A DNA stretch of 64,000 bases from Actinomycetes bacterium (lineage in GTDB: Bacteria > Actinomycetota > Acidimicrobiia > Acidimicrobiales > Ilumatobacteraceae). Shown here piece after piece: positions 1-64,000 of the stretch. Within the stretch, counting starts at the first letter, position 1, and each line of letters opens with the position of its first letter. Below the pieces are notes generated by a model that was given only the letters and a program-made list of their open reading frames with translations, searched no databases and was not told where the DNA came from. The DNA is taken from the NCBI GenBank assembly GCA_029782355.1, contig JAKOUY010000031.1:310001-374000 (forward strand), written 5' to 3'. The position numbers and the translations under genes were made by a program.

Positions 1-768
1 CAGGTCGTGTGTGGAGCTGAGCAGCAGATCCCATTCGACGCCGACGTTGTTGGACACCTCGGCGAAGACGAGGCCCCCCGACGAACCGACCCCGAGGACA
101 TCGCCGCCGAGCGAAGCGAACTGGCCTGTCGAATACCGCTGCTCGCTCTTCCAGGTCGGGCCCATGATCCCGTCGAACGTGCGGCGATATCGATCAGGCG
201 GGGTGATCACAGCTCGATCCCCATCAACACGCACCAAGTCGGCGAGACGGACGAGTTCGTCATGGCCCAGGTCGCCGCGAATCTCCGCAGTGAAGCGGCC
301 CAGTTGCCAGCGGTAGCGGTACGGCGAGACCACACCCGGCTTGCCGCCCACCTCAGACGGTAACGGCACAACCGGGTAGCTAACCATTGCGGTGTGGTAG
401 GCGAACGTGCCGTCGACGTCGCGTAGAACGATGGCTTGAGGGCCAGTTCCGGGTCCGATGTTGCGAATCGCAGAAACGGGGTCGGGCACGGTGAGCGTCG
501 TGCCATCGGCTCGAAGTTGGATCGTGAACTTGGGTGTTTCAGGCTCGGCACCGGTGGGTGGCGCCGAAGCCAGTGATGGCACCGGCAGGTGCTGCGCGCC
601 GATCGCCGCGAGGCCGGCCACGATTGCTGCTGCCCCGGCAAGCGTCGGCCACACGCGGCGCGGTCTCCCGATTCGAGTCACGGGCGCGCTGCGTTGGGGA
701 ATCACCAGCGTCTCGGCGTGCCGTATCAGGGCTGCGCGGAGTTCGTGTTCGAATTCGATGTCAGTCAC
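1..768 (-). CDS. anti-sigma-type membrane protein (partial, runs off window start)
   Basis: An open frame of 256 codons runs leftward from a GTG at 768 and is still open at base 1, so the C-terminus is missing. The GTG sits 7 nt after AGGAG. It overlaps the end of the upstream sigma factor gene by 8 bp, so the two are translationally coupled. About 35 polar N-terminal residues are followed by one hydrophobic segment (about residues 35-55) and a long non-cytoplasmic-type domain with no family motif I recognise. Position and topology match membrane anti-sigma factors encoded directly after their ECF sigma factor. Role is inferred from context only; no zinc-binding HxxxCxxC motif is visible. Confidence 0.6.
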   Translation of the reverse strand, partial: MTDIEFEHELRAALIRHAETLVIPQRSAPVTRIGRPRRVWPTLAGAAAIVAGLAAIGAQHLPVPSLASAPPTGAEPETPKFTIQLRADGTTLTVPDPVSAIRNIGPGTGPQAIVLRDVDGTFAYHTAMVSYPVVPLPSEVGGKPGVVSPYRYRWQLGRFTAEIRGDLGHDELVRLADLVRVDGDRAVITPPDRYRRTFDGIMGPTWKSEQRYSTGQFASLGGDVLGVGSSGGLVFAEVSNNVGVEWDLLLSSTHDL

Positions 769-1261
769 GGTGAATCTCCTCGCGTAGGCGTTCGAGGGCT
801 CGGTGCACGGTCGACTTCACCGTGCCGACGCTGACACCCATGACGCGGGCCGTCTCGGCCTCACTGAGGTCGGCGTAGAAGCGCAGCACCACGGCGGTGC
901 GTTGGCGAAGTGGCAATCTCGACACGGCATCGACCAAGGGTTCAGTCGGTGCCGGGTCACCGCTCGGCCCCGGCATCAAACGTGGTGCGTACCGGCCGGC
1001 CGTACTTCGCCGTCGGCGCTCGTTGAGACATGCGCGTACCACCACGACGCGCAGCCAGGCCGAGGGCGACTCGACCCGATCGAGTTGGCGGTGGAGCGCT
1101 GCGAACGCCTCCTGCACCACGTCGTCAGCGTGAGCGGTGGAACCGAGCGTCATCGCAGCTAGTCGTACGAGCCCGTGACGGTGCTCGCGGTAGAGCGCCT
1201 CGAACGTGCGGCCTGCGCCCGATGTTTGGACCCGCTCCCCGATCACTACCTCCAGTGTCAC
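761..1261 (-). CDS. ECF / SigE-type RNA polymerase sigma factor
   Basis: 166 aa. Region 2 (about residues 20-85) contains FEALYREHRHGLVRLAA and the -10-recognition part DDVVQEAFAALHRQLDR. Region 4 (about 115-160) has LPLRQRTAVVLRFYADLSE and the helix-turn-helix MGVSVGTVKSTVHRALERL. This is the two-domain layout of group 4 (ECF) sigma factors, here of the SigE/SigM-like type used with membrane anti-sigma proteins. The following gene overlaps it and is the likely antagonist. The GTG at 1261 is the longest start; a GTG five codons later is also possible, because no clear ribosome site separates them. GGCAACCTTT (1283-1274) resembles an ECF -35 element but its spacing to the start is awkward. Confidence 0.85.
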   Translation of the reverse strand: MTLEVVIGERVQTSGAGRTFEALYREHRHGLVRLAAMTLGSTAHADDVVQEAFAALHRQLDRVESPSAWLRVVVVRACLNERRRRSTAGRYAPRLMPGPSGDPAPTEPLVDAVSRLPLRQRTAVVLRFYADLSEAETARVMGVSVGTVKSTVHRALERLREEIHRD

Positions 1262-1373
1262 GCACGCACTCCGAAAGGTTGCCTCGCCGCACCGGTGTTC
1301 AGCGCCGATGGTGGAAATCGGGTATTTGCGCTGAACACGTTGCGGCTTGGGCAGGGCGGCGGTGAGCTTCGGG

Positions 1374-1399
1374 ATTTCTCCTACGCGCGTAGTAGAATT
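1374..1399 (+). promoter_or_regulatory. 26-bp palindromic operator over the leaderless sufD promoter
   Basis: The half-site ATTTCTCCTACGC is followed by an inverted copy; 11 of 13 pairs are symmetric. The right arm contains the -10 hexamer TAGAAT (1393-1398), exactly 7 nt before the GTG of sufD at 1406. A protein bound here would block polymerase. A near-identical palindrome lies at 10106-10131 before the second suf unit, so this is probably the binding site of an Fe-S-responsive suf regulator not encoded in the window. Confidence 0.75.
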
Positions 1400-1405
1400 C
1401 AGCCC

Positions 1406-2464
1406 GTGCCGACGCCGACGTTGACGTTGCCCACTGCCGAGCAGGAGGTGTGGCGCTACAGCCGGATCGGGGAGTTGCAGCTTGACCGCTACGACGCCAC
1501 CCCGTGCCGAACCACGATCGATGCCCCGGCGGGAATCGTCTGTGACGGCGACGTTCCGTCACTGACGATTCACGACTGCTTCGACGAACTCAGCGAGGCC
1601 CATGCCGAGCCGGTGGTTCTGCGCGTCACGGCGGGCCGGGCCGTCGCCCAGGCGGTGACCGTTGACCACGTCATCGAGGCCAGCGGCTCCTCGAGCTATC
1701 CCCGCCTGGTCCTCGACGTCGGCGCCGAGGCCGACGTGACCGTGATCGAGACGTTCAGCTCTGCCGACGATGTCGATGCGCTGATCGTCCCCCGTGTCCA
1801 GATCCGCGCGGCCCAGGGCGCCCGGGTCAACTACCTGGCGGTCAACCTCCTCGGGCGCCGGACCTGGCAGCTCGGCCACCAGGAGGCGGTGGGCGAGCGG
1901 GATTCGACCATTCGCTTGGCCACCGTGGCCCTCGGCGGGGACTACGCCCGGGTGCGCACCGACGCCAGGGCGGCAGGCCCGGGTGCCACCACCACGCAGG
2001 TCGCCGTCTACTACGCCGATGGCACGCAGATGCACGACTTCCGCACGCTGCAGGATCACGTCGCCCCGCACACGTCCAGCGACCTGCTGTTCAAGGGCGC
2101 CGTCCAGGACACCGCCCGCAGCGTGTACACCGGCCTGATCCGCATCGCCAACGAGGCCAAGGGGACCGTGGCCTTCCAGACCAACCGCAACCTGACCCTC
2201 AGCGAGGGGGCGTGGGCGGAGAGCGTGCCGAACCTGGACATCGCCACCAACGACGTGCGCTGCAGCCATGCCTCCTCGGTCGGCCCGATCGACGACGAGC
2301 AGCGCTTCTACCTGGAGAGCCGGGGCATCCCGCCGGAGGTGGCCGAACGGCTGGTCGTGCTGGGGTTCTTCGACGAGGTCCTCCAGCAGCTGCCGGTCAC
2401 CCAGGTCCTGCGCGACGACCTGCATCGGCGAGTGGCCGACAAGCTGTCACGGCGGCAGCCATGA
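1406..2464 (+). CDS. sufD: Fe-S cluster assembly scaffold protein SufD
   Basis: 352 aa. SufD joins SufB and SufC in the SufBC2D complex that builds Fe-S clusters in the cytoplasm. The C-terminal SufBD core is clear: FQTNRNLTLSEGAWAES is followed by CSHASSVGPIDDEQRFYL and the SRGIP helix. The CSH signature with DDEQ is the SufD form; SufB usually has EHEA at this place. Length suits SufD and is too short for SufB. The frame is open upstream, but GTG 1406 is chosen because TAGAAT lies 7 nt before it (leaderless) and homologous sequence starts here. The TGA overlaps the ATG of the Rieske gene (ATGA). No sufB is present in this unit. Confidence 0.9.
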   Translation: MPTPTLTLPTAEQEVWRYSRIGELQLDRYDATPCRTTIDAPAGIVCDGDVPSLTIHDCFDELSEAHAEPVVLRVTAGRAVAQAVTVDHVIEASGSSSYPRLVLDVGAEADVTVIETFSSADDVDALIVPRVQIRAAQGARVNYLAVNLLGRRTWQLGHQEAVGERDSTIRLATVALGGDYARVRTDARAAGPGATTTQVAVYYADGTQMHDFRTLQDHVAPHTSSDLLFKGAVQDTARSVYTGLIRIANEAKGTVAFQTNRNLTLSEGAWAESVPNLDIATNDVRCSHASSVGPIDDEQRFYLESRGIPPEVAERLVVLGFFDEVLQQLPVTQVLRDDLHRRVADKLSRRQP

Positions 2465-2784
2465 CCGTGGTCTGCGCACTCGACGAGCTGACGCCCGGCA
2501 GCGCCGCCCGGTTCGATGTCGATGGTGCCCCCGTGGCAGTGATCCGCATCGGCGACGACGTCTTCGCCATCGGCGACACCTGCACGCACGGCAACGTCTC
2601 GCTGTCGGAGGGTCAGGTGTGGTGCGAGACCCGGGAGATCGAGTGCTGGAAGCACGGCAGCCTGTTCAGCGTCGAGACCGGCATGCCCTCGTGCCTCCCC
2701 GCCACCCAACCCGTGCCGGTCTACGTGGCCGCAGTCGTCGACGGTCAGGTCGACGTTCGCGTGACGACGCAGGAGCGGGCGTGA
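2461..2784 (+). CDS. Rieske-type [2Fe-2S] ferredoxin of the suf operon
   Basis: 107 aa. The Rieske cluster ligands are C41-T-H43 and C62-W-K-H65. This is the CxH...CxxH pattern with the spacing of small non-haem dioxygenase-type ferredoxins (BphA3/NirD-like). Small Rieske proteins are commonly encoded between sufD and sufC in actinobacteria and may supply electrons for cluster assembly or dioxygenases; that role is inference. The ATG overlaps the sufD stop, and the stop overlaps the GTG of sufC (GTGA), so the three genes form one tightly coupled operon. No signal peptide or membrane segment is visible. Confidence 0.88.
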   Translation: MTVVCALDELTPGSAARFDVDGAPVAVIRIGDDVFAIGDTCTHGNVSLSEGQVWCETREIECWKHGSLFSVETGMPSCLPATQPVPVYVAAVVDGQVDVRVTTQERA

Positions 2785-3593
2785 GCCACGTCCTGGAGAT
2801 CCACGACCTGTCGGCCTCCGTCGCCGAGCGCCAGATCCTCAACGGGATCGACCTCATCGTCCGCTCCGGGGAGGTCCATGCCGTGATGGGACCGAACGGC
2901 GCCGGCAAGAGCACGCTGTCGGCGGTGCTGATGGGCAAGGCCGGGTACACGGTGCTGGGTGGGAGCGTGACCCTCGACGGCCAGGACCTGTTGGCCATGC
3001 CGACGTGGCAGCGCGCCCAGGCCGGGCTGCACTTGGTGATGCAGTATCCGACCGAGGTCCCCGGAGTGTCGGTCGAGGACGCCCTGCGCCAAGCCCACCT
3101 GGCGCGCCGAGCCGAGGGCGGCGGCGAGATGCGCAGCAGGTTGGAGGCCGAAGCGGCACGGATCGGGTATGCCTCCCGCTTGCTCGACCGGTCGATGAAC
3201 GTCGATCTGTCCGGGGGCGAGAAGAAGCGCAATGAGACGGTCCAGCTGGCCGTCCTGCAGCCCAAGTTCGCCATCCTCGACGAGCTCGACTCCGGGTTGG
3301 ACATCGACGCGCTGCGCGACTGCGCCCGCCGGGTGGAGGACCTGACCAACGAGATCGGGCTGGGGGTGGTGGCCATCACCCACTACAACCGGCTGCTCGA
3401 GGAGCTCCGCCCGGACTTCGTGCACATCCTCGTGCGCGGCCGAATCGTGGCCAGCGGCGGGCCGGAGCTGGCCGATCAGCTGGAACGCGACGGCTACGCC
3501 GCCTTCGCCGGAGCGGACGAGCCGGCCAGCACGGTGCAGGCCGCGGCGGTGCGCCCGTCGAGCCTCGACGAGCTGTTCGGCGGGCTCCGCTAG
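2781..3593 (+). CDS. sufC: Fe-S assembly ATPase SufC (copy 1)
   Basis: 270 aa ABC ATPase. Walker A GPNGAGKST is at residues 37-45, the SufC-type signature is LSGGEKKRNE, and Walker B is FAILDELDSGLDIDALR, with the switch histidine in ITHYNRLL. The GEKKRNE signature distinguishes SufC from transporter ATPases. SufC energises conformational change in SufBC2D. The protein has about 20 more C-terminal residues than the second SufC encoded at 9333-10079. Its TAG stop overlaps the stop of the convergent gene at 3590 in a CTAG. Two intact SufC paralogues within 10 kb are unusual. Confidence 0.93.
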   Translation: MSHVLEIHDLSASVAERQILNGIDLIVRSGEVHAVMGPNGAGKSTLSAVLMGKAGYTVLGGSVTLDGQDLLAMPTWQRAQAGLHLVMQYPTEVPGVSVEDALRQAHLARRAEGGGEMRSRLEAEAARIGYASRLLDRSMNVDLSGGEKKRNETVQLAVLQPKFAILDELDSGLDIDALRDCARRVEDLTNEIGLGVVAITHYNRLLEELRPDFVHILVRGRIVASGGPELADQLERDGYAAFAGADEPASTVQAAAVRPSSLDELFGGLR

Positions 3594-4534
3594 GACTCGG
3601 GACCCGGCACCTCGCCACCGGGTAACACACCGCCGGCAGCGACCCATTCGCCGATCACCCGTTGGGCTTCCTCCGGGTTGTACACGTCCTCCTCGTAGCT
3701 CCACCGGCCGTTCCCGGCGTAGTGCAGGACCACGTTGACGTCGAAGCCGTAGTCGTGATCACCGCCGGTCGGGTCGGGTAGCACGTTGGGGATCACGGCC
3801 GACAGGCGGTTGCCGTCGATCAACACGGTCTGCAGCGGGAACTCCATGGTGGGGAAGGGCTGCATCACGCCGGTGATCCAGGCGCGGATCTCGTCCTGGC
3901 CGGCGAAGGTCCCGAAGTGGTGCTCGCGGTAGCGGGCGTCCGAGGTGAACTGGTCGGCCCACGGGTTCCAGTCCCCGGTGGCCACGGCCTGGTCGGCGCG
4001 TTGGCGGTAGCGGAGGAACTCGGCGTAGACCTCGTCGCGTGAGTGCCGGTCCGCCGACGGTTCGGGCGCCCAGCCGGGCAGGCCGCCGAGCCCGTGCTGC
4101 GGCGGCAGCTCACGGTTGCCGCCATCGGCCATCCACTCGCCGAACACCCGCTGGGCATCGGCGGGGTTGTAGAAGTCGGCCTGGGCGCTGAACTTCCCGT
4201 CGCCGGCGTACGTGACGATCGTGGTGTTCGGGAACCCGTAGCGCTTGCCGGTCCCCGGATCGGGCAGGTTGTTCCACACGTACATGGCCACCTGGTTGCC
4301 GTCGATCATCGACCACTCGGTGTCGAACGTCATGTTCGGGAAGGCGGCCATCGTCGGCCCGATCCACTCGCGGATCGCCTCCCGACCGTGGAACGTCCCG
4401 AGGTGGTGCTCGGCGTACACCGCGTCGTCGGTGAACAGGTCGGCCCACGAGTTCCAGTCCAACCCGTAGGCACCGCGGCGGAGGTACTCGTCGAAGGCTG
4501 CGGCCACCTCGGCCCGCTCGAAGGTCGTGCTCAT
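3590..4534 (-). CDS. tandem SnoaL/NTF2-like domain protein
   Basis: 314 aa made of two similar halves (about 1-150 and 165-305). Each has a WNPWADQF/WNSWADLF tryptophan motif, then EHH.GTF.G, a DGN strand, a YAG(D/N)G(K/R) turn and a closing YNP..AQRV.GEW.A.GG. This is the NTF2-like cone fold used by SnoaL cyclases, ketosteroid-isomerase-like enzymes and many small-molecule-binding proteins. The repeat suggests an internal dimer arising by gene duplication. Substrate is unknown. The start is ATG 4534 with a -10 TAGCGT (4548-4543) 8 nt upstream. That promoter lies in the loop of an unusual inverted repeat (4530-4570). Confidence 0.8.
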   Translation of the reverse strand: MSTTFERAEVAAAFDEYLRRGAYGLDWNSWADLFTDDAVYAEHHLGTFHGREAIREWIGPTMAAFPNMTFDTEWSMIDGNQVAMYVWNNLPDPGTGKRYGFPNTTIVTYAGDGKFSAQADFYNPADAQRVFGEWMADGGNRELPPQHGLGGLPGWAPEPSADRHSRDEVYAEFLRYRQRADQAVATGDWNPWADQFTSDARYREHHFGTFAGQDEIRAWITGVMQPFPTMEFPLQTVLIDGNRLSAVIPNVLPDPTGGDHDYGFDVNVVLHYAGNGRWSYEEDVYNPEEAQRVIGEWVAAGGVLPGGEVPGPES

Positions 4535-4570
4535 GGCCGCCGACGCTAGTCAGGTGCCGGCGGCCATGAG
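4530..4570. promoter_or_regulatory. perfect 13-bp inverted repeat spanning start codon and promoter
   Basis: CTCATGGCCGCCG (4530-4542) is repeated inverted at 4558-4570 with a 15-nt loop. The left arm contains the ATG of the NTF2-like gene and the loop contains its -10 hexamer TAGCGT. RNA made by read-through from the upstream sigma operon would fold into a strong hairpin that hides the start. RNA started at the gene's own leaderless promoter would lack one arm. It may therefore act as a terminator or insulator for the upstream operon. Confidence 0.6.
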
Positions 4571-4582
4571 CGCAGCGGAGCG

Positions 4583-5218
4583 TCAGCCGACGCCGGGGAC
4601 CGGTGCGAACTCGCCGAGCAGACCCGGGCCGATGACCTTCTCCGTCACTGCTCGCCGACCGACGAAGCAGGTCCAGTGCAGCCCGGCGTGGTCCGTCCCG
4701 CGGCACCCGCCGGCGATGTGCTTGGTGTCGTCGGTGATCGCCTCGACGCGGCCGAGGTAGTCCACCGGACCGGGATTGGTCAAGGGGACCTTGACGGTCT
4801 GACCGTTCCGGTTGATGAACTTCTTGGCGGCCTGGGAGCCGTTCGAGAGCACTGGGTCCGGCGTCGGCCGCGACGCCAGCGTGCACTGGAAGACGACGTG
4901 GTCGCTCGTCGTGCACGACGGGTTGGTCCCGGTGAAGATGTACGCCCCGCCGGGCAGGCCGCGCTCGACCTCGTCGGTCGAGAACGCACCGAGCGCCGCG
5001 GCGACGCCGGCGCCGGCGGCCAGCGCTGCGGTGATGGCGCCGGCAGCGATGATCCGGCGGCGACGTCGGGTGGTCAGGGGGATGGGCATGGCGACCTCCT
5101 TGGGTGTGATGTCGCCGTGCTCATGCCCGGTGGGCGCCGGATTGTGTCGGATCGCCGAGGCGATGGCCGACTCCAGCTGGCGGCCGATGGCGTCGAGCCG
5201 CGTGGTGACGTCGTTCAT
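4583..5218 (-). CDS. membrane protein paired with sigma factor (putative anti-sigma)
   Basis: 211 aa. About 50 cytoplasmic residues are followed by a basic stretch (TTRRRRRI) and one hydrophobic segment, IIAAGAITAALAAGAGVAAA (about 55-78). An extracytoplasmic part has four cysteines (NPSCTT, FQC, GGCRG, WTCF) that may form disulfides. The ATG at 5218 overlaps the stop of the sigma factor gene (ATGA). Topology and coupling match anti-sigma factors, but no conserved anti-sigma domain is recognisable, so the function is inferred from position. It repeats the arrangement at 1-1261 with unrelated sequence. Confidence 0.6.
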   Translation of the reverse strand: MNDVTTRLDAIGRQLESAIASAIRHNPAPTGHEHGDITPKEVAMPIPLTTRRRRRIIAAGAITAALAAGAGVAAALGAFSTDEVERGLPGGAYIFTGTNPSCTTSDHVVFQCTLASRPTPDPVLSNGSQAAKKFINRNGQTVKVPLTNPGPVDYLGRVEAITDDTKHIAGGCRGTDHAGLHWTCFVGRRAVTEKVIGPGLLGEFAPVPGVG

Positions 5219-5757
5219 GGGTGGACTCCTTGCAGGTGACGGCGGAGTTGATCCAGGCCGCGGGAGACACGGATTCGAGCGGCGACCGGCGAGCAGTCCA
5301 GCCGCCTGGCGACCTCCTCGTAGGGGTGGCCGTCGACGACACGCAGCCGGACCGCCTGGCGTTGCGCGGGTCCCAGCCGGTCGAGCAGGTCGAGGGTGAT
5401 GCCGTCGCCATCGGTGCTCGGCAACTCGGTGGCCACGGACTCCGCCGCCAGCATGGACAGCCGTTGGCGGGCGCGCTGCTCGATGCGCGCCGTGCGCAGC
5501 GAACGGAACCAGACGTGGCGGGCGATGCCACTCAGCCACGGCCCGGCATTGCCGTTGCGGCGGTCGGCGAACCGATGGCGGGACAGCCATGCCTGGGCGA
5601 AGGTCTCGGTGAGCAGCTCGAAGGCGGCGTCCTCGGTGGTCCGTCGCCGGAAGTAGGCCAAGACCGCCCGGTTGTGGCGGCGGTACAGCACGGTGAACGC
5701 CGACGCATCGAGGTCGCTGCGGGCCAGCAGCTCGGCGTCGGTGGGCGTGGCGTCCAT
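5215..5757 (-). CDS. RNA polymerase sigma factor, sigma-70 (ECF) family
   Basis: 180 aa. Region 2 includes FTVLYRRHNRAVLAYFRRRT, ELLTETFAQAWLSRHRF and the WLSGIARHVW segment. Region 4 includes LLDRLGPAQRQAVRLRVVDG and the HTH LDCSPVAARIRVSRGLDQL. Region 4 is somewhat divergent (YEEVARRLDCSPVAAR) but complete. The frame is open further upstream, but ATG 5757 is chosen: the hexamer CATAAC (5770-5765) lies 7 nt before it, and the translated sequence beyond it is not sigma-like. The downstream membrane protein overlaps the stop and is its likely regulator. The gene is divergent from ybaK with an 82-bp gap. Confidence 0.83.
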   Translation of the reverse strand: MDATPTDAELLARSDLDASAFTVLYRRHNRAVLAYFRRRTTEDAAFELLTETFAQAWLSRHRFADRRNGNAGPWLSGIARHVWFRSLRTARIEQRARQRLSMLAAESVATELPSTDGDGITLDLLDRLGPAQRQAVRLRVVDGHPYEEVARRLDCSPVAARIRVSRGLDQLRRHLQGVHP

Positions 5758-5839
5758 CGACACCGTTATGCCACACGACCGCCTCGGTGTTTCATCGGGG
5801 TCGGGCACGTGCTGATCGCGGCGGGTACGGTGAGCCGCC

Positions 5840-6319
5840 ATGAGCGGCGTCCATCGCAACGTGCAGCGGGTGATCGACGCCGGCCGGTTGATCGGGGTGA
5901 CGGTCACGCCGGTGCACTTCCCGGAGGGCGCCAAGACGGCTGCCGACGCCGCAGCGGCCATCGGCGTGCAGGTCGGCCAGATCGTCAAGAGCCTGATCTT
6001 CGGCGTCGACGGCGAGCTCGTCGTCGCCTACGTCAGTGGCGCCAACCAGTTGGACGAGCAGAAGCTGGCGGCCGCCGCCGCCGGCACACGCTGCGCACGC
6101 GTCGACGCCGACGCCGTGCGATCCGCCACCGGGTACCCGATCGGCGGCGTGCCACCGTTCGGCCATGCCACGCCGTTGCGGGTCTTCGTCGATCCCGATC
6201 TGTTGCAGTACGACGAGGTGTGGGCCGCGGCCGGCACGTGGCACGACGTGTTCGCCATCGAGCCGCAGACCCTGGTGTCGGTGAGCGGCGGTCGGGTCAT
6301 CGACCTGAGGCGCAGCTGA
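5840..6319 (+). CDS. YbaK/EbsC-type aminoacyl-tRNA deacylase
   Basis: 159 aa. The YbaK/ProX editing domain is shown by VGQIVKSLIFGVDGELV (conserved lysine), SGANQLDEQKLA, and GYPIGGVPPFGHATPLRVFVDPDL, the glycine-rich substrate loop. Such proteins hydrolyse mischarged tRNAs, for example Cys-tRNA(Pro), in the cytoplasm. The exact tRNA specificity cannot be read from sequence. ATG 5840 has a -10 hexamer TACGGT (5826-5831) 8 nt upstream, consistent with leaderless transcription. It is a stand-alone gene between the sigma locus and the DddP-like gene. Confidence 0.88.
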   Translation: MSGVHRNVQRVIDAGRLIGVTVTPVHFPEGAKTAADAAAAIGVQVGQIVKSLIFGVDGELVVAYVSGANQLDEQKLAAAAAGTRCARVDADAVRSATGYPIGGVPPFGHATPLRVFVDPDLLQYDEVWAAAGTWHDVFAIEPQTLVSVSGGRVIDLRRS

Positions 6320-6387
6320 GCGCACTGGCCTCTGGGGAGCTCGGCGCGCAGGAGCGGGTCACAAGAGTCGGCGGTTAGCGTCGGGAC

Positions 6388-7608
6388 GTGGCACTCGATG
6401 TGCATCCGTCCCTCGATCTCACCCACCAATCGACTCGGCACCAGTTGTACCTCCAGCGTCTGGCGAGGACTCGGGCGTTCATGTCGTCGCTCGGTGTCGA
6501 GGTGATGCTGGTTCGCGATCCGTTCAACATCCGGTACATCACCGGAGCGACGAACATGACGGTGTTCAACCTCTGCGTACCCGCTCGATACCTGCTGGTC
6601 GTCGCCGAGGGTCCGGTCATCCTCTTCGACTATCTCGGTGGCGAGCACCTGGCAACGGGTCTGCCGACCATCGACGAGATCCGGATCGGGCGCGGCCTCA
6701 GCCATGTGAGCAGCAATGGCTTCGCTGCCTCCGAAGCGGGTGCCATGGCCACCGAGATCGCCCAGCTGGTCCGGGAACATCGCGGAGGCATCGGAAGGCT
6801 GGCCGTCGACAGCCTGCCATTCGTCGCTGTCGACGCGCTCCGCAGGGCTGGGTTCGAGATCACGGATGCCGATGTGCTCATGAGCAGTGCGAGACGGGTG
6901 AAGCTGCCCCTCGAGATCTCCTACATGCGTGAGGCGATGCGTCGCACCGTGGGGGCGGTCCGACAGATGGAGGCCGAACTCCGCCCGGGAATGACCGAGA
7001 ACGAGGTGTGGAGCCACTTCGTCGGGGCGCTCGTCGCCGGCCACGGTGAGCTCGTGTCGACCCGCCTGCTCGAGAGCGGTCCCAACACGTTTCCCTACTT
7101 CCAGGAGTGTGGCACCCGGGTGATCGCCGACGGTGATCTGGTCTGTTTCGACACGGACGCGATTGCGTTCGAGAGCTGTTCGGTGGACTTCTCCCGGACC
7201 TTCCTCGCTGGCGACGGCCCCGGGCGGCCAGCACAGCGTCAGCTCTATCACCGTGCGTACGAGCAACTGATGCACAACGTCTCGCTCATCGGGCCGGGGG
7301 TGTCATTCGAGGAGGTGGCGCGCAAGGCGTTTCCCGTTCCGGAGGAACATCGATCGAGCCGCTACTACTGCATCGGCCATGGGCTGGGGATGATCGGCGA
7401 ATATCCGAATCTCCCGTTCTCCACGCCGGGGGTTCCATATCCCCTGGACGACGCCTTCGAGCCGGGAATGGTCTTCTGCGTCGAGAGCTACATCGGCTCG
7501 GCGGCGAGTGGTGAGGGCGTCAAGTTGGAGAACCAGCTGCTGGTCACCGATACCGGTGTCGAGATCATGAGCGACTACCCGTTCGAGGAGCGACTGCTCT
7601 CCCCGTGA
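6388..7608 (+). CDS. dddP: M24-family metalloenzyme, DddP-like (candidate DMSP lyase)
   Basis: 406 aa: N-terminal creatinase-like domain (about 25-170) and C-terminal pita-bread M24 domain (about 180-400). The metal site reads D255-T-D257, D267, H331, E366 and E381. From memory, DddP of marine Roseobacters uses D295, D297, D307, H371, E406 and E421; the spacings 2, 10, 64, 35 and 15 are identical. Y326 also matches the DddP tyrosine five residues before the histidine. RLLESGPNTFPYFQECG, FEPGMVFCVE and KLENQLLVT also resemble DddP. The FDTD motif separates it from ordinary Xaa-Pro peptidases. The N-terminus is shorter than in DddP. GTG 6388 follows TAGCGT by 6 nt. Cleavage of DMSP to DMS and acrylate is a family-based prediction. 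Confidence 0.68.
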   Translation: MALDVHPSLDLTHQSTRHQLYLQRLARTRAFMSSLGVEVMLVRDPFNIRYITGATNMTVFNLCVPARYLLVVAEGPVILFDYLGGEHLATGLPTIDEIRIGRGLSHVSSNGFAASEAGAMATEIAQLVREHRGGIGRLAVDSLPFVAVDALRRAGFEITDADVLMSSARRVKLPLEISYMREAMRRTVGAVRQMEAELRPGMTENEVWSHFVGALVAGHGELVSTRLLESGPNTFPYFQECGTRVIADGDLVCFDTDAIAFESCSVDFSRTFLAGDGPGRPAQRQLYHRAYEQLMHNVSLIGPGVSFEEVARKAFPVPEEHRSSRYYCIGHGLGMIGEYPNLPFSTPGVPYPLDDAFEPGMVFCVESYIGSAASGEGVKLENQLLVTDTGVEIMSDYPFEERLLSP

Positions 7609-7629
7609 CGCTCCGCTTCGTCTCGAACG

Positions 7630-8094
7630 TCAGCCCGCGGTGTCGGGCTGGCGCAGGGCGTCGAGCAGCGTGTTCCACGACAACGTGGCGCACTTGATCC
7701 GCACCGGGAACTTGACGACACCCTGCAGGGCTTCGAGGTCGCCGAGCTTGACGTCGGCGTCGCCGGGGCGAGCTGGGTCGTCGGGATTCTCGTCGATCGA
7801 CATCATTCCCTTGAACCGCCGGGTCAGGGCGCGCACCTCGTCGACCGACTTCCCCTTGACCGCCTGGCTCATCATCGACGCCGAGCTCTGCGAGATGCTG
7901 CACCCCTGCCCGGCGACCTTGATGTCGCGGACCACGTCACCGTCGACCTGCAGGAAGACCTCGATCTCGTCGCCGCACAGCGGGTTGTGGCCGACGGCGT
8001 GGGCGGCCGGCGGGCTGGGCAGTTCGCCGCGGTTGCGTGGCGAGCGGTAGTGGTCGAGGATGATCTCGCGGTACAGGTCGTCGAGGCCGGGCAT
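7630..8094 (-). CDS. sufU: SufU-type Fe-S assembly / sulfur-relay protein
   Basis: 154 aa. The zinc/sulfur site is C40-G-D42, C65 and C135 (NPLCGD, GCSIS, RIKCATLSW). An insert around residues 110-126 (GDADVKLGDLEALQGV) before the last cysteine marks SufU rather than IscU. SufU accepts the persulfide from SufS. The ATG at 8094 has AAGGAG 7 nt upstream and follows sufS by 9 bp. It is the last gene of the sufC-sufS-sufU operon and ends 21 bp from the convergent dddP-like gene. Confidence 0.93.
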   Translation of the reverse strand: MPGLDDLYREIILDHYRSPRNRGELPSPPAAHAVGHNPLCGDEIEVFLQVDGDVVRDIKVAGQGCSISQSSASMMSQAVKGKSVDEVRALTRRFKGMMSIDENPDDPARPGDADVKLGDLEALQGVVKFPVRIKCATLSWNTLLDALRQPDTAG

Positions 8095-8103
8095 GGTGCT
8101 CCT

Positions 8104-9336
8104 TCAGGGGGCAAAGATATCGCTGACGCCATCCAGGGCATCGGCCAGCGCGTCGACGTCGGACGTGTCGTTGTACACGTAGCAGCTGGCCCGTGCCGTG
8201 GCGCTGACACCGAGCAGCTTCATCAATGGCTTGGCGCAGTGATGACCGGCGCGCACGCAGACGTTGTGCTGGTCGAGCACCTGGGACAGGTCGTGGGGGT
8301 GCACGTCGCGGAAGGCGAAGCTGAACGTCGCGCCCCGCCGCTTGACGTCGACCGGGCCGTGGATGCGGATGTCGTCGCCGAAGCGCCGGGCCAGCGTGTC
8401 GAGGGTGTACCGAGCCAATCGTTCCTCGTGGGCCCGGACCGCATCCATGCCGAGCCCCTCGAGGAACTCCACGGCGGCGCCGAAACCGATGGCCTCGATG
8501 ATCGGCGGGGTGCCGGCTTCGAACTTGGCCGGCGGGGGTGCCGGGGTGAACCCGTCGAGGCGGACGTCGGCGATCATGTTGCCGCCGCCGAGGAACGGCG
8601 GGATCGCCTCGAGCAACTCCTGACGGCCCCACAGGGCGCCGATGCCGGAGGGGCCGCACATCTTGTGGGCGCTGAAGGCGGTGAAGTCGGCACCCCACGC
8701 CTGGACGTCGGTGGGCTGGTGGGGGGCGTACTGGCAGGCGTCGACCACGGCCAGAGCACCGGCATCGTGGGCTCGTCGGCACAGCTCGTCGACGGGGGTG
8801 ATGGTGCCGAGCACGTTGCTCATCGCGCTGAACCCGAACAGCTTGGCGCCGTCGAGCAGGTGGTCGAGATCGGTGAGGTCCAGCTGGCCGTCGGCGGTCA
8901 GCGGCACCCAGCGGATCGTGATGCCGCGCTCGGCAGCCAGCATGTGCCAGGGGACGATGTTGGCGTGATGCTCCAGGTGGGTCAGCACGATGACGTCGCC
9001 CTCGTGCAGGTTGGCCCGACCCCAGGTGTGGGCCACGAGGTTGAGCGCCTCGGTGGCGTTCTTGACGAAGGCGATCTCGCTCGGCCGGCGGGCGTTGACG
9101 AATCGGGCCACGGCGGCGCGGGCGCCCTCGAAGGCGTCGGTGGCCTCGACCGCCAGCTGGTAGGCGCTGCGGTTGATGGGCGCGTACGAGGTCGAGGCGA
9201 AGCGGTGCATGGCGTCGAGCACCACGGACGGCTTCTGCGAGGTGTTGGCCGAGTCCAGGTAGACGAGTGGCCGACCGTTCATCGTCCGGGCCAGCACCGG
9301 GAACTGCGCCCGGACTGCGGCGACGTCGAAGGTCAC
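8104..9336 (-). CDS. sufS: cysteine desulfurase SufS
   Basis: 410 aa, fold-type I PLP enzyme that removes sulfur from cysteine to give alanine and a protein persulfide. The PLP lysine is K225 in FSAHKMCGPSG. The active-site cysteine is C367 in VRAGHHCAKPLM, the short group II loop typical of SufS. LTHLEHHANIVPW and VDACQYAPH provide further PLP-site residues. The frame is open upstream, but GTG 9336 is chosen because it overlaps the stop of the upstream sufC as GTGA and gives the usual SufS length. It delivers sulfur to SufU, encoded next. Confidence 0.93.
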   Translation of the reverse strand: MTFDVAAVRAQFPVLARTMNGRPLVYLDSANTSQKPSVVLDAMHRFASTSYAPINRSAYQLAVEATDAFEGARAAVARFVNARRPSEIAFVKNATEALNLVAHTWGRANLHEGDVIVLTHLEHHANIVPWHMLAAERGITIRWVPLTADGQLDLTDLDHLLDGAKLFGFSAMSNVLGTITPVDELCRRAHDAGALAVVDACQYAPHQPTDVQAWGADFTAFSAHKMCGPSGIGALWGRQELLEAIPPFLGGGNMIADVRLDGFTPAPPPAKFEAGTPPIIEAIGFGAAVEFLEGLGMDAVRAHEERLARYTLDTLARRFGDDIRIHGPVDVKRRGATFSFAFRDVHPHDLSQVLDQHNVCVRAGHHCAKPLMKLLGVSATARASCYVYNDTSDVDALADALDGVSDIFAP

Positions 9337-10079
9337 CGGAAGGCCTCGTAGCCGTCGCGCTCCAGCTGGGCCGCCAGCTCCATGCCGCCGCTGGCCACGA
9401 TGCGGCCGTCCACCAGGATGTGCACGTGGTCCGGGCGGACCTCGTCGAGCAGCCGCTGGTAGTGGGTGATCAGGACGACGCCCATCTGCGGGCGGTCGGC
9501 GCGGATCTCGCGGATGCCCTGGGCGACGATCCGCAGGGCGTCGATGTCCAGGCCGGAGTCGGTCTCGTCGAGGATGGCGATGTCCGGTTCGAGGATGGCC
9601 ATCTGCATGATCTCGTTGCGCTTCTTCTCGCCGCCGCTGAACCCCTCGTTCAGGTAGCGGTCGACGAACGACGAGTCCATGCCGAGTCGCTGCATCCACT
9701 CCATGGTGGCCAGGCGCAGCTCCAGCACGCTGAGGTCGATGCCCTTGCGGGCCGACAGGGCCTGGCGGAGGAACTGGATGACGCTGACCCCGGCGATCTC
9801 CTGGGGATACTGGAACGCCAGGAAGATGCCCTGCTTGGCGCGCAGGTCGGTGGGCCAGTCGGTGATGTCGTCGCCGTGGAACAGGATCCGCCCGGCCGTG
9901 ACCGTGTACTCCGGCGACGCCAGCAAGGTCGACGCCAGCGTGCTCTTGCCCGACCCGTTGGGGCCCATGATGGCGTGGACCTCGCCGGGCCCGACCGTCA
10001 GCGACAGGCCGCGGAGGATCTCCGCATCGCCCTCGGCCGGCTTGGCGTGCAGGTCGTCGATGCGGAACAGTTCGGTCAT
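9333..10079 (-). CDS. sufC: Fe-S assembly ATPase SufC (copy 2)
   Basis: 248 aa. Walker A GPNGSGKST is at residues 39-47, signature FSGGEKKRNEI, Walker B IAILDETDSGLDIDALR, and the switch histidine is in ITHYQRLLDEV. This is the normal length for SufC, and every ATPase motif is intact. The start ATG 10079 is preceded by -10 hexamer TAGGCT (10092-10087) at 7 nt, so the mRNA is probably leaderless. A palindrome matching that of sufD covers the -35 region. It leads sufC-sufS-sufU. The other SufC (2781-3593) is clearly a paralogue; which one pairs with SufB/SufD is not decidable here. Confidence 0.93.
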   Translation of the reverse strand: MTELFRIDDLHAKPAEGDAEILRGLSLTVGPGEVHAIMGPNGSGKSTLASTLLASPEYTVTAGRILFHGDDITDWPTDLRAKQGIFLAFQYPQEIAGVSVIQFLRQALSARKGIDLSVLELRLATMEWMQRLGMDSSFVDRYLNEGFSGGEKKRNEIMQMAILEPDIAILDETDSGLDIDALRIVAQGIREIRADRPQMGVVLITHYQRLLDEVRPDHVHILVDGRIVASGGMELAAQLERDGYEAFR

Positions 10080-10105
10080 CGCCGCCAGCCTAGTTGGCGG
10101 CCGGG

Positions 10106-10131
10106 ATTTCTCCTATGGCCGTAGGAGTAAT
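10106..10131 (-). promoter_or_regulatory. 26-bp palindromic operator before sufC-sufS-sufU
   Basis: On the plus strand the left half is ATTTCTCCTATGG and the right half CCGTAGGAGTAAT; 11 of 13 pairs are symmetric. The first ten bases equal those of the sufD operator at 1374-1399. It lies 14 bp upstream of the -10 hexamer, over the -35 region. It is therefore a likely repressor site for the same suf regulator. Confidence 0.75.
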
Positions 10132-10143
10132 CCGGTCAGGTGG

Positions 10144-11184
10144 TCAGCCATGGGGGACGACGACGGCACGAGCCGACAGCTCGCCGTCGCGCAACCTGCG
10201 GTAGGCCTCCAGCGCCTCGTCGAGCGAGTAGCGCTCCACGTCGGGGGCGACCGTGCCGGCGCGATACAGCTCGACGACCTCGTGGAGGTCCTCGATCGTG
10301 CCCCAGTACGAGTTGGTCAACGTGGCCTCGTAAGGCGTCGTGAAGAAGTTCCACTCCAGCGTGCCGTGGCCGATGCCCACCACCTGGACCGCGCCGCGCA
10401 GGGCCACCGACGCCATCGCCAGTGCCAGGGTTGGCTGGGAGCCGACGATGTCGAAGACGGCGTTGGCGCCGCGCCCGCCGGTCAGCTGGCGGACCTGCTC
10501 GGCGGCGTCGGGACCCTCGACGGTGACCGCCCCGAACTCGCGGGCTCGGGCCATGGCCGCCGGCTTCACGTCGGTGGCGATCACCTGGGCGCCGGTGATC
10601 GCCCGGAGGATCTGCACGGCCACCAACCCGAGCCCGCCGAGGCCGATGACCAGCGCGCTCGTGCCGGCCCCGGCCAGCTTCGGCAGGGCCAGCTTGATGG
10701 CGTGGTACGGGGTCAGCCCGGCGTCGGCCAGTGGTGCGGCGGCCACCGGGTCGGCGTCGCCGAGGGGCACGAGGTTGCGCGCCGGGACGGTCATGTACTC
10801 GGCCATCCCGCCGTTGCGGCCGAGCCCGTTGGCCAGGTAGCCCACCGCGCCGGGCTGCTCGCAGTAGGTGTCCTGGCCGCGCGAGCACGCCCGGCAGCGC
10901 CCACAGCCGATCGGGCCGTAGCACAGGTGGGCCGAACCGACCTCGATCCCGCGCACCCCCGGCCCCAGCGCCTCCACCCACCCGGCGTTCTCGTGGCCGA
11001 GCACGAACGGCGGGCTCATCAGCCCGACCGGGTCGGCCTCGAACTCGTCGAACAGGGCGACGTCGGAGTGGCAGGCCCCGGCGCCCGCCACCTTGAGCAG
11101 CACCTCACCGGGACCCGGCTCGGGCACGTCGATCGTCTCGAGCGACGGGAAGGTCCGGTATCCGTTGAACATCACCGCACGCAT
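10144..11184 (-). CDS. zinc-dependent MDR alcohol dehydrogenase
   Basis: 346 aa medium-chain dehydrogenase/reductase. Catalytic zinc site: C.. in GAGACHSD, HE in VLGHENAG, and D in PLADAGLTPYHA. The structural zinc lobe is CGRCRACSRGQDTYC. The NAD(P) fold shows GLGGLGLVAVQ and an acidic residue in IATDVKPA, suggesting NAD. It resembles alcohol or propanol-preferring dehydrogenases; substrate unknown. ATG 11184 is chosen over one five codons upstream because GGAGGAG lies 7 nt before it. A -10-like TAGGTT (11232-11227) is the likely promoter. The gene reads in the same direction as the formate dehydrogenase but is separated by a 373-bp repeat region. Confidence 0.87.
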   Translation of the reverse strand: MRAVMFNGYRTFPSLETIDVPEPGPGEVLLKVAGAGACHSDVALFDEFEADPVGLMSPPFVLGHENAGWVEALGPGVRGIEVGSAHLCYGPIGCGRCRACSRGQDTYCEQPGAVGYLANGLGRNGGMAEYMTVPARNLVPLGDADPVAAAPLADAGLTPYHAIKLALPKLAGAGTSALVIGLGGLGLVAVQILRAITGAQVIATDVKPAAMARAREFGAVTVEGPDAAEQVRQLTGGRGANAVFDIVGSQPTLALAMASVALRGAVQVVGIGHGTLEWNFFTTPYEATLTNSYWGTIEDLHEVVELYRAGTVAPDVERYSLDEALEAYRRLRDGELSARAVVVPHG

Positions 11185-11557
11185 GGCAGCCTCCTCCACT
11201 GGCGCGACCCCACGGCCGTCGACCCCAACCTACGCCCGCCCGGGCGAGCCCACGGAACGGCGCCGAGACCCGCGAACCCGCCGTCGACCCCGGCACGCTG
11301 ACGTCCCACGGGCCCATGGGCGCGCAATCGTGCAGGTGCGCAACATTCCGCGCCCATGGGTCCGGGAACCCGCCGTCGCCCCCCGGCACGCTGACGTCGC
11401 ACGGGCCCATGGGCGCGCCATCGTGCAGGTGCGCAACATTCCGCGCCCATGGGTCCGGGAACCCGCCGTCGCCCCCCGGCACGCTGACGTCCCACGGGCC
11501 CATGGGCGCGCCATCGTGCAGGTGCGCAACATTCCGCGCCCATGGGACTGGGGAGGG
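11185..11557. repeat. gene-free stretch with three 93-bp tandem repeats (11291-11546)
   Basis: Copies start at 11291, 11384 and 11477. The third is cut after 70 bp, and a degenerate 17-nt tail of a further unit precedes the first. Copies differ at only a few positions. Each contains CCCATGGGCGCG and its exact inverse CGCGCCCATGGG, 24 nt apart, so each can form a 12-bp hairpin. Because 93 is divisible by three, one minus-strand frame reads a 31-residue repeat. I regard this as non-coding and REP-like. It lies downstream of the formate dehydrogenase genes and upstream of the alcohol dehydrogenase gene. Confidence 0.85.
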
Positions 11558-14500
11558 TCAGGCGAAGGCGGCGGTGACCAGCGGGTCGAGGTCGGCGGCC
11601 ACCGCCGGGTCGGCCACCATGGCGTGCAGGTCCTCGAGCATGGCCTGGTCCCAGAAGCGGTGCAGGTGGGTGGTCACCGTGTTCACCGCCTGCTCGTGGG
11701 GGAGGTGGTGGTGCTGGCGGGCGATCTGGTTGGCCATCCTGGTCAACGATCGCTGGTGGGGTGACCCGTGCAGCGCGTCCGGCCCGGCGGCTGCGCCGAG
11801 GGCGTTGGCGCCCGGCGTGACCTGCACCGCCGTGACCTTGTACTCCGGGCAGTTCGTCGCCCAGTCGCTGTACTCCGTGGTGACCACGTTGGCACCGCTG
11901 ATGGGGTAGTGGAACGTGGTGTACACCACGCCCTGGGGCATTCGGTCGCTGATCGCGGCACGCAGCAAGGTGGCCCCGACCCGGCTGGCCACGGTGACCA
12001 TCTCGCCGTGGGTCACGCCGCGCTCGGCGGCATCGGCGGGGTGGATCTCGAGGATGTCCTCGGGGTGCCAGGCGGTGTTGGCCGTGCGCCGGGTCTGGGC
12101 GCCGACGTTGTACTGGCTGAGGATCCGCCCGGTGGTGAGCAGCAGCGGGAACCGGCGTGTCGCCCGCTCCTCGGTGGGCACGTAGGGGGTCTCGACGAAC
12201 CGGCCCAGGCCGCGGGCGAACGACACCGTGTGCATGATCGGGCTGCCGTCCGGGAAGGTGTCGTTGCACGGCCACTGCACGCTGCCCTCGCGGTCGAGGC
12301 GCGCAAAGCTGACCCCGGCGAAGGTGGGGGTCAGCCGGGCGATCTCGTCCATGATCTCCGCCGCCGAGTCGTAGTGCATGGGCGTGCCGAGGGCCGTGGC
12401 CAGCTCGCACACCACCTGCCACTCGTCCTTGCCGGGCTTGGGGCGCATCACCGGGCGGACCCGGTTGATCCGCCGCTCGGCGTTGGTGAACGTGCCGTCC
12501 TTCTCCAGGAACGACGTGCCCGGGAGGAAGATGTGCGCGTAGCGGGCGGTCTCGTTGAGGAACAGGTCCTGGACGATCAGCACGTCGAGGGCGCTCAGCG
12601 CAGCCACGACGTGCTGGGTGTTCGGGTCGCTCTGGGCGATGTCCTCGCCCTGGACGAACAGTCCGCGGAACCGACCTTCGATCGCCGAGTCGAACATGTT
12701 CGGGATCCGCAACCCGGGCACCTTCTGCAGCTCGACCCCCCAGGCCGCCTCGAACAGCGCTCGGGTGGCGTCGTCGCTGACGTGGCGATAGCCGGACAGC
12801 TCGTGGGGGAACGAGCCCATGTCGCACGAGCCCTGGACGTTGTTCTGGCCACGGAGCGGGTTGACGCCCACGCCGTCCCGGCCGATGTTGCCGGTGGCCA
12901 TCGCCAGGTTGGCCATTCCCATGACCATCGTCGAGCCCTGGCTGTGCTCGGTGACCCCGAGCCCGTAGTAGATGGCCGAGTTGCCGCCGGTGGCGTACAG
13001 CCGGGCAGCCCGGCGGACGGCGTCGGCGGGGACGCCGGTGTGCTGCTCGGTCAGCTCCGGCGAGTTCTCCGGCTGGGAGACGAAGTCGGCCCAGGCGGCG
13101 AAGGCGTCGATCTCGCAACGGGTGCGGACGAACTCGTGATCGACGAGGTCCTCGGTGACCACCACGTGGGCCAGGGCGTTGATCACCGCCACGTTGCTGC
13201 CGGGCTCGACCTGGAGGTGCTCGTCGGCCTCGATGTGGGCGCTGCGCACCAGGTCGATGCGGCGCGGATCGATGACGATCAGGTGGGCGCCGCCACGCAG
13301 GCGCTGCTTCATGCGCGAGGCGAAGACCGGGTGGGCGTCGGTGGGGTTGGCCCCGATGACCATGATCACGTCGGCCGCCTCGACCGACTTGAAGTCCTGG
13401 GTCCCCGCCGACGTGCCGAAGGTGGCGTTGAGTCCGAACCCGGTCGGGCTGTGGCACACCCGGGCGCACGTGTCGACGTTGTTGGTGCCGAAGGCCGTGC
13501 GGACCATCTTCTGGACGGCGAAGACCTCCTCGTTGGTGCAGCGCGACGAGGTGATCCCGCCGATCGACTGACGCCCGTGAGCGGCTTGGGCGGCCTGCAG
13601 CCGGCGGGCGGCCTCGGCGATGGCCTCGTCCCAGCTGACGACGCGCCACTCGTCGTCGATCGATTCGCGCACCATCGGGGTGGTGATCCGGTCCGGGTGG
13701 CTGGCGTAGCCCCAGGCGAAGCGGCCCTTGACGCACGAGTGCCCCTCGTTGGCCCCGCCGTTCTTCGACGGCACCATCCGCACCACCGTGTCGCCCTGCA
13801 GCTCGGCGCGGAACGAGCAGCCCACGCCGCAGTAGGCGCAGGTCGTCTCGACGGTGCGCCGCGGCTGGCCCAGCTGCACGACCGTCGACTCGATGAGCGT
13901 GGCCGTCGGGCACACCTGGACGCAGGCCCCGCAGGACACGCAGTCGCTGTCGAGGAACGGGCCACCGTCCCCGGCGTTGACCCGCGATCCGAAGCCGCGC
14001 CCGGCGATGGTCAGGGCGAACGTGCCTTGGACGTCGGCGCAGGCCCGCACGCAGCGCGAGCAGACGATGCACTTCGACGAGTCGAACTGGAAGTACGGGT
14101 TGCTGGTGTCGACCGGCAGGCCGAGGTGGTTCTCCCCGGCGTCGCCGTAGCGCACCTCGCGCAGACCGACCACCCCGGCCATGTCCTGCAGCTCGCAGTT
14201 GCCGTTGGCCGAACAGGTCAGGCAGTCGAGTGGGTGATCGCTGATGTACAGCTCCATCACGTTGCGCCGCAGGGTCGCCAGGCGCGGCGACTGGGTGGTC
14301 ACCGCCATGCCGTCGGCGCACGGGGTAGTGCACGACGCCGGCGTGCCGGGCCGACCGTCGATCTGCACCACGCACAGCCGGCACGAGCCGAAGGCATCGA
14401 GCCGATCGGTGGCGCACAGCTTGGGGATGTCGACGCCGGCCAGTGCCGCGGCGCGCATCACGCTGGTCCCGGCGGGCACGTCGAGGTCGAGGCCATCGAT

Positions 14501-14611
14501 GGTCACGTGCACGGTGGCCGGATCGGGGCGACGGCGGCGGTCGGCCGGCGGGGTCCCGAGATCCCGTTCCGATGCGGGCCCGGGGGTGACAGCGGGGTCG
14601 AGCAGGGTCAT
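11558..14611 (-). CDS. fdsA: NAD-dependent formate dehydrogenase alpha subunit fused to FdsD
   Basis: 1017 aa molybdopterin enzyme oxidising formate to CO2. In order: [2Fe-2S] domain (C66, C77, C80 and C94/C98), His-ligated cluster (H126, C130, C133, C139), two 4Fe-4S motifs (CIVCSRCVRAC, CVSCGACVQVCP), the proximal cluster CAYCGVGC with SCVKGRF, then the Mo-pterin domain. The Mo ligand is C386 in CARVCH, so this is the cysteine and not the selenocysteine form. After the usual end (YKVTAVQV), residues about 958-1017 carry RMANQIARQ and HLHRFWDQAM, matching the separate small FdsD subunit of other species. ATG 14611 overlaps the stop of fdsGB (ATGA). No fdhD or cofactor genes are nearby. Confidence 0.9.
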   Translation of the reverse strand: MTLLDPAVTPGPASERDLGTPPADRRRRPDPATVHVTIDGLDLDVPAGTSVMRAAALAGVDIPKLCATDRLDAFGSCRLCVVQIDGRPGTPASCTTPCADGMAVTTQSPRLATLRRNVMELYISDHPLDCLTCSANGNCELQDMAGVVGLREVRYGDAGENHLGLPVDTSNPYFQFDSSKCIVCSRCVRACADVQGTFALTIAGRGFGSRVNAGDGGPFLDSDCVSCGACVQVCPTATLIESTVVQLGQPRRTVETTCAYCGVGCSFRAELQGDTVVRMVPSKNGGANEGHSCVKGRFAWGYASHPDRITTPMVRESIDDEWRVVSWDEAIAEAARRLQAAQAAHGRQSIGGITSSRCTNEEVFAVQKMVRTAFGTNNVDTCARVCHSPTGFGLNATFGTSAGTQDFKSVEAADVIMVIGANPTDAHPVFASRMKQRLRGGAHLIVIDPRRIDLVRSAHIEADEHLQVEPGSNVAVINALAHVVVTEDLVDHEFVRTRCEIDAFAAWADFVSQPENSPELTEQHTGVPADAVRRAARLYATGGNSAIYYGLGVTEHSQGSTMVMGMANLAMATGNIGRDGVGVNPLRGQNNVQGSCDMGSFPHELSGYRHVSDDATRALFEAAWGVELQKVPGLRIPNMFDSAIEGRFRGLFVQGEDIAQSDPNTQHVVAALSALDVLIVQDLFLNETARYAHIFLPGTSFLEKDGTFTNAERRINRVRPVMRPKPGKDEWQVVCELATALGTPMHYDSAAEIMDEIARLTPTFAGVSFARLDREGSVQWPCNDTFPDGSPIMHTVSFARGLGRFVETPYVPTEERATRRFPLLLTTGRILSQYNVGAQTRRTANTAWHPEDILEIHPADAAERGVTHGEMVTVASRVGATLLRAAISDRMPQGVVYTTFHYPISGANVVTTEYSDWATNCPEYKVTAVQVTPGANALGAAAGPDALHGSPHQRSLTRMANQIARQHHHLPHEQAVNTVTTHLHRFWDQAMLEDLHAMVADPAVAADLDPLVTAAFA

Positions 14612-16596
14612 CGCCGGTCTCCGTCGAAGTGGTCGGGCCAATGGGTCAGGGCGCTGCGAACCGGCAGTGGGGTCAGGCCGCCCATGGCGCACAGCGAGGC
14701 GCTGGCCATCGTGTCGCACAGGTCGTCCAGCAGGGCCAGGTTGGCCTGACGGTCGGTGCCGGCGACGATCCGGTCGATGACCTCCACCCCACGCGTGCTG
14801 CCGATGCGGCACGGGGTGCACTTGCCGCACGACTCGGCGGCGCAGAACTCCATGGCGAAGCGGGCCTGGGCGGCCATGTCCACCGTGTCGTCGAACACCA
14901 CGACCCCGCCGTGACCGAGCATCGCCTGGTTGGCGGCCAGGGTCTCGTAGTCCATCGCCAGGTCGAGCTGGTCGGGCGACAGGTAGGCCCCCAGTGGTCC
15001 GCCCACCTGCACCGCCCCCACCGGCCGGCCGCTGGCGGTGCCACCGCCGAAGTCCTCGATCAGCCGGCGCAGGGTGATGCCGAAGGGCACCTCGACGACG
15101 CCGCCACGAGCGATGTTGCCGGCCAGCTGGAAGACCTGGGTCCCCGTGCTGCGCCCACAGCCCATCGCCGCATAGCCCGCTGCCCCGCCGGCGAGGATCG
15201 CCGGGACGGTGGCCAGCGTGAGCACGTTGTTGATCACCGTCGGCTTGCCGAACAGCCCGGCGTGGGCCGGGAGTGGGGGCTTGGCGCGGACCTCGCCGCG
15301 ACGGCCCTCCAGGCTCTCCAGCATCGAGGTCTCCTCGCCGCAGATGTAGGCCCCGGCGCCGACGCGCACATGGATCTCGAACCCGAAGCCACTGCCGAGG
15401 ACGTCCCGACCGAGCCAGCCTTCGGTCGTGGCCGCAGCGATGGCGGCGCGCAGCGTGCGCACCGCGGCCGGGTACTCGGAGCGGACATACACGAACCCGG
15501 TGTGCGCGCCGACCGCGTATCCAGCGATGACCATTCCCTCGATCAAGCTGTACGGGTCGCCCTCGATGAGCATCCGGTCGGCGAACGTCCCGCTGTCGCC
15601 CTCGTCGGCGTTGGCACAGACGAACTTCTCCGTCCCGGGTGCCTCGGCGACGGTCCGCCACTTGACACCGGCGGGGAAGGCCGCGCCGCCCCGGCCGCGC
15701 AGTCCGGACTCGGTGACGGCGTCGACCACCGCGGCCGGCATGGCGTCGAGGGCGGCGCGCAGTCCGGCCAGACCGCCGTTGGCCTCGTAGTCGTGACGCG
15801 ACAGCGGGTCGACCACGCCGACCCGGGCAAAGGTGACCCGCTGCTGGGCGGCGAACCAGTCGAGGGCCGCGACGTCGCCGATCCGCCGTGGGTGGGCGCC
15901 GTCGCCGCCCATCGCCTCGACGATCGCCGGGACCTCGTCGGCGCTCACCGGGCCGTATCCGACGCGACCCGTATCGGTCAGCACCTCGACCAGTGGCTCG
16001 AGGGCGAACATGCCCCGCGACCCGGTTCGGATGACGTTGACGCCGGCAGCGGCGAAGGCTGCGGCAACTTCGTCGCTGCCCCGGGTGCGGGCCGCCGTGT
16101 CGGCAGGCACGTACACCGTGCCCGGCCGGGGTGGCGTCCCGCTGGGCGTGGAGACGGGGTGGGCAGCGCCGCCGACGGCTGCGTCGATGACCGTGGCCAG
16201 GATGTGTCCGTCGACCCCGGCATGCACCCGTCCGTCGACGGCCACGTTCGGCCCGAGGGCGCAGTTGCCCAGGCAGTACACGGCCGCGACGTCGGCCCGT
16301 TCGCCGGCGTGCGCTCGGGCGATGTCGATCAACCCACGACCGCCGCGTGCCTGACAGGCCTCGGCGGCGCACACCTGCACGGCCGGGCCACGGCGCGGCG
16401 TGGTGCGGAAGTCGGGATAGAACGAGATCACGCCGTGGACCTCGGCAACGCCGAGGTTGAACAGGTCGGCTAGGCGGGACGCCGTCTCGGGGGGCAGGTA
16501 GCCGAGCTCGTGCTGCACGGCGTGCAGCGCCGGGAGCAAGCCGCCGGGCATCTCCACGTATGGCTGGGCGATCTGGTCGAGCCGCTGTCCGGACAT
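14608..16596 (-). CDS. fdsB: formate dehydrogenase FdsG-FdsB fusion (NuoE-NuoF-like)
   Basis: 662 aa. Residues 1-150 are a NuoE/FdsG thioredoxin-like domain with [2Fe-2S] ligands C76, C81, C108 and C112. From about residue 160 the protein is FdsB/NuoF-like: GLRGRGGAAFPAG (NADH/FMN loop), CANADEGDSGTFADR, the NAD-binding ICGEETSMLESLEGRRG, and a 4Fe-4S site CGKCTPC with a distal LC. It passes electrons from the Mo subunit to NAD+. In many bacteria FdsG and FdsB are separate. ATG 16596 is chosen because GACTAT (16608-16603) is 6 nt upstream; an ATG six codons earlier is also in frame. First gene of a two-gene operon, divergent from the MFS gene. Confidence 0.9.
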   Translation of the reverse strand: MSGQRLDQIAQPYVEMPGGLLPALHAVQHELGYLPPETASRLADLFNLGVAEVHGVISFYPDFRTTPRRGPAVQVCAAEACQARGGRGLIDIARAHAGERADVAAVYCLGNCALGPNVAVDGRVHAGVDGHILATVIDAAVGGAAHPVSTPSGTPPRPGTVYVPADTAARTRGSDEVAAAFAAAGVNVIRTGSRGMFALEPLVEVLTDTGRVGYGPVSADEVPAIVEAMGGDGAHPRRIGDVAALDWFAAQQRVTFARVGVVDPLSRHDYEANGGLAGLRAALDAMPAAVVDAVTESGLRGRGGAAFPAGVKWRTVAEAPGTEKFVCANADEGDSGTFADRMLIEGDPYSLIEGMVIAGYAVGAHTGFVYVRSEYPAAVRTLRAAIAAATTEGWLGRDVLGSGFGFEIHVRVGAGAYICGEETSMLESLEGRRGEVRAKPPLPAHAGLFGKPTVINNVLTLATVPAILAGGAAGYAAMGCGRSTGTQVFQLAGNIARGGVVEVPFGITLRRLIEDFGGGTASGRPVGAVQVGGPLGAYLSPDQLDLAMDYETLAANQAMLGHGGVVVFDDTVDMAAQARFAMEFCAAESCGKCTPCRIGSTRGVEVIDRIVAGTDRQANLALLDDLCDTMASASLCAMGGLTPLPVRSALTHWPDHFDGDRR

Positions 16597-16658
16597 GAGC
16601 CCATAGTCTCCCACGCCGATCGGGATTCCGGTACAACTGTTCCGCCTACGATCCGTAC

Positions 16659-17951
16659 GTGAGCGCTCCCACCCGACCGGACCGCCGCGTCACGTTGGCC
16701 GTGGCCACCTGGGGCCTGTTCGTCGCCCTGGCGCTGGTGATCTGCGGTGTCGGCATGTTCGGAACGGTGGTCGGCATCCGTTCCGCGGCGGGCGGGTTCT
16801 CCAACCTGACCATCGGCCTGATCGGTGCGGCGTACTACGCCGGGTTCCTGGTGGGCAGCACCCTCACGCTGCGCCGCCTGGCATCGGTGGGCCACATCCG
16901 GGTCTTCGCCGCCACCGCCTCGATGCTGGCGGCGACGATGCTGGTGGCCGGGCTGCGCCATGCCGCGGTGGTCTGGATCGTCTCCCGGCTGCTGTCTGGC
17001 GCGCTGGCCGCCAGCCTCTACGTCGTGGCCGAGTCGTGGCTCAACGGGTTGGCGACCGACGAGGTCCGCGGCCGGCTGCTCGGCGTCTACCTGGTGGTGA
17101 CCGGCGCGGCCTACGGCCTCGGACAGCTGTTGGCCGGATGGGTCGACCCGGCGACCCTGGCGGCCTTCGCCGTGGCCGCCATGCTCACCTGTCTCTCGGT
17201 GGCGCCGGTGGCCCTGTCCGAGGCGGCCGAGGCGCCACCGGTCGAGGACGGTCGTCGGGTGTCACTGCGGGCCCTGGCCACCATGGTGCCGACCGGTGTC
17301 GGCTCCGGCGTGCTCGTCGGGCTGACCCACGGCGCGTTCATCGCCTTGGCCGTGGTCTACGCAACCCGCCTGGGGCTCCGGCCGGCCGAGGCGGCGCGCT
17401 TCGCCGCGGCCTCCGGGGTCGGTGGAGTCGTGCTGCAGTGGCCCATCTCGGCCGCCTCCGATCAGCTCGACCGGCGCTTCGTCGGGACGTTCTCGGCCGT
17501 CGCTGCAGCGGCCGCCTGCGTGTGGCTGGTGATCGACGGCCCGGCCGGGTGGCGCGGGCTGGCGGCGATGTTCGTCATCGGCGGCTTCAGCCTGCCCCTG
17601 TACAGCATCGTCCTGGCCTACACCGCCGACTGGGTGGAACCGCATCTGGTCGGCGCGGCATCGTCACAGCTGGTGCTGCTGTACGGCATCGGGGCACTGG
17701 CCGGCCCGCTGATCGGCTCGCAGGCGATGGCCCATCTCGGCGCCTCGGGATACCCGTGGGCGCTGTTCGGCATGCACGTGGCGATCATCGTCTTCCTCGT
17801 CTACCGGATGTTCGCCTGGCGCTCGCCGATCGCCAAGATCGCCTGGAGCGAGGCGACGCTGTCCGCTCGGGCGTTCTTCGTGCCGGCCAACGTGGTGTGG
17901 ATGGGTCGGCGGCTGCACACCCGCGTCCGCCACCGTCGCCCGTCTCGGTGA
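16659..17951 (+). CDS. MFS transporter (YcaD-like)
   Basis: 430 aa with about twelve hydrophobic segments. The first half carries the MFS A-motif region (TLRRLASVGHIRVFA) and the AESWLN motif after helix 4, which is characteristic of the YcaD branch of the major facilitator superfamily. The C-terminal 40 residues are cytoplasmic and basic. Substrate is unknown. GTG 16659 is supported by TACGAT (16647-16652) 6 nt upstream. It shares a 62-bp promoter region with the formate dehydrogenase operon, which raises the possibility of a formate- or metal-related substrate, but nothing in the sequence proves this. Confidence 0.82.
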   Translation: MSAPTRPDRRVTLAVATWGLFVALALVICGVGMFGTVVGIRSAAGGFSNLTIGLIGAAYYAGFLVGSTLTLRRLASVGHIRVFAATASMLAATMLVAGLRHAAVVWIVSRLLSGALAASLYVVAESWLNGLATDEVRGRLLGVYLVVTGAAYGLGQLLAGWVDPATLAAFAVAAMLTCLSVAPVALSEAAEAPPVEDGRRVSLRALATMVPTGVGSGVLVGLTHGAFIALAVVYATRLGLRPAEAARFAAASGVGGVVLQWPISAASDQLDRRFVGTFSAVAAAAACVWLVIDGPAGWRGLAAMFVIGGFSLPLYSIVLAYTADWVEPHLVGAASSQLVLLYGIGALAGPLIGSQAMAHLGASGYPWALFGMHVAIIVFLVYRMFAWRSPIAKIAWSEATLSARAFFVPANVVWMGRRLHTRVRHRRPSR

Positions 17952-18011
17952 GCGAACCGCGTGCCGCTCACCACCGTCCAATGGTGCAAGGATGCGCACG
18001 AAGGAGCCCCG

Positions 18012-19781
18012 ATGACTCGACGTCCCTCGACCACGGTCGTGGCCGCACTGGCGATGGCCGGTGCCGGCCTGTTCGCCCCGGCGGCGGCCGCCACCGCACC
18101 GCCACCCCCGGCCGCGTCCGGCACCGCCGCGGTGGCGGCGCGGCTGGCCCCGGCCCTGCGCGCCGCCGGGTCGGGTGACAACGCCACCGTGGCGAGCTGC
18201 CCGGCCGGCGACGTGAGCGCGCTGATCGCCAAGGCCCCGGCCGCGCTCGGACTCGATCCGAACGGCACCAAGTCGCAGAAGGCCATCGCCGACCAGGGGT
18301 CGACGTCCATCTTCTGCACGTCGGCCGGACCCACCATCGGCGCCGTGGTCATGGGCCAGCCGTTCACCACCGACGTCGAGTCGGCCATCCGCGCGTCGAT
18401 CGCCAGCGTGTCCACGTCGGCCTCGGTGTCGCCCGCCCAACCGGTCGGCGCCGGCGCGATGGTCACCTACTGCGTGCGCGAGGCCGTCCCCACCGACTCG
18501 TTCTGCGCCGCGGTGTGGATGGATCGCGACGTTCTCTACGGCGTCGTGGCAACCGGGCCGTCGGCCAACGGCCGGCTGGTGGGCGAGTGGATGCTGGCCG
18601 TGCGAGACGATCTGACGGCGGCGATCCTGGCCAACGGCGGCGGTTCGTCGACGCCCGCCGGCGGCGACCTGGACACCACGGCGGCGGCGGCCGTGATGCG
18701 CGCCACGCTGCAGGCCGAAGGTCGATCCAACCCGGACCTGACCACCTGCCCGCTCGGCGCCGTGGCCGACTACCTGCCCAAGGCCCCTGCGGGTCTCGAC
18801 GTCGCCGGCGTGATCGAGCAGCCGCGCCAGTCGACCACCTCGACCGGCAGCGAGGTGGCGACGGTGATCTGCACCGCCGAAGGCGGCGGCAAGACCGTGT
18901 CGATCTACGTCGGCGAACCGTTCCCGAACGGGTTGAAGGCCGGCTTGGAGTCGATCCTCCCGTCGACGACGACGGCGTCGTTCAGCCCGGAACAGCCGGT
19001 GCGCGGCGGAACGCTGGTCACGTACTGCGCCACCGACAGCAAGTCCACCACCCAGAGCTACTGCGAAGCCGACTGGGCCAACGACGAGATCGACTTCGCC
19101 ATCGCCGTGGCGCCATCGGGCGTGACCGGCCAGCAGGTCGGTGACTGGCTCCTCGCCGTGCTCGACGACCTGGTCGCCGCGACCGCCGCATCCGGTTCCG
19201 GGACGGCGACCCCTGGCACGGCCGTGGCCGAGTCGGTGCTCGACACCGCGCAGGCCGCGGCCGGCGCGCAGGCGGCCGTGGCCGCCGCCGCCACCGAGGC
19301 CAACCAGCGCAACGGCGGTTCGCTGTCGAGTTGCCCGTTGCTGGACGTCCGTCAGGTCGTCGCCGCAGCGCCGGCCTCGTTCGACCGCAGTGCGCTCGGC
19401 ACGGAGGTGTCTGCCGCCTACCTGCACCCGGGCGACCTGGAAGGTCCGCTGTGCCTGCTGCGCAACCCGAGCGGGGCCAGCATCGCCTGGATGGTGTCCA
19501 AGCCGTTCCCCGGTGGCGGGCACGCCGAGGCCGAGGCGCTCTCCAAGGGGCTGAAGCTGTCCTTCGAGCCCGACCGGGATCACCGCGGCGGCACGATCGT
19601 CACCTACTGCGCGGCGAACCCGGACGGGTCGCAGCAGTTCTGCGACGCGGCCTGGTCGAACGCCGAGCTCAACGTCGAGCTGCAGGTGCTGTCCAAGACG
19701 GTCACCCCGGCGGAGGTCACCGCCTGGCTGGTGGCGATGCTGGAGCCGTCGGTTCGCCAGATCGCCACCGCCGGCGGCTGA
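18012..19781 (+). CDS. secreted protein of three repeated four-cysteine modules
   Basis: 589 aa. A signal peptide (about residues 1-27, cleaved near AAAATA) is followed by a Pro/Ala linker and three homologous modules at about 58-205, 240-392 and 436-585. Each has C-x(38-40)-C-x51-C-x(10-11)-C, with cysteines 63/102/154/165, 246/287/339/351 and 441/481/533/544. Shared signatures are a (S/T)CP start, G-P-F before the long helix, an aromatic-C motif VTYC and a tryptophan after the fourth cysteine. The pattern suggests two disulfides per module. I recognise no family. Start ATG 18012 has AAGGAG at 18001-18006. Likely extracellular or cell-wall located. Confidence 0.8.
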   Translation: MTRRPSTTVVAALAMAGAGLFAPAAAATAPPPPAASGTAAVAARLAPALRAAGSGDNATVASCPAGDVSALIAKAPAALGLDPNGTKSQKAIADQGSTSIFCTSAGPTIGAVVMGQPFTTDVESAIRASIASVSTSASVSPAQPVGAGAMVTYCVREAVPTDSFCAAVWMDRDVLYGVVATGPSANGRLVGEWMLAVRDDLTAAILANGGGSSTPAGGDLDTTAAAAVMRATLQAEGRSNPDLTTCPLGAVADYLPKAPAGLDVAGVIEQPRQSTTSTGSEVATVICTAEGGGKTVSIYVGEPFPNGLKAGLESILPSTTTASFSPEQPVRGGTLVTYCATDSKSTTQSYCEADWANDEIDFAIAVAPSGVTGQQVGDWLLAVLDDLVAATAASGSGTATPGTAVAESVLDTAQAAAGAQAAVAAAATEANQRNGGSLSSCPLLDVRQVVAAAPASFDRSALGTEVSAAYLHPGDLEGPLCLLRNPSGASIAWMVSKPFPGGGHAEAEALSKGLKLSFEPDRDHRGGTIVTYCAANPDGSQQFCDAAWSNAELNVELQVLSKTVTPAEVTAWLVAMLEPSVRQIATAGG

Positions 19782-19790
19782 ACCGCTGGG

Positions 19791-20207
19791 TCAGTCCTCG
19801 GCCATCGACCCGGCCGGGCGGGCGCCGTCGAGGTACTCGACCAGCTCGACCAGGTAGCCGTCGGGGTCGAGGACGAACCCGACCTTCACCGGCCACCGCT
19901 CCAGGCGCTCGGGGGCCATCGTCGACTCGTACCCGGCGGCCACGACGGCGTCGTGCACGGCCTGGCAGTCGTCGACGATCATGTAGATCTTCCACAGGGC
20001 GTTGCCGTGGTCGATCGGCTGGACGTCGTCGTGCCGGTAGGCCAGCTGCAGACGCCCGCCCGCCGTATCGTGGGCGAGGACGCACTCGTTGACCCCGGGG
20101 ATGTCGGTGCGACTCTGCTCACGCAAGCCGATGAGGTCGCGGTAGTAGGCGACCGACCGCTCCAGGTCGCTGACGTAGATGCAGTACTGACCGACGCGTG
20201 ATGCCAT
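19791..20207 (-). CDS. VOC/glyoxalase I-like protein
   Basis: 138 aa single vicinal-oxygen-chelate protein. It starts with GQYCIYVSDLERSVAYYRDLIGL. Candidate metal ligands are Q7 or a neighbouring residue, E41 (NECVLAH) and E in DPDGYLVELVEY. The C-terminal DPDGYLVELVEY is the classical glyoxalase ending. Lactoylglutathione lyase activity is possible, but actinobacteria lack glutathione, so another thiol or a different substrate is likely. It ends 9 bp from the convergent secreted protein gene and begins 9 bp downstream of folD. Confidence 0.82.
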   Translation of the reverse strand: MASRVGQYCIYVSDLERSVAYYRDLIGLREQSRTDIPGVNECVLAHDTAGGRLQLAYRHDDVQPIDHGNALWKIYMIVDDCQAVHDAVVAAGYESTMAPERLERWPVKVGFVLDPDGYLVELVEYLDGARPAGSMAED

Positions 20208-20216
20208 GCGCCATGC

Positions 20217-21068
20217 TTAGTCGGCGAAGGCCCCCAGCATGCGAGCCGCAGCCAACGTGTTCTCCATCAGGCAGGCGATGGTCATCGGTCCGGTGCCACC
20301 CGGCATGGGCGTGAGCGCACCCGCCACCGCCGAGACGCTCTCGAAGTCGACGTCGCCGACGATGCCCGACGCCGTGCGACTGATGCCCACGTCGAGCACG
20401 GCGGCGCCCGGCTTGACGTGCGCCGCGGTGATCATCCTGGCCTGCCCGGCCGCGGCCACCAGGATGTCGGCCTCGCGGCACACCTCGACCAGGTCGCGGG
20501 TGCGCGAGTGGGCCAAGGTCACCGTGGCGTCGACCCCCTTGCGTCCGAGCAGCAGCACCTGGGGCAGGCCGACCAACGTCGAACGCCCGACCACGACGGC
20601 ACGGCGGCCGGCGGTGGGGATGTCGTAGCGCTCCAACAGGCGCATGACGCCGAGCGGGGTGCAGCCGACGTGGCCCGGCAGACCGCGCACCAGACGACCC
20701 ATGGAGACCTCGGTCAGCCCATCGACGTCCTTCTGGTAGGGGATCAGCGCCAGCACCGGCTCGGGATCGAGCCCGTCGGGAAGTGGGAGCTGGCAGAGGA
20801 TGCCGTGCACCGTGGGATCGGCGGCCAGGCCGGCGACCGTGTCCTCGACCTCGGCCTGCGTGGCCGAGGCCGGCAGCTCGACCTGCTTGCTGATCATGCC
20901 GGCAGCAGCGGCCATCTTGTGCTTGTTGCGCACGTAGATCTGGCTCGGCTTGTCGTCGCCGACCAGCACCGTGGCCAGGCAGACCGGTGGCGAGCCGGCG
21001 GCCTCGATCCGCTGGCGCAACTCGGCGACCAGTTGGTCGCGCAGGGCGACGCCGTCGAGCAGCTTCAC
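20217..21068 (-). CDS. folD: methylene-THF dehydrogenase / methenyl-THF cyclohydrolase FolD
   Basis: 283 aa. FolD interconverts 5,10-methylene-, methenyl- and 10-formyl-THF with NADP. Motifs: YVRNKHKMA with the catalytic lysine, GILCQLPLPDGLD, KDVDGL, CTPLGVMRLL, the Rossmann segment VVVGRSTLVGLPQ, AHSRT, and the C-terminal PMPGGTGPMT. The usual GRSxxVGxP lysine after VG is leucine here. The GTG start at 21068 overlaps the stop of fhs (GTGA), so the frame upstream of it is a shadow of fhs. FolD and Fhs act in consecutive steps of C1 metabolism. Confidence 0.92.
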   Translation of the reverse strand: MKLLDGVALRDQLVAELRQRIEAAGSPPVCLATVLVGDDKPSQIYVRNKHKMAAAAGMISKQVELPASATQAEVEDTVAGLAADPTVHGILCQLPLPDGLDPEPVLALIPYQKDVDGLTEVSMGRLVRGLPGHVGCTPLGVMRLLERYDIPTAGRRAVVVGRSTLVGLPQVLLLGRKGVDATVTLAHSRTRDLVEVCREADILVAAAGQARMITAAHVKPGAAVLDVGISRTASGIVGDVDFESVSAVAGALTPMPGGTGPMTIACLMENTLAAARMLGAFAD

Positions 21069-22762
21069 GACAGGCCCACGATCTCGCCGTGCTCGTCGAG
21101 ATCGATGTGAGCCGCAGCCGGATCGGTGCCCAGGCCCGGCATGGTCATCATGTCGCCGCAGATCGGGTAGACGAACCCGGCGCCGACGCTGGCGCGCACC
21201 TCGCGGACGTTGACGGTGTGCCCGGTTGGTGCCCCCTTCAGCGTCGGGTCGGAGCTGATCGACAGGTGGGTCTTGGCGATGCACACCGGCAGACGGCCGA
21301 AGCCGTTGCGCTCGTAGCGGTCCAGTTGGGTGTTGGCCGCGGCCGTGTAGGTGACCGCGCCGGCGCCGTACACCTTGGTGGCCACCGCCTCGATCTTCTG
21401 CTTCAGCGTGGCGTCGTCCGGATAGGCGAACTGGAAGTTGCTGGGCTCGTCGCAGGCCTCGACCACGGCGCGGCACAGGTCGACCGCCCCGGCTCCGCCG
21501 TCGGAGAAGTGGGTCGAGACGGCGACGCGAGCGCCCAGCGACTCGGCGATCTCGCGGATCGCCTGGTGCTCGCTCGGGTGATCGCCGGGGAAGGCGTTGA
21601 CCGCCACCACCGGGGAGACACCGTGCAGCTTGACGTTCTCGATCTGCTTGATCAGGTTGGCGGCCCCGGCGTGCACGTCGTCGGGATTCTCGGCCAGCAG
21701 GGCCTCGGGCAGCGGCTTGCCGGCGACGATCTTGAACTTGCCGCTGTGCGCCTTGAGCGCTCGCACCGTGGCCACCAGCACTGCGGCATCGGGGGCCATG
21801 CCCGAGTTGCGGCACTTGATGTTGAAGAAGCGCTCGGCACCCATGTCGGCGCCGAACCCGGCCTCGGTGACCAGGTAGTCCCCGCAGTGGATCCCGATCC
21901 GGTCACCGATGATCGAGGAGTTGCCGTGGGCGATGTTGCCGAACGGCCCGGCGTGGACGATCACCGGGGTGTGCTCGAGGGTCTGCAGCAGGTTGGGCTT
22001 CAGCGCCTCGCGCAGGATCACGGCCATCGAGCCGGCGGCGTGCAGCTGCTCGGCGGTCACCGGCTCGTCGTGCTTCGTGTAGCCGACCACGATCCGGCCC
22101 AGCCGGGCGCGCAGGTCCTCCAGCGAGGTCGACAGGGCCAGCACGGCCATCACCTCGCTGGCCGCGGTGATGTCGAAGCCGGTCTGGCGGGGAACGCCGT
22201 CGAGCCGTCCACCGAGGCCGACGATGATGTTGCGCAGCGCCCGGTCGTTGACGTCGAGCACCCGCCGCCAGGTGATGTTGCTCAGCTCCAGACCGAGGGC
22301 GTTGCCCTGGAACAGGTGGTTGTCGACCATCGCGCTGAGCAGGTTGTGCGCTGCGGTGACGGCGTGGAAGTCGCCGGTCAGGTGCAGGTTGAGCAGCTCC
22401 ATCGGGATCACCTGGCTGTAGCCGCCACCGGCCGCGCCACCCTTGATGCCGAAGGTCGGTCCCATCGAGGGCTGGCGCAGGCTGAGCACGGCGCGCTTGC
22501 CGATGTGGCTCATCCCCTGGCCGATCCCCACCGACGTGGTGGTCTTGCCCTCGCCCAGCGGCGTCGGGGTGATCGCCGTGACCACCACGTACTTGGCCCT
22601 CGGCCGATCGGCCAGCGCGTCCACCGCCTCCAACCGGATCTTGGCGACGTCGTCGCCGTGGGTCTCGATCAGGCTGGCGTCGATGCCCATCGCCGCGGCG
22701 ATCTCGGTGATCGGCTTCGGGGCGACGGAACGGGCGATCTCTAGGTCACTGGGGAAGCTCAC
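21065..22762 (-). CDS. fhs: formate-tetrahydrofolate ligase
   Basis: 565 aa. It ligates formate to THF using ATP, giving 10-formyl-THF. The ATP P-loop is TPTPLGEGKTTTSVG; LRQPSMGPTFGIKGGAAGGG and LTGDFHAVTAAHNLL are highly conserved family blocks, and VRASVGAGFVYPICG closes the protein. Length is typical. GTG 22762 is the start, with CAAGAT 8 nt upstream. Together with folD (overlapping, downstream) and the formate dehydrogenase 6 kb away it links formate to the folate pool. A 26-bp imperfect palindrome 42-67 bp upstream of the start is a possible operator. Confidence 0.95.
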   Translation of the reverse strand: MSFPSDLEIARSVAPKPITEIAAAMGIDASLIETHGDDVAKIRLEAVDALADRPRAKYVVVTAITPTPLGEGKTTTSVGIGQGMSHIGKRAVLSLRQPSMGPTFGIKGGAAGGGYSQVIPMELLNLHLTGDFHAVTAAHNLLSAMVDNHLFQGNALGLELSNITWRRVLDVNDRALRNIIVGLGGRLDGVPRQTGFDITAASEVMAVLALSTSLEDLRARLGRIVVGYTKHDEPVTAEQLHAAGSMAVILREALKPNLLQTLEHTPVIVHAGPFGNIAHGNSSIIGDRIGIHCGDYLVTEAGFGADMGAERFFNIKCRNSGMAPDAAVLVATVRALKAHSGKFKIVAGKPLPEALLAENPDDVHAGAANLIKQIENVKLHGVSPVVAVNAFPGDHPSEHQAIREIAESLGARVAVSTHFSDGGAGAVDLCRAVVEACDEPSNFQFAYPDDATLKQKIEAVATKVYGAGAVTYTAAANTQLDRYERNGFGRLPVCIAKTHLSISSDPTLKGAPTGHTVNVREVRASVGAGFVYPICGDMMTMPGLGTDPAAAHIDLDEHGEIVGLS

Positions 22763-22803
22763 GGCCTGGCATCTTGCCAGCTTTTCGGGTGGCAGCGTGA
22801 CGC

Positions 22804-22829
22804 ATTCCCGGATCGATCGTTCCAGGAAT
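22804..22829. promoter_or_regulatory. 26-bp imperfect palindrome upstream of fhs-folD
   Basis: ATTCCCGGATCGA is followed by its near-inverse TCGTTCCAGGAAT; 22 of 26 positions are symmetric, with CGATCG at the centre. It lies 42-67 bp before the GTG of fhs, at the upstream edge of the promoter. It could be an operator for fhs-folD or part of a terminator for the hydrolase gene. Confidence 0.5.
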
Positions 22830-22845
22830 GCACGCCTCGGCGTGC
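22830..22845 (-). terminator. short hairpin after the TAP-like hydrolase gene
   Basis: GCACGCC, two bases, then GGCGTGC form a 7-bp stem 8 nt beyond the hydrolase stop. No T-run follows, so termination would have to be of the GC-hairpin type often proposed for actinobacteria. Confidence 0.4.
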
Positions 22846-22852
22846 GCCGGGT

Positions 22853-24838
22853 TCAGTTCGCCAGCGAGGCCAGGAGGACCACCGTGCGGTCACCGGGGAC
22901 GTCGGCCTTGGCCGAGGACAGCTCGGCGCTGTCGAAGGCCCTCGGGCCCAACGCGGCGACCACGAAGATCGAGCCGTCCGGAGCGACGAAGGAGACCGCC
23001 GTCGTGTCGGTGATGCCCAGGTCACGCTCGGCGACCTTGCGGAAGGTGCCCGGCAGGGCACTCACGTAGGCCCGGGTTGCGGCGGCGACGTCGAGGCTGG
23101 TGACGTGGACCTCGCTGTAGCTGTTGGTCGGTTCCAGACCGAGCGCGGCCACCACGCTGGGGAGCGCGACCACCGGACCGACGCCGGCCGGCTGCGGCAC
23201 GGTCGACCACCACGACGGCCGGCTGAGCGTCGGATCGGGCGCGCACGTCGGGCTCCCGATGGGCAGCTGGCCGTCGGCCAGCACCGCCGCTTCCAGATCG
23301 GTCACGCAGCTCGAGGTCAGCAGTTGGCCGTGCCCCTCGCCGGTGAAGGTGACCAGCCGCGCCGACGGCCCCATGGCGGCGGTCATCTCCGTCGCCCAGC
23401 GGATGGGCGTGGCCGGATCGTTGGTCCCGCCGACCACCAGGATCGGCGCGCTGGCGTCGTAGTGCACCTGCACCTCGGCCGCGGCGCCGGGAACGAGGGC
23501 CGGACACTCCGGGGCGGTTTCGCGGCGCAGCCCGTCGAGGGTCAGGTCCCCGCCGAGCAGCGGTGCCTGCCGGTGGATGGTGGCCAGCAGGCCGGGGAGG
23601 TCCGCCGGTGGCGGGAGCTCGAAGCCGCTGGCACAGGCGATGACCGGGTTCGACTGGCGGATGGAGGCGTACGAGCCGTCCGGGCGTCGCTCGTTGTAGC
23701 GGTCGGCGATGGCCAGGAGGGCGGCCCCGTCGCCGGACTCCGCCTTGGCCAGGGCCGAGCCCAGCGCGGCCCACTCGGACGTGGCGTACAGCGAGGCGGT
23801 CGTCGCCCGCCACAGGACGACCTGGTTCACCGGCCGGCCGGTCACGGTGAGCGGGTGGGCGTCGAGTCGGTGGCGCAACGCGGTCCATCGGGCGGCGACG
23901 TCGGGGGCGTGGAAGGCGCAGGACGGGTCGGTCCGGCACCACTGGATCCAGTTGCGCAAGGCACCTTCGAACCCGACCAGCTGGGTCAGGACCTGCTGCT
24001 CGGGCGTGTCGCCGTTGGGCTCGTAGGCGCTGTCCAGCACCATCGCTCGGACCCGGTCGGGGAACAGGGTGGCGTAGACCGCACCCAGATAGGTGCCGTA
24101 GGAAACGCCGAGGAAGCTGAGCTGCTCGTCCCCCAAGGCCGCCCGGATGTCGTCCATGTCGCGGGCGGTCTCGGCGGTGGAGTAGTGGCGCAGGGTGTCT
24201 CCGTACCGGGCGTGACACGCCGCGGCGAAGCGATCGTTGCTGGACTCCAACGCCTGCGTGGCGGCCGGGGTGTCCGGCGTGTCGTCGAGCACCAGTTCGC
24301 GGTCGAGCCAGGCGCCGTCGACGCACGTGATCGCCCCGCTTCGATCCACCCCGCGTGGATCGAAGCCGACCACGTCGAAGTGCTCGAGCCCGAGGCGCCG
24401 CTGGATGTACGGCCCGGAGTTGGCGATCGGGTTCCACCCCGACCCACCCGGCCCGCCCGGGTTGAACAGCACTGCCCCCTGGCGGGACAACCGGGCCGGG
24501 GCGCGCACCAGCGCCAGGTCGAGGTGCCCCGCGGTGGGCGAGGCGTGGTCGATCGGGACCGAGAGCGTGGCGCACTCGACGCCGTCCAGTGTCGTGCCCT
24601 GGTCGACGCACGGTCCCCAGTCGAGCGGCGCGGGGGCCGCGCTGGTGGCCACCGGTGAGGTGGCCGATGGGGGTGCGGTCGGCGCCGCCGGGGCCGGGAC
24701 CGGAGCGGACGGGGCCGGAGCGGACGGGGCCGGGGCCGGTGGCGTGGGAGGCGGCGTCGTGGCCGCCACCGGCCCGGCGCCCACACCGGCGAGCGCCAGC
24801 GTGGCGAGCACGGTGCGGCGGGCGGACGAGCAGCGCAT
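22853..24838 (-). CDS. exported alpha/beta hydrolase, TAP-like (S33 peptidase family)
   Basis: 661 aa. A signal peptide (about 1-26) is followed by a long Pro/Ala linker to residue 70. The hydrolase core has the oxyanion region NPGGPGGSG, the nucleophile serine in LGVSYGTYLG, an aspartate in GGTNDPATPIRWA and a histidine in GEGHGQL. The TAP C-terminal domain follows, as in SlpD/E and mycobacterial tripeptidyl aminopeptidases. After the core is an extra region of about 130 residues, more than usual, that I do not recognise. ATG 24838 has TACGGT (24850-24845) 6 nt upstream. Probably an extracellular peptidase or esterase. Confidence 0.85.
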   Translation of the reverse strand: MRCSSARRTVLATLALAGVGAGPVAATTPPPTPPAPAPSAPAPSAPVPAPAAPTAPPSATSPVATSAAPAPLDWGPCVDQGTTLDGVECATLSVPIDHASPTAGHLDLALVRAPARLSRQGAVLFNPGGPGGSGWNPIANSGPYIQRRLGLEHFDVVGFDPRGVDRSGAITCVDGAWLDRELVLDDTPDTPAATQALESSNDRFAAACHARYGDTLRHYSTAETARDMDDIRAALGDEQLSFLGVSYGTYLGAVYATLFPDRVRAMVLDSAYEPNGDTPEQQVLTQLVGFEGALRNWIQWCRTDPSCAFHAPDVAARWTALRHRLDAHPLTVTGRPVNQVVLWRATTASLYATSEWAALGSALAKAESGDGAALLAIADRYNERRPDGSYASIRQSNPVIACASGFELPPPADLPGLLATIHRQAPLLGGDLTLDGLRRETAPECPALVPGAAAEVQVHYDASAPILVVGGTNDPATPIRWATEMTAAMGPSARLVTFTGEGHGQLLTSSCVTDLEAAVLADGQLPIGSPTCAPDPTLSRPSWWSTVPQPAGVGPVVALPSVVAALGLEPTNSYSEVHVTSLDVAAATRAYVSALPGTFRKVAERDLGITDTTAVSFVAPDGSIFVVAALGPRAFDSAELSSAKADVPGDRTVVLLASLAN

Positions 24839-24878
24839 CAGCGCACCGTACCGAGTCCGACCCGACCGCGGGTGGCGC

Positions 24879-26249
24879 TCAGTCGACGCCCCAGGTGGCC
24901 ATGTCGTTGAGGAACGGGATGATCTGGTCGGATTGCGTCGACGGGTGGACCACGCAGACCCGCATGCAGGTGGTCCCGTGCCAGCGCGTCGGGACCATCA
25001 GCACGGTGCCGGCCCGGGCGTGCGCCGTGCTCCATTGCTGGTACTGCTGGGGCGTCCAGCCTCGACAGGTGAACAGGACCACCGACAGCGTCGGCTCGAC
25101 GAGCAGGTCGAATCCTGGATGCGCTTGCACGGCGCGAGCGAACTCGTGGGCGGTGCGCACGGTGTGCTCGACCGCGTCGCGGAACGCATCCGTGCCGTAG
25201 GTTGCCAGGGCGAACCACAGCGGCAGGCCGCGTACCCGGCGGGAGAGGTGGTAGGCGTAATCGGCCGGGTTCCACTCACCGCGATCGACGGCGTCGAGGT
25301 AGTCGCCATGCTGGGCGTGGGTGGCTGCGGCCAGGGTCGGGTCGCGGTACACCAGGGCGGCACAGTCGTAGGGGGCGAACAGCCACTTGTGCGGGTCGAC
25401 GCCGAAGCTGTCGCTGCGCTCGATGCCGGCGAACGCCGGCCGGACCGACGGAGCGCACAGGCCGGCCAGCCCGTAGGCCCCGTCGACGTGCAGCCACAGG
25501 TCGCACTCGTCGCACACCCCGGCGATCTCGTCGAGTGGATCGACCATGCCGGCGTTGGTGGTCCCGCCGGTGGCGACCACGGCGAACACGGTGTGATCGT
25601 TCGCTCGGTCGATGGCGGCGCGCAGCGCTGAGCCGTGCATCCGACCGCGGCCGTCGGTCTCGACCTCGACCACGTCGACGTCCATCACCCGGGCTGCGGC
25701 ACGAGCCGAGGCATGCACCTCGCGGGTCGCGGCGATGGCCAACCGCCGGGTGCGCCCGTACTTGGCGAGGTGGGTGTGGCGCGCCGTGACCAGCGCAGAC
25801 AGGTTGGCGGCCGATCCGCCACTGACGAACACGCCACCTGCCTCGGCGGGATAGCCGGCCAGGTCGGCCAGCCAGCGCAACGCCTGGTTCTCGGCGGCGA
25901 TGGCGCCGGCCCCGGCCTCCCAGAGCCCGCCGAAGATCGACGAGGCGCTGACCAGGAGGTCGAAGGCGGTCGCGGCCAGGCTGGGCGCGGCGGGCACGTA
26001 GGCCAGGTTCATCGGGTCGTCCTGCGGGCGGCAGGCGGGCAGCAGGACGTCGCGGAACAGGCGCAGCGCTTCATGGCCGCCGATGCCGTCGGGGCAAACC
26101 GCGCCGGCCAGGGCGTCGGCCAGCACGTGTGGTGGCACGGCTCCCCACGTCGTGTCCTTGCGCAGGCGCATCCGCTCGACGGCGTAGCCGATGACCGAAT
26201 GGGCCATCATCTCCGCGCCCGCATCCCAGCGGTGCATCGCGTCGCTCAT
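24879..26249 (-). CDS. PLP-dependent group II amino-acid decarboxylase-like protein
   Basis: 456 aa, fold-type I. The PLP lysine is K288 in GVDPHKWLFAPYDCA. H179 (REVHAS) should stack on PLP, and D256 (HVDGAYG) binds the pyridine nitrogen. VSGGSAANLSAL and TGGTTNAGMVDPL are also typical of aromatic-L-amino-acid, tyrosine or glutamate decarboxylases. Substrate is uncertain; the family also contains aldehyde synthases. ATG 26249 overlaps the stop of the desaturase gene (ATGA), so the frame further upstream belongs to another gene. Last gene of an MBL-desaturase-decarboxylase operon. Confidence 0.85.
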   Translation of the reverse strand: MSDAMHRWDAGAEMMAHSVIGYAVERMRLRKDTTWGAVPPHVLADALAGAVCPDGIGGHEALRLFRDVLLPACRPQDDPMNLAYVPAAPSLAATAFDLLVSASSIFGGLWEAGAGAIAAENQALRWLADLAGYPAEAGGVFVSGGSAANLSALVTARHTHLAKYGRTRRLAIAATREVHASARAAARVMDVDVVEVETDGRGRMHGSALRAAIDRANDHTVFAVVATGGTTNAGMVDPLDEIAGVCDECDLWLHVDGAYGLAGLCAPSVRPAFAGIERSDSFGVDPHKWLFAPYDCAALVYRDPTLAAATHAQHGDYLDAVDRGEWNPADYAYHLSRRVRGLPLWFALATYGTDAFRDAVEHTVRTAHEFARAVQAHPGFDLLVEPTLSVVLFTCRGWTPQQYQQWSTAHARAGTVLMVPTRWHGTTCMRVCVVHPSTQSDQIIPFLNDMATWGVD

Positions 26250-27223
26250 CGCCGCAGCGCTCGCCAGATGGCCGGATAGGAGCGGTACTCGATGGTGTCG
26301 TCGACGTAGCCGGCGCCGTGCAGTGCGGCATGCAGGCGAGGCAGGTTGCGGAACGGCACGCCGGAGTCGACGTGGTGGGCGAGGTGGAAACCGATGTTGA
26401 ACGGCACCAGACCGAATTGCGCCGGACGGTGCTGACGGACCGAGTGGGTGCTCTGGCGGCGGTCGCGGGAACGCTGCATGCCGCCGTGCTCGGCGATCGA
26501 GCGCAGCCGGTTGATCACCCGCCACACGGTCACGTGGGGGAGCACCCAGCACAGCGGATACAGCCACCAGTGCCCGCTGACGACGGCAGCGCCCAGCAGT
26601 GCGGTGTGCACGGCGACGATCTTCCACACGGTGATGCGCACTCGCCGGTCGGGCGAGCGCACCCCGGCCAGCAGGGCGCGCATCAGCTTCAGCCCGGTCC
26701 GGCCGGTGGCGTCGCGCACCAGCTTGCGGCGGAAGCTGTCGGCGGCGATGGGGTACCCGGCGTACAGCGGGATGTCCGGTTCGTCCGGGCCGAACTCGTC
26801 GCGATGGTGGGCCATGTGCACTCGACGGTACGCGTCGGTGGAGGTGAACGAGGGAAACCCGAGCAGCCAGCGCCCGACCCAGTCGTTGGCCCGCTTGTCG
26901 GTGAACAGCAGGCGGTGCGCGGCCTCGTGCATGAGCGAGGCCAGTTGGGCATGGGCTCGGCCCATGAGCACCACCACGGGGAGCCAGCTCCATGGCCCCC
27001 AGGCGACCGCGGCCACCATCAACGCCCCGATCTGGAGCCACGTGCTGACCACGGACGCGGCGTTGCGCCACGACGGGATCCGCCGCAGTTGTTCGCGGAA
27101 CGCCGGCGTCGGCCGACCGTCGGGGCGGATCAGCTCGGTCGGGCGGACGGTCGGCAGCGCCGGCGGGACCATGCCGCCCAGCGCCGCGGCCCCCGGCGTA
27201 GCGGCGAGGCGCTCACCAGCCAC
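26246..27223 (-). CDS. membrane fatty acid desaturase family protein
   Basis: 325 aa from the chosen GTG. The three histidine boxes of di-iron membrane desaturases/hydroxylases are HEAAH, HMAHH and HLAHH, with hydrophobic segments before and between them. Substrate may be an acyl chain or another hydrophobic compound. GTG 27223 gives an 11-bp overlap with the MBL gene; an internal ATG (MVPPALP) 17 codons later is possible, so the start is uncertain. It is sandwiched between a metallo-beta-lactamase-fold hydrolase and a PLP decarboxylase in one operon. This is an unusual set that may modify a lipid-amine. Confidence 0.82.
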   Translation of the reverse strand: MAGERLAATPGAAALGGMVPPALPTVRPTELIRPDGRPTPAFREQLRRIPSWRNAASVVSTWLQIGALMVAAVAWGPWSWLPVVVLMGRAHAQLASLMHEAAHRLLFTDKRANDWVGRWLLGFPSFTSTDAYRRVHMAHHRDEFGPDEPDIPLYAGYPIAADSFRRKLVRDATGRTGLKLMRALLAGVRSPDRRVRITVWKIVAVHTALLGAAVVSGHWWLYPLCWVLPHVTVWRVINRLRSIAEHGGMQRSRDRRQSTHSVRQHRPAQFGLVPFNIGFHLAHHVDSGVPFRNLPRLHAALHGAGYVDDTIEYRSYPAIWRALRR

Positions 27224-27827
27224 GAGCCACCCAGGCGGCCAGCTGCGGCCGCTCGGCGCCGATGGTGGTGCCCACGCCATGGCCGGGCAGCACGACCGTC
27301 TCGGCGGGGAGGGTGAACAGCCGGTTGTCCAGCGAGTCGATGATCGTGGCGAAGTCGCCGCCGGGGAACTGGGTCGCGCCCGGGCCGCCGGGGAACAGCG
27401 TGTCGCCGGAGAACAGGATCGGCGCGCCGTCGACCTGGAAGCACACCGAACCCTCGGTGTGGCCAGGGGTGTGGATGGCGTGCAGGCGGATCTGGCCGAC
27501 CTCGATCACCTCGGCATCGTCGATGAACGCGTCGTAGCCGACATCCGCCAGCCGCGGCGCGTCGGCACTGGCCACCCCGACCTCGTACCCGGCCTCGCGC
27601 AGCTGGGCGACGGCGCCGATGTGGTCCCAGTGGCCGTGGGTCTCCAGCACCCGGCGGACCCCGAGGGCGGTGCACAGCTCCAGGAGGCGTTCGTGCTCGT
27701 TGGCCGCGTCGATCAGCACCGCCTCGCCGGTCTCCCGGCAGCGCAGGACGAACACGTTGTTGTCCAGGCTGCCGACCACGACCCGGTGGATCTCCATGCG
27801 GTGATCCGCCCAGTGGATGCTCGCCAC
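27213..27827 (-). CDS. metallo-beta-lactamase-fold hydrolase (glyoxalase II-like)
   Basis: 204 aa. Di-zinc site: THGHWDH (HxHxDH), HTPGHTEGS, FSGDTLF and LPGHG. It has the compact size of glyoxalase II-like or persulfide dioxygenase-like MBL proteins; no extra domain is present. GTG 27827 is preceded by TAGCCT (27839-27834) at 6 nt, matching the leaderless pattern of this genome. The stop lies inside the start region of the desaturase gene. Substrate unknown. Confidence 0.87.
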   Translation of the reverse strand: MASIHWADHRMEIHRVVVGSLDNNVFVLRCRETGEAVLIDAANEHERLLELCTALGVRRVLETHGHWDHIGAVAQLREAGYEVGVASADAPRLADVGYDAFIDDAEVIEVGQIRLHAIHTPGHTEGSVCFQVDGAPILFSGDTLFPGGPGATQFPGGDFATIIDSLDNRLFTLPAETVVLPGHGVGTTIGAERPQLAAWVARGW

Positions 27828-27946
27828 ACCGGCAGGCTACTCCGGCCGGCGCCGACCCCGCCCGCCCTCGACCCCCGCCCCCGGCCATGCCGCTCCCGCC
27901 CGGTGAAGCCGCGCCGCCGCCCCCTCCGCCGCATCCCGATCGTTCT

Positions 27947-27988
27947 GGTCGTGACCGATTGGCGACGTGCGGAACTTGTCACGACAAG
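27947..27988. promoter_or_regulatory. pair of short palindromes 30 bp apart
   Basis: GGTC-GT-GACC (27947-27956) and CTTGTC-AC-GACAAG (27975-27988) share a GTC/GAC core. Their centres are exactly 30 bp apart. They lie in the 224-bp gene-free stretch between the MBL operon and the toxin gene. This could be a paired operator; nothing else is visible in that stretch. Confidence 0.3.
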
Positions 27989-28051
27989 AATGCTCGGGGC
28001 GAGGGGCGCCGGCGGCGGGCGGGGCGCGACGGTACGGCGCGAGGGGTGGGG

Positions 28052-28453
28052 TCAGGTGCTGAGGACCTGCATGCCGAGGGCCAGGGCGACGGGGATCTGC
28101 GCCGGGTCGAAGGTGACCACCTGCACCGGCGGGGGGAGGCGGTCGGCGGCGGCGAGATGCAGCGCGTCGCTGAGCCGCAGCGGCTGGTCGCGCAACAGCG
28201 ACGTGGCCCGGGCGATGCACTCGCTGTCGACCGGGACCACGGCCAGGCGGTCCCAGGTCAGGCGGATCAGGTCCTCGAGGTCGGCCCGGTCGGCGCCGGC
28301 GGCGAGACGGTCGGCCAGTGCCAGCGCCTCGGCCAGGGTGATCGCCGAGGTGGCCCACTGCGGGTCGCCGGCGAGCGCATCGAGCACCACCCGGCGTGCG
28401 GCCGTCTCGGTGTGCAGGGCGGTCAGGGCGGTGGCGTCGAGGTAGACGGTCAT
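28052..28453 (-). CDS. vapC: VapC-like PIN-domain toxin
   Basis: 133 aa PIN domain. Acidic residues of the Mg-binding RNase site are D6 (VYLDATAL), E42 (LAEALAL), D96 (LSDALHLAA) and D104 (AADRL). VapC toxins cleave specific RNAs. ATG 28453 overlaps the stop of the antitoxin gene (ATGA). The frame is open 15 codons further upstream, but those codons belong to the antitoxin end in another frame. The pair is complete, with no visible truncation. Confidence 0.87.
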   Translation of the reverse strand: MTVYLDATALTALHTETAARRVVLDALAGDPQWATSAITLAEALALADRLAAGADRADLEDLIRLTWDRLAVVPVDSECIARATSLLRDQPLRLSDALHLAAADRLPPPVQVVTFDPAQIPVALALGMQVLST

Positions 28454-28719
28454 CCGCGGATCTCGCCGATCAGGCGGTCGAAGCGAGCCGTGCCCCACAC
28501 GTCGATCGCCCCGTCGGCCACCCGGCCGTCGGTGCGCCGGGGGGCGACGACTCGCCCGCTGGACACCAGCGCGTCCATCGAACCGCCGGCCTCACCGACC
28601 GTCAGCGGACCGAGCACGGCCGAGGGGATCCCGCCGACGGTCACGGTGATCCGCTCGCCGGCCGCGGCGCGGCGCACGTGGCTCGCCAGGTCGGCCCGCA
28701 CCGTGCGAATCGTGGGCAT
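28450..28719 (-). CDS. vapB: Phd/VapB-type antitoxin
   Basis: 89 aa. The N-terminal half (MPTIRTVRADLASHVRRAAA, then GERITVTVGGIPSAVLGPL) is the Phd/YefM fold: N-terminal strand, LR-x-ANL-like helix, and a strand with G-x-P-x-A-V-L. The C-terminal part (DVWGTARFDRLIGEIRG) would wrap around the toxin. ATG 28719 abuts a perfect inverted repeat containing a TACACT hexamer 9 nt upstream, the expected autoregulatory site. It sits back to back with the acyl-CoA dehydrogenase gene. Confidence 0.84.
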   Translation of the reverse strand: MPTIRTVRADLASHVRRAAAGERITVTVGGIPSAVLGPLTVGEAGGSMDALVSSGRVVAPRRTDGRVADGAIDVWGTARFDRLIGEIRG

Positions 28720-28737
28720 GTGTACGCGAGTGTACAC
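28720..28737 (-). promoter_or_regulatory. vapBC operator/promoter
   Basis: GTGTAC, six bases, GTACAC form a perfect 6-6-6 inverted repeat that begins at the base next to the antitoxin ATG. It covers the TACACT -10 hexamer (28734-28729). Antitoxin or toxin-antitoxin complex binding here would shut off transcription. Confidence 0.7.
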
Positions 28738-28782
28738 GCGCCGAGTAGCGCTGGACGGTGACCACCCGGCACACTGGCGCGC

Positions 28783-29898
28783 ATGAACTTCGCCTTCACC
28801 GATGAGCAGGAAGAGCTGCGCAAGACCGTCCGCCAGTTCCTCGAGGCCAAGAGCCCGGAGACCGCCGTGCGCGAGCAGATGGAGACCGAGCGCGGCTTCG
28901 ATGCGGCGGTGTGGTCGCAGATGGGCGAGCAGATGGGGCTGCAGGGTCTGGCGATCCCCGAGGAGTTCGGCGGGTCCGGCTACACGTTCATCGAGCTCGG
29001 CATCGTGCTCGAGGAGATGGGCCGGGCGCTGCTGTGCGCCCCGTTCTTCTCCACCTCGGTGCTCGCGGCCAACACGCTGCTGCACAGCGGCGACGAGGCC
29101 GCCAAGCAGGCCCACCTGCCCAGCATCGCCGCCGGATCGACCATCGCCACCCTGGCGTTCACCGAGCCCAGTGGTAAGTGGGACGAGAGCGGCATCACCA
29201 TGGAGGCCACCGCCGACGGCGACGGCTGGAAGCTGACCGGCACGAAGATGTACGTCCTCGACGGACACACCGCCGACCTGATCCTGGTGGCGGCGCGCAC
29301 CGCGGCGGGCGTCAGCCTGTTCGCCGTCGACGGCGGCGCCGCCGGGCTGACCCGGACGCCGCTGTCCACCATGGACCAGACCCGCAAGCAGGCCAAGCTG
29401 GAGTTCGCCGACACCTCGGCGACCCTGGTGGGCACGGAGGGCCAGGGCTGGACCGTGCTCTCGACGGTGCTGGATCTCGCCGCCGTGGCCCTGGCCGCCG
29501 AGCAGGTCGGCGGGGCGCAGAAGGTGCTGGAGATGGCCGTCGAGTACGCCAAGGTGCGTGTCCAGTTCGGCCGGCCGATCGGCTCGTTCCAGGCCATCAA
29601 GCACAAGTGCGCCGACATGCTGCTGGAGGTCGAGTCGGCCAAGTCGGCCGCCTACTACGGCATGTGGTGCGCCAGCGAGATGAACGACGAGCTGGCGTCC
29701 GTGGCCAGCCTGGCCAAGGCGTACTGCAGCGAGGCCTACTTCCACGCCACCGCCGAGAACATCCAGATCCACGGCGGCATCGGCTTCACCTGGGAGCACC
29801 CGGCGCACCTGTACTTCAAGCGGGCCAAGTCGTCCGAGCTGCTGTTCGGCGACCCGACCTATCACCGCGAGCTGCTCGCCCAGCGCATCGGCATCTGA
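28783..29898 (+). CDS. acyl-CoA dehydrogenase
   Basis: 371 aa flavoprotein of standard length. N-terminal helices start with FTDEQEELRKTVRQFLEAKSP. The middle beta domain has ATLAFTEPSGKWD and TGTKMYVLDG. The C-terminal domain has RVQFGRPIGSFQAIKHKCADM and QIHGGIGFTWEHPAHLYFKRAK. The C-terminal motifs are those of the actinobacterial FadE group that often works in steroid or branched-chain beta-oxidation. ATG 28783 follows CACACT by 7 nt. It precedes a small membrane protein gene by 8 bp. Confidence 0.9.
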   Translation: MNFAFTDEQEELRKTVRQFLEAKSPETAVREQMETERGFDAAVWSQMGEQMGLQGLAIPEEFGGSGYTFIELGIVLEEMGRALLCAPFFSTSVLAANTLLHSGDEAAKQAHLPSIAAGSTIATLAFTEPSGKWDESGITMEATADGDGWKLTGTKMYVLDGHTADLILVAARTAAGVSLFAVDGGAAGLTRTPLSTMDQTRKQAKLEFADTSATLVGTEGQGWTVLSTVLDLAAVALAAEQVGGAQKVLEMAVEYAKVRVQFGRPIGSFQAIKHKCADMLLEVESAKSAAYYGMWCASEMNDELASVASLAKAYCSEAYFHATAENIQIHGGIGFTWEHPAHLYFKRAKSSELLFGDPTYHRELLAQRIGI

Positions 29899-29906
29899 CC
29901 GGCGCC

Positions 29907-30389
29907 ATGCCGGGCATCACGCTGGCGTTCGTCGTCGCCGCCGCGCTGGCGGTCTTCGTCATCGCCGCGGTCACGGTCGGGCGCGAAGCCCACCGCCTCG
30001 ATGCCGTCGCGCCGCGCAGCGTCTACATCCCCGAAGAGGCACTGGAGTTCGTCGCCGAGTACCTGCCGCCCGAGACCCAGGCCCGGCTGCGCCCCGACGA
30101 GCTGGAGCAGCTGCTGACCTGGCACATGCGCTGGCTGCATGCCAAGGGCCTCCAGCCGAGCAACGTGGTCGACCGCCGCCAGGACATCACCACCCCGGTG
30201 GTCGTCGGTGACGACACCGTCGCCGCCTACCTGCTGGGCGAGGCCGAGCGTCATGGCGTGCAGATCCTCGACGACGTCGACGTGGTCAACGTGGTCGATG
30301 CCCACCTGGCCTACTTCGACGCCATCGGTGCCGTCGGTCCCCGAGCCACCGACCCGGACGTCGCCGGATCCGGACCGATCTCGTCCTGA
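29907..30389 (+). CDS. hypothetical protein with N-terminal membrane anchor
   Basis: 160 aa. One N-terminal hydrophobic helix (about residues 4-24, ITLAFVVAAALAVFVIAAVT) is followed by a soluble acidic domain containing VYIPEEALEFVAEYLPPETQARL and a C-terminal alpha/beta part. No domain is recognised with certainty. The ATG lies 8 bp after the acyl-CoA dehydrogenase stop, so the two are likely co-transcribed. The frame is open upstream only because it shadows the dehydrogenase gene. Confidence 0.65.
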   Translation: MPGITLAFVVAAALAVFVIAAVTVGREAHRLDAVAPRSVYIPEEALEFVAEYLPPETQARLRPDELEQLLTWHMRWLHAKGLQPSNVVDRRQDITTPVVVGDDTVAAYLLGEAERHGVQILDDVDVVNVVDAHLAYFDAIGAVGPRATDPDVAGSGPISS

Positions 30390-30409
30390 ATCCGCCCTAC
30401 CCTGCGGCC

Positions 30410-31000
30410 ATGACGACGATCGACGGGTACCGCATCGCACCGCTCGGGCCGGACACCTGGCCGGCCTTCGCCGCGCTGGTCGAGCGCAACAAGGGCCTGT
30501 TCAGCGACTGCTGGTGCCTGTACTTCCACTGCCATCCCGATCCGCCGGAGCGTCGCCAGCTGGGCAACCGGGCCTTCAAGGAGCAGCTGGTCAACGAGGG
30601 CCGGAGCCACGCCGCGCTGGTCCTGGATGGCGACGAGGCCGTGGCGTGGGCGCAGTTCGGCACGGTGGCCGAGCTGCCGAACATCCACCACCGCAAGGAG
30701 TGGGAGCGCACCGTCGAGCAGGTGCCCGACTACCGGATCACGTGCATCGTCACCGACCGCCGGTTCCGTCGCCAGGGCCTGGCCGAGGTCGCCGTGCGCG
30801 GCGCGCTGGCGCTGATCGCCGGGCAGGGTGGTGGGCGGGTCGAGTCGTATCCCCACGACCTGCCCCCGGACAAGAAGATGTCGTCGTCGTTCCTGTACAA
30901 CGCGACCCGGACCATGTACGAGCGACTCGGGTTCACCTACGAGCGCCCCAAGGGCCAGGGCAACTGCGTGATGAGCCTGGTGGTGCCGCCGGCCGGATGA
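30410..31000 (+). CDS. GNAT family N-acetyltransferase
   Basis: 196 aa. The acetyl-CoA-binding motif A is CIVTDRRFRRQGLAEVAVRGAL (RxxGxA type), and the C-terminal NATRTMYERLGFTYER is the usual strand-helix end. An N-terminal segment rich in cysteine and histidine (FSDCWCLYFHCHPD) is characteristic of a GNAT subgroup of unknown substrate. ATG 30410 has TACCCT (30398-30403) 6 nt upstream. Confidence 0.85.
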   Translation: MTTIDGYRIAPLGPDTWPAFAALVERNKGLFSDCWCLYFHCHPDPPERRQLGNRAFKEQLVNEGRSHAALVLDGDEAVAWAQFGTVAELPNIHHRKEWERTVEQVPDYRITCIVTDRRFRRQGLAEVAVRGALALIAGQGGGRVESYPHDLPPDKKMSSSFLYNATRTMYERLGFTYERPKGQGNCVMSLVVPPAG

Positions 31001-31015
31001 CGGCTGGGGCGTCGC

Positions 31016-32191
31016 TCAGCGAGCGCCCACGATGACCAGTTCGTTGCCCTCCGGGTCGGCGAGGTGCCAACGATCCGCAGCCTCGTCGAGCACCTGACCA
31101 TCAGCGTTCAGGGCGGAGGCCAGCCGCGATTCGGCGACCTCCGCGGGGACGGCGAGCTGGAGACGGATGCGGCTGCGCTGCCGGCGACGTGCCGCGTCGG
31201 TGGCGTCGAGTTGCTGGAACACCAACACCGGGTTGAGGCCCCGAGGGTCGACGATGTCGGTCAAGCCGTCGCGGCGGTCGGGGACGTAGCCGAGGGCGGC
31301 GGTCCAGAAGCAGCGCACGGTGCCGACGTCGGCCGCGTCGAGGAACACCTGGACGAAGCGGGCCAGCTCCGGCGCAGCCTTGGCGCGGAGCTCTCTCGCC
31401 GCGATCTGGATCTGTCCGGCGAGGTCGAGGAAGTCGAGATCGAGGCCGTGGGCGTCGGGGTCGGCGCGGTCCTTGCCGCTGTCGATGACGACCAGCCCCG
31501 GGCGCAGGTCGATCAGCATCGGGAAGCCGGCCGCATCCGCCAGGCTTGCGGCTCGGGCGACGAGGGCGACCTGCTGGCGAACCGACGTCGTCCGGTAGCA
31601 CGCCACCGCCCCGAACACGAGCTGCCAGTCGGCGGTGGCGGCACGGTCGCCGAGCGGGTCACCGGGGACCACGTCGACCTCGTTGCCGTCGGCGTCGGTG
31701 TGGCACAGCCCGTACGGCCCGCCGCCGTTACCCAACCCGAGCGGCTCGATCGCCGCCGCCGGGCGGACGACGTCGAGGTGGAGGCGATTCCGCAGTGGCC
31801 GTGCCTCCGCGGACCGCTCGATGCGAATCGGCGGATCTCGTCGCAACGGGTCGGTCAACGTCCCGCCGGCCCCCGTCTGGTAGCCGAGGACCGGTCGCCA
31901 GAAGGGCTCCAGGGCGACGGGGTCTGTCGACTCGACCACCACGCTGACCTGGGCGAGCACCGCCGGGTTCGCTGCCAGACCGAGATCTGCGGCGGCCGCC
32001 GACACGGCGGCGGCGTGCTGGTGGCCGTCGAGACGGACGCGCGCGCCCGTGGCCCGCACGTCGACCGCAGCATCGGCTGCAATCTCCACGACCCGGGCGG
32101 CCACTGCTGCTCCGGCGGCCAGTGACGGTGCGTCGAACCACGCGGTCAACGCGTCGTCGACGGTTCGCCACTCGGGTGCACTCGCTGCCAT
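31016..32191 (-). CDS. PCD-VOC-PCD-VOC fusion protein
   Basis: 391 aa. Two modules seem to alternate. Residues 1-75 (WRTVDDALTAWFDAPSL, then VRLDGHQHAAAVSAAAADLG) resemble pterin-4a-carbinolamine dehydratase but lack its HHP motif. Residues about 80-195 are a VOC domain ending in DADGNEVDVV. Residues about 205-285 (SVRQQVALVARAASLADAAG) look like a second PCD-like unit. Residues about 290-391 are a second VOC domain ending in WHLADPEGNELVIVG. Function unknown; single PCD-VOC fusions are known in actinobacteria. ATG 32191 is supported by TACGGT (32203-32198) 6 nt upstream; an in-frame ATG 18 codons earlier is less likely. Confidence 0.72.
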   Translation of the reverse strand: MAASAPEWRTVDDALTAWFDAPSLAAGAAVAARVVEIAADAAVDVRATGARVRLDGHQHAAAVSAAAADLGLAANPAVLAQVSVVVESTDPVALEPFWRPVLGYQTGAGGTLTDPLRRDPPIRIERSAEARPLRNRLHLDVVRPAAAIEPLGLGNGGGPYGLCHTDADGNEVDVVPGDPLGDRAATADWQLVFGAVACYRTTSVRQQVALVARAASLADAAGFPMLIDLRPGLVVIDSGKDRADPDAHGLDLDFLDLAGQIQIAARELRAKAAPELARFVQVFLDAADVGTVRCFWTAALGYVPDRRDGLTDIVDPRGLNPVLVFQQLDATDAARRRQRSRIRLQLAVPAEVAESRLASALNADGQVLDEAADRWHLADPEGNELVIVGAR

Positions 32192-32241
32192 CCCGGCACC
32201 GTAGTGGGTGCGCTGGCGCCGAGGCCGGGGAGCGAGCGGGG

Positions 32242-33468
32242 TCATGCCGCGGCCCGGTCGGGTGCAGCGCCGGACAAATGCCGGACGAGCCAGAACCGGA
32301 GGCGGGCGACCTGCAGGTTGGTCTGGTCGTCGAGCGGGTGGATCTCGAAGCTGACGTCTGGCGTGACGGGCGATGGTCGCACCCGGTTGTGCGTCGGGCA
32401 GCGCAGGGTGCCGTTGTGCTGGCTGGTCGGTCCACCTCGTGAGCGGGGCGCGACATGATCGATGTCGCAGCCGGACGCAGGTTCATCGCAGCCGGAGGGG
32501 TGGGTGCACCGCCGGTCTCGGACCTGAATGGCTCGGCGGACGGCGCCGGTGAACCGTCGTCGGCCGGAGACGTCGATGACCCGCGACGGGCCGTCGAAGA
32601 TGATCCGTTCGAACTGGGCGCTGGTCAGATGGGGGACCAGCTCGCCGGGAGTGACCACGGTGCCCGACGCCAGCTCACACACCCGCTGGAACGTCGCCTC
32701 GCCCACCAGCACGGTGAACAACGGTGCCGGCCGGCGACCGGCGGCCTGGGTGGCGGACCGCCGGGCCATCTCGACGAGGGCAGCGGCTCGGCGCTGGGCA
32801 GGCGTGCGGGTGCACCCGCCACGCTGGTCCTCCAGGCGCAGCTGCTCGGTCAGCCGACCGAGTTCACCGGTGATGATCTCGGCCGAGATCGTATCGAGGT
32901 TGCCAGACAGTGCCAGGCGCCCGTCCAGGGTGCGCGAGGCGTACAGCTCGGAGCGTTCGACCAGCTCGCCCGTGCCGTCGGGATGGTTGGTGGCGTCGGC
33001 GTGGTGGATCCAGTAGGCGACGGTGCGGGCCGCGTCCGGGTAGCGCAGCGGCTCGATGGTGGCGATCAGGTCCGCTTCGTGGGCGGTGAACTGGGTGTGG
33101 CGGTCATGGCCGTCGGCCCGGGCGAGCAGGGCGATGTGGTCGGTGTGCAGCCGCCCGTCGGTCACGGCGTCGGCCACGACCGGCATCCGCTCGAGGTGAC
33201 GCGCCTGGCGGAGGACGTTGGCCGCGGTGGTCGTGGCACAGTGCAGGCTGCGACCCAGCCGGCCGGCTGCGGTGCGTGAGCCGTCATCCGCCCACACGCC
33301 ACGGTCGAGCCACCGGCAGGCGAGGGGCGCCGCGGCAGCGGTCAGCCGGGCGATGGCTCGGTGGATGCCGACGACCAGCTCGTCGAGCTCGGCGTCGGTC
33401 AGGGTCTCGGCCGGGGTGGCCCGCAGCTCGTCGATCGCCTGCGCCAACCGGTCGAGACACGCCCCCAT
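32242..33468 (-). CDS. DUF222 / HNH endonuclease domain protein (13E12 family)
   Basis: 408 aa. The N-terminal DUF222 region includes HTDHIALLARADG. The C-terminal HNH nuclease includes RRCTHPSGCDEPASGCDIDHV, SRGGPTSQHNGTLRCPTHN, with the CxxxxC and C..H zinc-type residues and the DIDHV catalytic segment. This is the mycobacterial 13E12 repeat family, thought to be linked to mobile or SOS-related DNA. It has a textbook promoter: TTGACA (33503-33498), 17 bp, TAGACT (33480-33475), 6 nt, ATG. A LexA-type box lies in the spacer. No flanking repeats or inteins are visible. Confidence 0.86.
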   Translation of the reverse strand: MGACLDRLAQAIDELRATPAETLTDAELDELVVGIHRAIARLTAAAAPLACRWLDRGVWADDGSRTAAGRLGRSLHCATTTAANVLRQARHLERMPVVADAVTDGRLHTDHIALLARADGHDRHTQFTAHEADLIATIEPLRYPDAARTVAYWIHHADATNHPDGTGELVERSELYASRTLDGRLALSGNLDTISAEIITGELGRLTEQLRLEDQRGGCTRTPAQRRAAALVEMARRSATQAAGRRPAPLFTVLVGEATFQRVCELASGTVVTPGELVPHLTSAQFERIIFDGPSRVIDVSGRRRFTGAVRRAIQVRDRRCTHPSGCDEPASGCDIDHVAPRSRGGPTSQHNGTLRCPTHNRVRPSPVTPDVSFEIHPLDDQTNLQVARLRFWLVRHLSGAAPDRAAA

Positions 33469-33474
33469 GGTGAG

Positions 33475-33518
33475 AGTCTAGCGAACAGATGTTCGATTGT
33501 CAACGGTTCGATTGTCAA
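33475..33518 (-). promoter_or_regulatory. LexA-box promoter with duplicated -35 region
   Basis: Read on the minus strand, TTGACA (33503-33498) and TAGACT (33480-33475) are spaced by 17 bp. The spacer holds CGAAC-ATCT-GTTCG (33482-33495), which fits the Gram-positive LexA/DinR box CGAAC-N4-GTTCG. A 13-bp stretch (plus strand GTTCGATTGTCAA) occurs at 33491-33503 and again at 33506-33518, duplicating the -35 hexamer and one LexA half-site. Confidence 0.8.
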
Positions 33519-33639
33519 GTCGGTCGGGAGGATGATCCCTGCTCCAGACCCTCCGAGATGCCGCCTGGTGTGCCGTGACCCTCGCTGCCCATGGTCGACC
33601 ACGGCGGGCCGAGCGAGGGAGCTCGACCAAGATGAGCGG

Positions 33640-34215
33640 ATGGCTGACGAACGCACGCTCGAGGACGAAGCAGATCGTGTGCGCACGGACCTCGACCTCG
33701 ACTCGATCCTCGGTGCAGTCGGGGTCCCCCATGTCGTCGGCAGTGCAGCGCTCGGCCTGATGGTGTGGCCCGACCTGGACGTGACCGTCGTCTGTCCCCG
33801 ACTCGACCTCGGCGTGATCCACGGCGCGGCGCGCCGGATCGTCGAGCATCCGCGTGTCCGGCAGTTGACGATGCGCAACGACACCGGGGCGTGGAACGCC
33901 GACCCGGCGGCATACCCGGACGGGGTCTACTGGGGGATCGACTACCGAGATGATCGGCGGCGGTGGAACATCGACATCTGGTTCGTCATCGACGCCGAAC
34001 GCCAGCCCGACCTGCGGCACGTCCGAGAGCTGGCGCCGCGGCTCGCCGTCGAGACCAGGCAGGCGATCCGCACGATCAAGCGAGCCTGGTGCGAGCGGCC
34101 CGAGTACCGGACGTCGGTGACGTCGTTCGACATCTATCGGGCCGTTCTCGACGATCAGGTCCGGACCACGGCGGAGTTCGAGCGGTGGAGGCTCGAAACG
34201 CCACCCGGGGCATGA
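33640..34215 (+). CDS. nucleotidyltransferase-fold protein
   Basis: 191 aa. VVGSAALGLMVWPDLDVTVV (GS followed by D45-x-D47) is the active-site pattern of the minimal nucleotidyltransferase fold, and a third acidic position is present in WNIDIWFV. Helices follow in the C-terminal half. The family includes antibiotic adenylyltransferases and antitoxins; no substrate can be assigned. ATG 33640 is chosen because the conserved domain begins 20-30 residues later. The longer frame upstream overlaps the DUF222 promoter and gene and is unlikely to be real. Confidence 0.65.
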   Translation: MADERTLEDEADRVRTDLDLDSILGAVGVPHVVGSAALGLMVWPDLDVTVVCPRLDLGVIHGAARRIVEHPRVRQLTMRNDTGAWNADPAAYPDGVYWGIDYRDDRRRWNIDIWFVIDAERQPDLRHVRELAPRLAVETRQAIRTIKRAWCERPEYRTSVTSFDIYRAVLDDQVRTTAEFERWRLETPPGA

Positions 34216-34239
34216 CTCCGCCGGCCGCGGGGTGACCGA

Positions 34240-36393
34240 CTAGTTGATCAGCGGGTCGCGCGGCAGGCCGAGGATCCGCTCGCCGATCTGGTTGCGCTTG
34301 ATCTCCGACGTGCCGCCGGCGATGGACATGCCGCGGTGCATCAGGTAGAGCGCCGAGGTGATCTGGCGCAGACCGTCGGTGAAGGCCACCTCCGGCCCGT
34401 CGAGCAGGGCCAGCATCTCGGCGGCGGCGTGCCCGTTCTCCGAGAGCACCAGCTTGGTGATCGCCCCTTCCGGGCCGGGCTCGGCACCGGCCACGGCGCG
34501 GTACACGCTGCGCAGGTTGAGCATGGCCATGGCGTGCTGGGTGGCGGCGTAGGTGCCGATCCGCTCGGCCCCGCCGGGCAGCCGGTCGGGGTGGGCGTCC
34601 CACGCCCCGATCAGGGCCGCAGCGGGATAGCTCATGCCGCCCTGGCCGCCACCGATGCTGACGCTCTCGTTGCCCAGCGTGGCCCGGGCCACGGTCCACC
34701 CGCCGTCGACCGGTCCGACGACGTCATCGTCCGGGACGAACACGTCGTTGAAGAACACCTCGTTGAACTCCGACTGGCCGGAGGTCATCTTCAGCGGGCG
34801 GACCTCCACGCCGGGTGCGTGCATGTCGATCACCATCGTGGTGATCCCGTGGTGCTTGGGCTTGGTGGGGTCGGTGCGCACCGTGGCGAAGCCGCGGCCG
34901 GCCACGTGGGCACCGCTGGTCCACACCTTCTGACCGCTGACCAGCCAGCCGCCGTCGGTGCGCGTCGCCCGAGTGGTGATGCCGGCGGCATCCGAGCCGG
35001 CGTCGGGCTCGCTGAACAGCTGGCACCAGATGACGTCCTGGCGCAGTGCGTCGGGCACCCAGCGCTCGATCTGGTCGGCCGTGCCGTGCTGGATGAGGGT
35101 CAGGATCACCCAGCCGGTGATCCCGAGCGCCGGTCGCTTGACCCCGGCGGCGCCGAACTCCTGCTCGATGACCAGTTGCTCGACCGCACCCGCCGCCCGG
35201 CCGTAGGGCTCGGGCCAGTGCGGCATCAGGTACCCGCTGGCCAGCAGGGCCTCGCGGCGGGCGGTGTCGTCCAACCCGCTGACCTCGTCGACCACCCGGC
35301 GGACCTCGCCGCGGATCGACTCGGCCTCGGGCGGCAGGTCGACGGTGCGCTCGCGGGTGACGCCGGCGCGCACCAGATCGGTGAGCTCGGCGGCCGCACG
35401 CTGGCTGTCGAGCAGGGCGCGCAGCACCGTCGCCCGGCGGACGTACAGGTGGGCATCGTCCTCCCACGTCATGGCGATGCCGCCGTGGACCTGGGTGGAC
35501 AGGTTGACGCACAGGTCGGCGGCCGGGCCGGCCAGCGCCGCGGCGGCAGCGGCGGCGTAGTGGAACTGCTGCGGGTCGTGCTCGGCAGCGCGAGCGGCGT
35601 CCCAGGCGGCGGCGACGGTGAGCTCGGTGGCCACGGCCATGTTGGCGCAGTGGTGCTTGACCGCCTGGTACGTGGCGATGACCCGGCCGAACTGCTTGCG
35701 CACCTTGGCGTACTCGGCGCCGCGCCGGGTGGCCTCGCCGGCCACGCCCGCGGCCTCGGCCGCCAGGACCGTCCGCGCCGCCGCGGTGGTCGCCCGGGCC
35801 GCGCCGGCCAGCACGACGGCCGGCGCGCCGTCGAAGGTGACCCGGCTCGACGGCCGGCTCGGGTCGAGCTGGCCCGGGGTGTCGATGATCACGCCATCAC
35901 CCGGTTCCACCAGGACCACGTCGTCGCCGCTCACCAGGGCGAGGAGCGCCGCGCCGGCTGCGCCGAGCACCGTGGCGGCGCCGGAGATCGTCGCCCCGTG
36001 GGCGGTCACGTCGGTGGCGCCGCCCAGGGCCAGGCCGGCCGTTGCCCCACCCGCCAGGCGGGGCAACCACGCCGCCCGTGTCGCCTCGTCCCCGCCGGCC
36101 AGGATGGCCGCGGCGGCGATCACCGTCGGGGCAAACGGGCCGGGCGCGCACGCCCGCCCGAGCTGCTCGGCCACCACGGCGACCTCGGCCAGCGAGTAGC
36201 CCGAGCCGCCGTACTGCTCGGGAAGGTGCAGGCCGAGCCAGCCGAGGCCGGCCATCTCGTCCCAAAAGGCGGGACGATCGGTCGACGGCTGGTCGAGCAA
36301 CCGCCGGGCGGCACCCAGCGCGTCACGCTGGCGGAGGAAGTCGGCGGCCGTGTCGGCCAGGGTGCGATGGTCATCGGTCAACGGGAGGGGCAC
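34240..36393 (-). CDS. double-domain acyl-CoA dehydrogenase (FadE34-like)
   Basis: 717 aa containing two acyl-CoA dehydrogenase domains. Domain 1 (about 1-345) ends with QVHGGIAMTWEDDAHLYVRRA. Domain 2 (about 365-717) has WCQLFSEPDAGSDAAGI, SGQKVWTSGAH, VRPLKMTSGQSEFNEVFF and RGMSIAGGTSEIKRNQIGERILGLPRDP. One-chain tandem ACADs of about 710 aa are known in actinobacterial sterol side-chain degradation (FadE34/ChsE3), where one flavin site serves both halves. GTG 36393 is preceded by TACGCT (36405-36400) at 6 nt. It is divergent from the LLM operon across a 25-bp palindrome. Confidence 0.88.
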   Translation of the reverse strand: MPLPLTDDHRTLADTAADFLRQRDALGAARRLLDQPSTDRPAFWDEMAGLGWLGLHLPEQYGGSGYSLAEVAVVAEQLGRACAPGPFAPTVIAAAAILAGGDEATRAAWLPRLAGGATAGLALGGATDVTAHGATISGAATVLGAAGAALLALVSGDDVVLVEPGDGVIIDTPGQLDPSRPSSRVTFDGAPAVVLAGAARATTAAARTVLAAEAAGVAGEATRRGAEYAKVRKQFGRVIATYQAVKHHCANMAVATELTVAAAWDAARAAEHDPQQFHYAAAAAAALAGPAADLCVNLSTQVHGGIAMTWEDDAHLYVRRATVLRALLDSQRAAAELTDLVRAGVTRERTVDLPPEAESIRGEVRRVVDEVSGLDDTARREALLASGYLMPHWPEPYGRAAGAVEQLVIEQEFGAAGVKRPALGITGWVILTLIQHGTADQIERWVPDALRQDVIWCQLFSEPDAGSDAAGITTRATRTDGGWLVSGQKVWTSGAHVAGRGFATVRTDPTKPKHHGITTMVIDMHAPGVEVRPLKMTSGQSEFNEVFFNDVFVPDDDVVGPVDGGWTVARATLGNESVSIGGGQGGMSYPAAALIGAWDAHPDRLPGGAERIGTYAATQHAMAMLNLRSVYRAVAGAEPGPEGAITKLVLSENGHAAAEMLALLDGPEVAFTDGLRQITSALYLMHRGMSIAGGTSEIKRNQIGERILGLPRDPLIN

Positions 36394-36444
36394 CGGGCCA
36401 GCGTAGGGCCGGGCCCGGTGACCAGCCCCGGTCGAACGGGTCCA

Positions 36445-36469
36445 CCGATGTTGATCACATCAACATCGG
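36445..36469. promoter_or_regulatory. perfect 25-bp palindrome between divergent fadE and LLM operons
   Basis: CCGATGTTGAT, CAC, ATCAACATCGG: 11-bp arms match perfectly. It lies 52 bp from the fadE start and 56 bp from the LLM start. A -10-like TACGGT (36475-36480) lies just to its right for the LLM side. Size and symmetry suit a TetR-family or similar repressor. Confidence 0.75.
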
Positions 36470-36524
36470 CGCGCTACGGTGTTCCGCACGGTGCCGGCGC
36501 CGCCGGCGAGACGGGAGGTCGGCC

Positions 36525-37694
36525 GTGGGGTCGTTGAAGCTGGGTGCGTTCTTCTTCGGTGGGGTGGAGATGTCCGACGCCGGGTCCGGCCCGCCGAACC
36601 CGATGGACCGGCGCTACGACAACGAGGCCTGCTGGGACGGCACCGCCAAGTACATCAACTCGGCCATCGTCGCCGACCGGCTGGGGTACGACAGCTTCTG
36701 GACCACCGAGCACCACTTCCAGTACGAGGGCTACGAGGTGATCCCCAACGGGTTGTTGATCTCGGCGTGGATCGCCGCCCACACCCGCCAGATCCGCGTC
36801 GGGGCGATGTTCAACGTGGTCCCGCAGTGGCACCCGCTGCGCCTGGCCGAGGACTTCGCCACCCTGCACAACCTGTCCGGCGGTCGGGGGATCCTCGGCG
36901 TCGGCCGCGGCACGGTCCCGCGGGAGATCCTCCACCTCAACCACGACCACATCTCCATCGGATCGCTGGACAACCCCGAGCAGGCCGCCGACGACGTGCG
37001 CAACCGCGAGTTCTTCGAGGAGGCCATGGACGTGGTGCGCATGTCGCTCACCCAGGAGCGGTTCTCCTACACCGGCAAGTACTTCCAGTTCCCCATGCCC
37101 GGCATCCCCGATCGGGGCGCCACGGTCACCGAGCTGACGCTGGTGCCCCGCCCGCGGCACCCGTTCGAGATCTGGCAGGCGGTCACCAGTCCCCCCACGG
37201 TCGAGTACGTCCCCGTGGTCGACCACGGCGCGGTGTTCTGGAACCAGCACCCGACGTTCATCAAGCGGATGTGGGACCGCTACGGGGAGCTGCACGCCCA
37301 GCACCACGGCAGCACCCTCGCTCCCGGCGACAAGCGGATGCTGGTCGTCGCCGTGCGCATCGAGGACACCCACGAGGCGGCCATCGCCTCGGCTCGCAAC
37401 GGGCACGACGAGTTCTGGAAGTTCCTCGGGCCGTACGGGTGGAGCCGCGGCTACATGGGCGAGGACGGCAAGCCGGTCAAGCCCGGGCTGATCCCCACGC
37501 TCGACCAGTCGATCGAGAACCGCACGCTGCTGGTGGGCACGCCCGAGGAGGTGGCCGAGGGCGTCCAGTCGTTCCGCGACCTGCTGGGCGTGGAGAACCT
37601 GACGATCTTCCCGCACATGCTGGGCGACACCTACGCCAAGGCCGACGAGCAGATGGAGCGGTTCATCACCGAGGTCGTCCCGCTGGTCCACTGA
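36525..37694 (+). CDS. LLM-class flavin-dependent oxidoreductase
   Basis: 389 aa luciferase-like TIM barrel. Hallmarks: an LGYDSFWTTEHHF segment early, IRVGAMFNVVPQWHPLRLAEDFATL, GRGILGVGRG (phosphate loop), VGTPEEVAEGVQSF near the C-terminus. It may use FMN or F420; the sequence does not decide. GTG 36525 has GGGAGG 6 nt upstream; the in-frame extension upstream overlaps the divergent promoter. The stop TGA overlaps the ATG of the XRE-cupin regulator (TGATG), so the two are coupled. Substrate is unknown; a degradative monooxygenase acting with the divergent FadE is plausible. Confidence 0.86.
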   Translation: MGSLKLGAFFFGGVEMSDAGSGPPNPMDRRYDNEACWDGTAKYINSAIVADRLGYDSFWTTEHHFQYEGYEVIPNGLLISAWIAAHTRQIRVGAMFNVVPQWHPLRLAEDFATLHNLSGGRGILGVGRGTVPREILHLNHDHISIGSLDNPEQAADDVRNREFFEEAMDVVRMSLTQERFSYTGKYFQFPMPGIPDRGATVTELTLVPRPRHPFEIWQAVTSPPTVEYVPVVDHGAVFWNQHPTFIKRMWDRYGELHAQHHGSTLAPGDKRMLVVAVRIEDTHEAAIASARNGHDEFWKFLGPYGWSRGYMGEDGKPVKPGLIPTLDQSIENRTLLVGTPEEVAEGVQSFRDLLGVENLTIFPHMLGDTYAKADEQMERFITEVVPLVH

Positions 37695-38290
37695 TGGCGC
37701 CGGCCAGCGACACCGGGCGGTCCGAGCTAGGTCGCACGATCCGCCACCGCCGGCGCGACGCCGGGCGAACGCTCGTCGAGCTCGCCGCGGCCACCGGGCT
37801 GTCCCATCCGTTCCTCTCCCAGGTCGAGACCGGGCGGGCCCAACCGTCGATCGAGTCGCTGCGGCGGATCGCCGACGCGCTCGGGACCACCCCGCAGGCC
37901 CTGTTCGCCGATGCGCCGGCGACCGGGGCCCGCCTGGTCCGCTCCGCCGACGCGGCCACGCTGGACGTGGCGGGAGCGGCGCCGGGCTCGGTCGCCCGGG
38001 TGCTCCTCGGTGGCGACGTGCCGGTGCACCTCGTCGAGCTGGACGGGTTGCCCCGCCAGTTCCAGGACCGCTGGCAGCACGACGGGTTCGAAGCGGTCTA
38101 CGTGGTCCGTGGTCAGGTGGACGTCGAGGTCGAGGGCGTGCTCCACGAGTTGGGCGAGGGCGACAGCCTGTCGTATCCGGCGCACCTCGCCCACCGCGTC
38201 CGCGAGCGTGGCCGCGGGCGGGCCAAGGTGCTGCTCACCGAGCTGCCGTCGTCGTCCTCGACCCCGGCACCGATCCACGCCGCCCGGTGA
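37694..38290 (+). CDS. XRE-family regulator with C-terminal cupin domain
   Basis: 198 aa. The N-terminal helix-turn-helix (about 12-68) contains RHRRRDAGRTLVELAAATGL, SHPFLSQVETGRAQPSIESL and ADALGTTPQALF. The C-terminal cupin (about 115-190) has the strand FEAVYVVRGQVDVEVEG and GEGDSLSYPAHLAHRVRERG, likely an effector sensor. Such regulators control small-molecule catabolism. It is translated from an ATG overlapping the LLM stop and may be the protein that reads the 25-bp palindrome upstream, although XRE-cupin proteins more often use shorter sites. Confidence 0.88.
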   Translation: MAPASDTGRSELGRTIRHRRRDAGRTLVELAAATGLSHPFLSQVETGRAQPSIESLRRIADALGTTPQALFADAPATGARLVRSADAATLDVAGAAPGSVARVLLGGDVPVHLVELDGLPRQFQDRWQHDGFEAVYVVRGQVDVEVEGVLHELGEGDSLSYPAHLAHRVRERGRGRAKVLLTELPSSSSTPAPIHAAR

Positions 38291-38306
38291 CCAGCGCAGA
38301 ACCTGG

Positions 38307-38348
38307 CCGCCGGTCGGGCCGGACGGTGCGGCCGGCCCGAACCGGCGG
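38307..38348 (+). terminator. strong GC hairpin after the LLM/XRE-cupin operon
   Basis: CCGCCGGTCGGGCCGG pairs with the segment at 38332-38348 over 16 positions with a single bulged base and a 9-nt loop. It starts 17 nt after the XRE-cupin stop and ends 26 nt before the next gene. No T-run is present. Confidence 0.6.
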
Positions 38349-38374
38349 GGGAGTGCCTGGCACAATCGTCGGCC

Positions 38375-39346
38375 ATGACGATGTTCAGCATCCGCTTCGA
38401 CCTGCGCCATCCGCAGGGCAGCCGGGTCTCCGTCGCCGAGCGCTACGCGGCGAGCCTGGAGATGTGCGAGTGGGCCGACCGCAACGGGTTCGTCGCCGTC
38501 ACGCTGTCCGAGCACCATGGGGTCGACGACGGCTACCTGCCGTCGATCTTCCCGATGGCTGCGGCAGTGGCGGCGCGGACCCGCTCGATCTTCATCAACC
38601 TGGCCGCCGTCGTCGCTCCGCTGCACGACCCGCTGCGCCTGGCCGAGGACGCCGCGGTGGTCGACCTGATCAGCCGCGGCCGGCTGGCGCTGGTGCTGGC
38701 CAACGGGTACGTGCCGTCCGAGTTCGCCATGTTCGCCCGGGACCTGGCCGACCGTCCGAAGTTGGTCACGGAGGCCGTGGAGACGCTGCGCCACGCCTGG
38801 ACCGGCGAGCCCTTCGAGTTCCGCCGCCGCCAGGTGCGGGTGACGCCTCGCCCGTTCCAGCCGGGCGGGCCGATGCTGAGCCTGGGTGGGGCGTCGGAGG
38901 TCGCGGCCCGCCGGGCCGCCCGCCTGGGGGTCGGGTTCCTGCCGTCGCTCGACCAGTTCTGGCCGGCCTACCGCGACGAGTGCCTGGCCCTCGGCCGGCC
39001 CGACCCCGGCCCGGGCACGCCCACTCCGCCCATGTTCCTGCACGTCGCCCACGACGTCGAGGCCGCGTGGGACGAGGTCGGCGAGGCCTGCCTGTACGAG
39101 ATGAACGCGTACGGCCGGTGGGCAGCCGAATCCGCCAGCCAGACCGGCTACCAACCGATCCCGGACGTCGCCATGCTGCGGACGCTGGGCCTCCATCTGG
39201 TGCTGACGCCGGAACAGTGCATCGACCACGGCCGCCGCACCGGCCTGTTGATGTTCCACCCGATGATCGGTGGGCTCGACCCGGAGATCGGCTGGTCGAG
39301 CCTGCACCTGTTCGAGTCCGAGGTCCTGCCCGCGCTGCGCCGCTGA
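38375..39346 (+). CDS. LLM-class flavin-dependent oxidoreductase
   Basis: 323 aa, shorter than the LLM protein at 36525 and only distantly similar. It shows EWADRNGFVAVTLSEHHGVDDGYLPS, TRSIFINLAAVVAPLHDPLRLAEDAAVVD, ISRGRLALVLANGYVPSEF and GGPMLSLGGASEVAARRAARLG, the pattern of bacterial-luciferase-like or F420-dependent oxidoreductases. ATG 38375 follows CACAAT by 8 nt. It lies after a hairpin terminator, so it probably has its own promoter. Confidence 0.86.
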   Translation: MTMFSIRFDLRHPQGSRVSVAERYAASLEMCEWADRNGFVAVTLSEHHGVDDGYLPSIFPMAAAVAARTRSIFINLAAVVAPLHDPLRLAEDAAVVDLISRGRLALVLANGYVPSEFAMFARDLADRPKLVTEAVETLRHAWTGEPFEFRRRQVRVTPRPFQPGGPMLSLGGASEVAARRAARLGVGFLPSLDQFWPAYRDECLALGRPDPGPGTPTPPMFLHVAHDVEAAWDEVGEACLYEMNAYGRWAAESASQTGYQPIPDVAMLRTLGLHLVLTPEQCIDHGRRTGLLMFHPMIGGLDPEIGWSSLHLFESEVLPALRR

Positions 39347-39358
39347 CCGCAGCGGGGC

Positions 39359-39922
39359 CTACGGGAGCAGGCCGACGTGGGCCAGCGCCAGTTGCAGGAG
39401 GCGGTCCTGGCCGCCGGTCATCTCCCGCCGGGTGGCCGGCTCGCTGGCCTCGGCCGGTGTCAGCCAGGTCAGCTCGAGCGCCTCCTGGGTCGGGTGGCAG
39501 TCGCCGGCAACCGGGACCAGGAAGGCCAGGCTCACGGCGTGGTGGCGCGGGTCGTGGAAGCCGGAGCGATCGGGGTCGGGGAAGTACTCGACCACGGTGA
39601 ACGGGGTGACCTCTGGCGGGATGCGCGGCAGGGCCATCGGGCCGAGATCCTTCTCCAGGTGGCGGAGCACGGCGTCGCGCACCCGCTCGCCGAACCGGAC
39701 CCGGCCGCTGACGACCATCCGGCTGATCGATCCGTCGGCCGCCATCCGCAGGAGCAGGCCGAGATGGGTCACCCGACCGGCCTCGTCGACGCGGACCGGA
39801 ATGGCATCGACGTAGACCAGTGGGACGTGTGCTCGGACCAGTTCGAGCTGCTCGGGGGACAGCCAACCGACCTCGGTTGCCGTGCCCGAGTCGGTGGGGG
39901 TGGAACTGCGCTGATCGGCCAT
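39359..39922 (-). CDS. NUDIX-like DUF4916 family protein
   Basis: 187 aa. VGWLSPEQLELVRAHVPLVYVDAIPVR opens the domain. The position of the NUDIX box reads SGRVRFGERVRDAVLRHLEKDLG: the glycine and first glutamate fit, but the REUxEExGU part is RHLEKDLGP, so the metal-binding EE pair is replaced. This is the known degenerate NUDIX-type family DUF4916 of actinobacteria. Hydrolase activity is doubtful. It is divergent from the Nei-like gene and ends 12 bp from the convergent LLM gene. Confidence 0.75.
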   Translation of the reverse strand: MADQRSSTPTDSGTATEVGWLSPEQLELVRAHVPLVYVDAIPVRVDEAGRVTHLGLLLRMAADGSISRMVVSGRVRFGERVRDAVLRHLEKDLGPMALPRIPPEVTPFTVVEYFPDPDRSGFHDPRHHAVSLAFLVPVAGDCHPTQEALELTWLTPAEASEPATRREMTGGQDRLLQLALAHVGLLP

Positions 39923-39990
39923 GGTGCCGTCGATGTTGGCACTCCCGGGGTCCGCGATCCGGGATCAACCCCCCGCCTACACTGATCCGG

Positions 39991-40875
39991 ATGGCTGATG
40001 GGGATGCGCTGCGACGAACGGCAGCCGCCCTGCGCACCGCCCTGGTCGGGCGGGTCGCCCATCGTCTCGACGCTCCCACGCTGGTCGGGCCGCGGCCGGG
40101 CCGTGGGCGGGTGATCCAGGGCGTCGCCGGCGAGCACCGCGACCTCGAGATCACCTGGGACGACGGGCTGATCCTGCGCACCGAGCTGCGCCGCGGCGGC
40201 GAGTGGCACCTGTACCGGTCCAGCGAGCGGTGGCGTCGACCGTGGGAGTCGCTGAGCGTGGCCATCCAGGTGCACGGCTGGACCGCGGTGTGCTTCCAGG
40301 CCGGATCGGTCGAGACCTACCGTCGGTTCGACCCGGTGCGCCACCCGGCCTACGGGCGGCCCGGCCCGGACATCGGGGCACCGGTGGTCCGCCTGGCGGA
40401 CGTGACCCGCAGCCTGGTGTCGGCCATCCAGGACGACGTGACGGTGGCCGATGCGTTGTGCGACCCGCGGGTGGTGCGCGGCATCGGCGTGGTGTTCCGC
40501 AGCGAGATCCTGTGGTCGTGCGCCATCCACCCGCTGGCGCCGATGTCGCGGATCAGCGCCGAGGACTGTGCCACGCTGGCCGGCCACGCCGTCGACGCCC
40601 TGCAGGCCAGCGTGCGCGGCGGGGAGATGGGGTCTCCCACCCACGTCTACGGCCGCAGTGGGCGGGCCTGCGAGCGGTGCGGCGACACCGTCACCACCCG
40701 CCGCGACGAAACCGGCGAGCTGATCTACTACTGCCCGGGCTGCCAGGTCCGCCACGATCCGGCCGAGCTCACCGCACCCCTGGAGCGGCCCACCGAGCGA
40801 CCGATGGATCCGCACCCCGCGGCCAGCCGGTTCCTGGCCCAGCTGCCCTGGCGGCGGGACACGCTGGCCGGCTGA
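39991..40875 (+). CDS. Fpg/Nei-family DNA glycosylase-like protein with altered N-terminus
   Basis: 294 aa. It aligns along its length with actinobacterial Nei: N-terminal MADGDALRRTAAALRTALVG, an H2TH-type middle (residues 150-210, with FRSEILWSCAIHPL), and a zinc finger C227-x2-C230...C248-x2-C251. The family needs Pro2 and Glu3 after the initiator Met for Schiff-base catalysis; here they are Ala2 and Asp3. The usual arginine in the zinc-finger loop (GRxxxxCPxCQ) is replaced in GELIYYCPGCQ. TACACT (39978-39983) 7 nt before the ATG supports this start. It may be a non-catalytic or altered-specificity DNA-binding relative. Confidence 0.78.
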   Translation: MADGDALRRTAAALRTALVGRVAHRLDAPTLVGPRPGRGRVIQGVAGEHRDLEITWDDGLILRTELRRGGEWHLYRSSERWRRPWESLSVAIQVHGWTAVCFQAGSVETYRRFDPVRHPAYGRPGPDIGAPVVRLADVTRSLVSAIQDDVTVADALCDPRVVRGIGVVFRSEILWSCAIHPLAPMSRISAEDCATLAGHAVDALQASVRGGEMGSPTHVYGRSGRACERCGDTVTTRRDETGELIYYCPGCQVRHDPAELTAPLERPTERPMDPHPAASRFLAQLPWRRDTLAG

Positions 40876-40909
40876 CCCGCCACGAGCGGCGGTCCACCGC
40901 CAGGTGGGC

Positions 40910-40935
40910 GGGCATCCGCCGCGCGGCGGATGCCC
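40910..40935. promoter_or_regulatory. perfect 26-bp palindrome in the histidine kinase promoter
   Basis: GGGCATCCGCCGC is followed directly by its exact inverse GCGGCGGATGCCC. It ends 17 bp before the -10 hexamer TAGCGT (40953-40958) of the two-component operon. The CATCCG core recurs as a direct repeat before the ABC transporter genes (42807-42827), suggesting a response-regulator site. It could also be a terminator for the Nei-like gene. Confidence 0.6.
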
Positions 40936-40965
40936 GTCATCGGGGCGGCCGCTAGCGTCGCCGTG

Positions 40966-42132
40966 ATGACCGTGCGCAGGATCCACGCTGCGCTCGTCGG
41001 GCAACCGCGACGCCTCGACCTGACGTTGGCCGGGCTGCTGGCCGGGCTGTCGATCCTGTTCAGCGTCACCCGGACGGACGGCTCGGCGCGCCCGACCGAC
41101 GGGTTCTCCGTGGCGCTGATCCTGGTGGCCTGTGCCGCCCTGCTCTGGCGGCGGACCCGGCCGGTGACGGTGCTCGGGGTGGTGATGGCGGCCGAGTTCC
41201 TGCAGGCCGGCCTCAACTACCGGGGCACGGGGTGGGTGGCCCTCCTGATCGCCGGCTACTCGCTCGGGGCGTGGGCGACGGCACGACCGGTGCTGGTGGT
41301 GGGGGTGGCCAGCTCGGTGCTCGTGGTCGGGTTCGTCACCCTCGGTTGGCTGACCACGGAGAACGTCCCGTGGCAGGCGGTCGTCTCGTCCACCGTGCTG
41401 TACGGGGGCTCGATCCTCCTCGGGGACAACCTCCGCCGGCGGCGGGAGGCGGCCGCGGCCCTGGCCGAGCGGGCCGAGCGCGCCGAGCGCGAGCGGGAGC
41501 TGGCCGCCGAGCACCACGTCCGCCAGGAGCGGGCCAGGCTGGCCCGTGAGCTGCACGACGTGGTCGCCCACAGCGTCAGCGTGATGACGGTCCAGGCCGC
41601 CGGGGCCCGGCGCCAGCTGGCGGCCGATCCGCAGCGGGCCGAGCGGGCGATGCGCGTCGTCGAGGAGACGGGCCGCCAGGCGATGGTCGAGCTGCGCCGG
41701 ATCCTCGGCGTGCTGCGCGACGACGATGCCGCCGAGATCGCCCCCCAGCCGCGCCTGGCCGACCTCGGCGACCTGGTCGCCCGCACCGAGCTGCCGGTGC
41801 GCGTCCGGCTTGACGGCCCGCTCGACGACCTGCCGCCCGGGGTCGAGCTCAGTGCCTTCCGCATCGTCCAGGAGGCGATCACCAACATCGGCCGTCACGC
41901 CGGGCCGGTCGGCCAGGTCGAGGTGGCCGTGCACCGCGACGACCACGACCTGCGTGTCGTCGTCGACGACGACGGCCGCGGCGCAGCCGCCCATGGCGGC
42001 GAGCGGGCCGGCGGACACGGACTGGTGGGCATGCGCGAGCGGGTGGCCATGTTGGCCGGCACCCTCCGTGCCGGGCCGCGCCCGGGCGGCGGCTGGCGAG
42101 TCGAGGCGACCATCCCGCTGGCCCGGCCGTGA
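40966..42132 (+). CDS. sensor histidine kinase, NarL/DesK type
   Basis: 388 aa. About five hydrophobic segments (residues 18-155) form a membrane sensor without a large extracellular domain. Next come a coiled linker rich in EAAALAERAERAERERE, the HisKA_3 phosphoacceptor H197 in LARELHDVVAHSVSVM, and an ATPase domain (RIVQEAITNIGRHAG, GHGLVGMRERVAML). The input signal probably arises in or near the membrane. ATG 40966 is chosen because TAGCGT lies 7 nt upstream; an ATG 12 codons earlier overlaps the palindrome. The stop overlaps the GTG of the response regulator (GTGA). Confidence 0.9.
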   Translation: MTVRRIHAALVGQPRRLDLTLAGLLAGLSILFSVTRTDGSARPTDGFSVALILVACAALLWRRTRPVTVLGVVMAAEFLQAGLNYRGTGWVALLIAGYSLGAWATARPVLVVGVASSVLVVGFVTLGWLTTENVPWQAVVSSTVLYGGSILLGDNLRRRREAAAALAERAERAERERELAAEHHVRQERARLARELHDVVAHSVSVMTVQAAGARRQLAADPQRAERAMRVVEETGRQAMVELRRILGVLRDDDAAEIAPQPRLADLGDLVARTELPVRVRLDGPLDDLPPGVELSAFRIVQEAITNIGRHAGPVGQVEVAVHRDDHDLRVVVDDDGRGAAAHGGERAGGHGLVGMRERVAMLAGTLRAGPRPGGGWRVEATIPLARP

Positions 42133-42803
42133 CCGGCGCACCGATCCGAGTCGCCCTGGTCGACGACCAGCAGTTGGTCCGCGCTGGGCTGCGGATGATC
42201 GTCGAGAGCGACCCGGCGATGACCGTGGTCGGTGAGGCCGGCGACGGCCGCGCCGCGGTCGACCTGGTGATCCGGTCGTCGCCGGACGTGGTGCTGATGG
42301 ACGTGCGCATGCCCGTGCTCGACGGCATCCAGGCCGCAGCCCGGCTGACCGCCGCCGGGGTGCCCGCCCGGATCCTGATGCTGACGACCTTCGACCTGGA
42401 CGAGTACGTCCACGACGCGCTGCGCGCCGGGGCCAGTGGCTTCCTCCTGAAGGACGCCCCGCCGGATCAGCTGCTGGCCGCCATCCGTGTGGTGGCGGCC
42501 GGTGACGCCCTGCTCGATCCAGCGGTCACCCGCCGGCTGATCGAGCAGGTGATCCACCGCGTCGCCTCGCTGGAGAGCCCGCTGCGCCGGGCGGTGGACG
42601 AGCTCACCGAGCGTGAGCGGGAGGTCTTCCGGCTCATCGCCCGGGGGCTGTCGAACGCCGAGATCGCCGCCCAGCTGTACCTCGGCGAGGCCACGGTGAA
42701 GACCCACGTCGGCCGGGTGCTGGCCAAGCTGGGGGTCCGTGACCGGGTTCAGGCGGTGGTCGCGGCCTACGAGTCCGGTGAGGTCGTCCCCGGCGTCGAC
42801 TGA
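42129..42803 (+). CDS. NarL/LuxR-family response regulator
   Basis: 224 aa. The receiver domain has ALVDDQQLVRAGL, phosphoacceptor D58 in VVLMDVRMP, and conserved T and K at LMLTTFDLDEYV and FLLKDAPP. The C-terminal LuxR HTH is LTEREREVFRLIARGLSNAE followed by YLGEATVKTHVGRVLAKLGV. It is cognate to the overlapping kinase. The ABC transporter genes start 88 bp downstream and are the obvious target. Repeats with a CATCCG core upstream of both operons are candidate binding sites. Confidence 0.92.
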   Translation: MTGAPIRVALVDDQQLVRAGLRMIVESDPAMTVVGEAGDGRAAVDLVIRSSPDVVLMDVRMPVLDGIQAAARLTAAGVPARILMLTTFDLDEYVHDALRAGASGFLLKDAPPDQLLAAIRVVAAGDALLDPAVTRRLIEQVIHRVASLESPLRRAVDELTEREREVFRLIARGLSNAEIAAQLYLGEATVKTHVGRVLAKLGVRDRVQAVVAAYESGEVVPGVD

Positions 42804-42806
42804 CCC

Positions 42807-42887
42807 GGTCATCCGGCGGGTCATCCGCTCGTCGCCGAGAATCCACCGAAATGCTGACCACGTTGCGTGTTGGAGCCGTTACAACGT
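42807..42887 (+). promoter_or_regulatory. regulatory region before the ABC transporter: direct and inverted repeats
   Basis: GGTCATCCG occurs at 42807-42815 and 42819-42827, a 12-bp period. Further on, ACGTTG (42860-42865) and CAACGT (42882-42887) form an inverted repeat with a 16-bp gap that covers the -10-like TACAAC (42880-42885), 6 nt before the ATG. Confidence 0.5.
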
Positions 42888-42891
42888 AGGC

Positions 42892-43659
42892 ATGAGAGTT
42901 CCGCAGACCGCCGATGTCCCGGCCCCGCCGCCCCCCGCCAATGCCGCCGGCGCCGTCGATGCCACCAAGGTGTACGGCAAGGACGACAACGAAGTGCGCG
43001 CCCTCGACGGCGTGACCGTCGCCTTCGAACGGGGCCGGTTCACCGCCATCATGGGACCGTCCGGCTCCGGCAAGAGCACGCTGATGCACTGCCTGGCCGG
43101 GCTCGACTCGTTGACCTCCGGCGAGGTGTTCATCGGCGAGACCCGCCTGTCGACCCTGAACGACAAGCAGCTCACCGAGCTGCGCCGCACCGCGGTCGGG
43201 TTCATCTTCCAGGCCTACAACCTGGTCCCCACCCTCAACGCTCAGGAGAACATCACCCTGCCGCTGCTGCTCGGCGGCACCTCGGGTGACCAGCCGTGGA
43301 TCGACCGGGTCATCGACACCGTCGGGCTGCGCACCCGGTTGAAGCACCGCCCGAGCGAGCTGTCCGGCGGTCAGCAGCAGCGCGTCGCCGTCGCCCGGGC
43401 CCTGGCCAGCAAGCCGACGATCATCTTCGCCGACGAGCCCACCGGCAACCTCGACAGCCGCACGGGCGCCGAGATCCTGTCGTTCATGCGGACCGCGGTG
43501 ACCGAGCTGGGCCAGACGATCGTCATGGTCACCCACGATCCGGTCGCCGCCAGCTACGCCGACCGGGTCGTGTTCCTGAACGACGGGCGGATCGTCGACG
43601 AGATGCACCAACCCACCGCCGAGCGGGTGCTCGAGCGGATGAAGCACTTCGGAGAGTGA
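42892..43659 (+). CDS. ABC transporter ATP-binding protein (LolD/MacB type)
   Basis: 255 aa. Walker A is GPSGSGKST, the Q-loop lies in FIFQAYNLVPTLNAQENI, the signature is LSGGQQQRVAVARAL, Walker B is TIIFADEPTGNLD, and the switch histidine is in VMVTHDP. The LNAQENITLPL and DEPTGNLDSRTG motifs mark the FtsX/MacB/BceA transporter class. A proline-rich N-terminal extension of about 20 residues precedes the domain. It is followed by a permease gene 3 bp away. The complex likely performs mechanotransmission, lipid or peptide export, or antimicrobial-peptide resistance rather than solute uptake. Confidence 0.92.
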   Translation: MRVPQTADVPAPPPPANAAGAVDATKVYGKDDNEVRALDGVTVAFERGRFTAIMGPSGSGKSTLMHCLAGLDSLTSGEVFIGETRLSTLNDKQLTELRRTAVGFIFQAYNLVPTLNAQENITLPLLLGGTSGDQPWIDRVIDTVGLRTRLKHRPSELSGGQQQRVAVARALASKPTIIFADEPTGNLDSRTGAEILSFMRTAVTELGQTIVMVTHDPVAASYADRVVFLNDGRIVDEMHQPTAERVLERMKHFGE

Positions 43660-43662
43660 CCG

Positions 43663-46179
43663 ATGTGGCGCCTCAGTCTGAAGAACGTGTGGTCGCGCAA
43701 GGGTCGGCTCCTGCTCACCGCACTGGCCATCATCGCCGGGACAGCCTTCCTGTCCGGCGTGTTCATCTTCACCAACACCATGCAGTCGAGCTTCGACTCG
43801 ATGTTCGCCGACGCCTACCGCAACGTCGACGCCGTGGTCCGCTCCTCGGACACCATCAAGGGTGAGGTCGGGGAGACCAACCGCAACCGGATCGACGCCG
43901 GACTGCTCGACGCAGTGCGGGCGATCCCCGGTGTGACCAGTGCCGGGCCCATCGTCCAGGGCCCGGCCACGATCACCGTGCGTGCCAAGGTCATCGGGAC
44001 CGATGGTCCGCCGAAGTTCGGAGCGAACTTCGACGACGCACCGACGTCGCCGTTCCGCCTGGTGGAGGGAACCGCTCCGCAGGCCGGCCAAGTGGTCATC
44101 GACCGCGGCTCGGCCAAGGACGGCTCGATCCAGGTCGGCGACACCCTGCAGGTCTCGACCAACCAGGGCACGAAGGACTTCGTCGTCAGCGGCATCGTCA
44201 GCTTCGCCGGCAACGACTCGTCGCTCGGCGCCACCTGGGCGCTGTTCGATCTGGCCACCGCCCAGCAGTTCGTGACCGGAGAGCCCGGCAAGCTGGACGG
44301 CATCACCGTGCGCGGTGACGGCTCGACGAGCGACGCCGAGCTGGCGACGCGGGTGGCCGGGGCACTGACCGGCCGCCACGTCGAGGTCAAGACGGGCGCC
44401 GAGATCACCAAGGAGAACCAGGACCAGGTGGCCAAGGTGCTGAACATCATCACCGTCGCCTTCTCGGTGTTCGCTCTGATCTCGCTGTTCGTCGGCAGCT
44501 TCATCATCTACAACGTGTTCAGCATCAGCGCCGCCCAGCGCACCCAGGAGAACGCCCTGCTGCGCGCCGTCGGCGCCAGTCGCAGCCAGGTGACCCGCTC
44601 GATGTTCGTCGAAGCCCTGGTCGTGGGCATCGGCGGCTCGCTGCTCGGCTGCGTGGCCGGTATCGGTCTGGCCTTCGGGATCATGAAGCTGATGTCCAGC
44701 CTCGGGTTCCTCAACAACCCGACCCTGAGCCTGGAGCCGAGCGGCTTTCTGATCACCCTGATCGTCGGCGTGCTGGTGACCCTGGTCTGCGCCATCGCCC
44801 CGGCCATCCGCGCCGGTCGAGTGCCGCCGCTGGCGGCCATGCGCGACGTGGCCACCGACCGCTCCGACGTCTCCCGCCGCCGCCTGGTGGGCGGGGTCGC
44901 CACCCTGGTCGCCGCGGTGCTGTGCATCGTGGCGGGCCTCGGTGGGCGGACCACCTTCCTCGGCCTCGGGACCGGCCTGCTGTTCATCACCCTGATCGTC
45001 CTCGGCCCGCTGCTGGCCGGCCCGTTCGTCCGCCTGTGCACGCCGCTGATGGCCCGCATCCGTCCGGTGGCCGGGGCCATCGCCGGGCGCAACGCGGCCC
45101 GCAACCCCAAGCGCACCGCGTTGACCGCCGGGGCGCTGGCCATCGTCGTCGCCCTGTTCATCGGCGTGGCCACGCTGGGTTCGTCGGCCAAGGCGACGGT
45201 GGGCGACACCTTCCGCCAGGCCTTTGTCAGCGACTACACCGTCACGTCGAAGGGTGGCGGCGGGGGCAGCTCGATCCTGCTCCCACCGACGCTGGCCGCG
45301 GATCTGGAGGCGGCCAAGGTGGGCACGGTCATGGCCGTGGCCGGCGTGCCGATCGAGATCGACGGGTCGCGAGTCGGCGCCATCGCCATCGACGGTGCGG
45401 TCGCGGCGACGATGATGACCGGGCCGTTCCGCGCCGGGGGGTTCGCCGGGCTGACACCGCAGACCGTGGTCATCAGCGTCCAGGAGTCCGAGGAGCGCCA
45501 GCTCGGCATGGGTGACACCCTGAACGTCAAACTCGTCGACGGGTCGATCCACCCACTGAGGATCGTCGGGCTGTACGACCGCAAGCAGCTCGGCGCCGTG
45601 TTCATCGACCGGCAGCTGGTCGCCGGCACCAGCAACCCGGTGTTCCAGATCGGTGTGTGGATCAACACCGACGGGTCGGCTGCGTCCCAGCAGGCGATGC
45701 AGGCGGTGGTCGACCGCTACCCGACGGCGAAGCTGTTCAGCCGCGACGACTTCATCGCCAGCCGGACCAAGAGCGTCGACGGGTTCCTCAACCTGATCTA
45801 CGGCCTGCTCGGCATGTCGATGTTCATCGCCATCGTCGGCATCGTCATCACCCTGCTGCTCGCCGTCTACGAGCGGCGCCGCGAGCTCGGCCTGGTGCGG
45901 GCCGTCGGGATGACCCGCCGCCAGGTGCGCTCCAGCGTGCTGTGGGAGTCGCTGGTCACGGCCCTGATCGGCGTGGCCCTCGGCATCGCCCTCGGGGTGG
46001 CACTGGGCTGGATCATCGTCGTCGCCCTGCGCGACCAGGGTCTGTCCAGCTTCCGTCTGCCGGTGGGGACCATCGTCGTCGCCGCGGTCGGGGCGCTGGT
46101 GCTGGCGGCGGTGGCGTCGTTCCTCCCGGCTCGCCGGGCGGCCAAGGCCGACATCCTCCAGGCCATCGCCACCACCTGA
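43663..46179 (+). CDS. FtsX/MacB-type ABC permease (two-lobed, 838 aa)
   Basis: An N-terminal TM helix (LLLTALAIIAGTAFLSGVFI) is followed by an extracellular MacB-PCD-type domain, then FtsX domain 1 with three TM helices (about 265-380), a central TM pair (about 410-460), a second helix, an extracellular domain with QESEERQLGMGDTLNVKL, and FtsX domain 2 (about 710-838). Each FtsX core has the Y.RRRELGLVRAVGMTRRQV or QRTQENALLRAVGASRSQV coupling helix and a final RRAAKADILQAIA. One polypeptide therefore carries both permease halves, as in actinobacterial DevC/YknZ-like exporters. Confidence 0.9.
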   Translation: MWRLSLKNVWSRKGRLLLTALAIIAGTAFLSGVFIFTNTMQSSFDSMFADAYRNVDAVVRSSDTIKGEVGETNRNRIDAGLLDAVRAIPGVTSAGPIVQGPATITVRAKVIGTDGPPKFGANFDDAPTSPFRLVEGTAPQAGQVVIDRGSAKDGSIQVGDTLQVSTNQGTKDFVVSGIVSFAGNDSSLGATWALFDLATAQQFVTGEPGKLDGITVRGDGSTSDAELATRVAGALTGRHVEVKTGAEITKENQDQVAKVLNIITVAFSVFALISLFVGSFIIYNVFSISAAQRTQENALLRAVGASRSQVTRSMFVEALVVGIGGSLLGCVAGIGLAFGIMKLMSSLGFLNNPTLSLEPSGFLITLIVGVLVTLVCAIAPAIRAGRVPPLAAMRDVATDRSDVSRRRLVGGVATLVAAVLCIVAGLGGRTTFLGLGTGLLFITLIVLGPLLAGPFVRLCTPLMARIRPVAGAIAGRNAARNPKRTALTAGALAIVVALFIGVATLGSSAKATVGDTFRQAFVSDYTVTSKGGGGGSSILLPPTLAADLEAAKVGTVMAVAGVPIEIDGSRVGAIAIDGAVAATMMTGPFRAGGFAGLTPQTVVISVQESEERQLGMGDTLNVKLVDGSIHPLRIVGLYDRKQLGAVFIDRQLVAGTSNPVFQIGVWINTDGSAASQQAMQAVVDRYPTAKLFSRDDFIASRTKSVDGFLNLIYGLLGMSMFIAIVGIVITLLLAVYERRRELGLVRAVGMTRRQVRSSVLWESLVTALIGVALGIALGVALGWIIVVALRDQGLSSFRLPVGTIVVAAVGALVLAAVASFLPARRAAKADILQAIATT

Positions 46180-46224
46180 GCGCGCTGCCCGATTCCGGCC
46201 GACTCCGGCCAGGATGGCGGTCGC

Positions 46225-48774
46225 ATGTGGAGGGTGGCAGCACGCAGCATCCTGGCCCGGTGGCCGCGGCTGGTGCTGACGGCGATCGCCATCGTCGCCA
46301 GCACGGCCTTCCTGTCGGGGACGTTCATCTACCGGGACACGGTCCAGGGCAGCTTCGACGCCCTGTTCGCCCGGCTGTTCGAGCGGGTCGACAGCTACGT
46401 CCAGTCGCCGAACACCGTCGAGGTCGCCCTCGGCTTCGAACGCCGCGACCGTCTCCCGGCGGGCATCGTCGACGCCGTCCGTGGCGTGCCCGGCGTGGCC
46501 GACGCCCAGCCGTTCGTCCAGGGGGACGCGGCGGTCATCGCCAAGGACGGCCGCCCGCTGGAGCGCACGGCGGCCCCCACCTTCGGCGGCACCATCAACG
46601 GGGGCCGTTTGTCGGTGTGGCGGGTGGTCGCCGGCCGGGCGCCTGGTGAGGGCGCCGAGGTGGCGCTGGAGCGGGCCACCGCGGCCGACGCCGGGTACGT
46701 CCTCGGCGACCGGGTGACGATCAACGCCGAGGGTGGGTCGCGGGCGTTCACGCTGGTGGGCATCGTCGAGTACAACCGGGTGGCGTCACCCGGCAACGCC
46801 ACCTGGGCGTTGTTCGCCGAGCGAACTGCGCAGGCCTTCGTGGCCAAGCCCGGCTTCGTCGACGCCGTGCTGGTGGCGGGCGACGGTTCGGTGACGCCCG
46901 AGGTGCTGACCGGGCGGATCAACGCCGTCGTCGCCCGGCCGGGTGCCGGGGGGATGGCGGTGGCCGAGGCGCTGACCCGCCAGCAGATCACCGCCCAGAG
47001 CCAGGACGAGATCTCCCGGGCGCTCGGGTTCGTCGGGCTGTTCCTGACGATCTTCTCGATCATCGCCCTCGCCGTCGGCGCCTTCGTGATCTACAACATC
47101 TTCTCGATCACCGCCGCCCAACGGCAGCGGGAGACGGCGCTGCTGCGCGCCCTCGGTGCCAGCCGGCGTCAGGTCACCGTGGCGCTGCTGATCGAGGCCG
47201 GTGTGGTCGGGCTGGTCGGCTCGGTGGTCGGCTTCGTGGCGGGCATCGGGCTGGCCCTCGCCATTCGCGCCGTGCTGGACGCCATCGACTTCACCCTGCC
47301 GGCGCGGAGCCTGGCCGTGACCGGGTCGACCGTGGTGGTGACGGTCGCGGCCGGTCTGCTCACCGCCCTGGTGGCCGGCCTGGCACCGGCCGTGTCGGCC
47401 GGGCGGATCCCCCCGGTGGCCGCGATGACCGAGGTGGCCGTCGAGCGGCTGACCAGACGCCGGGCGCGCCTGGCGGCCGTGGGGACGCTGCTGGCGGTGG
47501 GTGTGGCCCTGATCGTTGGGGTGATCTCCGGCACCGACGCACGCTGGCTGGGCGTCGCCGTGGCCGCGGTCTTCGCCGCGCTGGTCCTGGCCGGGCCGAT
47601 GCTGGCCAGGCCGATCGCCGGGGTCCTCGGGGCGCCGGTCCAGCGGCTGACCGGCGTCACCGGGACCATGGCTCGCGGCAACGTCCAGCGGCACCCGCGC
47701 CGCACGGCGCGGACCGCCGCTCCCGTGCTGATCGGAGTCGCCCTGGTCACCGGGGCCACGGTCTTCGCCGCATCCGTCGATGCCCAGATCCGCCGCTCGA
47801 TCGGGCGGACGTTCCTCGGTGAGTACGTGATCAACTCGACCCAGGGTGGGGCGGTGAGCTTCAACCCGGCGTTCATCGACCAGCTCAACACGATCCCCGA
47901 AGTGGGGGTCGCCACCGGGATCGGCTTCGCCGCGGTCGCGTTCGCCGACGGCAGCCCGGCGTTCGGTCAGCTGCTCGATCCGCAGACCGCCGGGCAGCTG
48001 CTCGACTACGACTTCGTGGCCGGATCGTTCGCCGATCTCGATCCGCGGGGGATCCTGGTCAGCGCCGGCGAGGCGCAGCGCAAGCACCTGCAGGTGGGCT
48101 CGACCGTCGAGATCCGCCTCGACACCCGCATCGTCACCTTGACGGTGCGCGGCATCTACCGGGCCAGCCGGTTGGCCCAGGCTCGGGTGTACCACCGCGA
48201 CCTGCTCCGCGGCACCGGCGTGCCGGACGTGCGCGGCGCGGTGGTGATGACCCGTGCGCCGGGCGTCAGCGACGCCCGGTTCCGTGAGGTGGTCGGCGCC
48301 GCGGCGCAGCGCTACGGCATCGGCCAGCTGCAGAACCGCGACGAGTTCATCGCCGGGCGGGCCGGGATCGTCAACCGCAGCCTGACGTTCGTCTACGGGC
48401 TGCTGGCGTTCAGCGTCGTCATCGCCGTGTTCGGCATCGTGCTCACCTTGCTCCTGGCGGTGTACGAGCGGCGTCGGGAGATCGGCCTGTTGCGTGCCGT
48501 GGGCATGACCCGTCGCCAGGTGCGCGCCACGGTGCGCTGGGAGAGCGTGATCACCAGCGTGTACGGCGCCGCGGTCGGCGTGGTGATGGGTCTGGTCCTC
48601 GGCTACGTGATCATCGTCGCTCTGCGCGATCAAGGCCTGACCACCTACAGCGTCCCCGTCGGGAGGATCGTCACGATCCTCGCCGTGGCCTTCGTGGTCG
48701 GGGTGGCCGCGGCGGTGATCCCGGCCCGGCGGGCGACACGGCTCGACCTGCTCGCGGCCATCGGCACCGAGTAG
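46225..48774 (+). CDS. second FtsX/MacB-type ABC permease (849 aa)
   Basis: 849 aa paralogue of the preceding permease, colinear over its length. It has the N-terminal TM LVLTAIAIVASTAFLSGTFI, coupling helices QRQRETALLRALGASRRQV and YERRREIGLLRAVGMTRRQV, and the C-terminal ARRATRLDLLAAIGTE. The ATPase at 42892 probably serves both, giving a heteromeric or alternative exporter. The gene starts 45 bp after the first permease stop. A 14-bp tandem repeat lies just after its stop. Confidence 0.9.
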   Translation: MWRVAARSILARWPRLVLTAIAIVASTAFLSGTFIYRDTVQGSFDALFARLFERVDSYVQSPNTVEVALGFERRDRLPAGIVDAVRGVPGVADAQPFVQGDAAVIAKDGRPLERTAAPTFGGTINGGRLSVWRVVAGRAPGEGAEVALERATAADAGYVLGDRVTINAEGGSRAFTLVGIVEYNRVASPGNATWALFAERTAQAFVAKPGFVDAVLVAGDGSVTPEVLTGRINAVVARPGAGGMAVAEALTRQQITAQSQDEISRALGFVGLFLTIFSIIALAVGAFVIYNIFSITAAQRQRETALLRALGASRRQVTVALLIEAGVVGLVGSVVGFVAGIGLALAIRAVLDAIDFTLPARSLAVTGSTVVVTVAAGLLTALVAGLAPAVSAGRIPPVAAMTEVAVERLTRRRARLAAVGTLLAVGVALIVGVISGTDARWLGVAVAAVFAALVLAGPMLARPIAGVLGAPVQRLTGVTGTMARGNVQRHPRRTARTAAPVLIGVALVTGATVFAASVDAQIRRSIGRTFLGEYVINSTQGGAVSFNPAFIDQLNTIPEVGVATGIGFAAVAFADGSPAFGQLLDPQTAGQLLDYDFVAGSFADLDPRGILVSAGEAQRKHLQVGSTVEIRLDTRIVTLTVRGIYRASRLAQARVYHRDLLRGTGVPDVRGAVVMTRAPGVSDARFREVVGAAAQRYGIGQLQNRDEFIAGRAGIVNRSLTFVYGLLAFSVVIAVFGIVLTLLLAVYERRREIGLLRAVGMTRRQVRATVRWESVITSVYGAAVGVVMGLVLGYVIIVALRDQGLTTYSVPVGRIVTILAVAFVVGVAAAVIPARRATRLDLLAAIGTE

Positions 48775-48791
48775 GACCGATCGAGTCAGCC

Positions 48792-48861
48792 GGACCGAGT
48801 CGGCGGGACCGAGTCGGCGGGACCGAGTCGGCCGGACCGAGTCGGCCGGACCGAGTAAGAC
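48792..48861. repeat. five tandem 14-bp repeats
   Basis: Units of GGACCGAGTCGGCG or GGCC type occupy 48792-48805, 48806-48819, 48820-48833 and 48834-48847, with a fifth, diverged unit at 48848-48861. A degenerate unit precedes them. Each unit contains CCGAGTCGG, a near-palindrome. The array fills the gap between the permease stop (48774) and the next ATG (48868). Confidence 0.85.
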
Positions 48862-48867
48862 GGTGGG

Positions 48868-49299
48868 ATGAACGTCGACCGGGCCGGCTATTCGGGCACT
48901 CCACTGCCCAAGAAGTTGGGCATCGTCGGTGAGGTGGTCGTGGCCGTCGTCGACGCGCCCCCGGGATTCGCCGACACGCTCGGGGACATCGGCGACGCGG
49001 TCTGGCAGGACTCGTTGGCGGCGCCGGTCGACGTGGTCGTGGCCTTCTTCGTCGAGCGAGGCGCGCTGGTGGCCGCATGGCCGGCGCTCACCGCCGCAGC
49101 GCAGCCGCGTGGGGCGGTCTGGGTGTGCTGGCCGAAGCGGGCCTCTGGGGTTCCGACCGACCTCACCGAGGACGTGCTGCGCGCCGAGCTCCTGCCCAGC
49201 GGCTGGGTCGACAACAAGGTCTGTGCCGTCGATGCCACGTGGAGCGGGCTGCGCTTCGTGCTGCGCACGGAGCTGCGCCCGGGCGGGCGTCGCCGCTGA
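48868..49299 (+). CDS. DUF3052 family protein
   Basis: 143 aa. AGYSGTPLPKKLGIVGEVVV, the mid-protein WVCWPKRASGVPTDLTEDVL and the C-terminal VDNKVCAVDATWSGLRFVLR are the three conserved blocks of DUF3052, a family frequent in actinobacteria with no established function. No signal peptide or metal motif is visible. The start follows the 14-bp repeat array by 6 nt, so its expression may depend on the number of repeats. The P-ATPase gene begins 32 bp downstream. Confidence 0.85.
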   Translation: MNVDRAGYSGTPLPKKLGIVGEVVVAVVDAPPGFADTLGDIGDAVWQDSLAAPVDVVVAFFVERGALVAAWPALTAAAQPRGAVWVCWPKRASGVPTDLTEDVLRAELLPSGWVDNKVCAVDATWSGLRFVLRTELRPGGRRR

Positions 49300-49331
49300 G
49301 CCGGCAGGTCGAGCCGCTACCGTCGCGCCCG

Positions 49332-51715
<2,384 letters not shown>

Positions 51716-51719
<4 letters not shown>

Positions 51720-52579
51720 TCAGCCGCCACGAGCTGACCCGCGGCGCCAACCTGGTGTTGCGTTCCGGCGAGGCTCCGGACGCCGCCACCCAACTCGAAC
51801 GAGAGGGCTACGCCATGGTGCCGGGAGCGTTCGGTGCCGACGAGGTGGCCGAACTCCGTGCGGAACTGACCGCGCTGTTCGACGACTACCCGCCCGATGT
51901 CCGGCTGCCTGGCGCCACCGCCGCCGACTACGCCGACTTCCGTTACGAGGCGTTGAACCGCAGCCCCGCGGCGCAGCGTGCCGTGGCCCACCCGCGGATC
52001 CTCGAGGTCATCGAGCCGCTGCTCGGCGAGGACTGTCACGTCATCTCCAACACGGTCTGGCGCAATGCCCCGCAGCGGGAGAAGGCGCCGTTCGACGTGG
52101 GCAATCCGTGGCACGTCGACGGTGGCCCGCACGTGCCGAGGGCCGAGGGCATCCCGTGGGACCCGCGCATCCCGTACCCCGTGTTCATGGTCGGCTGCCA
52201 CATCCTGCTGCGCGAGTGCCCGCCCGGCAGCGGGCCCACCGGGTTCGTGCCCACCAGCCATACGTCCGGTCGCCTGCCACCCGAACCCGACGCCGATGGG
52301 ATGATCACCTACGAGGGCCATCACCCGGTGGCACCCATCGCTGCGGCGGGCGACGTGGTGTTCTTCGTCTCGGACGTGTGGCATCGGCGGATGCCCACCG
52401 GCCCGGACGACCTCGGCCGCTTCTTCCTGCAGGTGCAGTACGGGCGCCGGGACATCGCTCAGCGGCTGTGGACCACGGACCGGGCCAATCAGCTCTCGGC
52501 CGAGGCATTGGCCCGGGCGCGCACCGACCGCCAGCGCACCGTCGTCGGCTTGCACCCCGCAGGGTTCTACGACGGCTGA
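51716..52579 (+). CDS. phytanoyl-CoA dioxygenase (PhyH) family protein
   Basis: 287 aa 2-oxoglutarate/Fe(II) oxygenase-like protein. YAMVPGAFGADEVAELRAEL opens the double-stranded beta-helix. The HxD pair is in WHVDGGPH, and the distal histidine is in VFFVSDVWHRRMP. The 2-oxoglutarate arginine is probably the one after that histidine (RRMP). Family members hydroxylate lipids, ectoine or natural products; the substrate here is unknown. The ATG overlaps the P-ATPase stop, indicating co-transcription, though a functional link to calcium transport is not obvious. Confidence 0.84.
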
Positions 52580-52619
52580 CGGGCCGCTCGGGCGCCCGCT
52601 CGACCGCCGACTCCGGCGA

Positions 52620-53255
52620 TCAGCGGTTCGGCTGGGGAAGCGTGCGCAGGTACGGCTTGACCGTGGTCCAGCCCTGCGGGAACAGCGTCGTGGCCTCGTC
52701 GTCGCTGACCGCCGCCCCGATGATCACGTCGTCGCCGTCCCGCCAGTTCACCGGCGTCGCCACCTTGTAGCTGGCGGTCAGTTGCAGGCTGTCGATGACC
52801 CGCAGGATCTCGTCGAAGTTCCGTCCCGTGCTGGCCGGATAGGTGATGATCAGCTTGACCTTCTTGTCCGGTCCGATCACGAACACGGATCGCACGGTGA
52901 GCGTGTCGTTGGCGTTGGGGTGGATCATGTCGTAGAGGTTGCTGACCGTGCGGTCGGCGTCGCCGATCATCGGGAAGTTGACCTCGGTGCCCTGCGTCTC
53001 GCCGATGTCGCCCTCCCAGCGAAGGTGGGAATCGACGTCGTCCACCGACAGCCCGATGACCTTGACGTTGCGCTGGTCGAACTCCGGCTTGAGCTTGGCG
53101 ACGTAGCCCAACTCGGTGGTGCACACCGGGGTGAAGTCCTTTGGGTGGCTGAACAGCACGCCCCACGAGTCGCCCAGCCACTGGTGGAAGTGGATCGGGC
53201 CCTGCGTCGTGTCGGCGGTGAAGTCGGGCGCGGTGTCGCCGAGGCGAAGTGCCAT
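52620..53255 (-). CDS. 1-Cys peroxiredoxin (Prx6 type)
   Basis: 211 aa. The peroxidatic cysteine is C45 in SHPKDFTPVCTTELG. No resolving cysteine is visible and the C-terminal extension (PVNWRDGDDVIIGAAVSDDE, LFPQGWTTVKPYLR) is that of the Prx6 subfamily. It reduces hydrogen peroxide and lipid peroxides in the cytoplasm. Unlike most neighbours it has a leader: AAAGGA lies 8 nt before the ATG. A promoter with TTGACT (53316-53311) and TACGCT (53291-53286), spacer 19 bp, sits about 30 bp upstream. Divergent from the ArsR gene. Confidence 0.92.
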   Translation of the reverse strand: MALRLGDTAPDFTADTTQGPIHFHQWLGDSWGVLFSHPKDFTPVCTTELGYVAKLKPEFDQRNVKVIGLSVDDVDSHLRWEGDIGETQGTEVNFPMIGDADRTVSNLYDMIHPNANDTLTVRSVFVIGPDKKVKLIITYPASTGRNFDEILRVIDSLQLTASYKVATPVNWRDGDDVIIGAAVSDDEATTLFPQGWTTVKPYLRTLPQPNR

Positions 53256-53347
53256 GGTGGGGTCCTTTCGACGGTCGGTGCCGACAGCGTAGCGAAATCC
53301 CGATCAGATGAGTCAATAATTCGCCGGGCGTCCGGGCGGTTGCAATG

Positions 53348-53365
53348 TGTGACTGAATGGTCACA
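53348..53365 (+). promoter_or_regulatory. ArsR-type operator over the arsR promoter
   Basis: TGTGAC, six bases, GTCACA form a perfect inverted repeat. It overlaps the -10 hexamer CATAAT (53364-53369), which is 6 nt before the GTG of the regulator. This suggests autorepression. Confidence 0.65.
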
Positions 53366-53375
53366 TAATGATCCG

Positions 53376-53711
53376 GTGAACGAGGGGGATGAAGCGGACG
53401 CGGTGTTCCGGGCCCTGGCCGACGTCAGCCGCCGGGCGCTGCTCGACGCCTTGTTCCAGCGTGACGGGCGCACGCTGGGCGAGCTGTGCGTGGTGCTGCC
53501 CGACATGACCCGCTTCGGCGTGATGAAGCACCTCGCCGTCCTCGAGGCCGCCGGCTTGGTGGTGACCCACAAAGTCGGGCGGACCAAGTTGCACCACCTC
53601 AACCCGGTGCCCATCGGGCGGATCGCCGACCGGTGGATCAGCAAGTACGCCCAACCGTTCACCCGCGCCCTGCTCGACCTGGCCGGGCACCTCGAACGAT
53701 CCACCGCCTAG
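53376..53711 (+). CDS. ArsR-family transcriptional regulator
   Basis: 111 aa winged helix protein. AVFRALADVSRRALLDALFQ, then MTRFGVMKHLAVLEAAGLVV (recognition helix) and VGRTKLHHLNPVPI (wing) are the ArsR signatures. No metal-binding cysteines are present, so it is not a metal sensor. It belongs to the subgroup encoded next to SRPBCC/AHSA1 proteins. GTG 53376 is supported by CATAAT 6 nt upstream. The SRPBCC gene follows after 31 bp. Confidence 0.9.
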   Translation: MNEGDEADAVFRALADVSRRALLDALFQRDGRTLGELCVVLPDMTRFGVMKHLAVLEAAGLVVTHKVGRTKLHHLNPVPIGRIADRWISKYAQPFTRALLDLAGHLERSTA

Positions 53712-53742
53712 CCCGACCGGCGCCAACCAAGGAGACACACCC

Positions 53743-54678
53743 ATGGCCGTAACCGCCCACCTCTACCAGATCTTCGTACGGGCCACGCCCGAGCAGGTCT
53801 GGCAGGCCATCACCGACCCTGCCTTCACCACCCGCTACTTCCACGGCACGGCGTTCACCTCGACGCTGGAGCCGGGCTCGCCGGTCCGCTACGTGATGGC
53901 TGCGGCTGACGGTGGCGGCGACGCGGTGGACGGGACCATCGAGGTGGCCGACGCCCCCAACCGTCTGGTGATGACCTGGCGCTCGTTGTACCGGGCGGAC
54001 ATGGCGGCCGAGCCACCCAGCCGGGTGGAGTGGATCGTGGAGGCCGCCGGCGACGGATTGACCCGCGTTCGAGTCGCCCACGGCGATCTGGCCAAGAGCC
54101 CGGCCACGTGGGCGGGTGTGAAGGATGGCTGGGTGTGGATTCTCGACTGCATGAAGTCGGTACTGGAGACGGGCCAGCCGCTCCCGGACTGGACGGCGGA
54201 CGCCGCGGCGACCGGTGCGTCGGCGCAGGACGTGGCCGGCGAGTGGCATCGAGCCCAGGGGATCGAGGCCAACAACTCGACGTGGGAGATGATCGAGGCC
54301 GAGCGCACGCCGGCGAACGACGAGGAGATGCTTCGCCGGGCCTACGCCGCGGCCTACCACTGGCAGCGAGCCGCCCGGCGCACCCCGGCCAACGAGGCCC
54401 GAGCCCTGTTCCTGCTGGCCCGGGCCCACTGGAAGGCCGGGGACGCCGCGGCAGCGACACGCTACGCCGACGCCTGCCTGGAGGCGGTCCAGGCCGCGGG
54501 TGACGCGTGCGCCGACTTCGACCTGGCCTACGCCTACGAGATGCAGGCCCGGGCGGCGGCGTTGCGCGGTGACGAGCAGACCTCGCTGGAGCGTTGGGCG
54601 GCGGCGAAGGCCGTGCCGATCGCCGACCCGGACGACCGGGCCATCATCGAGGCCGACTTCGCCGACGCGCCGGTCTGA
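53743..54678 (+). CDS. SRPBCC (AHSA1-like) protein with C-terminal helical repeat domain
   Basis: 311 aa. Residues 1-145 are an AHSA1-type START/SRPBCC domain: IFVRATPEQVWQAITDPAFTTRYFHG, then PNRLVMTWR and WAGVKDGWVWILDCMKSVLETG. Residues about 165-311 are helical and TPR-like (RRAYAAAYHWQRAARRTPANEARALFLLARAHWKAGD). The SRPBCC half binds hydrophobic ligands. The helical half is an unusual addition and may bind a protein. AAGGAG lies 8 nt before the ATG. Transcribed with the ArsR gene. Confidence 0.85.
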   Translation: MAVTAHLYQIFVRATPEQVWQAITDPAFTTRYFHGTAFTSTLEPGSPVRYVMAAADGGGDAVDGTIEVADAPNRLVMTWRSLYRADMAAEPPSRVEWIVEAAGDGLTRVRVAHGDLAKSPATWAGVKDGWVWILDCMKSVLETGQPLPDWTADAAATGASAQDVAGEWHRAQGIEANNSTWEMIEAERTPANDEEMLRRAYAAAYHWQRAARRTPANEARALFLLARAHWKAGDAAAATRYADACLEAVQAAGDACADFDLAYAYEMQARAAALRGDEQTSLERWAAAKAVPIADPDDRAIIEADFADAPV

Positions 54679-54687
54679 GCCCCCGGC

Positions 54688-55569
54688 TCAGGTGCCCGGC
54701 GTCGAGTCGGGCGAGGTGTCCGGGGTCGGTGGTACCGGGGCGGGCAACACGCTGACCGCCACGAAGCCGGCGTTGAACGCGTCGACGTCGTCGGTGGTCG
54801 GGGCGGGCACCGCCGACGCGCAGTCGGCCGGGGCCAGCACGGGGCGCCCGTCGTCGACCGTGCCGCCGGCGACGTCGAGGGTGCCGCGGATCGGGTGGTC
54901 GACCGGGCAGGTCGGGATGTTCATGTTGGTGAACGACACGGCGTGCGTGCCCGGGTGGAGGTCACCGCGGTGCGCCGTGATCCAGGAGAGCACCTGCGTC
55001 GCACCGCTGGCGAAGTCGAACGGCACGTCGGCCGTGGGCGGCAGGCCCTGGCTGGCGGCAATGGCCGGGATGCCGTGACGGGCCGCGGCGCGAGCTGCAC
55101 CGACGGTTCCGCTCAACTCGTTGCTCACCCAGCCGAGGTTCTGGCCGGCGTTGATGCCGGAGACGACCAGATCGGGTCGCTCGGACACGCCGTGCTGGTC
55201 GAGCGCCCAGACCACCGTGTCGGCCGGGAACCCGCCGACGGCCTTGGCCGGGTAGCCGCTGGCCGTCGCCGAGTCGACGACCAGCAGGTTGCCCGGCGTG
55301 GTCCGGTTGCCGGTGCCGCTCTGGTTGTTGGCCGGGGCGACGACGGTCACCTGCACGTCCGGCAGCGTGAGCAGGGCCTGGACCACGGCGTCGATGCCCG
55401 GTGCCTTGACCCCGTCGTCGTTGGTCACCATGATCCGCAGCGGCGCCACCGCCGGCGCGGTGGCCGAGGGCGGGGTGGTGCCGGGGACGGTGGTCCGGGC
55501 CGCAGCGGTCCCGGCGCACGCGGTGCTCAGCAGCGTGGTGGCCAGGGCCAGGCGTGCGCGACGGGTCAT
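54688..55569 (-). CDS. exported SurE-like 5'/3'-nucleotidase
   Basis: 293 aa. An N-terminal signal peptide (about 1-24) is followed by a Thr/Pro linker and a SurE domain from residue 43. Metal-site motifs are MVTNDDG, NNQSGTGN and VVSGINAGQNLG, all intact. SurE is normally a cytoplasmic survival phosphatase without a signal sequence, so export suggests scavenging of extracellular nucleotides. The C-terminus is proline- and threonine-rich. A cysteine in LLSTACAG does not form a good lipobox. The ATG has AATACT 6 nt upstream. Confidence 0.86.
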   Translation of the reverse strand: MTRRARLALATTLLSTACAGTAAARTTVPGTTPPSATAPAVAPLRIMVTNDDGVKAPGIDAVVQALLTLPDVQVTVVAPANNQSGTGNRTTPGNLLVVDSATASGYPAKAVGGFPADTVVWALDQHGVSERPDLVVSGINAGQNLGWVSNELSGTVGAARAAARHGIPAIAASQGLPPTADVPFDFASGATQVLSWITAHRGDLHPGTHAVSFTNMNIPTCPVDHPIRGTLDVAGGTVDDGRPVLAPADCASAVPAPTTDDVDAFNAGFVAVSVLPAPVPPTPDTSPDSTPGT

Positions 55570-55586
55570 CGGCCGAGTATTGCCGA

Positions 55587-56102
55587 TCAGGCGGTGTCGT
55601 CGAGCGGCAGCGGGTCGAAGTGCTCGAACCAGATCGGATCGGACTCGCCGGCGATCGACAGGCTCTGGATCATGTCGGCGTTGGCCAGGATGACGTCGAG
55701 CAGCAGCACGCCGTGCTCGGCGAGCAGCGAGCGCAGGGCGCGAAACTTGTCGAGATCGGCGGGATCGGGCGGGGCTTCGCGGATGTCGTCGCGGACGATC
55801 ACGCAGATCGCCTGGCGGAACGGGGTCATGCCGTGCACGCCGCTCACCGCGGCGGCCAGGGCCAGCTCGGGCGGGACGTCGCAGAGGACGCCGCTCAGCC
55901 GGCGGCGTTCGTCCAGCAGCACGAGCGCTTCGATCTGGATCAGCTCGGACTGCACCAGGTCGAGGGCCAACCAGGCCGCCTCACCGAACTCGGCCAGGAC
56001 GATCTCCTCGTCGGCGTCGGCAACGTAGACCCATCCGCCGCCGTCGCGGTGTGGGTCGAGGCGGGTCCGCCGCCGGCGGCTCCTCGGTCGGTATCTCGTC
56101 AT
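55587..56102 (-). CDS. RadC/JAB-like protein lacking the catalytic motif
   Basis: 171 aa. After a very basic N-terminus (RYRPRSRRRRTRLD), the middle and end follow the RadC pattern: ALVLLDERRRLSGVLCDVPP, then PPDPADLDKFRALRSLLAEHGVLLLDVIL and a final SL strand. The HNHPSG metal motif expected before the PxPxD segment is missing; this position reads VRDDIREAP. I therefore think it is a degenerate JAB/MPN-fold protein, not a metalloprotease. This is a weak assignment by eye. ATG 56102 is the first ATG of the conserved region. Confidence 0.55.
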   Translation of the reverse strand: MTRYRPRSRRRRTRLDPHRDGGGWVYVADADEEIVLAEFGEAAWLALDLVQSELIQIEALVLLDERRRLSGVLCDVPPELALAAAVSGVHGMTPFRQAICVIVRDDIREAPPDPADLDKFRALRSLLAEHGVLLLDVILANADMIQSLSIAGESDPIWFEHFDPLPLDDTA

Positions 56103-56202
56103 CGCCGTCTCCTGTCGGTCGATCCGGAGAGGACGGCGGGCCGGCATCGGCGGCACGAGGTGCCCGGCCGGCGTAGCGGGTGGCCGGTACTCTGTCCGGC
56201 GC

Positions 56203-57381
56203 ATGGCGGCCCGCAGCAGACCTCCCGCGGCTCCTCCGCCGGCCCCGGATCGGGCACCGACGGCGCCGTTCGGCCGCCACCTCGTCGCCGCGGCCATCCT
56301 GGCCGGTTCGCTGGGTGGGGCGTGGTGGGTCCTGCGCGACCAGTCCGGATCGACCGCCACCCCGGGAACGACCTCGCCGCTGACGCCGGACCCGGCCACG
56401 GGAGCCTCGATCGTCTCGCTCCCGGCGTTCGACACCTCACCGAGCTCCGCCGGGTCGCAGGCCCCGGTCCGGCAGCCGTCGGCGACCGAGCAGCCGCTGG
56501 AGACCGGCCCGCTGGCGACCGCCCCGCTGGCGGAGGCTGCCGCCACGCCCGACGTGACCGCGCCGGAGGTGACGGTGTCCGACGTGACGGTGCCAGGCAG
56601 TGTTCCGGCGGCGTCCTTCGAGCTGACCCGGCTGCCCGCCCCGACGGTCGACCTGGTCGGCGGGGAACCGGCCGTGGACGCCGCCTCCTACGTGGTCTAC
56701 GACGTCGCCACCAACCGGGTGATCGCCGCCAAGGCTGCCGACGTGGCCCGCCCGGTGGGCAGCGTGATCAAGCTGCTCTCGACCCTCGTCGTGCTCCAGG
56801 CTGGCCCGCTGGACGATCCGGTGACCGTGCCGACGATGCAGGTGGACATCAAGGAGTCGCAGATCGGCCTGCGCGCCGGGGAGCAGTTGACCCGCGGGGT
56901 GCTGCTCCGGGCGATGCTCATCGTCAGCGCCAACGACGCGGCCCGGGCCCTGGCCATCGACGTGGCGGGCAGCGAGGCCGCCTTCGCCAAGCGGATGAAC
57001 GCCACCGCCAAGGCGCTGCGGTTGACCGACACCAAAGCGGCCAACCCGATCGGCCTCGATGCTCCCGGTGCCCACTCGACGGCCGACGACGTGCTCGTGC
57101 TCGCCCGCCAGGTGCTGCGCTCGGCCGACGTGCGCGCCGCGGTGTCCAGGCGCAGCGCCAAGCTGCACGGGGTGACCTATCCGGCCACCAACAAGCTGCT
57201 CGGCGCCGTCGCCGGGGCCGACGGCATCAAGACCGGGCACACCACGGGCGCCGGCTATTGCGTGGCGGCCTCCGCCACCCGCAACGGGCGCCAGATCATC
57301 GTCGTCGTGCTCGGGTCCAGCTCGGACGCATCACGCACCAAGGCGGGCGCCGCGCTGTTCCGCTGGGCCTTCGCTCACTGA
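56203..57381 (+). CDS. D-alanyl-D-alanine carboxypeptidase (S11 family)
   Basis: 392 aa. An N-terminal TM anchor (about 25-43) is followed by a long Pro/Thr/Ala linker to residue about 150 and the penicillin-binding catalytic domain. Active-site motifs: S187-V-I-K190, S242-A-N244 and K343-T-G345. It trims the terminal D-Ala of peptidoglycan pentapeptides outside the membrane. It lacks the C-terminal amphipathic anchor of PBP5, being anchored N-terminally instead. ATG 56203 has TACTCT 9 nt upstream. The end overlaps the convergent SDR gene by 7 bp. Confidence 0.9.
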   Translation: MAARSRPPAAPPPAPDRAPTAPFGRHLVAAAILAGSLGGAWWVLRDQSGSTATPGTTSPLTPDPATGASIVSLPAFDTSPSSAGSQAPVRQPSATEQPLETGPLATAPLAEAAATPDVTAPEVTVSDVTVPGSVPAASFELTRLPAPTVDLVGGEPAVDAASYVVYDVATNRVIAAKAADVARPVGSVIKLLSTLVVLQAGPLDDPVTVPTMQVDIKESQIGLRAGEQLTRGVLLRAMLIVSANDAARALAIDVAGSEAAFAKRMNATAKALRLTDTKAANPIGLDAPGAHSTADDVLVLARQVLRSADVRAAVSRRSAKLHGVTYPATNKLLGAVAGADGIKTGHTTGAGYCVAASATRNGRQIIVVVLGSSSDASRTKAGAALFRWAFAH

Positions 57382-58292
57382 CCGGGGCCGGACAGCGCCG
57401 ACAGGTCGACGCCGAGGTTGGCGCACTCGTACACCAGCTCGGCCATCGCATCGGCCGGCACGACCAGCTCGGAGCTGTCCATGGCCTCGGCGAAGCGATC
57501 GAGCACGTCGTCCACGGTGTCGGCACCGACCAGCCCTGGGACCGTCGCCAGGGCGACACGGGCGGTGCGCCCACCGCCGACGATGAAGGTCTCGCCCGAG
57601 CACGGCACCGCAGCGCTGGCGAGCGCGGCGACCAGGGGTGCGACCCGCTCGGGCGGGAAGGAGCGGGCCAGGATGGCGGCGAAGTCGGGACTCTGGGCGG
57701 TCAGGCGGGAGTAGGCGACGGGCATGATCGCGTTGACCCGAACGCCGATGTCCCGCCCGTCGAGGGCCAGGGCCCGCGTCAGCCCGAAGATCGCCGCCTT
57801 GGCGGTGATGTAGGCGAACGTGCCACTCAACCCGAAGACCGAGCCGGACGAGGTGTTGACGATGCGACCGCCGCCCTGGGCGCGGAAGATCGGCCAGGCC
57901 GCCCGACACACGGCGACGGTGCCCCCCAGGTGGACGTCGAGGACCCGTTGGAACTCGGCGGCCGGCATCGTCTCGACCGTGCCGCCGTTGGCGATGCCGG
58001 CGTTGTTGACGACTGCGTCGAGCCGGCCGAAGCACTCCATGGCGTGGGCCACGACGTCCTCCCCGTGTGCGCTGACGTCGCGGCTGTCGGCCTCGGCGAT
58101 GCCACCGGCGGCGCGGATCTCGTCGACCACCGCCTCGGCCGGCGCAGACGTGCCGGCGTTGCCGTGGGTGTCGCCGCCGTAGTCGTTGACCAGCACGCGG
58201 GCCCCGTCGGCGGCCAGCAGCCTGGCGTGGGCTCGGCCGAGCCCGCCACCTGCGCCGGTGACCACCACGACCTGTCCGTCGAATCGTCCCAT
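57375..58292 (-). CDS. short-chain dehydrogenase/reductase
   Basis: 305 aa. Cofactor motif TGAGGGLGRAHA, acidic residue region NDYGG, NNAG motif, and catalytic S..Y-x3-K in NTSSGSVFGLSGTFAYITAK. It resembles the (3R)-hydroxyacyl-CoA dehydrogenase (MFE-2/HSD17B4) type seen in actinobacterial lipid and steroid degradation. About 50 residues at the C-terminus extend beyond the standard SDR. ATG 58292 has GGGGAGG 8 nt upstream; the longer open frame upstream overlaps a divergent gene and is not real. Confidence 0.88.
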   Translation of the reverse strand: MGRFDGQVVVVTGAGGGLGRAHARLLAADGARVLVNDYGGDTHGNAGTSAPAEAVVDEIRAAGGIAEADSRDVSAHGEDVVAHAMECFGRLDAVVNNAGIANGGTVETMPAAEFQRVLDVHLGGTVAVCRAAWPIFRAQGGGRIVNTSSGSVFGLSGTFAYITAKAAIFGLTRALALDGRDIGVRVNAIMPVAYSRLTAQSPDFAAILARSFPPERVAPLVAALASAAVPCSGETFIVGGGRTARVALATVPGLVGADTVDDVLDRFAEAMDSSELVVPADAMAELVYECANLGVDLSALSGPGQ

Positions 58293-58379
58293 GTTGTCGA
58301 CCTCCCCGTGGTCGACCGTGTTCCTAGCACCATGGCGGCCGACGGGCGAGGTCGGCGGTGGCCACCTAGGGTGGGCGCG

Positions 58380-59498
58380 ATGACACCTCGTGCGCTGCGC
58401 ACCCTCGCCGCGGTGTCCACGGTGGTCACCGTGGGCCTGGTCGGCGTCGCCCATGCCTCGACGCCGCCGACGCCGGCGGCCTCCGCTCCAGCATCGGCGC
58501 CGACCGCCGACGTGGCCGTCGAGCTGATGCGCCGGGCGCCGGCCGCGCTGCTGGCCGAGGGGGCGACGCTGGCCTACGTCGATCTGGCCGCGGCGTTCGA
58601 GGAGGCCGGGATGGCCGACGGCACCGCCCAGCAACGTGTCGAGGCGCTCGTCGGTCCGCTGCTGCGCGCCGGGCTGAACGTGCCGATGCTCTTCGGTGAC
58701 GACCAGCTCGACGTGCCGGGCGCGCTGGCCGATGTCGGCTTCTCGATCGTCGACATCGCCCAGGAGCTCGCCGTCGGCAGCCCGCCGCACACCGCCATGC
58801 TCGATGCGGTGAACGTCCCGCCGGGCGCGATCGACACCGCGGTCCACGCCGACCCGGTGTGGTCCGCTCGACTGACGGCGTCGGTGGACCACGGCGTGAC
58901 GGTGTACGACTGGGGCGAGCAGTTGGACATCACGGCGCGCACCCCGCTGCACTCGCTCGGTCGTGGTGGGCAGCTGGCCGTCGAGCCGAACGGCGCCGGA
59001 TCGATGGTCGCCCGCACGTTCCAAGCGACGTCGATGGCGGCGGTCCGGGCGACGGCGGCCGAGCAGTCCGTGGCACAGCGCGGGCCGTTCGTCGACGCCA
59101 TCCGCCGGCTCCCGAGCGGCCGGCTGCTGCAGGCGTTCGGTGTCGTCGCTCCCTCGACCGGCCGGCGGATGCCCATGCCGATCAACGCCACGCTCCCCGA
59201 CGCCGGTCCGACGTCGTCCGCCGCCCCGCCGGTCAGCGTGCTCGCCGCCGAGTCCGTCGACCACGCCACCCGGTTGCTGGTCACCTATGCCGACGACGCC
59301 ACCGCGGCCGCGGCGGTCGCGACCTGGCAGGCGTGGTTCGACTCGGGCACCTCGCACGTGTCCCGCCAACCGATCGCCTCGCTGTTCGCCGGGGCCACGA
59401 TCACGTCCGACGGCCCCGTCGTCATCGTCGACGTCACCGGCGAGCGGGCCTTCACCCGCCTCGATCAGATGGTGTTGGCGGCCGACCTACCCGGCTGA
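58380..59498 (+). CDS. secreted protein of unknown function
   Basis: 372 aa with a signal peptide (about 1-26, cleaved near VAHAS) and a short Pro/Ala linker. The mature part has no cysteines and two lobes of mixed alpha/beta character. Segments such as LAYVDLAAAFEEAGM and RLLVTYADDATAAAAVATWQAWF suggest ferredoxin-like repeats. No domain is recognised. ATG 58380 has TAGGGT (58367-58372) 7 nt upstream. It overlaps the end of the convergent oxidoreductase gene by 12 bp. Confidence 0.7.
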   Translation: MTPRALRTLAAVSTVVTVGLVGVAHASTPPTPAASAPASAPTADVAVELMRRAPAALLAEGATLAYVDLAAAFEEAGMADGTAQQRVEALVGPLLRAGLNVPMLFGDDQLDVPGALADVGFSIVDIAQELAVGSPPHTAMLDAVNVPPGAIDTAVHADPVWSARLTASVDHGVTVYDWGEQLDITARTPLHSLGRGGQLAVEPNGAGSMVARTFQATSMAAVRATAAEQSVAQRGPFVDAIRRLPSGRLLQAFGVVAPSTGRRMPMPINATLPDAGPTSSAAPPVSVLAAESVDHATRLLVTYADDATAAAAVATWQAWFDSGTSHVSRQPIASLFAGATITSDGPVVIVDVTGERAFTRLDQMVLAADLPG

Positions 59499-60449
59499 GC
59501 TCGCCGCCGCACGGTAGGCCTGTTCGACGATGGCGAGTGCCGTTCGGCCGACCTCCAGCGATGCCCGTGGTGTGCCGCCCGACCTGCAGCAGTGGACGAA
59601 GTCCGCCATCTGCGCGGCGTACATGGGCAGTGAGCAGTGCACGTAGTCGTCCGGGGCCGGGTGCGCCGGCGTGAACTGCGGCCAGATCCGTTCGTAGCCG
59701 GCGGTGCCGTAGACCTCGGTGTCGGCCTCGACCCCGTCCAGGCGGGGTTGCCACCATCCTGCTTCGACCACGCTGCGCACCCCATTCGACCAGTCGATGA
59801 GCACGACGGCGTCGTCGTCGACGTCGTAGGCCCCATACGCAGTCCCGATGGAGGCCTGCACTCGCACGGGCTGCGGGTCATCGAGGAGGAACCGTGTGGT
59901 GTCCACGGCGTGGATGCCCATGTCGATCAGGCTCCCGCCGCCGGCGAGGGCGGGGTCGGTGAACCACCCACCGGGTCCCCAGCCGGCGTGGATGCCGTAG
60001 CTCCTGGTGCGCACCGGACGCCCCACCGCGCCATCCCGGATCCGGTCGCGGGCGGCAACGACCTCGTCCCGATACCGCCACATGTGGCCCACCAGGACCA
60101 CCACGCCGGCCGCGCCAGCCGCAGCGGCGATGTCGTCGGCCTCGGCGACGGAGGTGGCCAGCGGCTTGTCGACGAGAACGTGCTTGCCGGCGCTGATCGC
60201 GGTCATGGTCTGGGTGTGGTGCAGCGAGTTGGGGGTGCCCACGACGACGGCGTCGATGTCCTCGGCGGTGACGGCCTCGCGCCAGTCGGTGGTGATGCGG
60301 GCGATCCCGTGGCGCGCCGCGAACTCGGCGCAGCGCGTCGCGTCGCGCCCGGCCACGACGACTGGCGTGGCACCGGCCTGGCGAGCGGCCCGCACGTGGA
60401 GGTCGGACACGAACCCGTGGCCGAGCACCGCTAGGCGCAGGGCGGTCAC
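59487..60449 (-). CDS. Gfo/Idh/MocA-family oxidoreductase
   Basis: 320 aa. NAD-binding LAVLGHGFVSDLHVRAARQ, the family signature lysine in GKHVLVDKPLATSVAEAD (the DKP motif), and the second-domain segment LAGGGSLIDMGIHAVDTTRFL with the conserved DxGxH. These enzymes oxidise or reduce hydroxyls of sugars and inositols. GTG 60449 overlaps the stop of the DegT aminotransferase (GTGA), so the long upstream frame is a shadow. Such pairs can make a keto-sugar that the aminotransferase then aminates, as RifL and RifK do for UDP-kanosamine. This is inference. Confidence 0.87.
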   Translation of the reverse strand: MTALRLAVLGHGFVSDLHVRAARQAGATPVVVAGRDATRCAEFAARHGIARITTDWREAVTAEDIDAVVVGTPNSLHHTQTMTAISAGKHVLVDKPLATSVAEADDIAAAAGAAGVVVLVGHMWRYRDEVVAARDRIRDGAVGRPVRTRSYGIHAGWGPGGWFTDPALAGGGSLIDMGIHAVDTTRFLLDDPQPVRVQASIGTAYGAYDVDDDAVVLIDWSNGVRSVVEAGWWQPRLDGVEADTEVYGTAGYERIWPQFTPAHPAPDDYVHCSLPMYAAQMADFVHCCRSGGTPRASLEVGRTALAIVEQAYRAAASSAG

Positions 60450-61690
60450 GGCATCGCCTCGCGGAGGGCGCTGGCATGGACGTGCAGCTTCTCCACCGCC
60501 CGGGCCACGTCCACGGCGTCCTCGACCGTGCCCAGCAGCAGGCGGTGCTGCAGCCAGACGGTCGTGGCCGCGGCCGCCTCTGCCCGGGGCAGGTGCAGCG
60601 TGGCGTAGCCGGCCTCGGTGAGCCGGTGGCGCAGGCGGGGAGCGAACCGTTCGCTGCGGAACACGGCCAGGTCGGTCAGCGACGGGTAGGACACGCCCAT
60701 CGGGATCCCCTCCGCGGCCAGTGCCCGCTCGAAGGCGCGCAGCGGCAGGCCGGCGAACTGGTCTGGTTCGTAGTGGAAGACGAAGCAGTAGTTGCCCTGG
60801 GAGTCCATTCGTGGATCGCGTCGTTGCGGGCGGATCCCGGGGATCTCCTGGAGCGCGGCGTTGAGCGCCACGGCGTTCCGGTTGCGACGTCGGTTCTGTT
60901 CGGGGAAGCGGTCGAGCTGAGCCTGGAGGACCGCGCCCTGCCATTCGGTCATCCGCAGGTTCGAGCCCATCGTGGCGTGGTGGTAGAACCACTCGCCCTT
61001 GACCCGCCCGCAGTCGGCGTAGGCCCACGCCGCGTCCGCCAGCTGCTCGTCCTGGCAGATCAGGACGCCCCCTTCGCCGGCGGTCATCAGCTTGGAGCGC
61101 TGCATCGAGAACGATCCGAAGTCGCCCCAGGATCCGACACCTCGCCCTCGCCAGAACGTGCCGTGGGCGTGGGCGCAGTCCTCGATCAGGCGGAGACCAC
61201 GACGTGCGCACAGCTCCGTCAGGGCGTCGAGGTCGGCGGCGCAGCCGGCAACGTGGACGACCACCACGGCCCTGGTGCGCGGCGTCACCGCGGCGTCGGC
61301 GGCGGTGACGTCCAGGCACAACGTCTCCGGATCGATGTCGACTAGGACCGGGGTGGCGTTGACGGCGAACACCGCGGACGCCGAGGCGACGAACGTCATC
61401 GCCGGCACGATCACCTCGTCGCCCTCGCCGATGTCGCAGGCGATGAGGGCGGCTTCCAGGGTGTGCGTTCCATTGGTCATCGCCAGGCCGTAGCGCGCCC
61501 CGTGGTACTCGGCGAAGTTGCGGGCGAACGTGGCCGCCACCGTTCCGTTTCCCTGCCACCATCCACCCGCCTCGAGCACCGCGTTCAGCCGGGTGCGTTC
61601 GTCGTCGTCCCACACCGGCCACGCCGGATAGTCGGTCGAGCGAACGGGCGTGCCGCCGAGCATGGCAGGGGTGTCGGCGAAGCTGGACAT
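60446..61690 (-). CDS. DegT/DnrJ/EryC1/StrS aminotransferase, AHBA-synthase/StsC-like
   Basis: 414 aa. The PLP lysine is K200 in FSMQRSKLMTAGEGG, with D171 in IEDCAHAHG. YPAWPVWDDDERTRLNAVLE, GWWQGNG, LAMTNGTHTLEAAL and MGSNLRMTEWQGAVL strongly recall the RifK/StsC subgroup that aminates cyclitols or 3-keto sugars, more than 4-keto-sugar enzymes. ATG 61690 shares a base with the preceding stop (TGATG). It is encoded between a DHQS-fold dehydrogenase and a MocA oxidoreductase in a four-gene operon. Confidence 0.87.
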   Translation of the reverse strand: MSSFADTPAMLGGTPVRSTDYPAWPVWDDDERTRLNAVLEAGGWWQGNGTVAATFARNFAEYHGARYGLAMTNGTHTLEAALIACDIGEGDEVIVPAMTFVASASAVFAVNATPVLVDIDPETLCLDVTAADAAVTPRTRAVVVVHVAGCAADLDALTELCARRGLRLIEDCAHAHGTFWRGRGVGSWGDFGSFSMQRSKLMTAGEGGVLICQDEQLADAAWAYADCGRVKGEWFYHHATMGSNLRMTEWQGAVLQAQLDRFPEQNRRRNRNAVALNAALQEIPGIRPQRRDPRMDSQGNYCFVFHYEPDQFAGLPLRAFERALAAEGIPMGVSYPSLTDLAVFRSERFAPRLRHRLTEAGYATLHLPRAEAAAATTVWLQHRLLLGTVEDAVDVARAVEKLHVHASALREAMP

Positions 61691-62700
61691 CACGACACCT
61701 GGAGCGCCCGGCGGGCGAGGTCCAGGACCCGGTCGTCGACGGTCAAGCCGTTGGCGGACGAGTACCACAGCCCCTGTTCCTCGACGAACGTCGGCAGTCG
61801 GTGCAGGGTGGCCTCGACCTCGTCCCAGGTCACGCCGAGGTCGGGGAGCGCGGTGCGCATGCGGGCGGCGTCGGCGATCCGCCGCGGCCGGCTCGGATCG
61901 TTGCCCTGCAGGGCGGCCATGACGAGCACGCCCATGGTGACCAGCTCGCCGTGCATGATGGTCCGGCCGGTGACTTCCTCGAACGTGTAGGCGAAGAAGT
62001 GCTCGCTGCCCTCTTCGAATCGGGCGTGGCCCAACTCGTGGCACCGCCACCCGATGTCGCGGTGGCACTCCATCAGCCGGCGTAACCCGTCGTCCTCGCC
62101 GGCGGCCAGCTGCGGGGAGAGCGACTCGAGCTCGTCGAGGTATGCCAGCGACATGGCCGCCTGCTCGTCGTCCCACGGAGCGTCCCGACCGGCATCGGCC
62201 CCGATGCGCCAGTCGAACCGTGCGGTGTGGCACGACAGCACATCACCGATGCCGCCGCGAACGAGTTCGGCGGGTGCGCTGGCGATGAGGTCGTAGTCGA
62301 CCAGGACGCGGACGGGGACGGCGTCGCCCTCGTAGCGCACCCCACCGGCATCGCGCAGGGCGGTCATCCGGGTGAAGCAGGCGTTGACCGACGGCAGCGA
62401 CGGGAGCTGGAACAGCGACGCGCCCGTCCGGCCGTGGACCCACTTGGCGCTGTCCATGGCCGTTCCGCCGCCGACCCCCACGACCGCCTCCACGGCCGGC
62501 AGCTCTGCCACCAACCGGTCGAGATGAGCGGGGGTCAGATCTCCCGCACTGATGACCACGGCGGGCGGGCGGCGCAGGGTCGGGGCGATGATCGCCCACG
62601 GCTCCGGGTGGGCGACCACTGCGTAGGTGCCGAGCTCGTCGACCAGGTCGGCCAGCAGCCCGCGCCCGTACTCCGTGGGGAATCCACGTGCCTCGATCAT
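61690..62700 (-). CDS. glycerol-1-phosphate dehydrogenase/AraM-like (DHQS-fold) enzyme
   Basis: 336 aa. The nucleotide-binding motif is VGVGGGTAMDSAKW. Metal ligands fit D153 (GGIGDVLSCHTARFDW), H234 (GSEHFFAY) and H250 (IMHGELVTMG). This set matches sn-glycerol-1-phosphate dehydrogenase (EgsA/AraM) and, more distantly, dehydroquinate and deoxy-inosose synthases. The domestic context with an aminotransferase and a MocA enzyme favours a carbohydrate or cyclitol substrate over archaeal-type lipid synthesis. ATG 62700 overlaps the stop of the PIG-L gene (ATGA). Confidence 0.8.
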   Translation of the reverse strand: MIEARGFPTEYGRGLLADLVDELGTYAVVAHPEPWAIIAPTLRRPPAVVISAGDLTPAHLDRLVAELPAVEAVVGVGGGTAMDSAKWVHGRTGASLFQLPSLPSVNACFTRMTALRDAGGVRYEGDAVPVRVLVDYDLIASAPAELVRGGIGDVLSCHTARFDWRIGADAGRDAPWDDEQAAMSLAYLDELESLSPQLAAGEDDGLRRLMECHRDIGWRCHELGHARFEEGSEHFFAYTFEEVTGRTIMHGELVTMGVLVMAALQGNDPSRPRRIADAARMRTALPDLGVTWDEVEATLHRLPTFVEEQGLWYSSANGLTVDDRVLDLARRALQVS

Positions 62701-63599
62701 CCGTCCTCCGTCCCAGCATCCGACCGCCGCCGGCCGGCCTCGGCGAGCCACCCCTCCAGCCCACCGAAGCGGACCACGCGGAACACCTCGGCGGCAGTCA
62801 ACCCGTACCGTGCCCCGACGGCAGCCGACCCGCGGCGCACCAGCATCTCGACGACGGCCCGGACGTCCCCACCGGACAGTGCCTGGTCGACCGCATCGAT
62901 CTCCCATCCGCCGGTGGCGGCCTGGAGCTGGAGCTGGCGCAGGTAGTTGCGCATCATCGTCTGATGGGCACAGGCGGCGTCCACCTTGCGGTCGATGGTG
63001 GCGGAGATGTCGACGACGTCGGTGATCTCCATCACCCGCCGACCGAAGTACCACCGTTCGAAGCAGCCGTGTGGGCGGAGCCCGTCGTCGAAATGCTCGG
63101 GGTGGTGCAGGTCGAACTGGCTGGTCCAGAACGACTCGTCGACCGCGGCGGCCACCAGCACATGGTCCTGGTTGTCCTCGCCGTAGTGGGCGAACGGATC
63201 GAAGGTGACCAGGGCGTACGGTCGATGGCGGCGCACCTCGCGGATGATCCGCTCGCGCAGGCCGACCTCGCTGGCGTCACCGAGCATGTCGGTCGGATAG
63301 CCGAACTCGACGACCTCGCTGACGCCCAGCCGCTCGGCGGCGAGGCGGAACTCGGCGGCGTTGCGCGCCGCGGCCTGCTCCATCGTCAGTCCGTGGGCAT
63401 CGCGGGCGTCGTCGGTGACCCGGACGACCACCACCCGCCAGCCCAGCTCGGCCCAGCGGGCCACCGTCCCGCCGAGGAACAGGGCGACGTCATCCGCATG
63501 GGCGACGACGACGAGGACGACGCGGCCATTGCCGGCTTCGAGCTGTCGGACACCGTCGGGCAAGACCCGCACCGTAGTCGCTCGAGCGGATTTCGACAA
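62697..63599 (-). CDS. PIG-L family deacetylase
   Basis: About 300 aa. The zinc motif is AHADD at VVAHADDVALFLGG (normally PHPDD), and the distal histidine is in EDNQDHVLVA. Family members remove acetyl groups from GlcNAc-type substrates (MshB, mycothiol conjugate amidase, BshB). The P to A change in the AHADD motif is mild. The start is uncertain: TTG 63599 is the longest, while GTG 63572 is also possible. First gene of the sugar operon, divergent from the solute-binding protein gene. Confidence 0.82.
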   Translation of the reverse strand: MSKSARATTVRVLPDGVRQLEAGNGRVVLVVVAHADDVALFLGGTVARWAELGWRVVVVRVTDDARDAHGLTMEQAAARNAAEFRLAAERLGVSEVVEFGYPTDMLGDASEVGLRERIIREVRRHRPYALVTFDPFAHYGEDNQDHVLVAAAVDESFWTSQFDLHHPEHFDDGLRPHGCFERWYFGRRVMEITDVVDISATIDRKVDAACAHQTMMRNYLRQLQLQAATGGWEIDAVDQALSGGDVRAVVEMLVRRGSAAVGARYGLTAAEVFRVVRFGGLEGWLAEAGRRRSDAGTEDG

Positions 63600-63609
63600 C
63601 AGTGTTGAC
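63595..63609. promoter_or_regulatory. palindrome between divergent sugar operon and binding-protein gene
   Basis: GACAACA-G-TGTTGAC: 6 of the 7 arm positions are complementary. It overlaps the TTG start option of the PIG-L gene and lies 60-74 bp before the solute-binding protein ATG. TACGCT (63623-63628) would be that gene's -10. It is a candidate shared operator. Confidence 0.5.
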
Positions 63610-63668
63610 AGAATTGCTACGCTGGGTGTGCCGTCGCATCGGCGGGGGCGACCGACAAGGGGGTTCCG

Positions 63669-64000
63669 ATGACAGGCAACATCCGTTCAGCCCGGTGGCG
63701 GGGCATGGCGCTGGCCGTGGTGGCCACGCTCGGGTTCGGTGCCACGGCCACCGCCCACGGTCCGCTCGCCGGGTCGACACCACCGACCTCCGGCTCGGCC
63801 GGCGCCGGTGCGGCGAGCTCGTGCGGAACCGTGGGCGACGCCGGGAGCATCAACGTCTTCCTGATCCCCAGCCCGTCGTCGACGGCGATCCAGTCGTTCA
63901 TCCCGGCCTTCGAGCAGAAGACCTGCATCAAGGTCAACTTCTCCGAGACGCCGTACGGCGAGGCCCACCAGAAGCAGTTGCTGGCCTACCAGCAGGGCGA
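63669..64000 (+). CDS. ABC transporter solute-binding protein (partial, cut by window end)
   Basis: The first 110 codons are present. A signal peptide (about 1-30) is followed by a linker and the start of a family 1 extracellular binding protein: INVFLIPSPSSTAIQSFIPAFEQKTCIKVNFSETPYGEAHQKQLLAY. This resembles sugar-binding proteins of CUT1-type transporters. AAGGGGG lies 5 nt before ATG 63669, so unlike many neighbours it has a ribosome site and leader. Transporter permeases presumably follow outside the window. Divergence from the amino-sugar operon suggests that its ligand is a substrate of those enzymes. Confidence 0.8.
   Translation, partial: MTGNIRSARWRGMALAVVATLGFGATATAHGPLAGSTPPTSGSAGAGAASSCGTVGDAGSINVFLIPSPSSTAIQSFIPAFEQKTCIKVNFSETPYGEAHQKQLLAYQQG

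What the first reader, a model, noticed from the sequence alone, without database searches (positions are those of the whole stretch)
59487..64000. Candidate amino-sugar/aminocyclitol module linked to uptake
PIG-L deacetylase, a glycerol-1-phosphate dehydrogenase/DHQS-fold enzyme, an AHBA-synthase/StsC-like aminotransferase and a MocA oxidoreductase overlap by 1-4 bp in one operon, divergent from a sugar-binding protein. RifL/RifK use the same two last families to make UDP-kanosamine, and StsC-type enzymes aminate keto-inositols. The set with an AraM-like enzyme and PIG-L does not match a pathway I know. It could build or dismantle an unusual amino sugar.
Basis: partly seen in the sequence, partly recalled or inferred. 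Interest (0 to 1): 0.66.

Follow-up and report, generated by a model that had tools for sequence, protein, structure and literature searches.

The report
Candidate amino-sugar breakdown operon
A bacterium carries two back-to-back gene sets that appear to import an unusual acylated amino sugar, strip its acyl and amino groups and feed the rest into metabolism; the same enzyme combination recurs in other uncultured bacteria, and I found no description of it.

Summary
PIG-L, AraM-like (AraM1), DegT and MocA genes overlap by 4, 1 and 4 bp on the minus strand. Past 64000 the divergent operon continues: sugar-binding protein, two permeases, ROK regulator, a second AraM-like enzyme, ABC ATPase.

It is a conserved cassette. 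Of 395 genomes of the class, 13 have strong AraM matches; all 13 have a DegT of this type on the same contig within 9 kb (six of the 13 supplied rows of the AraM profile; the other seven did not). PIG-L is in 23 of 28 AraM loci against 1 of 58 DegT loci without AraM.

Neighbours favour breakdown over synthesis: importers, glycoside hydrolases, amide hydrolases, kinase-like and, in some loci, GlcN-6-P-deaminase-like genes. The genome has a separate NagA/NagB-II-like regulon, so the substrate is probably not plain GlcNAc.

The DegT groups apart from RifK and BtrS/RbmB; AraM1 resembles G1PDH/GldA more than DHQS. Best reading: deacylation, amine removal by DegT, ketone reduction. Substrate and direction are untested. 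New variant of a known kind.

The parts
59487..60449 (-). MocA: Gfo/Idh/MocA oxidoreductase, 320 aa, last gene of the minus operon
   Evidence: PF01408 84.5 bits, PF22725 84.3 bits; K95, P96, D176, H180 invariant in 9 rows
60446..61690 (-). DegT: PLP aminotransferase of the AHBA-synthase / DOI-aminotransferase type, 414 aa
   Evidence: PF01041 307 bits; best PDB matches 1b9h 259 bits, 5w71 243, 2c7t 243; K200 invariant in 17 rows; model Z 48.2 to 2c81
61690..62700 (-). AraM1: G1PDH/GldA-type NAD(P)-dependent dehydrogenase, 336 aa
   Evidence: PF13685 36 bits; model pLDDT 92.9, Z 33.7 to B. subtilis AraM 9h4x; D153, H234, H250 invariant in 17 rows
62697..63599 (-). PIG-L N-deacetylase; start either TTG 63599 or, more likely, GTG 63572
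   Evidence: PF02585 71.8 bits; H34, D36, D37, H146 invariant in 11 rows; start codons
63595..63609 (.). palindrome GACAACAGTGTTG(AC), possible operator of the ROK regulator, at or just upstream of the PIG-L start
   Evidence: only place in the window with GACAACANTGTTG at up to 1 mismatch (two overlapping matches, one per strand; 0.04 expected); function not tested
63669..64000 (+). sugar-binding protein of the ABC importer (whole gene 63669-65009); the operon goes on outside the window with permeases 65019-65939 and 65936-66772, ROK regulator 66769-68007, AraM2 68004-69059, ATPase 69059-70219
   Evidence: PF01547 151.8 bits; extension L008

Best explanation
The locus is one regulon for taking up and dismantling an N-acylated amino sugar, or a small glycoside that contains one, other than ordinary GlcNAc. 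The ABC importer brings it in and the ROK protein senses it and controls both operons (inferred). PIG-L removes the acyl group from the nitrogen (inferred from family). DegT then passes the exposed amine to a keto acid, i.e. it works in the degradative direction, and leaves a ketone (inferred). AraM1/AraM2 and MocA reduce or rearrange the keto intermediate with NAD(P)(H) (inferred). The product is phosphorylated and enters glycolysis, in some relatives through a GlcN-6-P-deaminase-like enzyme (gene presence shown, activity inferred), which suggests that DegT removes an amine other than the C-2 amine of glucosamine. Shown here: gene order, conserved presumed catalytic residues, co-occurrence, catabolic-looking neighbours.
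For: ABC importer, ROK regulator and second AraM in the divergent operon. All 13 of 395 class genomes with AraM over 440 bits have a DegT match on the same contig, 0.01-8.9 kb away; 7 of these 13 were not among the rows of the AraM profile. Of 28 AraM loci: PIG-L 23, MocA 16, importer genes 12, ROK 11, ceramidase-like 11, glycoside hydrolase 10; of 58 DegT loci without AraM: PIG-L 1, MocA 15, importer genes 3, ROK 3, ceramidase-like 13, glycoside hydrolase 5. Similar layout in G415 of another class of the phylum. Best NCBIfam matches of neighbours: GlcN-6-P deaminase for L015 (279 bits, cut-off 326), NagB-II for L028 SIS (191, cut-off 430). GH4, GH20, GH35 and a BadF-type kinase in relatives. 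A separate NagA/NagB-II-like regulon on contig C12 of the window genome. In L142 a weak AraM relative sits with an importer, a ceramidase-like protein and a DgaE-type ammonia lyase, another amine-removing PLP enzyme.
Against: The characterised relatives nearest to this DegT make amino compounds (AHBA synthase, BtrR/S, RbmB); no degradative DegT is shown. DegT next to PF01408 proteins is common (15,139 occurrences, passage of PMC10949010). MocA is missing from 12 of 28 AraM loci and NagB/SIS/BadF-type genes are found in only 10 of 28 (some contigs are short). The SIS protein of G415 matches GlmS (99 bits) better than NagB-II (71). The window locus has no deaminase of its own and its ROK has an HTH, so it is more likely a regulator than a kinase. 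Two of the 13 class genomes (G242, G137) have a DegT from another branch of the tree (L130, L131). Some relatives have MlrC-type, amidase or beta-lactamase-family neighbours of unclear role. The AraM step has no assigned chemistry.
Confidence: 0.5

Rival explanations
1. Catabolism of a pseudo-disaccharide in which GlcNAc is joined to an aminocyclitol or inositol: PIG-L deacetylates the GlcNAc half, and DegT with AraM/MocA deaminates and oxidises or reduces the cyclitol half, the reverse of 2-deoxystreptamine or inosamine synthesis.
For: DegT model tied best with BtrR/S and RbmB (Z 47.8-48.2); best NCBIfam match of MocA is inositol 2-dehydrogenase (127 bits, below the cut-off of 355); GH4-type glycosidases in 8 of 28 AraM loci.
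Against: AHBA synthase ties with BtrR/S and the tree separates the clade from both. No inositol-catabolism genes were recognised among the ten genes of the two operons.
Confidence: 0.2
2. Biosynthesis: MocA oxidises a free or activated sugar, DegT aminates it (kanosamine-like), and PIG-L and AraM tailor it; the importer supplies the precursor or recovers the product.
For: RifL/RifK and Hyg17/Hyg8 precedents (passages of PMC8788734 and PMC10949010); DegT-MocA pairs are common in biosynthesis.
Against: Glycoside hydrolases, amide hydrolases and deaminase-like genes in relatives; no glycosyltransferase, nucleotidyltransferase or phosphatase among the nine of ten operon genes scanned with Pfam; MocA is absent from 12 of 28 AraM loci.
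Confidence: 0.15
3. Two adjacent modules with separate tasks: an importer for one sugar and an unrelated PIG-L/AraM/DegT/MocA pathway.
For: Importer genes are found in only 12 of 28 AraM loci; some loci have other transporters or none recognised.
Against: The importer operon itself carries an AraM paralogue between ROK and ATPase; in L028, L132 and G415 the importer operon lies back to back with PIG-L as in the window.
Confidence: 0.1

Closest known systems
RifL/RifK (UDP-kanosamine) and AHBA synthase of the aminoshikimate pathway
   Same: oxidoreductase paired with a DegT of the AHBA-synthase type; the rif set also has a kanosamine kinase, RifN (PMC8788734 passages)
   Different: DegT groups apart from RifK; no aminoDAHP/aminoDHQ synthase or phosphatase seen in the two operons; importer and catabolic neighbours
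2-deoxystreptamine/paromamine genes (BtrR/S-type aminotransferase with DOI synthase; the PIG-L deacetylase of that pathway is recalled)
   Same: DegT model tied best with BtrR/S and RbmB; PIG-L and an enzyme of the DHQS/Fe-ADH superfamily are present
   Different: AraM1 is dehydrogenase-like rather than DHQS-like; no glycosyltransferase seen in the operons; uptake system present
NagA/NagB and NagB-II catabolism of GlcNAc
   Same: importer, ROK protein, N-deacylation, GlcN-6-P-deaminase-like neighbours in some relatives
   Different: PIG-L in place of NagA; additional DegT, AraM and MocA; the window genome has a separate NagA/NagB-II-like regulon on C12
GnnA/GnnB (UDP-GlcNAc3N for lipid A)
   Same: oxidation and then transamination at C-3 of UDP-GlcNAc (PMC5644692 passages); their protein families (MocA, DegT) are recalled
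   Different: biosynthetic and UDP-bound; no such partner genes seen in the two operons
AraM/EgsA glycerol-1-phosphate dehydrogenase
   Same: fold and presumed metal ligands
   Different: 91 and 111 bits against an equivalog cut-off of 413; the strong matches in the class sample all lie near DegT

Membership tests
Glycerol-1-phosphate dehydrogenase (AraM/EgsA) | Fe-ADH_2 domain and Fe-ADH/G1PDH fold | tested here: met
   PF13685 36.0 (AraM1) and 53.1 (AraM2) against cut-off 28; AraM1 model Z 33.7 to 9h4x, rmsd 3.2, 320 aligned
Glycerol-1-phosphate dehydrogenase (AraM/EgsA) | Asp-His-His metal ligands (roles recalled) | tested here: met
   D153, H234, H250 invariant in 17 rows, aligned with the GxGD, GSEH and HGE stretches of G1PDH
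Glycerol-1-phosphate dehydrogenase (AraM/EgsA) | curated equivalog score NF002022 | tested here: not met
   91.1 and 110.8 bits against 413
Glycerol-1-phosphate dehydrogenase (AraM/EgsA) | reduction of DHAP to G1P | not testable with these tools
   needs an enzyme assay
3-dehydroquinate / 2-deoxy-scyllo-inosose synthase | match to DHQ synthase families | tested here: not met
   no DHQ-synthase Pfam match at E 0.001 for either AraM; NCBIfam aroB 20.4 bits for AraM2 against 305; best DHQS structure Z 25.6 against 33.7 for AraM
AHBA synthase (RifK) | DegT fold with catalytic Lys (role recalled) | tested here: met
   PF01041 307 bits; K200 invariant and aligned to the RifK Lys; Z 47.7 to 1b9i
AHBA synthase (RifK) | groups with RifK in a tree | tested here: not met
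   the window's DegT clade does not contain RifK, which is a separate long branch (100 sequences, FastTree, midpoint root, support values not examined)
AHBA synthase (RifK) | aminoshikimate partner genes (RifG, RifH, RifJ, RifM) in the locus | tested here: not met
   ten genes in the two operons, nine scanned with Pfam, none of this kind; the rest of the genome was not searched for them
DOI / scyllo-inosose aminotransferase (BtrR/S, RbmB, StsC) | sequence and fold similarity | tested here: met
   5w71 243 bits, 2c7t 243, 5w70 234; Z 47.8-48.2; tied with AHBA synthase, so it does not discriminate
DOI / scyllo-inosose aminotransferase (BtrR/S, RbmB, StsC) | same clade as BtrS/RbmB | tested here: not met
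   BtrS and RbmB group together on another branch; StsC not included
PIG-L N-deacetylase | PF02585 above cut-off and HxDD...H residues (roles recalled) | tested here: met
   71.8 bits against 28.2; H34, D36, D37, H146 invariant in 11 rows
MshB / BshB thiol-cofactor deacetylases | curated equivalog scores | tested here: not met
   TIGR03445 26.4 against 224.35; TIGR04001 68.6 against 182.5
Gfo/Idh/MocA oxidoreductase | N- and C-terminal domains with KP and D..H residues (roles recalled) | tested here: met
   PF01408, PF22725; K95, P96, D176, H180 invariant in 9 rows
Inositol 2-dehydrogenase (IolG) | curated equivalog score TIGR04380 | tested here: not met
   127 bits against 355
Canonical GlcNAc catabolism (NagA/NagB) | NagA and NagB in the locus | tested here: not met
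   not among the genes of the two operons; NagA-like 191.7 bits (cut-off 225.65) and NagB-II-like 196.6 bits (cut-off 430) proteins lie on contig C12
Gnn-type diamino-sugar enzymes | action at C-3 of a GlcNAc derivative | not testable with these tools
   needs assays with GlcNAc3N / GlcN3N

The most novel reading that the evidence does not exclude
An undescribed degradative pathway for amino sugars with an amine outside C-2, for example 2,3-diamino-2,3-dideoxyglucose released from lipid A, or a 3-amino sugar. Acyl groups are removed by PIG-L (and ceramidase-like hydrolases in some relatives), a DegT transaminase works in reverse and leaves a 3-keto (or other keto) sugar, the AraM/MocA dehydrogenases restore the hydroxyl, and the glucosamine or glucose formed enters glycolysis. 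It would be the catabolic mirror of GnnA/GnnB or RifL/RifK.
Probability: 0.17. Interest if true: 0.75.

Novelty: new variant of a known kind. Interest (0 to 1): 0.55.

Why it matters
DegT/DnrJ/EryC1/StrS transaminases are known, as far as I recall, as builders of amino sugars. A conserved set of genes that couples one to an importer, deacylases and glycosidases suggests a degradative use, and a route by which bacteria, most of them known here only from metagenome assemblies, may recycle nitrogen-rich cell-envelope or antibiotic sugars. It would also give a function to a clade of G1PDH-like dehydrogenases that automatic annotation would otherwise name after ether-lipid synthesis.

Tried and rejected
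Considered and rejected or left weak: (1) RifK/RifL kanosamine synthesis: DegT groups apart and no partner genes in the operons. (2) DOI-synthase/2-DOS biosynthesis: AraM1 is not DHQS-like. (3) G1P ether-lipid synthesis: equivalog scores far below cut-off; no prenyltransferase among the operon genes scanned. (4) The locus as the cell's ordinary GlcNAc pathway: a separate NagA/NagB-II-like regulon exists. The only PF01182 protein of the genome lies beside a frame I read by eye as glucose-6-phosphate isomerase and is therefore probably 6-phosphogluconolactonase. (5) A conserved ROK operator: a simple AACA-n-TGTT search near profile genes found nothing like it at PIG-L or the importer in the other loci, only one beside the ceramidase-like gene of the closely related L029 and L032. 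(6) Ceramidase-like and MocA genes as cassette-specific: they are also frequent near DegTs without AraM (13 and 15 of 58). In L015 and L018 the ceramidase-like protein has no Pfam match and was assigned only by my profile. (7) SIS- and NagB-type proteins as proven deaminases: scores lie below the curated cut-offs, and the SIS protein of G415 is nearer to GlmS. (8) The GH2 label rests on a sub-cut-off match (19.9 bits, cut-off 21).

Counting choices and limits. One search kept the best 80 of 518 relatives (79 loci), so the counts are not a random sample. The 1 of 58 with PIG-L is L016, whose contig ends before an AraM could be seen. In the class sample the AraM profile (A2, 17 rows) was built from AraMs found near DegT; six of the 13 genomes supplied rows (G000, G356, G188, G229, G056, G015, matched by contig), the other seven (G095, G291, G295, G242, G137, G317, G226) did not, and all seven are linked. 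The DegT of G295 and of G317 is cut by a contig end (271 and 358 bits). The DegTs of G242 and G137 (381 and 374 bits) fall on another branch of the tree (L130, L131); those of G295 and G317 were too short for the tree and that of G415 came after it. Four weaker AraM matches (G277, G227, G338, G042; 150-201 bits) are not in the 13; three were fetched (L140-L142) and none has a DegT of this type nearby (L140 has a distant one, 165 bits); G338 was not fetched. DegT matches of 358 bits or more occur in 15 genomes, of which three (G215, G020, G185) lack AraM. The phylum sample of 296 gave AraM (E up to 1e-80) in the window genome and one other. My gene caller is crude; profile searches on stop-to-stop frames were used for counts.

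Paper searches that showed nothing on this set of genes. Only the open-licence library was searched, and (15 of 61; 12 of 6,226) listed only part of their hits. Searches were background listings. I saw passages of PMC5644692, PMC8788734 and PMC10949010; no paper was read whole.

Full report
What is there. The window is contig C19:310001-374000 of a 3.8 Mb, 40-contig genome. At its right end four minus-strand genes overlap: PIG-L (62697 to 63572 or 63599), AraM1 (61690-62700), DegT (60446-61690) and MocA (59487-60449), with overlaps of 4, 1 and 4 bp. I fetched the rest of the contig. The divergent plus operon reads: sugar-binding protein 63669-65009, permeases 65019-65939 and 65936-66772, a ROK protein with an N-terminal HTH 66769-68007, a second AraM-like enzyme 68004-69059 and an ABC ATPase of the MalK/UgpC type 69059-70219 (the second permease was assigned by position and by its relatives, not by a Pfam scan). 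From the first permease to the ATPase the genes overlap by 4, 4, 4 and 1 bp. Near the PIG-L start lies the only GACAACAnTGTTG-type palindrome of the window, a plausible operator, not tested. After the ATPase come small genes that I read by eye as a toxin-antitoxin pair.

Each enzyme. All four families score above Pfam cut-offs, and presumed catalytic residues are invariant among the relatives aligned (DegT K200 in 17 rows; AraM D153/H234/H250 in 17; PIG-L H34/D36/D37/H146 in 11; MocA K95/H180 in 9); the catalytic roles are recalled. None of the four, nor AraM2 or the ROK protein, reaches a curated NCBIfam score. By sequence the DegT is nearest to AHBA synthase and the 2-deoxy-scyllo-inosose aminotransferases; by modelled structure these are tied (Z 47.5-48.2; model pLDDT 87.4). 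AraM1 (model pLDDT 92.9) matches B. subtilis AraM, archaeal G1PDH and glycerol dehydrogenases (Z 27-34) better than DHQS (25.6 or lower): probably a dehydrogenase rather than a cyclase.

A conserved cassette. A scan of GTDB contigs with the DegT gave 79 loci (the best 80 of 518 hits). After profile annotation, 28 non-duplicate loci carry an AraM over 400 bits. All 28 have a DegT match, which is by construction for those found with DegT; 23 have PIG-L, 16 MocA, 12 importer genes, 11 ROK, 11 a ceramidase-like protein, 10 a glycoside hydrolase. Of 58 DegT loci without AraM, 1 has PIG-L, 15 MocA, 13 ceramidase-like, 3 importer genes, 3 ROK and 5 glycoside hydrolase. So PIG-L and AraM are specific to each other; MocA and ceramidase-like genes are not. 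A less biased test is the class sample: of 395 genomes, 13 carry an AraM over 440 bits, and all 13 have a DegT match on the same contig 0.01 to 8.9 kb away. Six of the 13 had supplied rows of the AraM profile, seven had not, and all seven are linked. In two of the 13 (G242, G137) the DegT is from another branch of the tree, and in two (G295, G317) it is cut by a contig end. Four weaker AraM matches (150-201 bits) are not linked to such a DegT in the three cases looked at (L140-L142). One further case from elsewhere in the phylum (G415) shows importer and ROK back to back with PIG-L, then AraM, MocA, ROK, DegT, a SIS protein and an ATPase. Loci in MAGs titled Alphaproteobacteria and Pseudomonadales also hold PIG-L, DegT and AraM, the latter with an MFS sugar transporter beside them. 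AraM1 and AraM2 belong to two clades; both occur together in the window locus and in L028.

Direction. In relatives the neighbours look catabolic: ABC importers, GH35, GH4 and GH20 proteins, weakly supported GH2-like proteins, a BadF-type kinase, amidases and ceramidase-like hydrolases. L015 holds a protein whose best match is GlcN-6-P deaminase (279 bits, cut-off 326); L028 a SIS protein whose best match is NagB-II (191, cut-off 430); the SIS protein of G415 is nearer to GlmS (99) than to NagB-II (71). NagB and NagB-II are unrelated families (recalled), so their appearance near the same cassette hints that the pathway ends in an amino sugar 6-phosphate, and hence that DegT removes another amine. 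That last step is inference, and such genes (NagB, SIS or BadF type) are seen in only 10 of 28 loci. The window genome has a separate regulon on contig C12 with NagA-like and NagB-II-like proteins, a ROK protein, a GntR/UTRA regulator and its own importer, so the cassette probably serves something other than GlcNAc. In L142 a weak AraM relative (156 bits) sits with an importer, a ceramidase-like protein, a DHDPS-family protein and a DgaE-type ammonia lyase: another amine-removing PLP enzyme in a comparable place.

Against this reading. The characterised relatives nearest to this DegT are biosynthetic. DegT near PF01408 proteins is common (15,139 occurrences according to a passage of PMC10949010). 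MocA, kinase and deaminase are not constant. The window locus lacks a deaminase of its own. Some loci have MlrC-, amidase- or beta-lactamase-family neighbours whose role is unclear.

Verdict. Real, conserved, and not described in what six searches of the open-licence library showed (two of them with capped lists). Most likely uptake and breakdown of an unusual N-acyl amino sugar by deacylation, transamination and ketone reduction (0.5). The substrate cannot be named from sequence; a diamino sugar of the GlcN3N type or another amino sugar with an amine outside C-2 is the boldest candidate that fits (0.17).

Noticed in passing
L151:8542-17510 (contig C12 of the window genome): A second amino-sugar-type regulon in the same genome: SBP, two permeases, ROK protein, GntR/UTRA regulator, SIS_2 protein, NagB-II-like SIS protein, ATPase, and a divergent NagA-like deacetylase.
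   Followed up: partly
L142:4148-15455: Importer, ceramidase-like protein, weak AraM relative, DHDPS-family protein, DgaE-type PLP ammonia lyase and DUF4838 protein: looks like a sister catabolic locus with a different amine-removing enzyme.
   Followed up: partly
22 of 80 loci (e.g. L032:5226-6623, L044:4494-5786): Ceramidase_alk (PF04734)-like proteins recur beside AHBA-synthase-like DegTs in MAGs titled Lentisphaerae, Bathyarchaeota, Verrucomicrobia and others; possibly N-acyl amino-sugar amidases.
   Followed up: partly
L015:4389-6503 and L018:1533-3473: Two large proteins conserved in five loci near PIG-L and NagB-type genes, with no Pfam match.
   Followed up: no
L022:9192-10010: An aminoglycoside 3-N-acetyltransferase-family gene directly before a DegT of this clade, in a locus where no AraM or PIG-L was found.
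   Followed up: no
L017, L035: Record titles name Bifidobacterium breve and Klebsiella pneumoniae for these MAG contigs; given their closest relatives in this set the labels look wrong.
   Followed up: no
window 54688-55569: Frame read by eye as a SurE-like nucleotidase with an N-terminal signal-like stretch.
   Followed up: no
window 53743-54678: Frame that by eye joins an SRPBCC/AHSA1-like domain to a TPR-like C-terminus.
   Followed up: no
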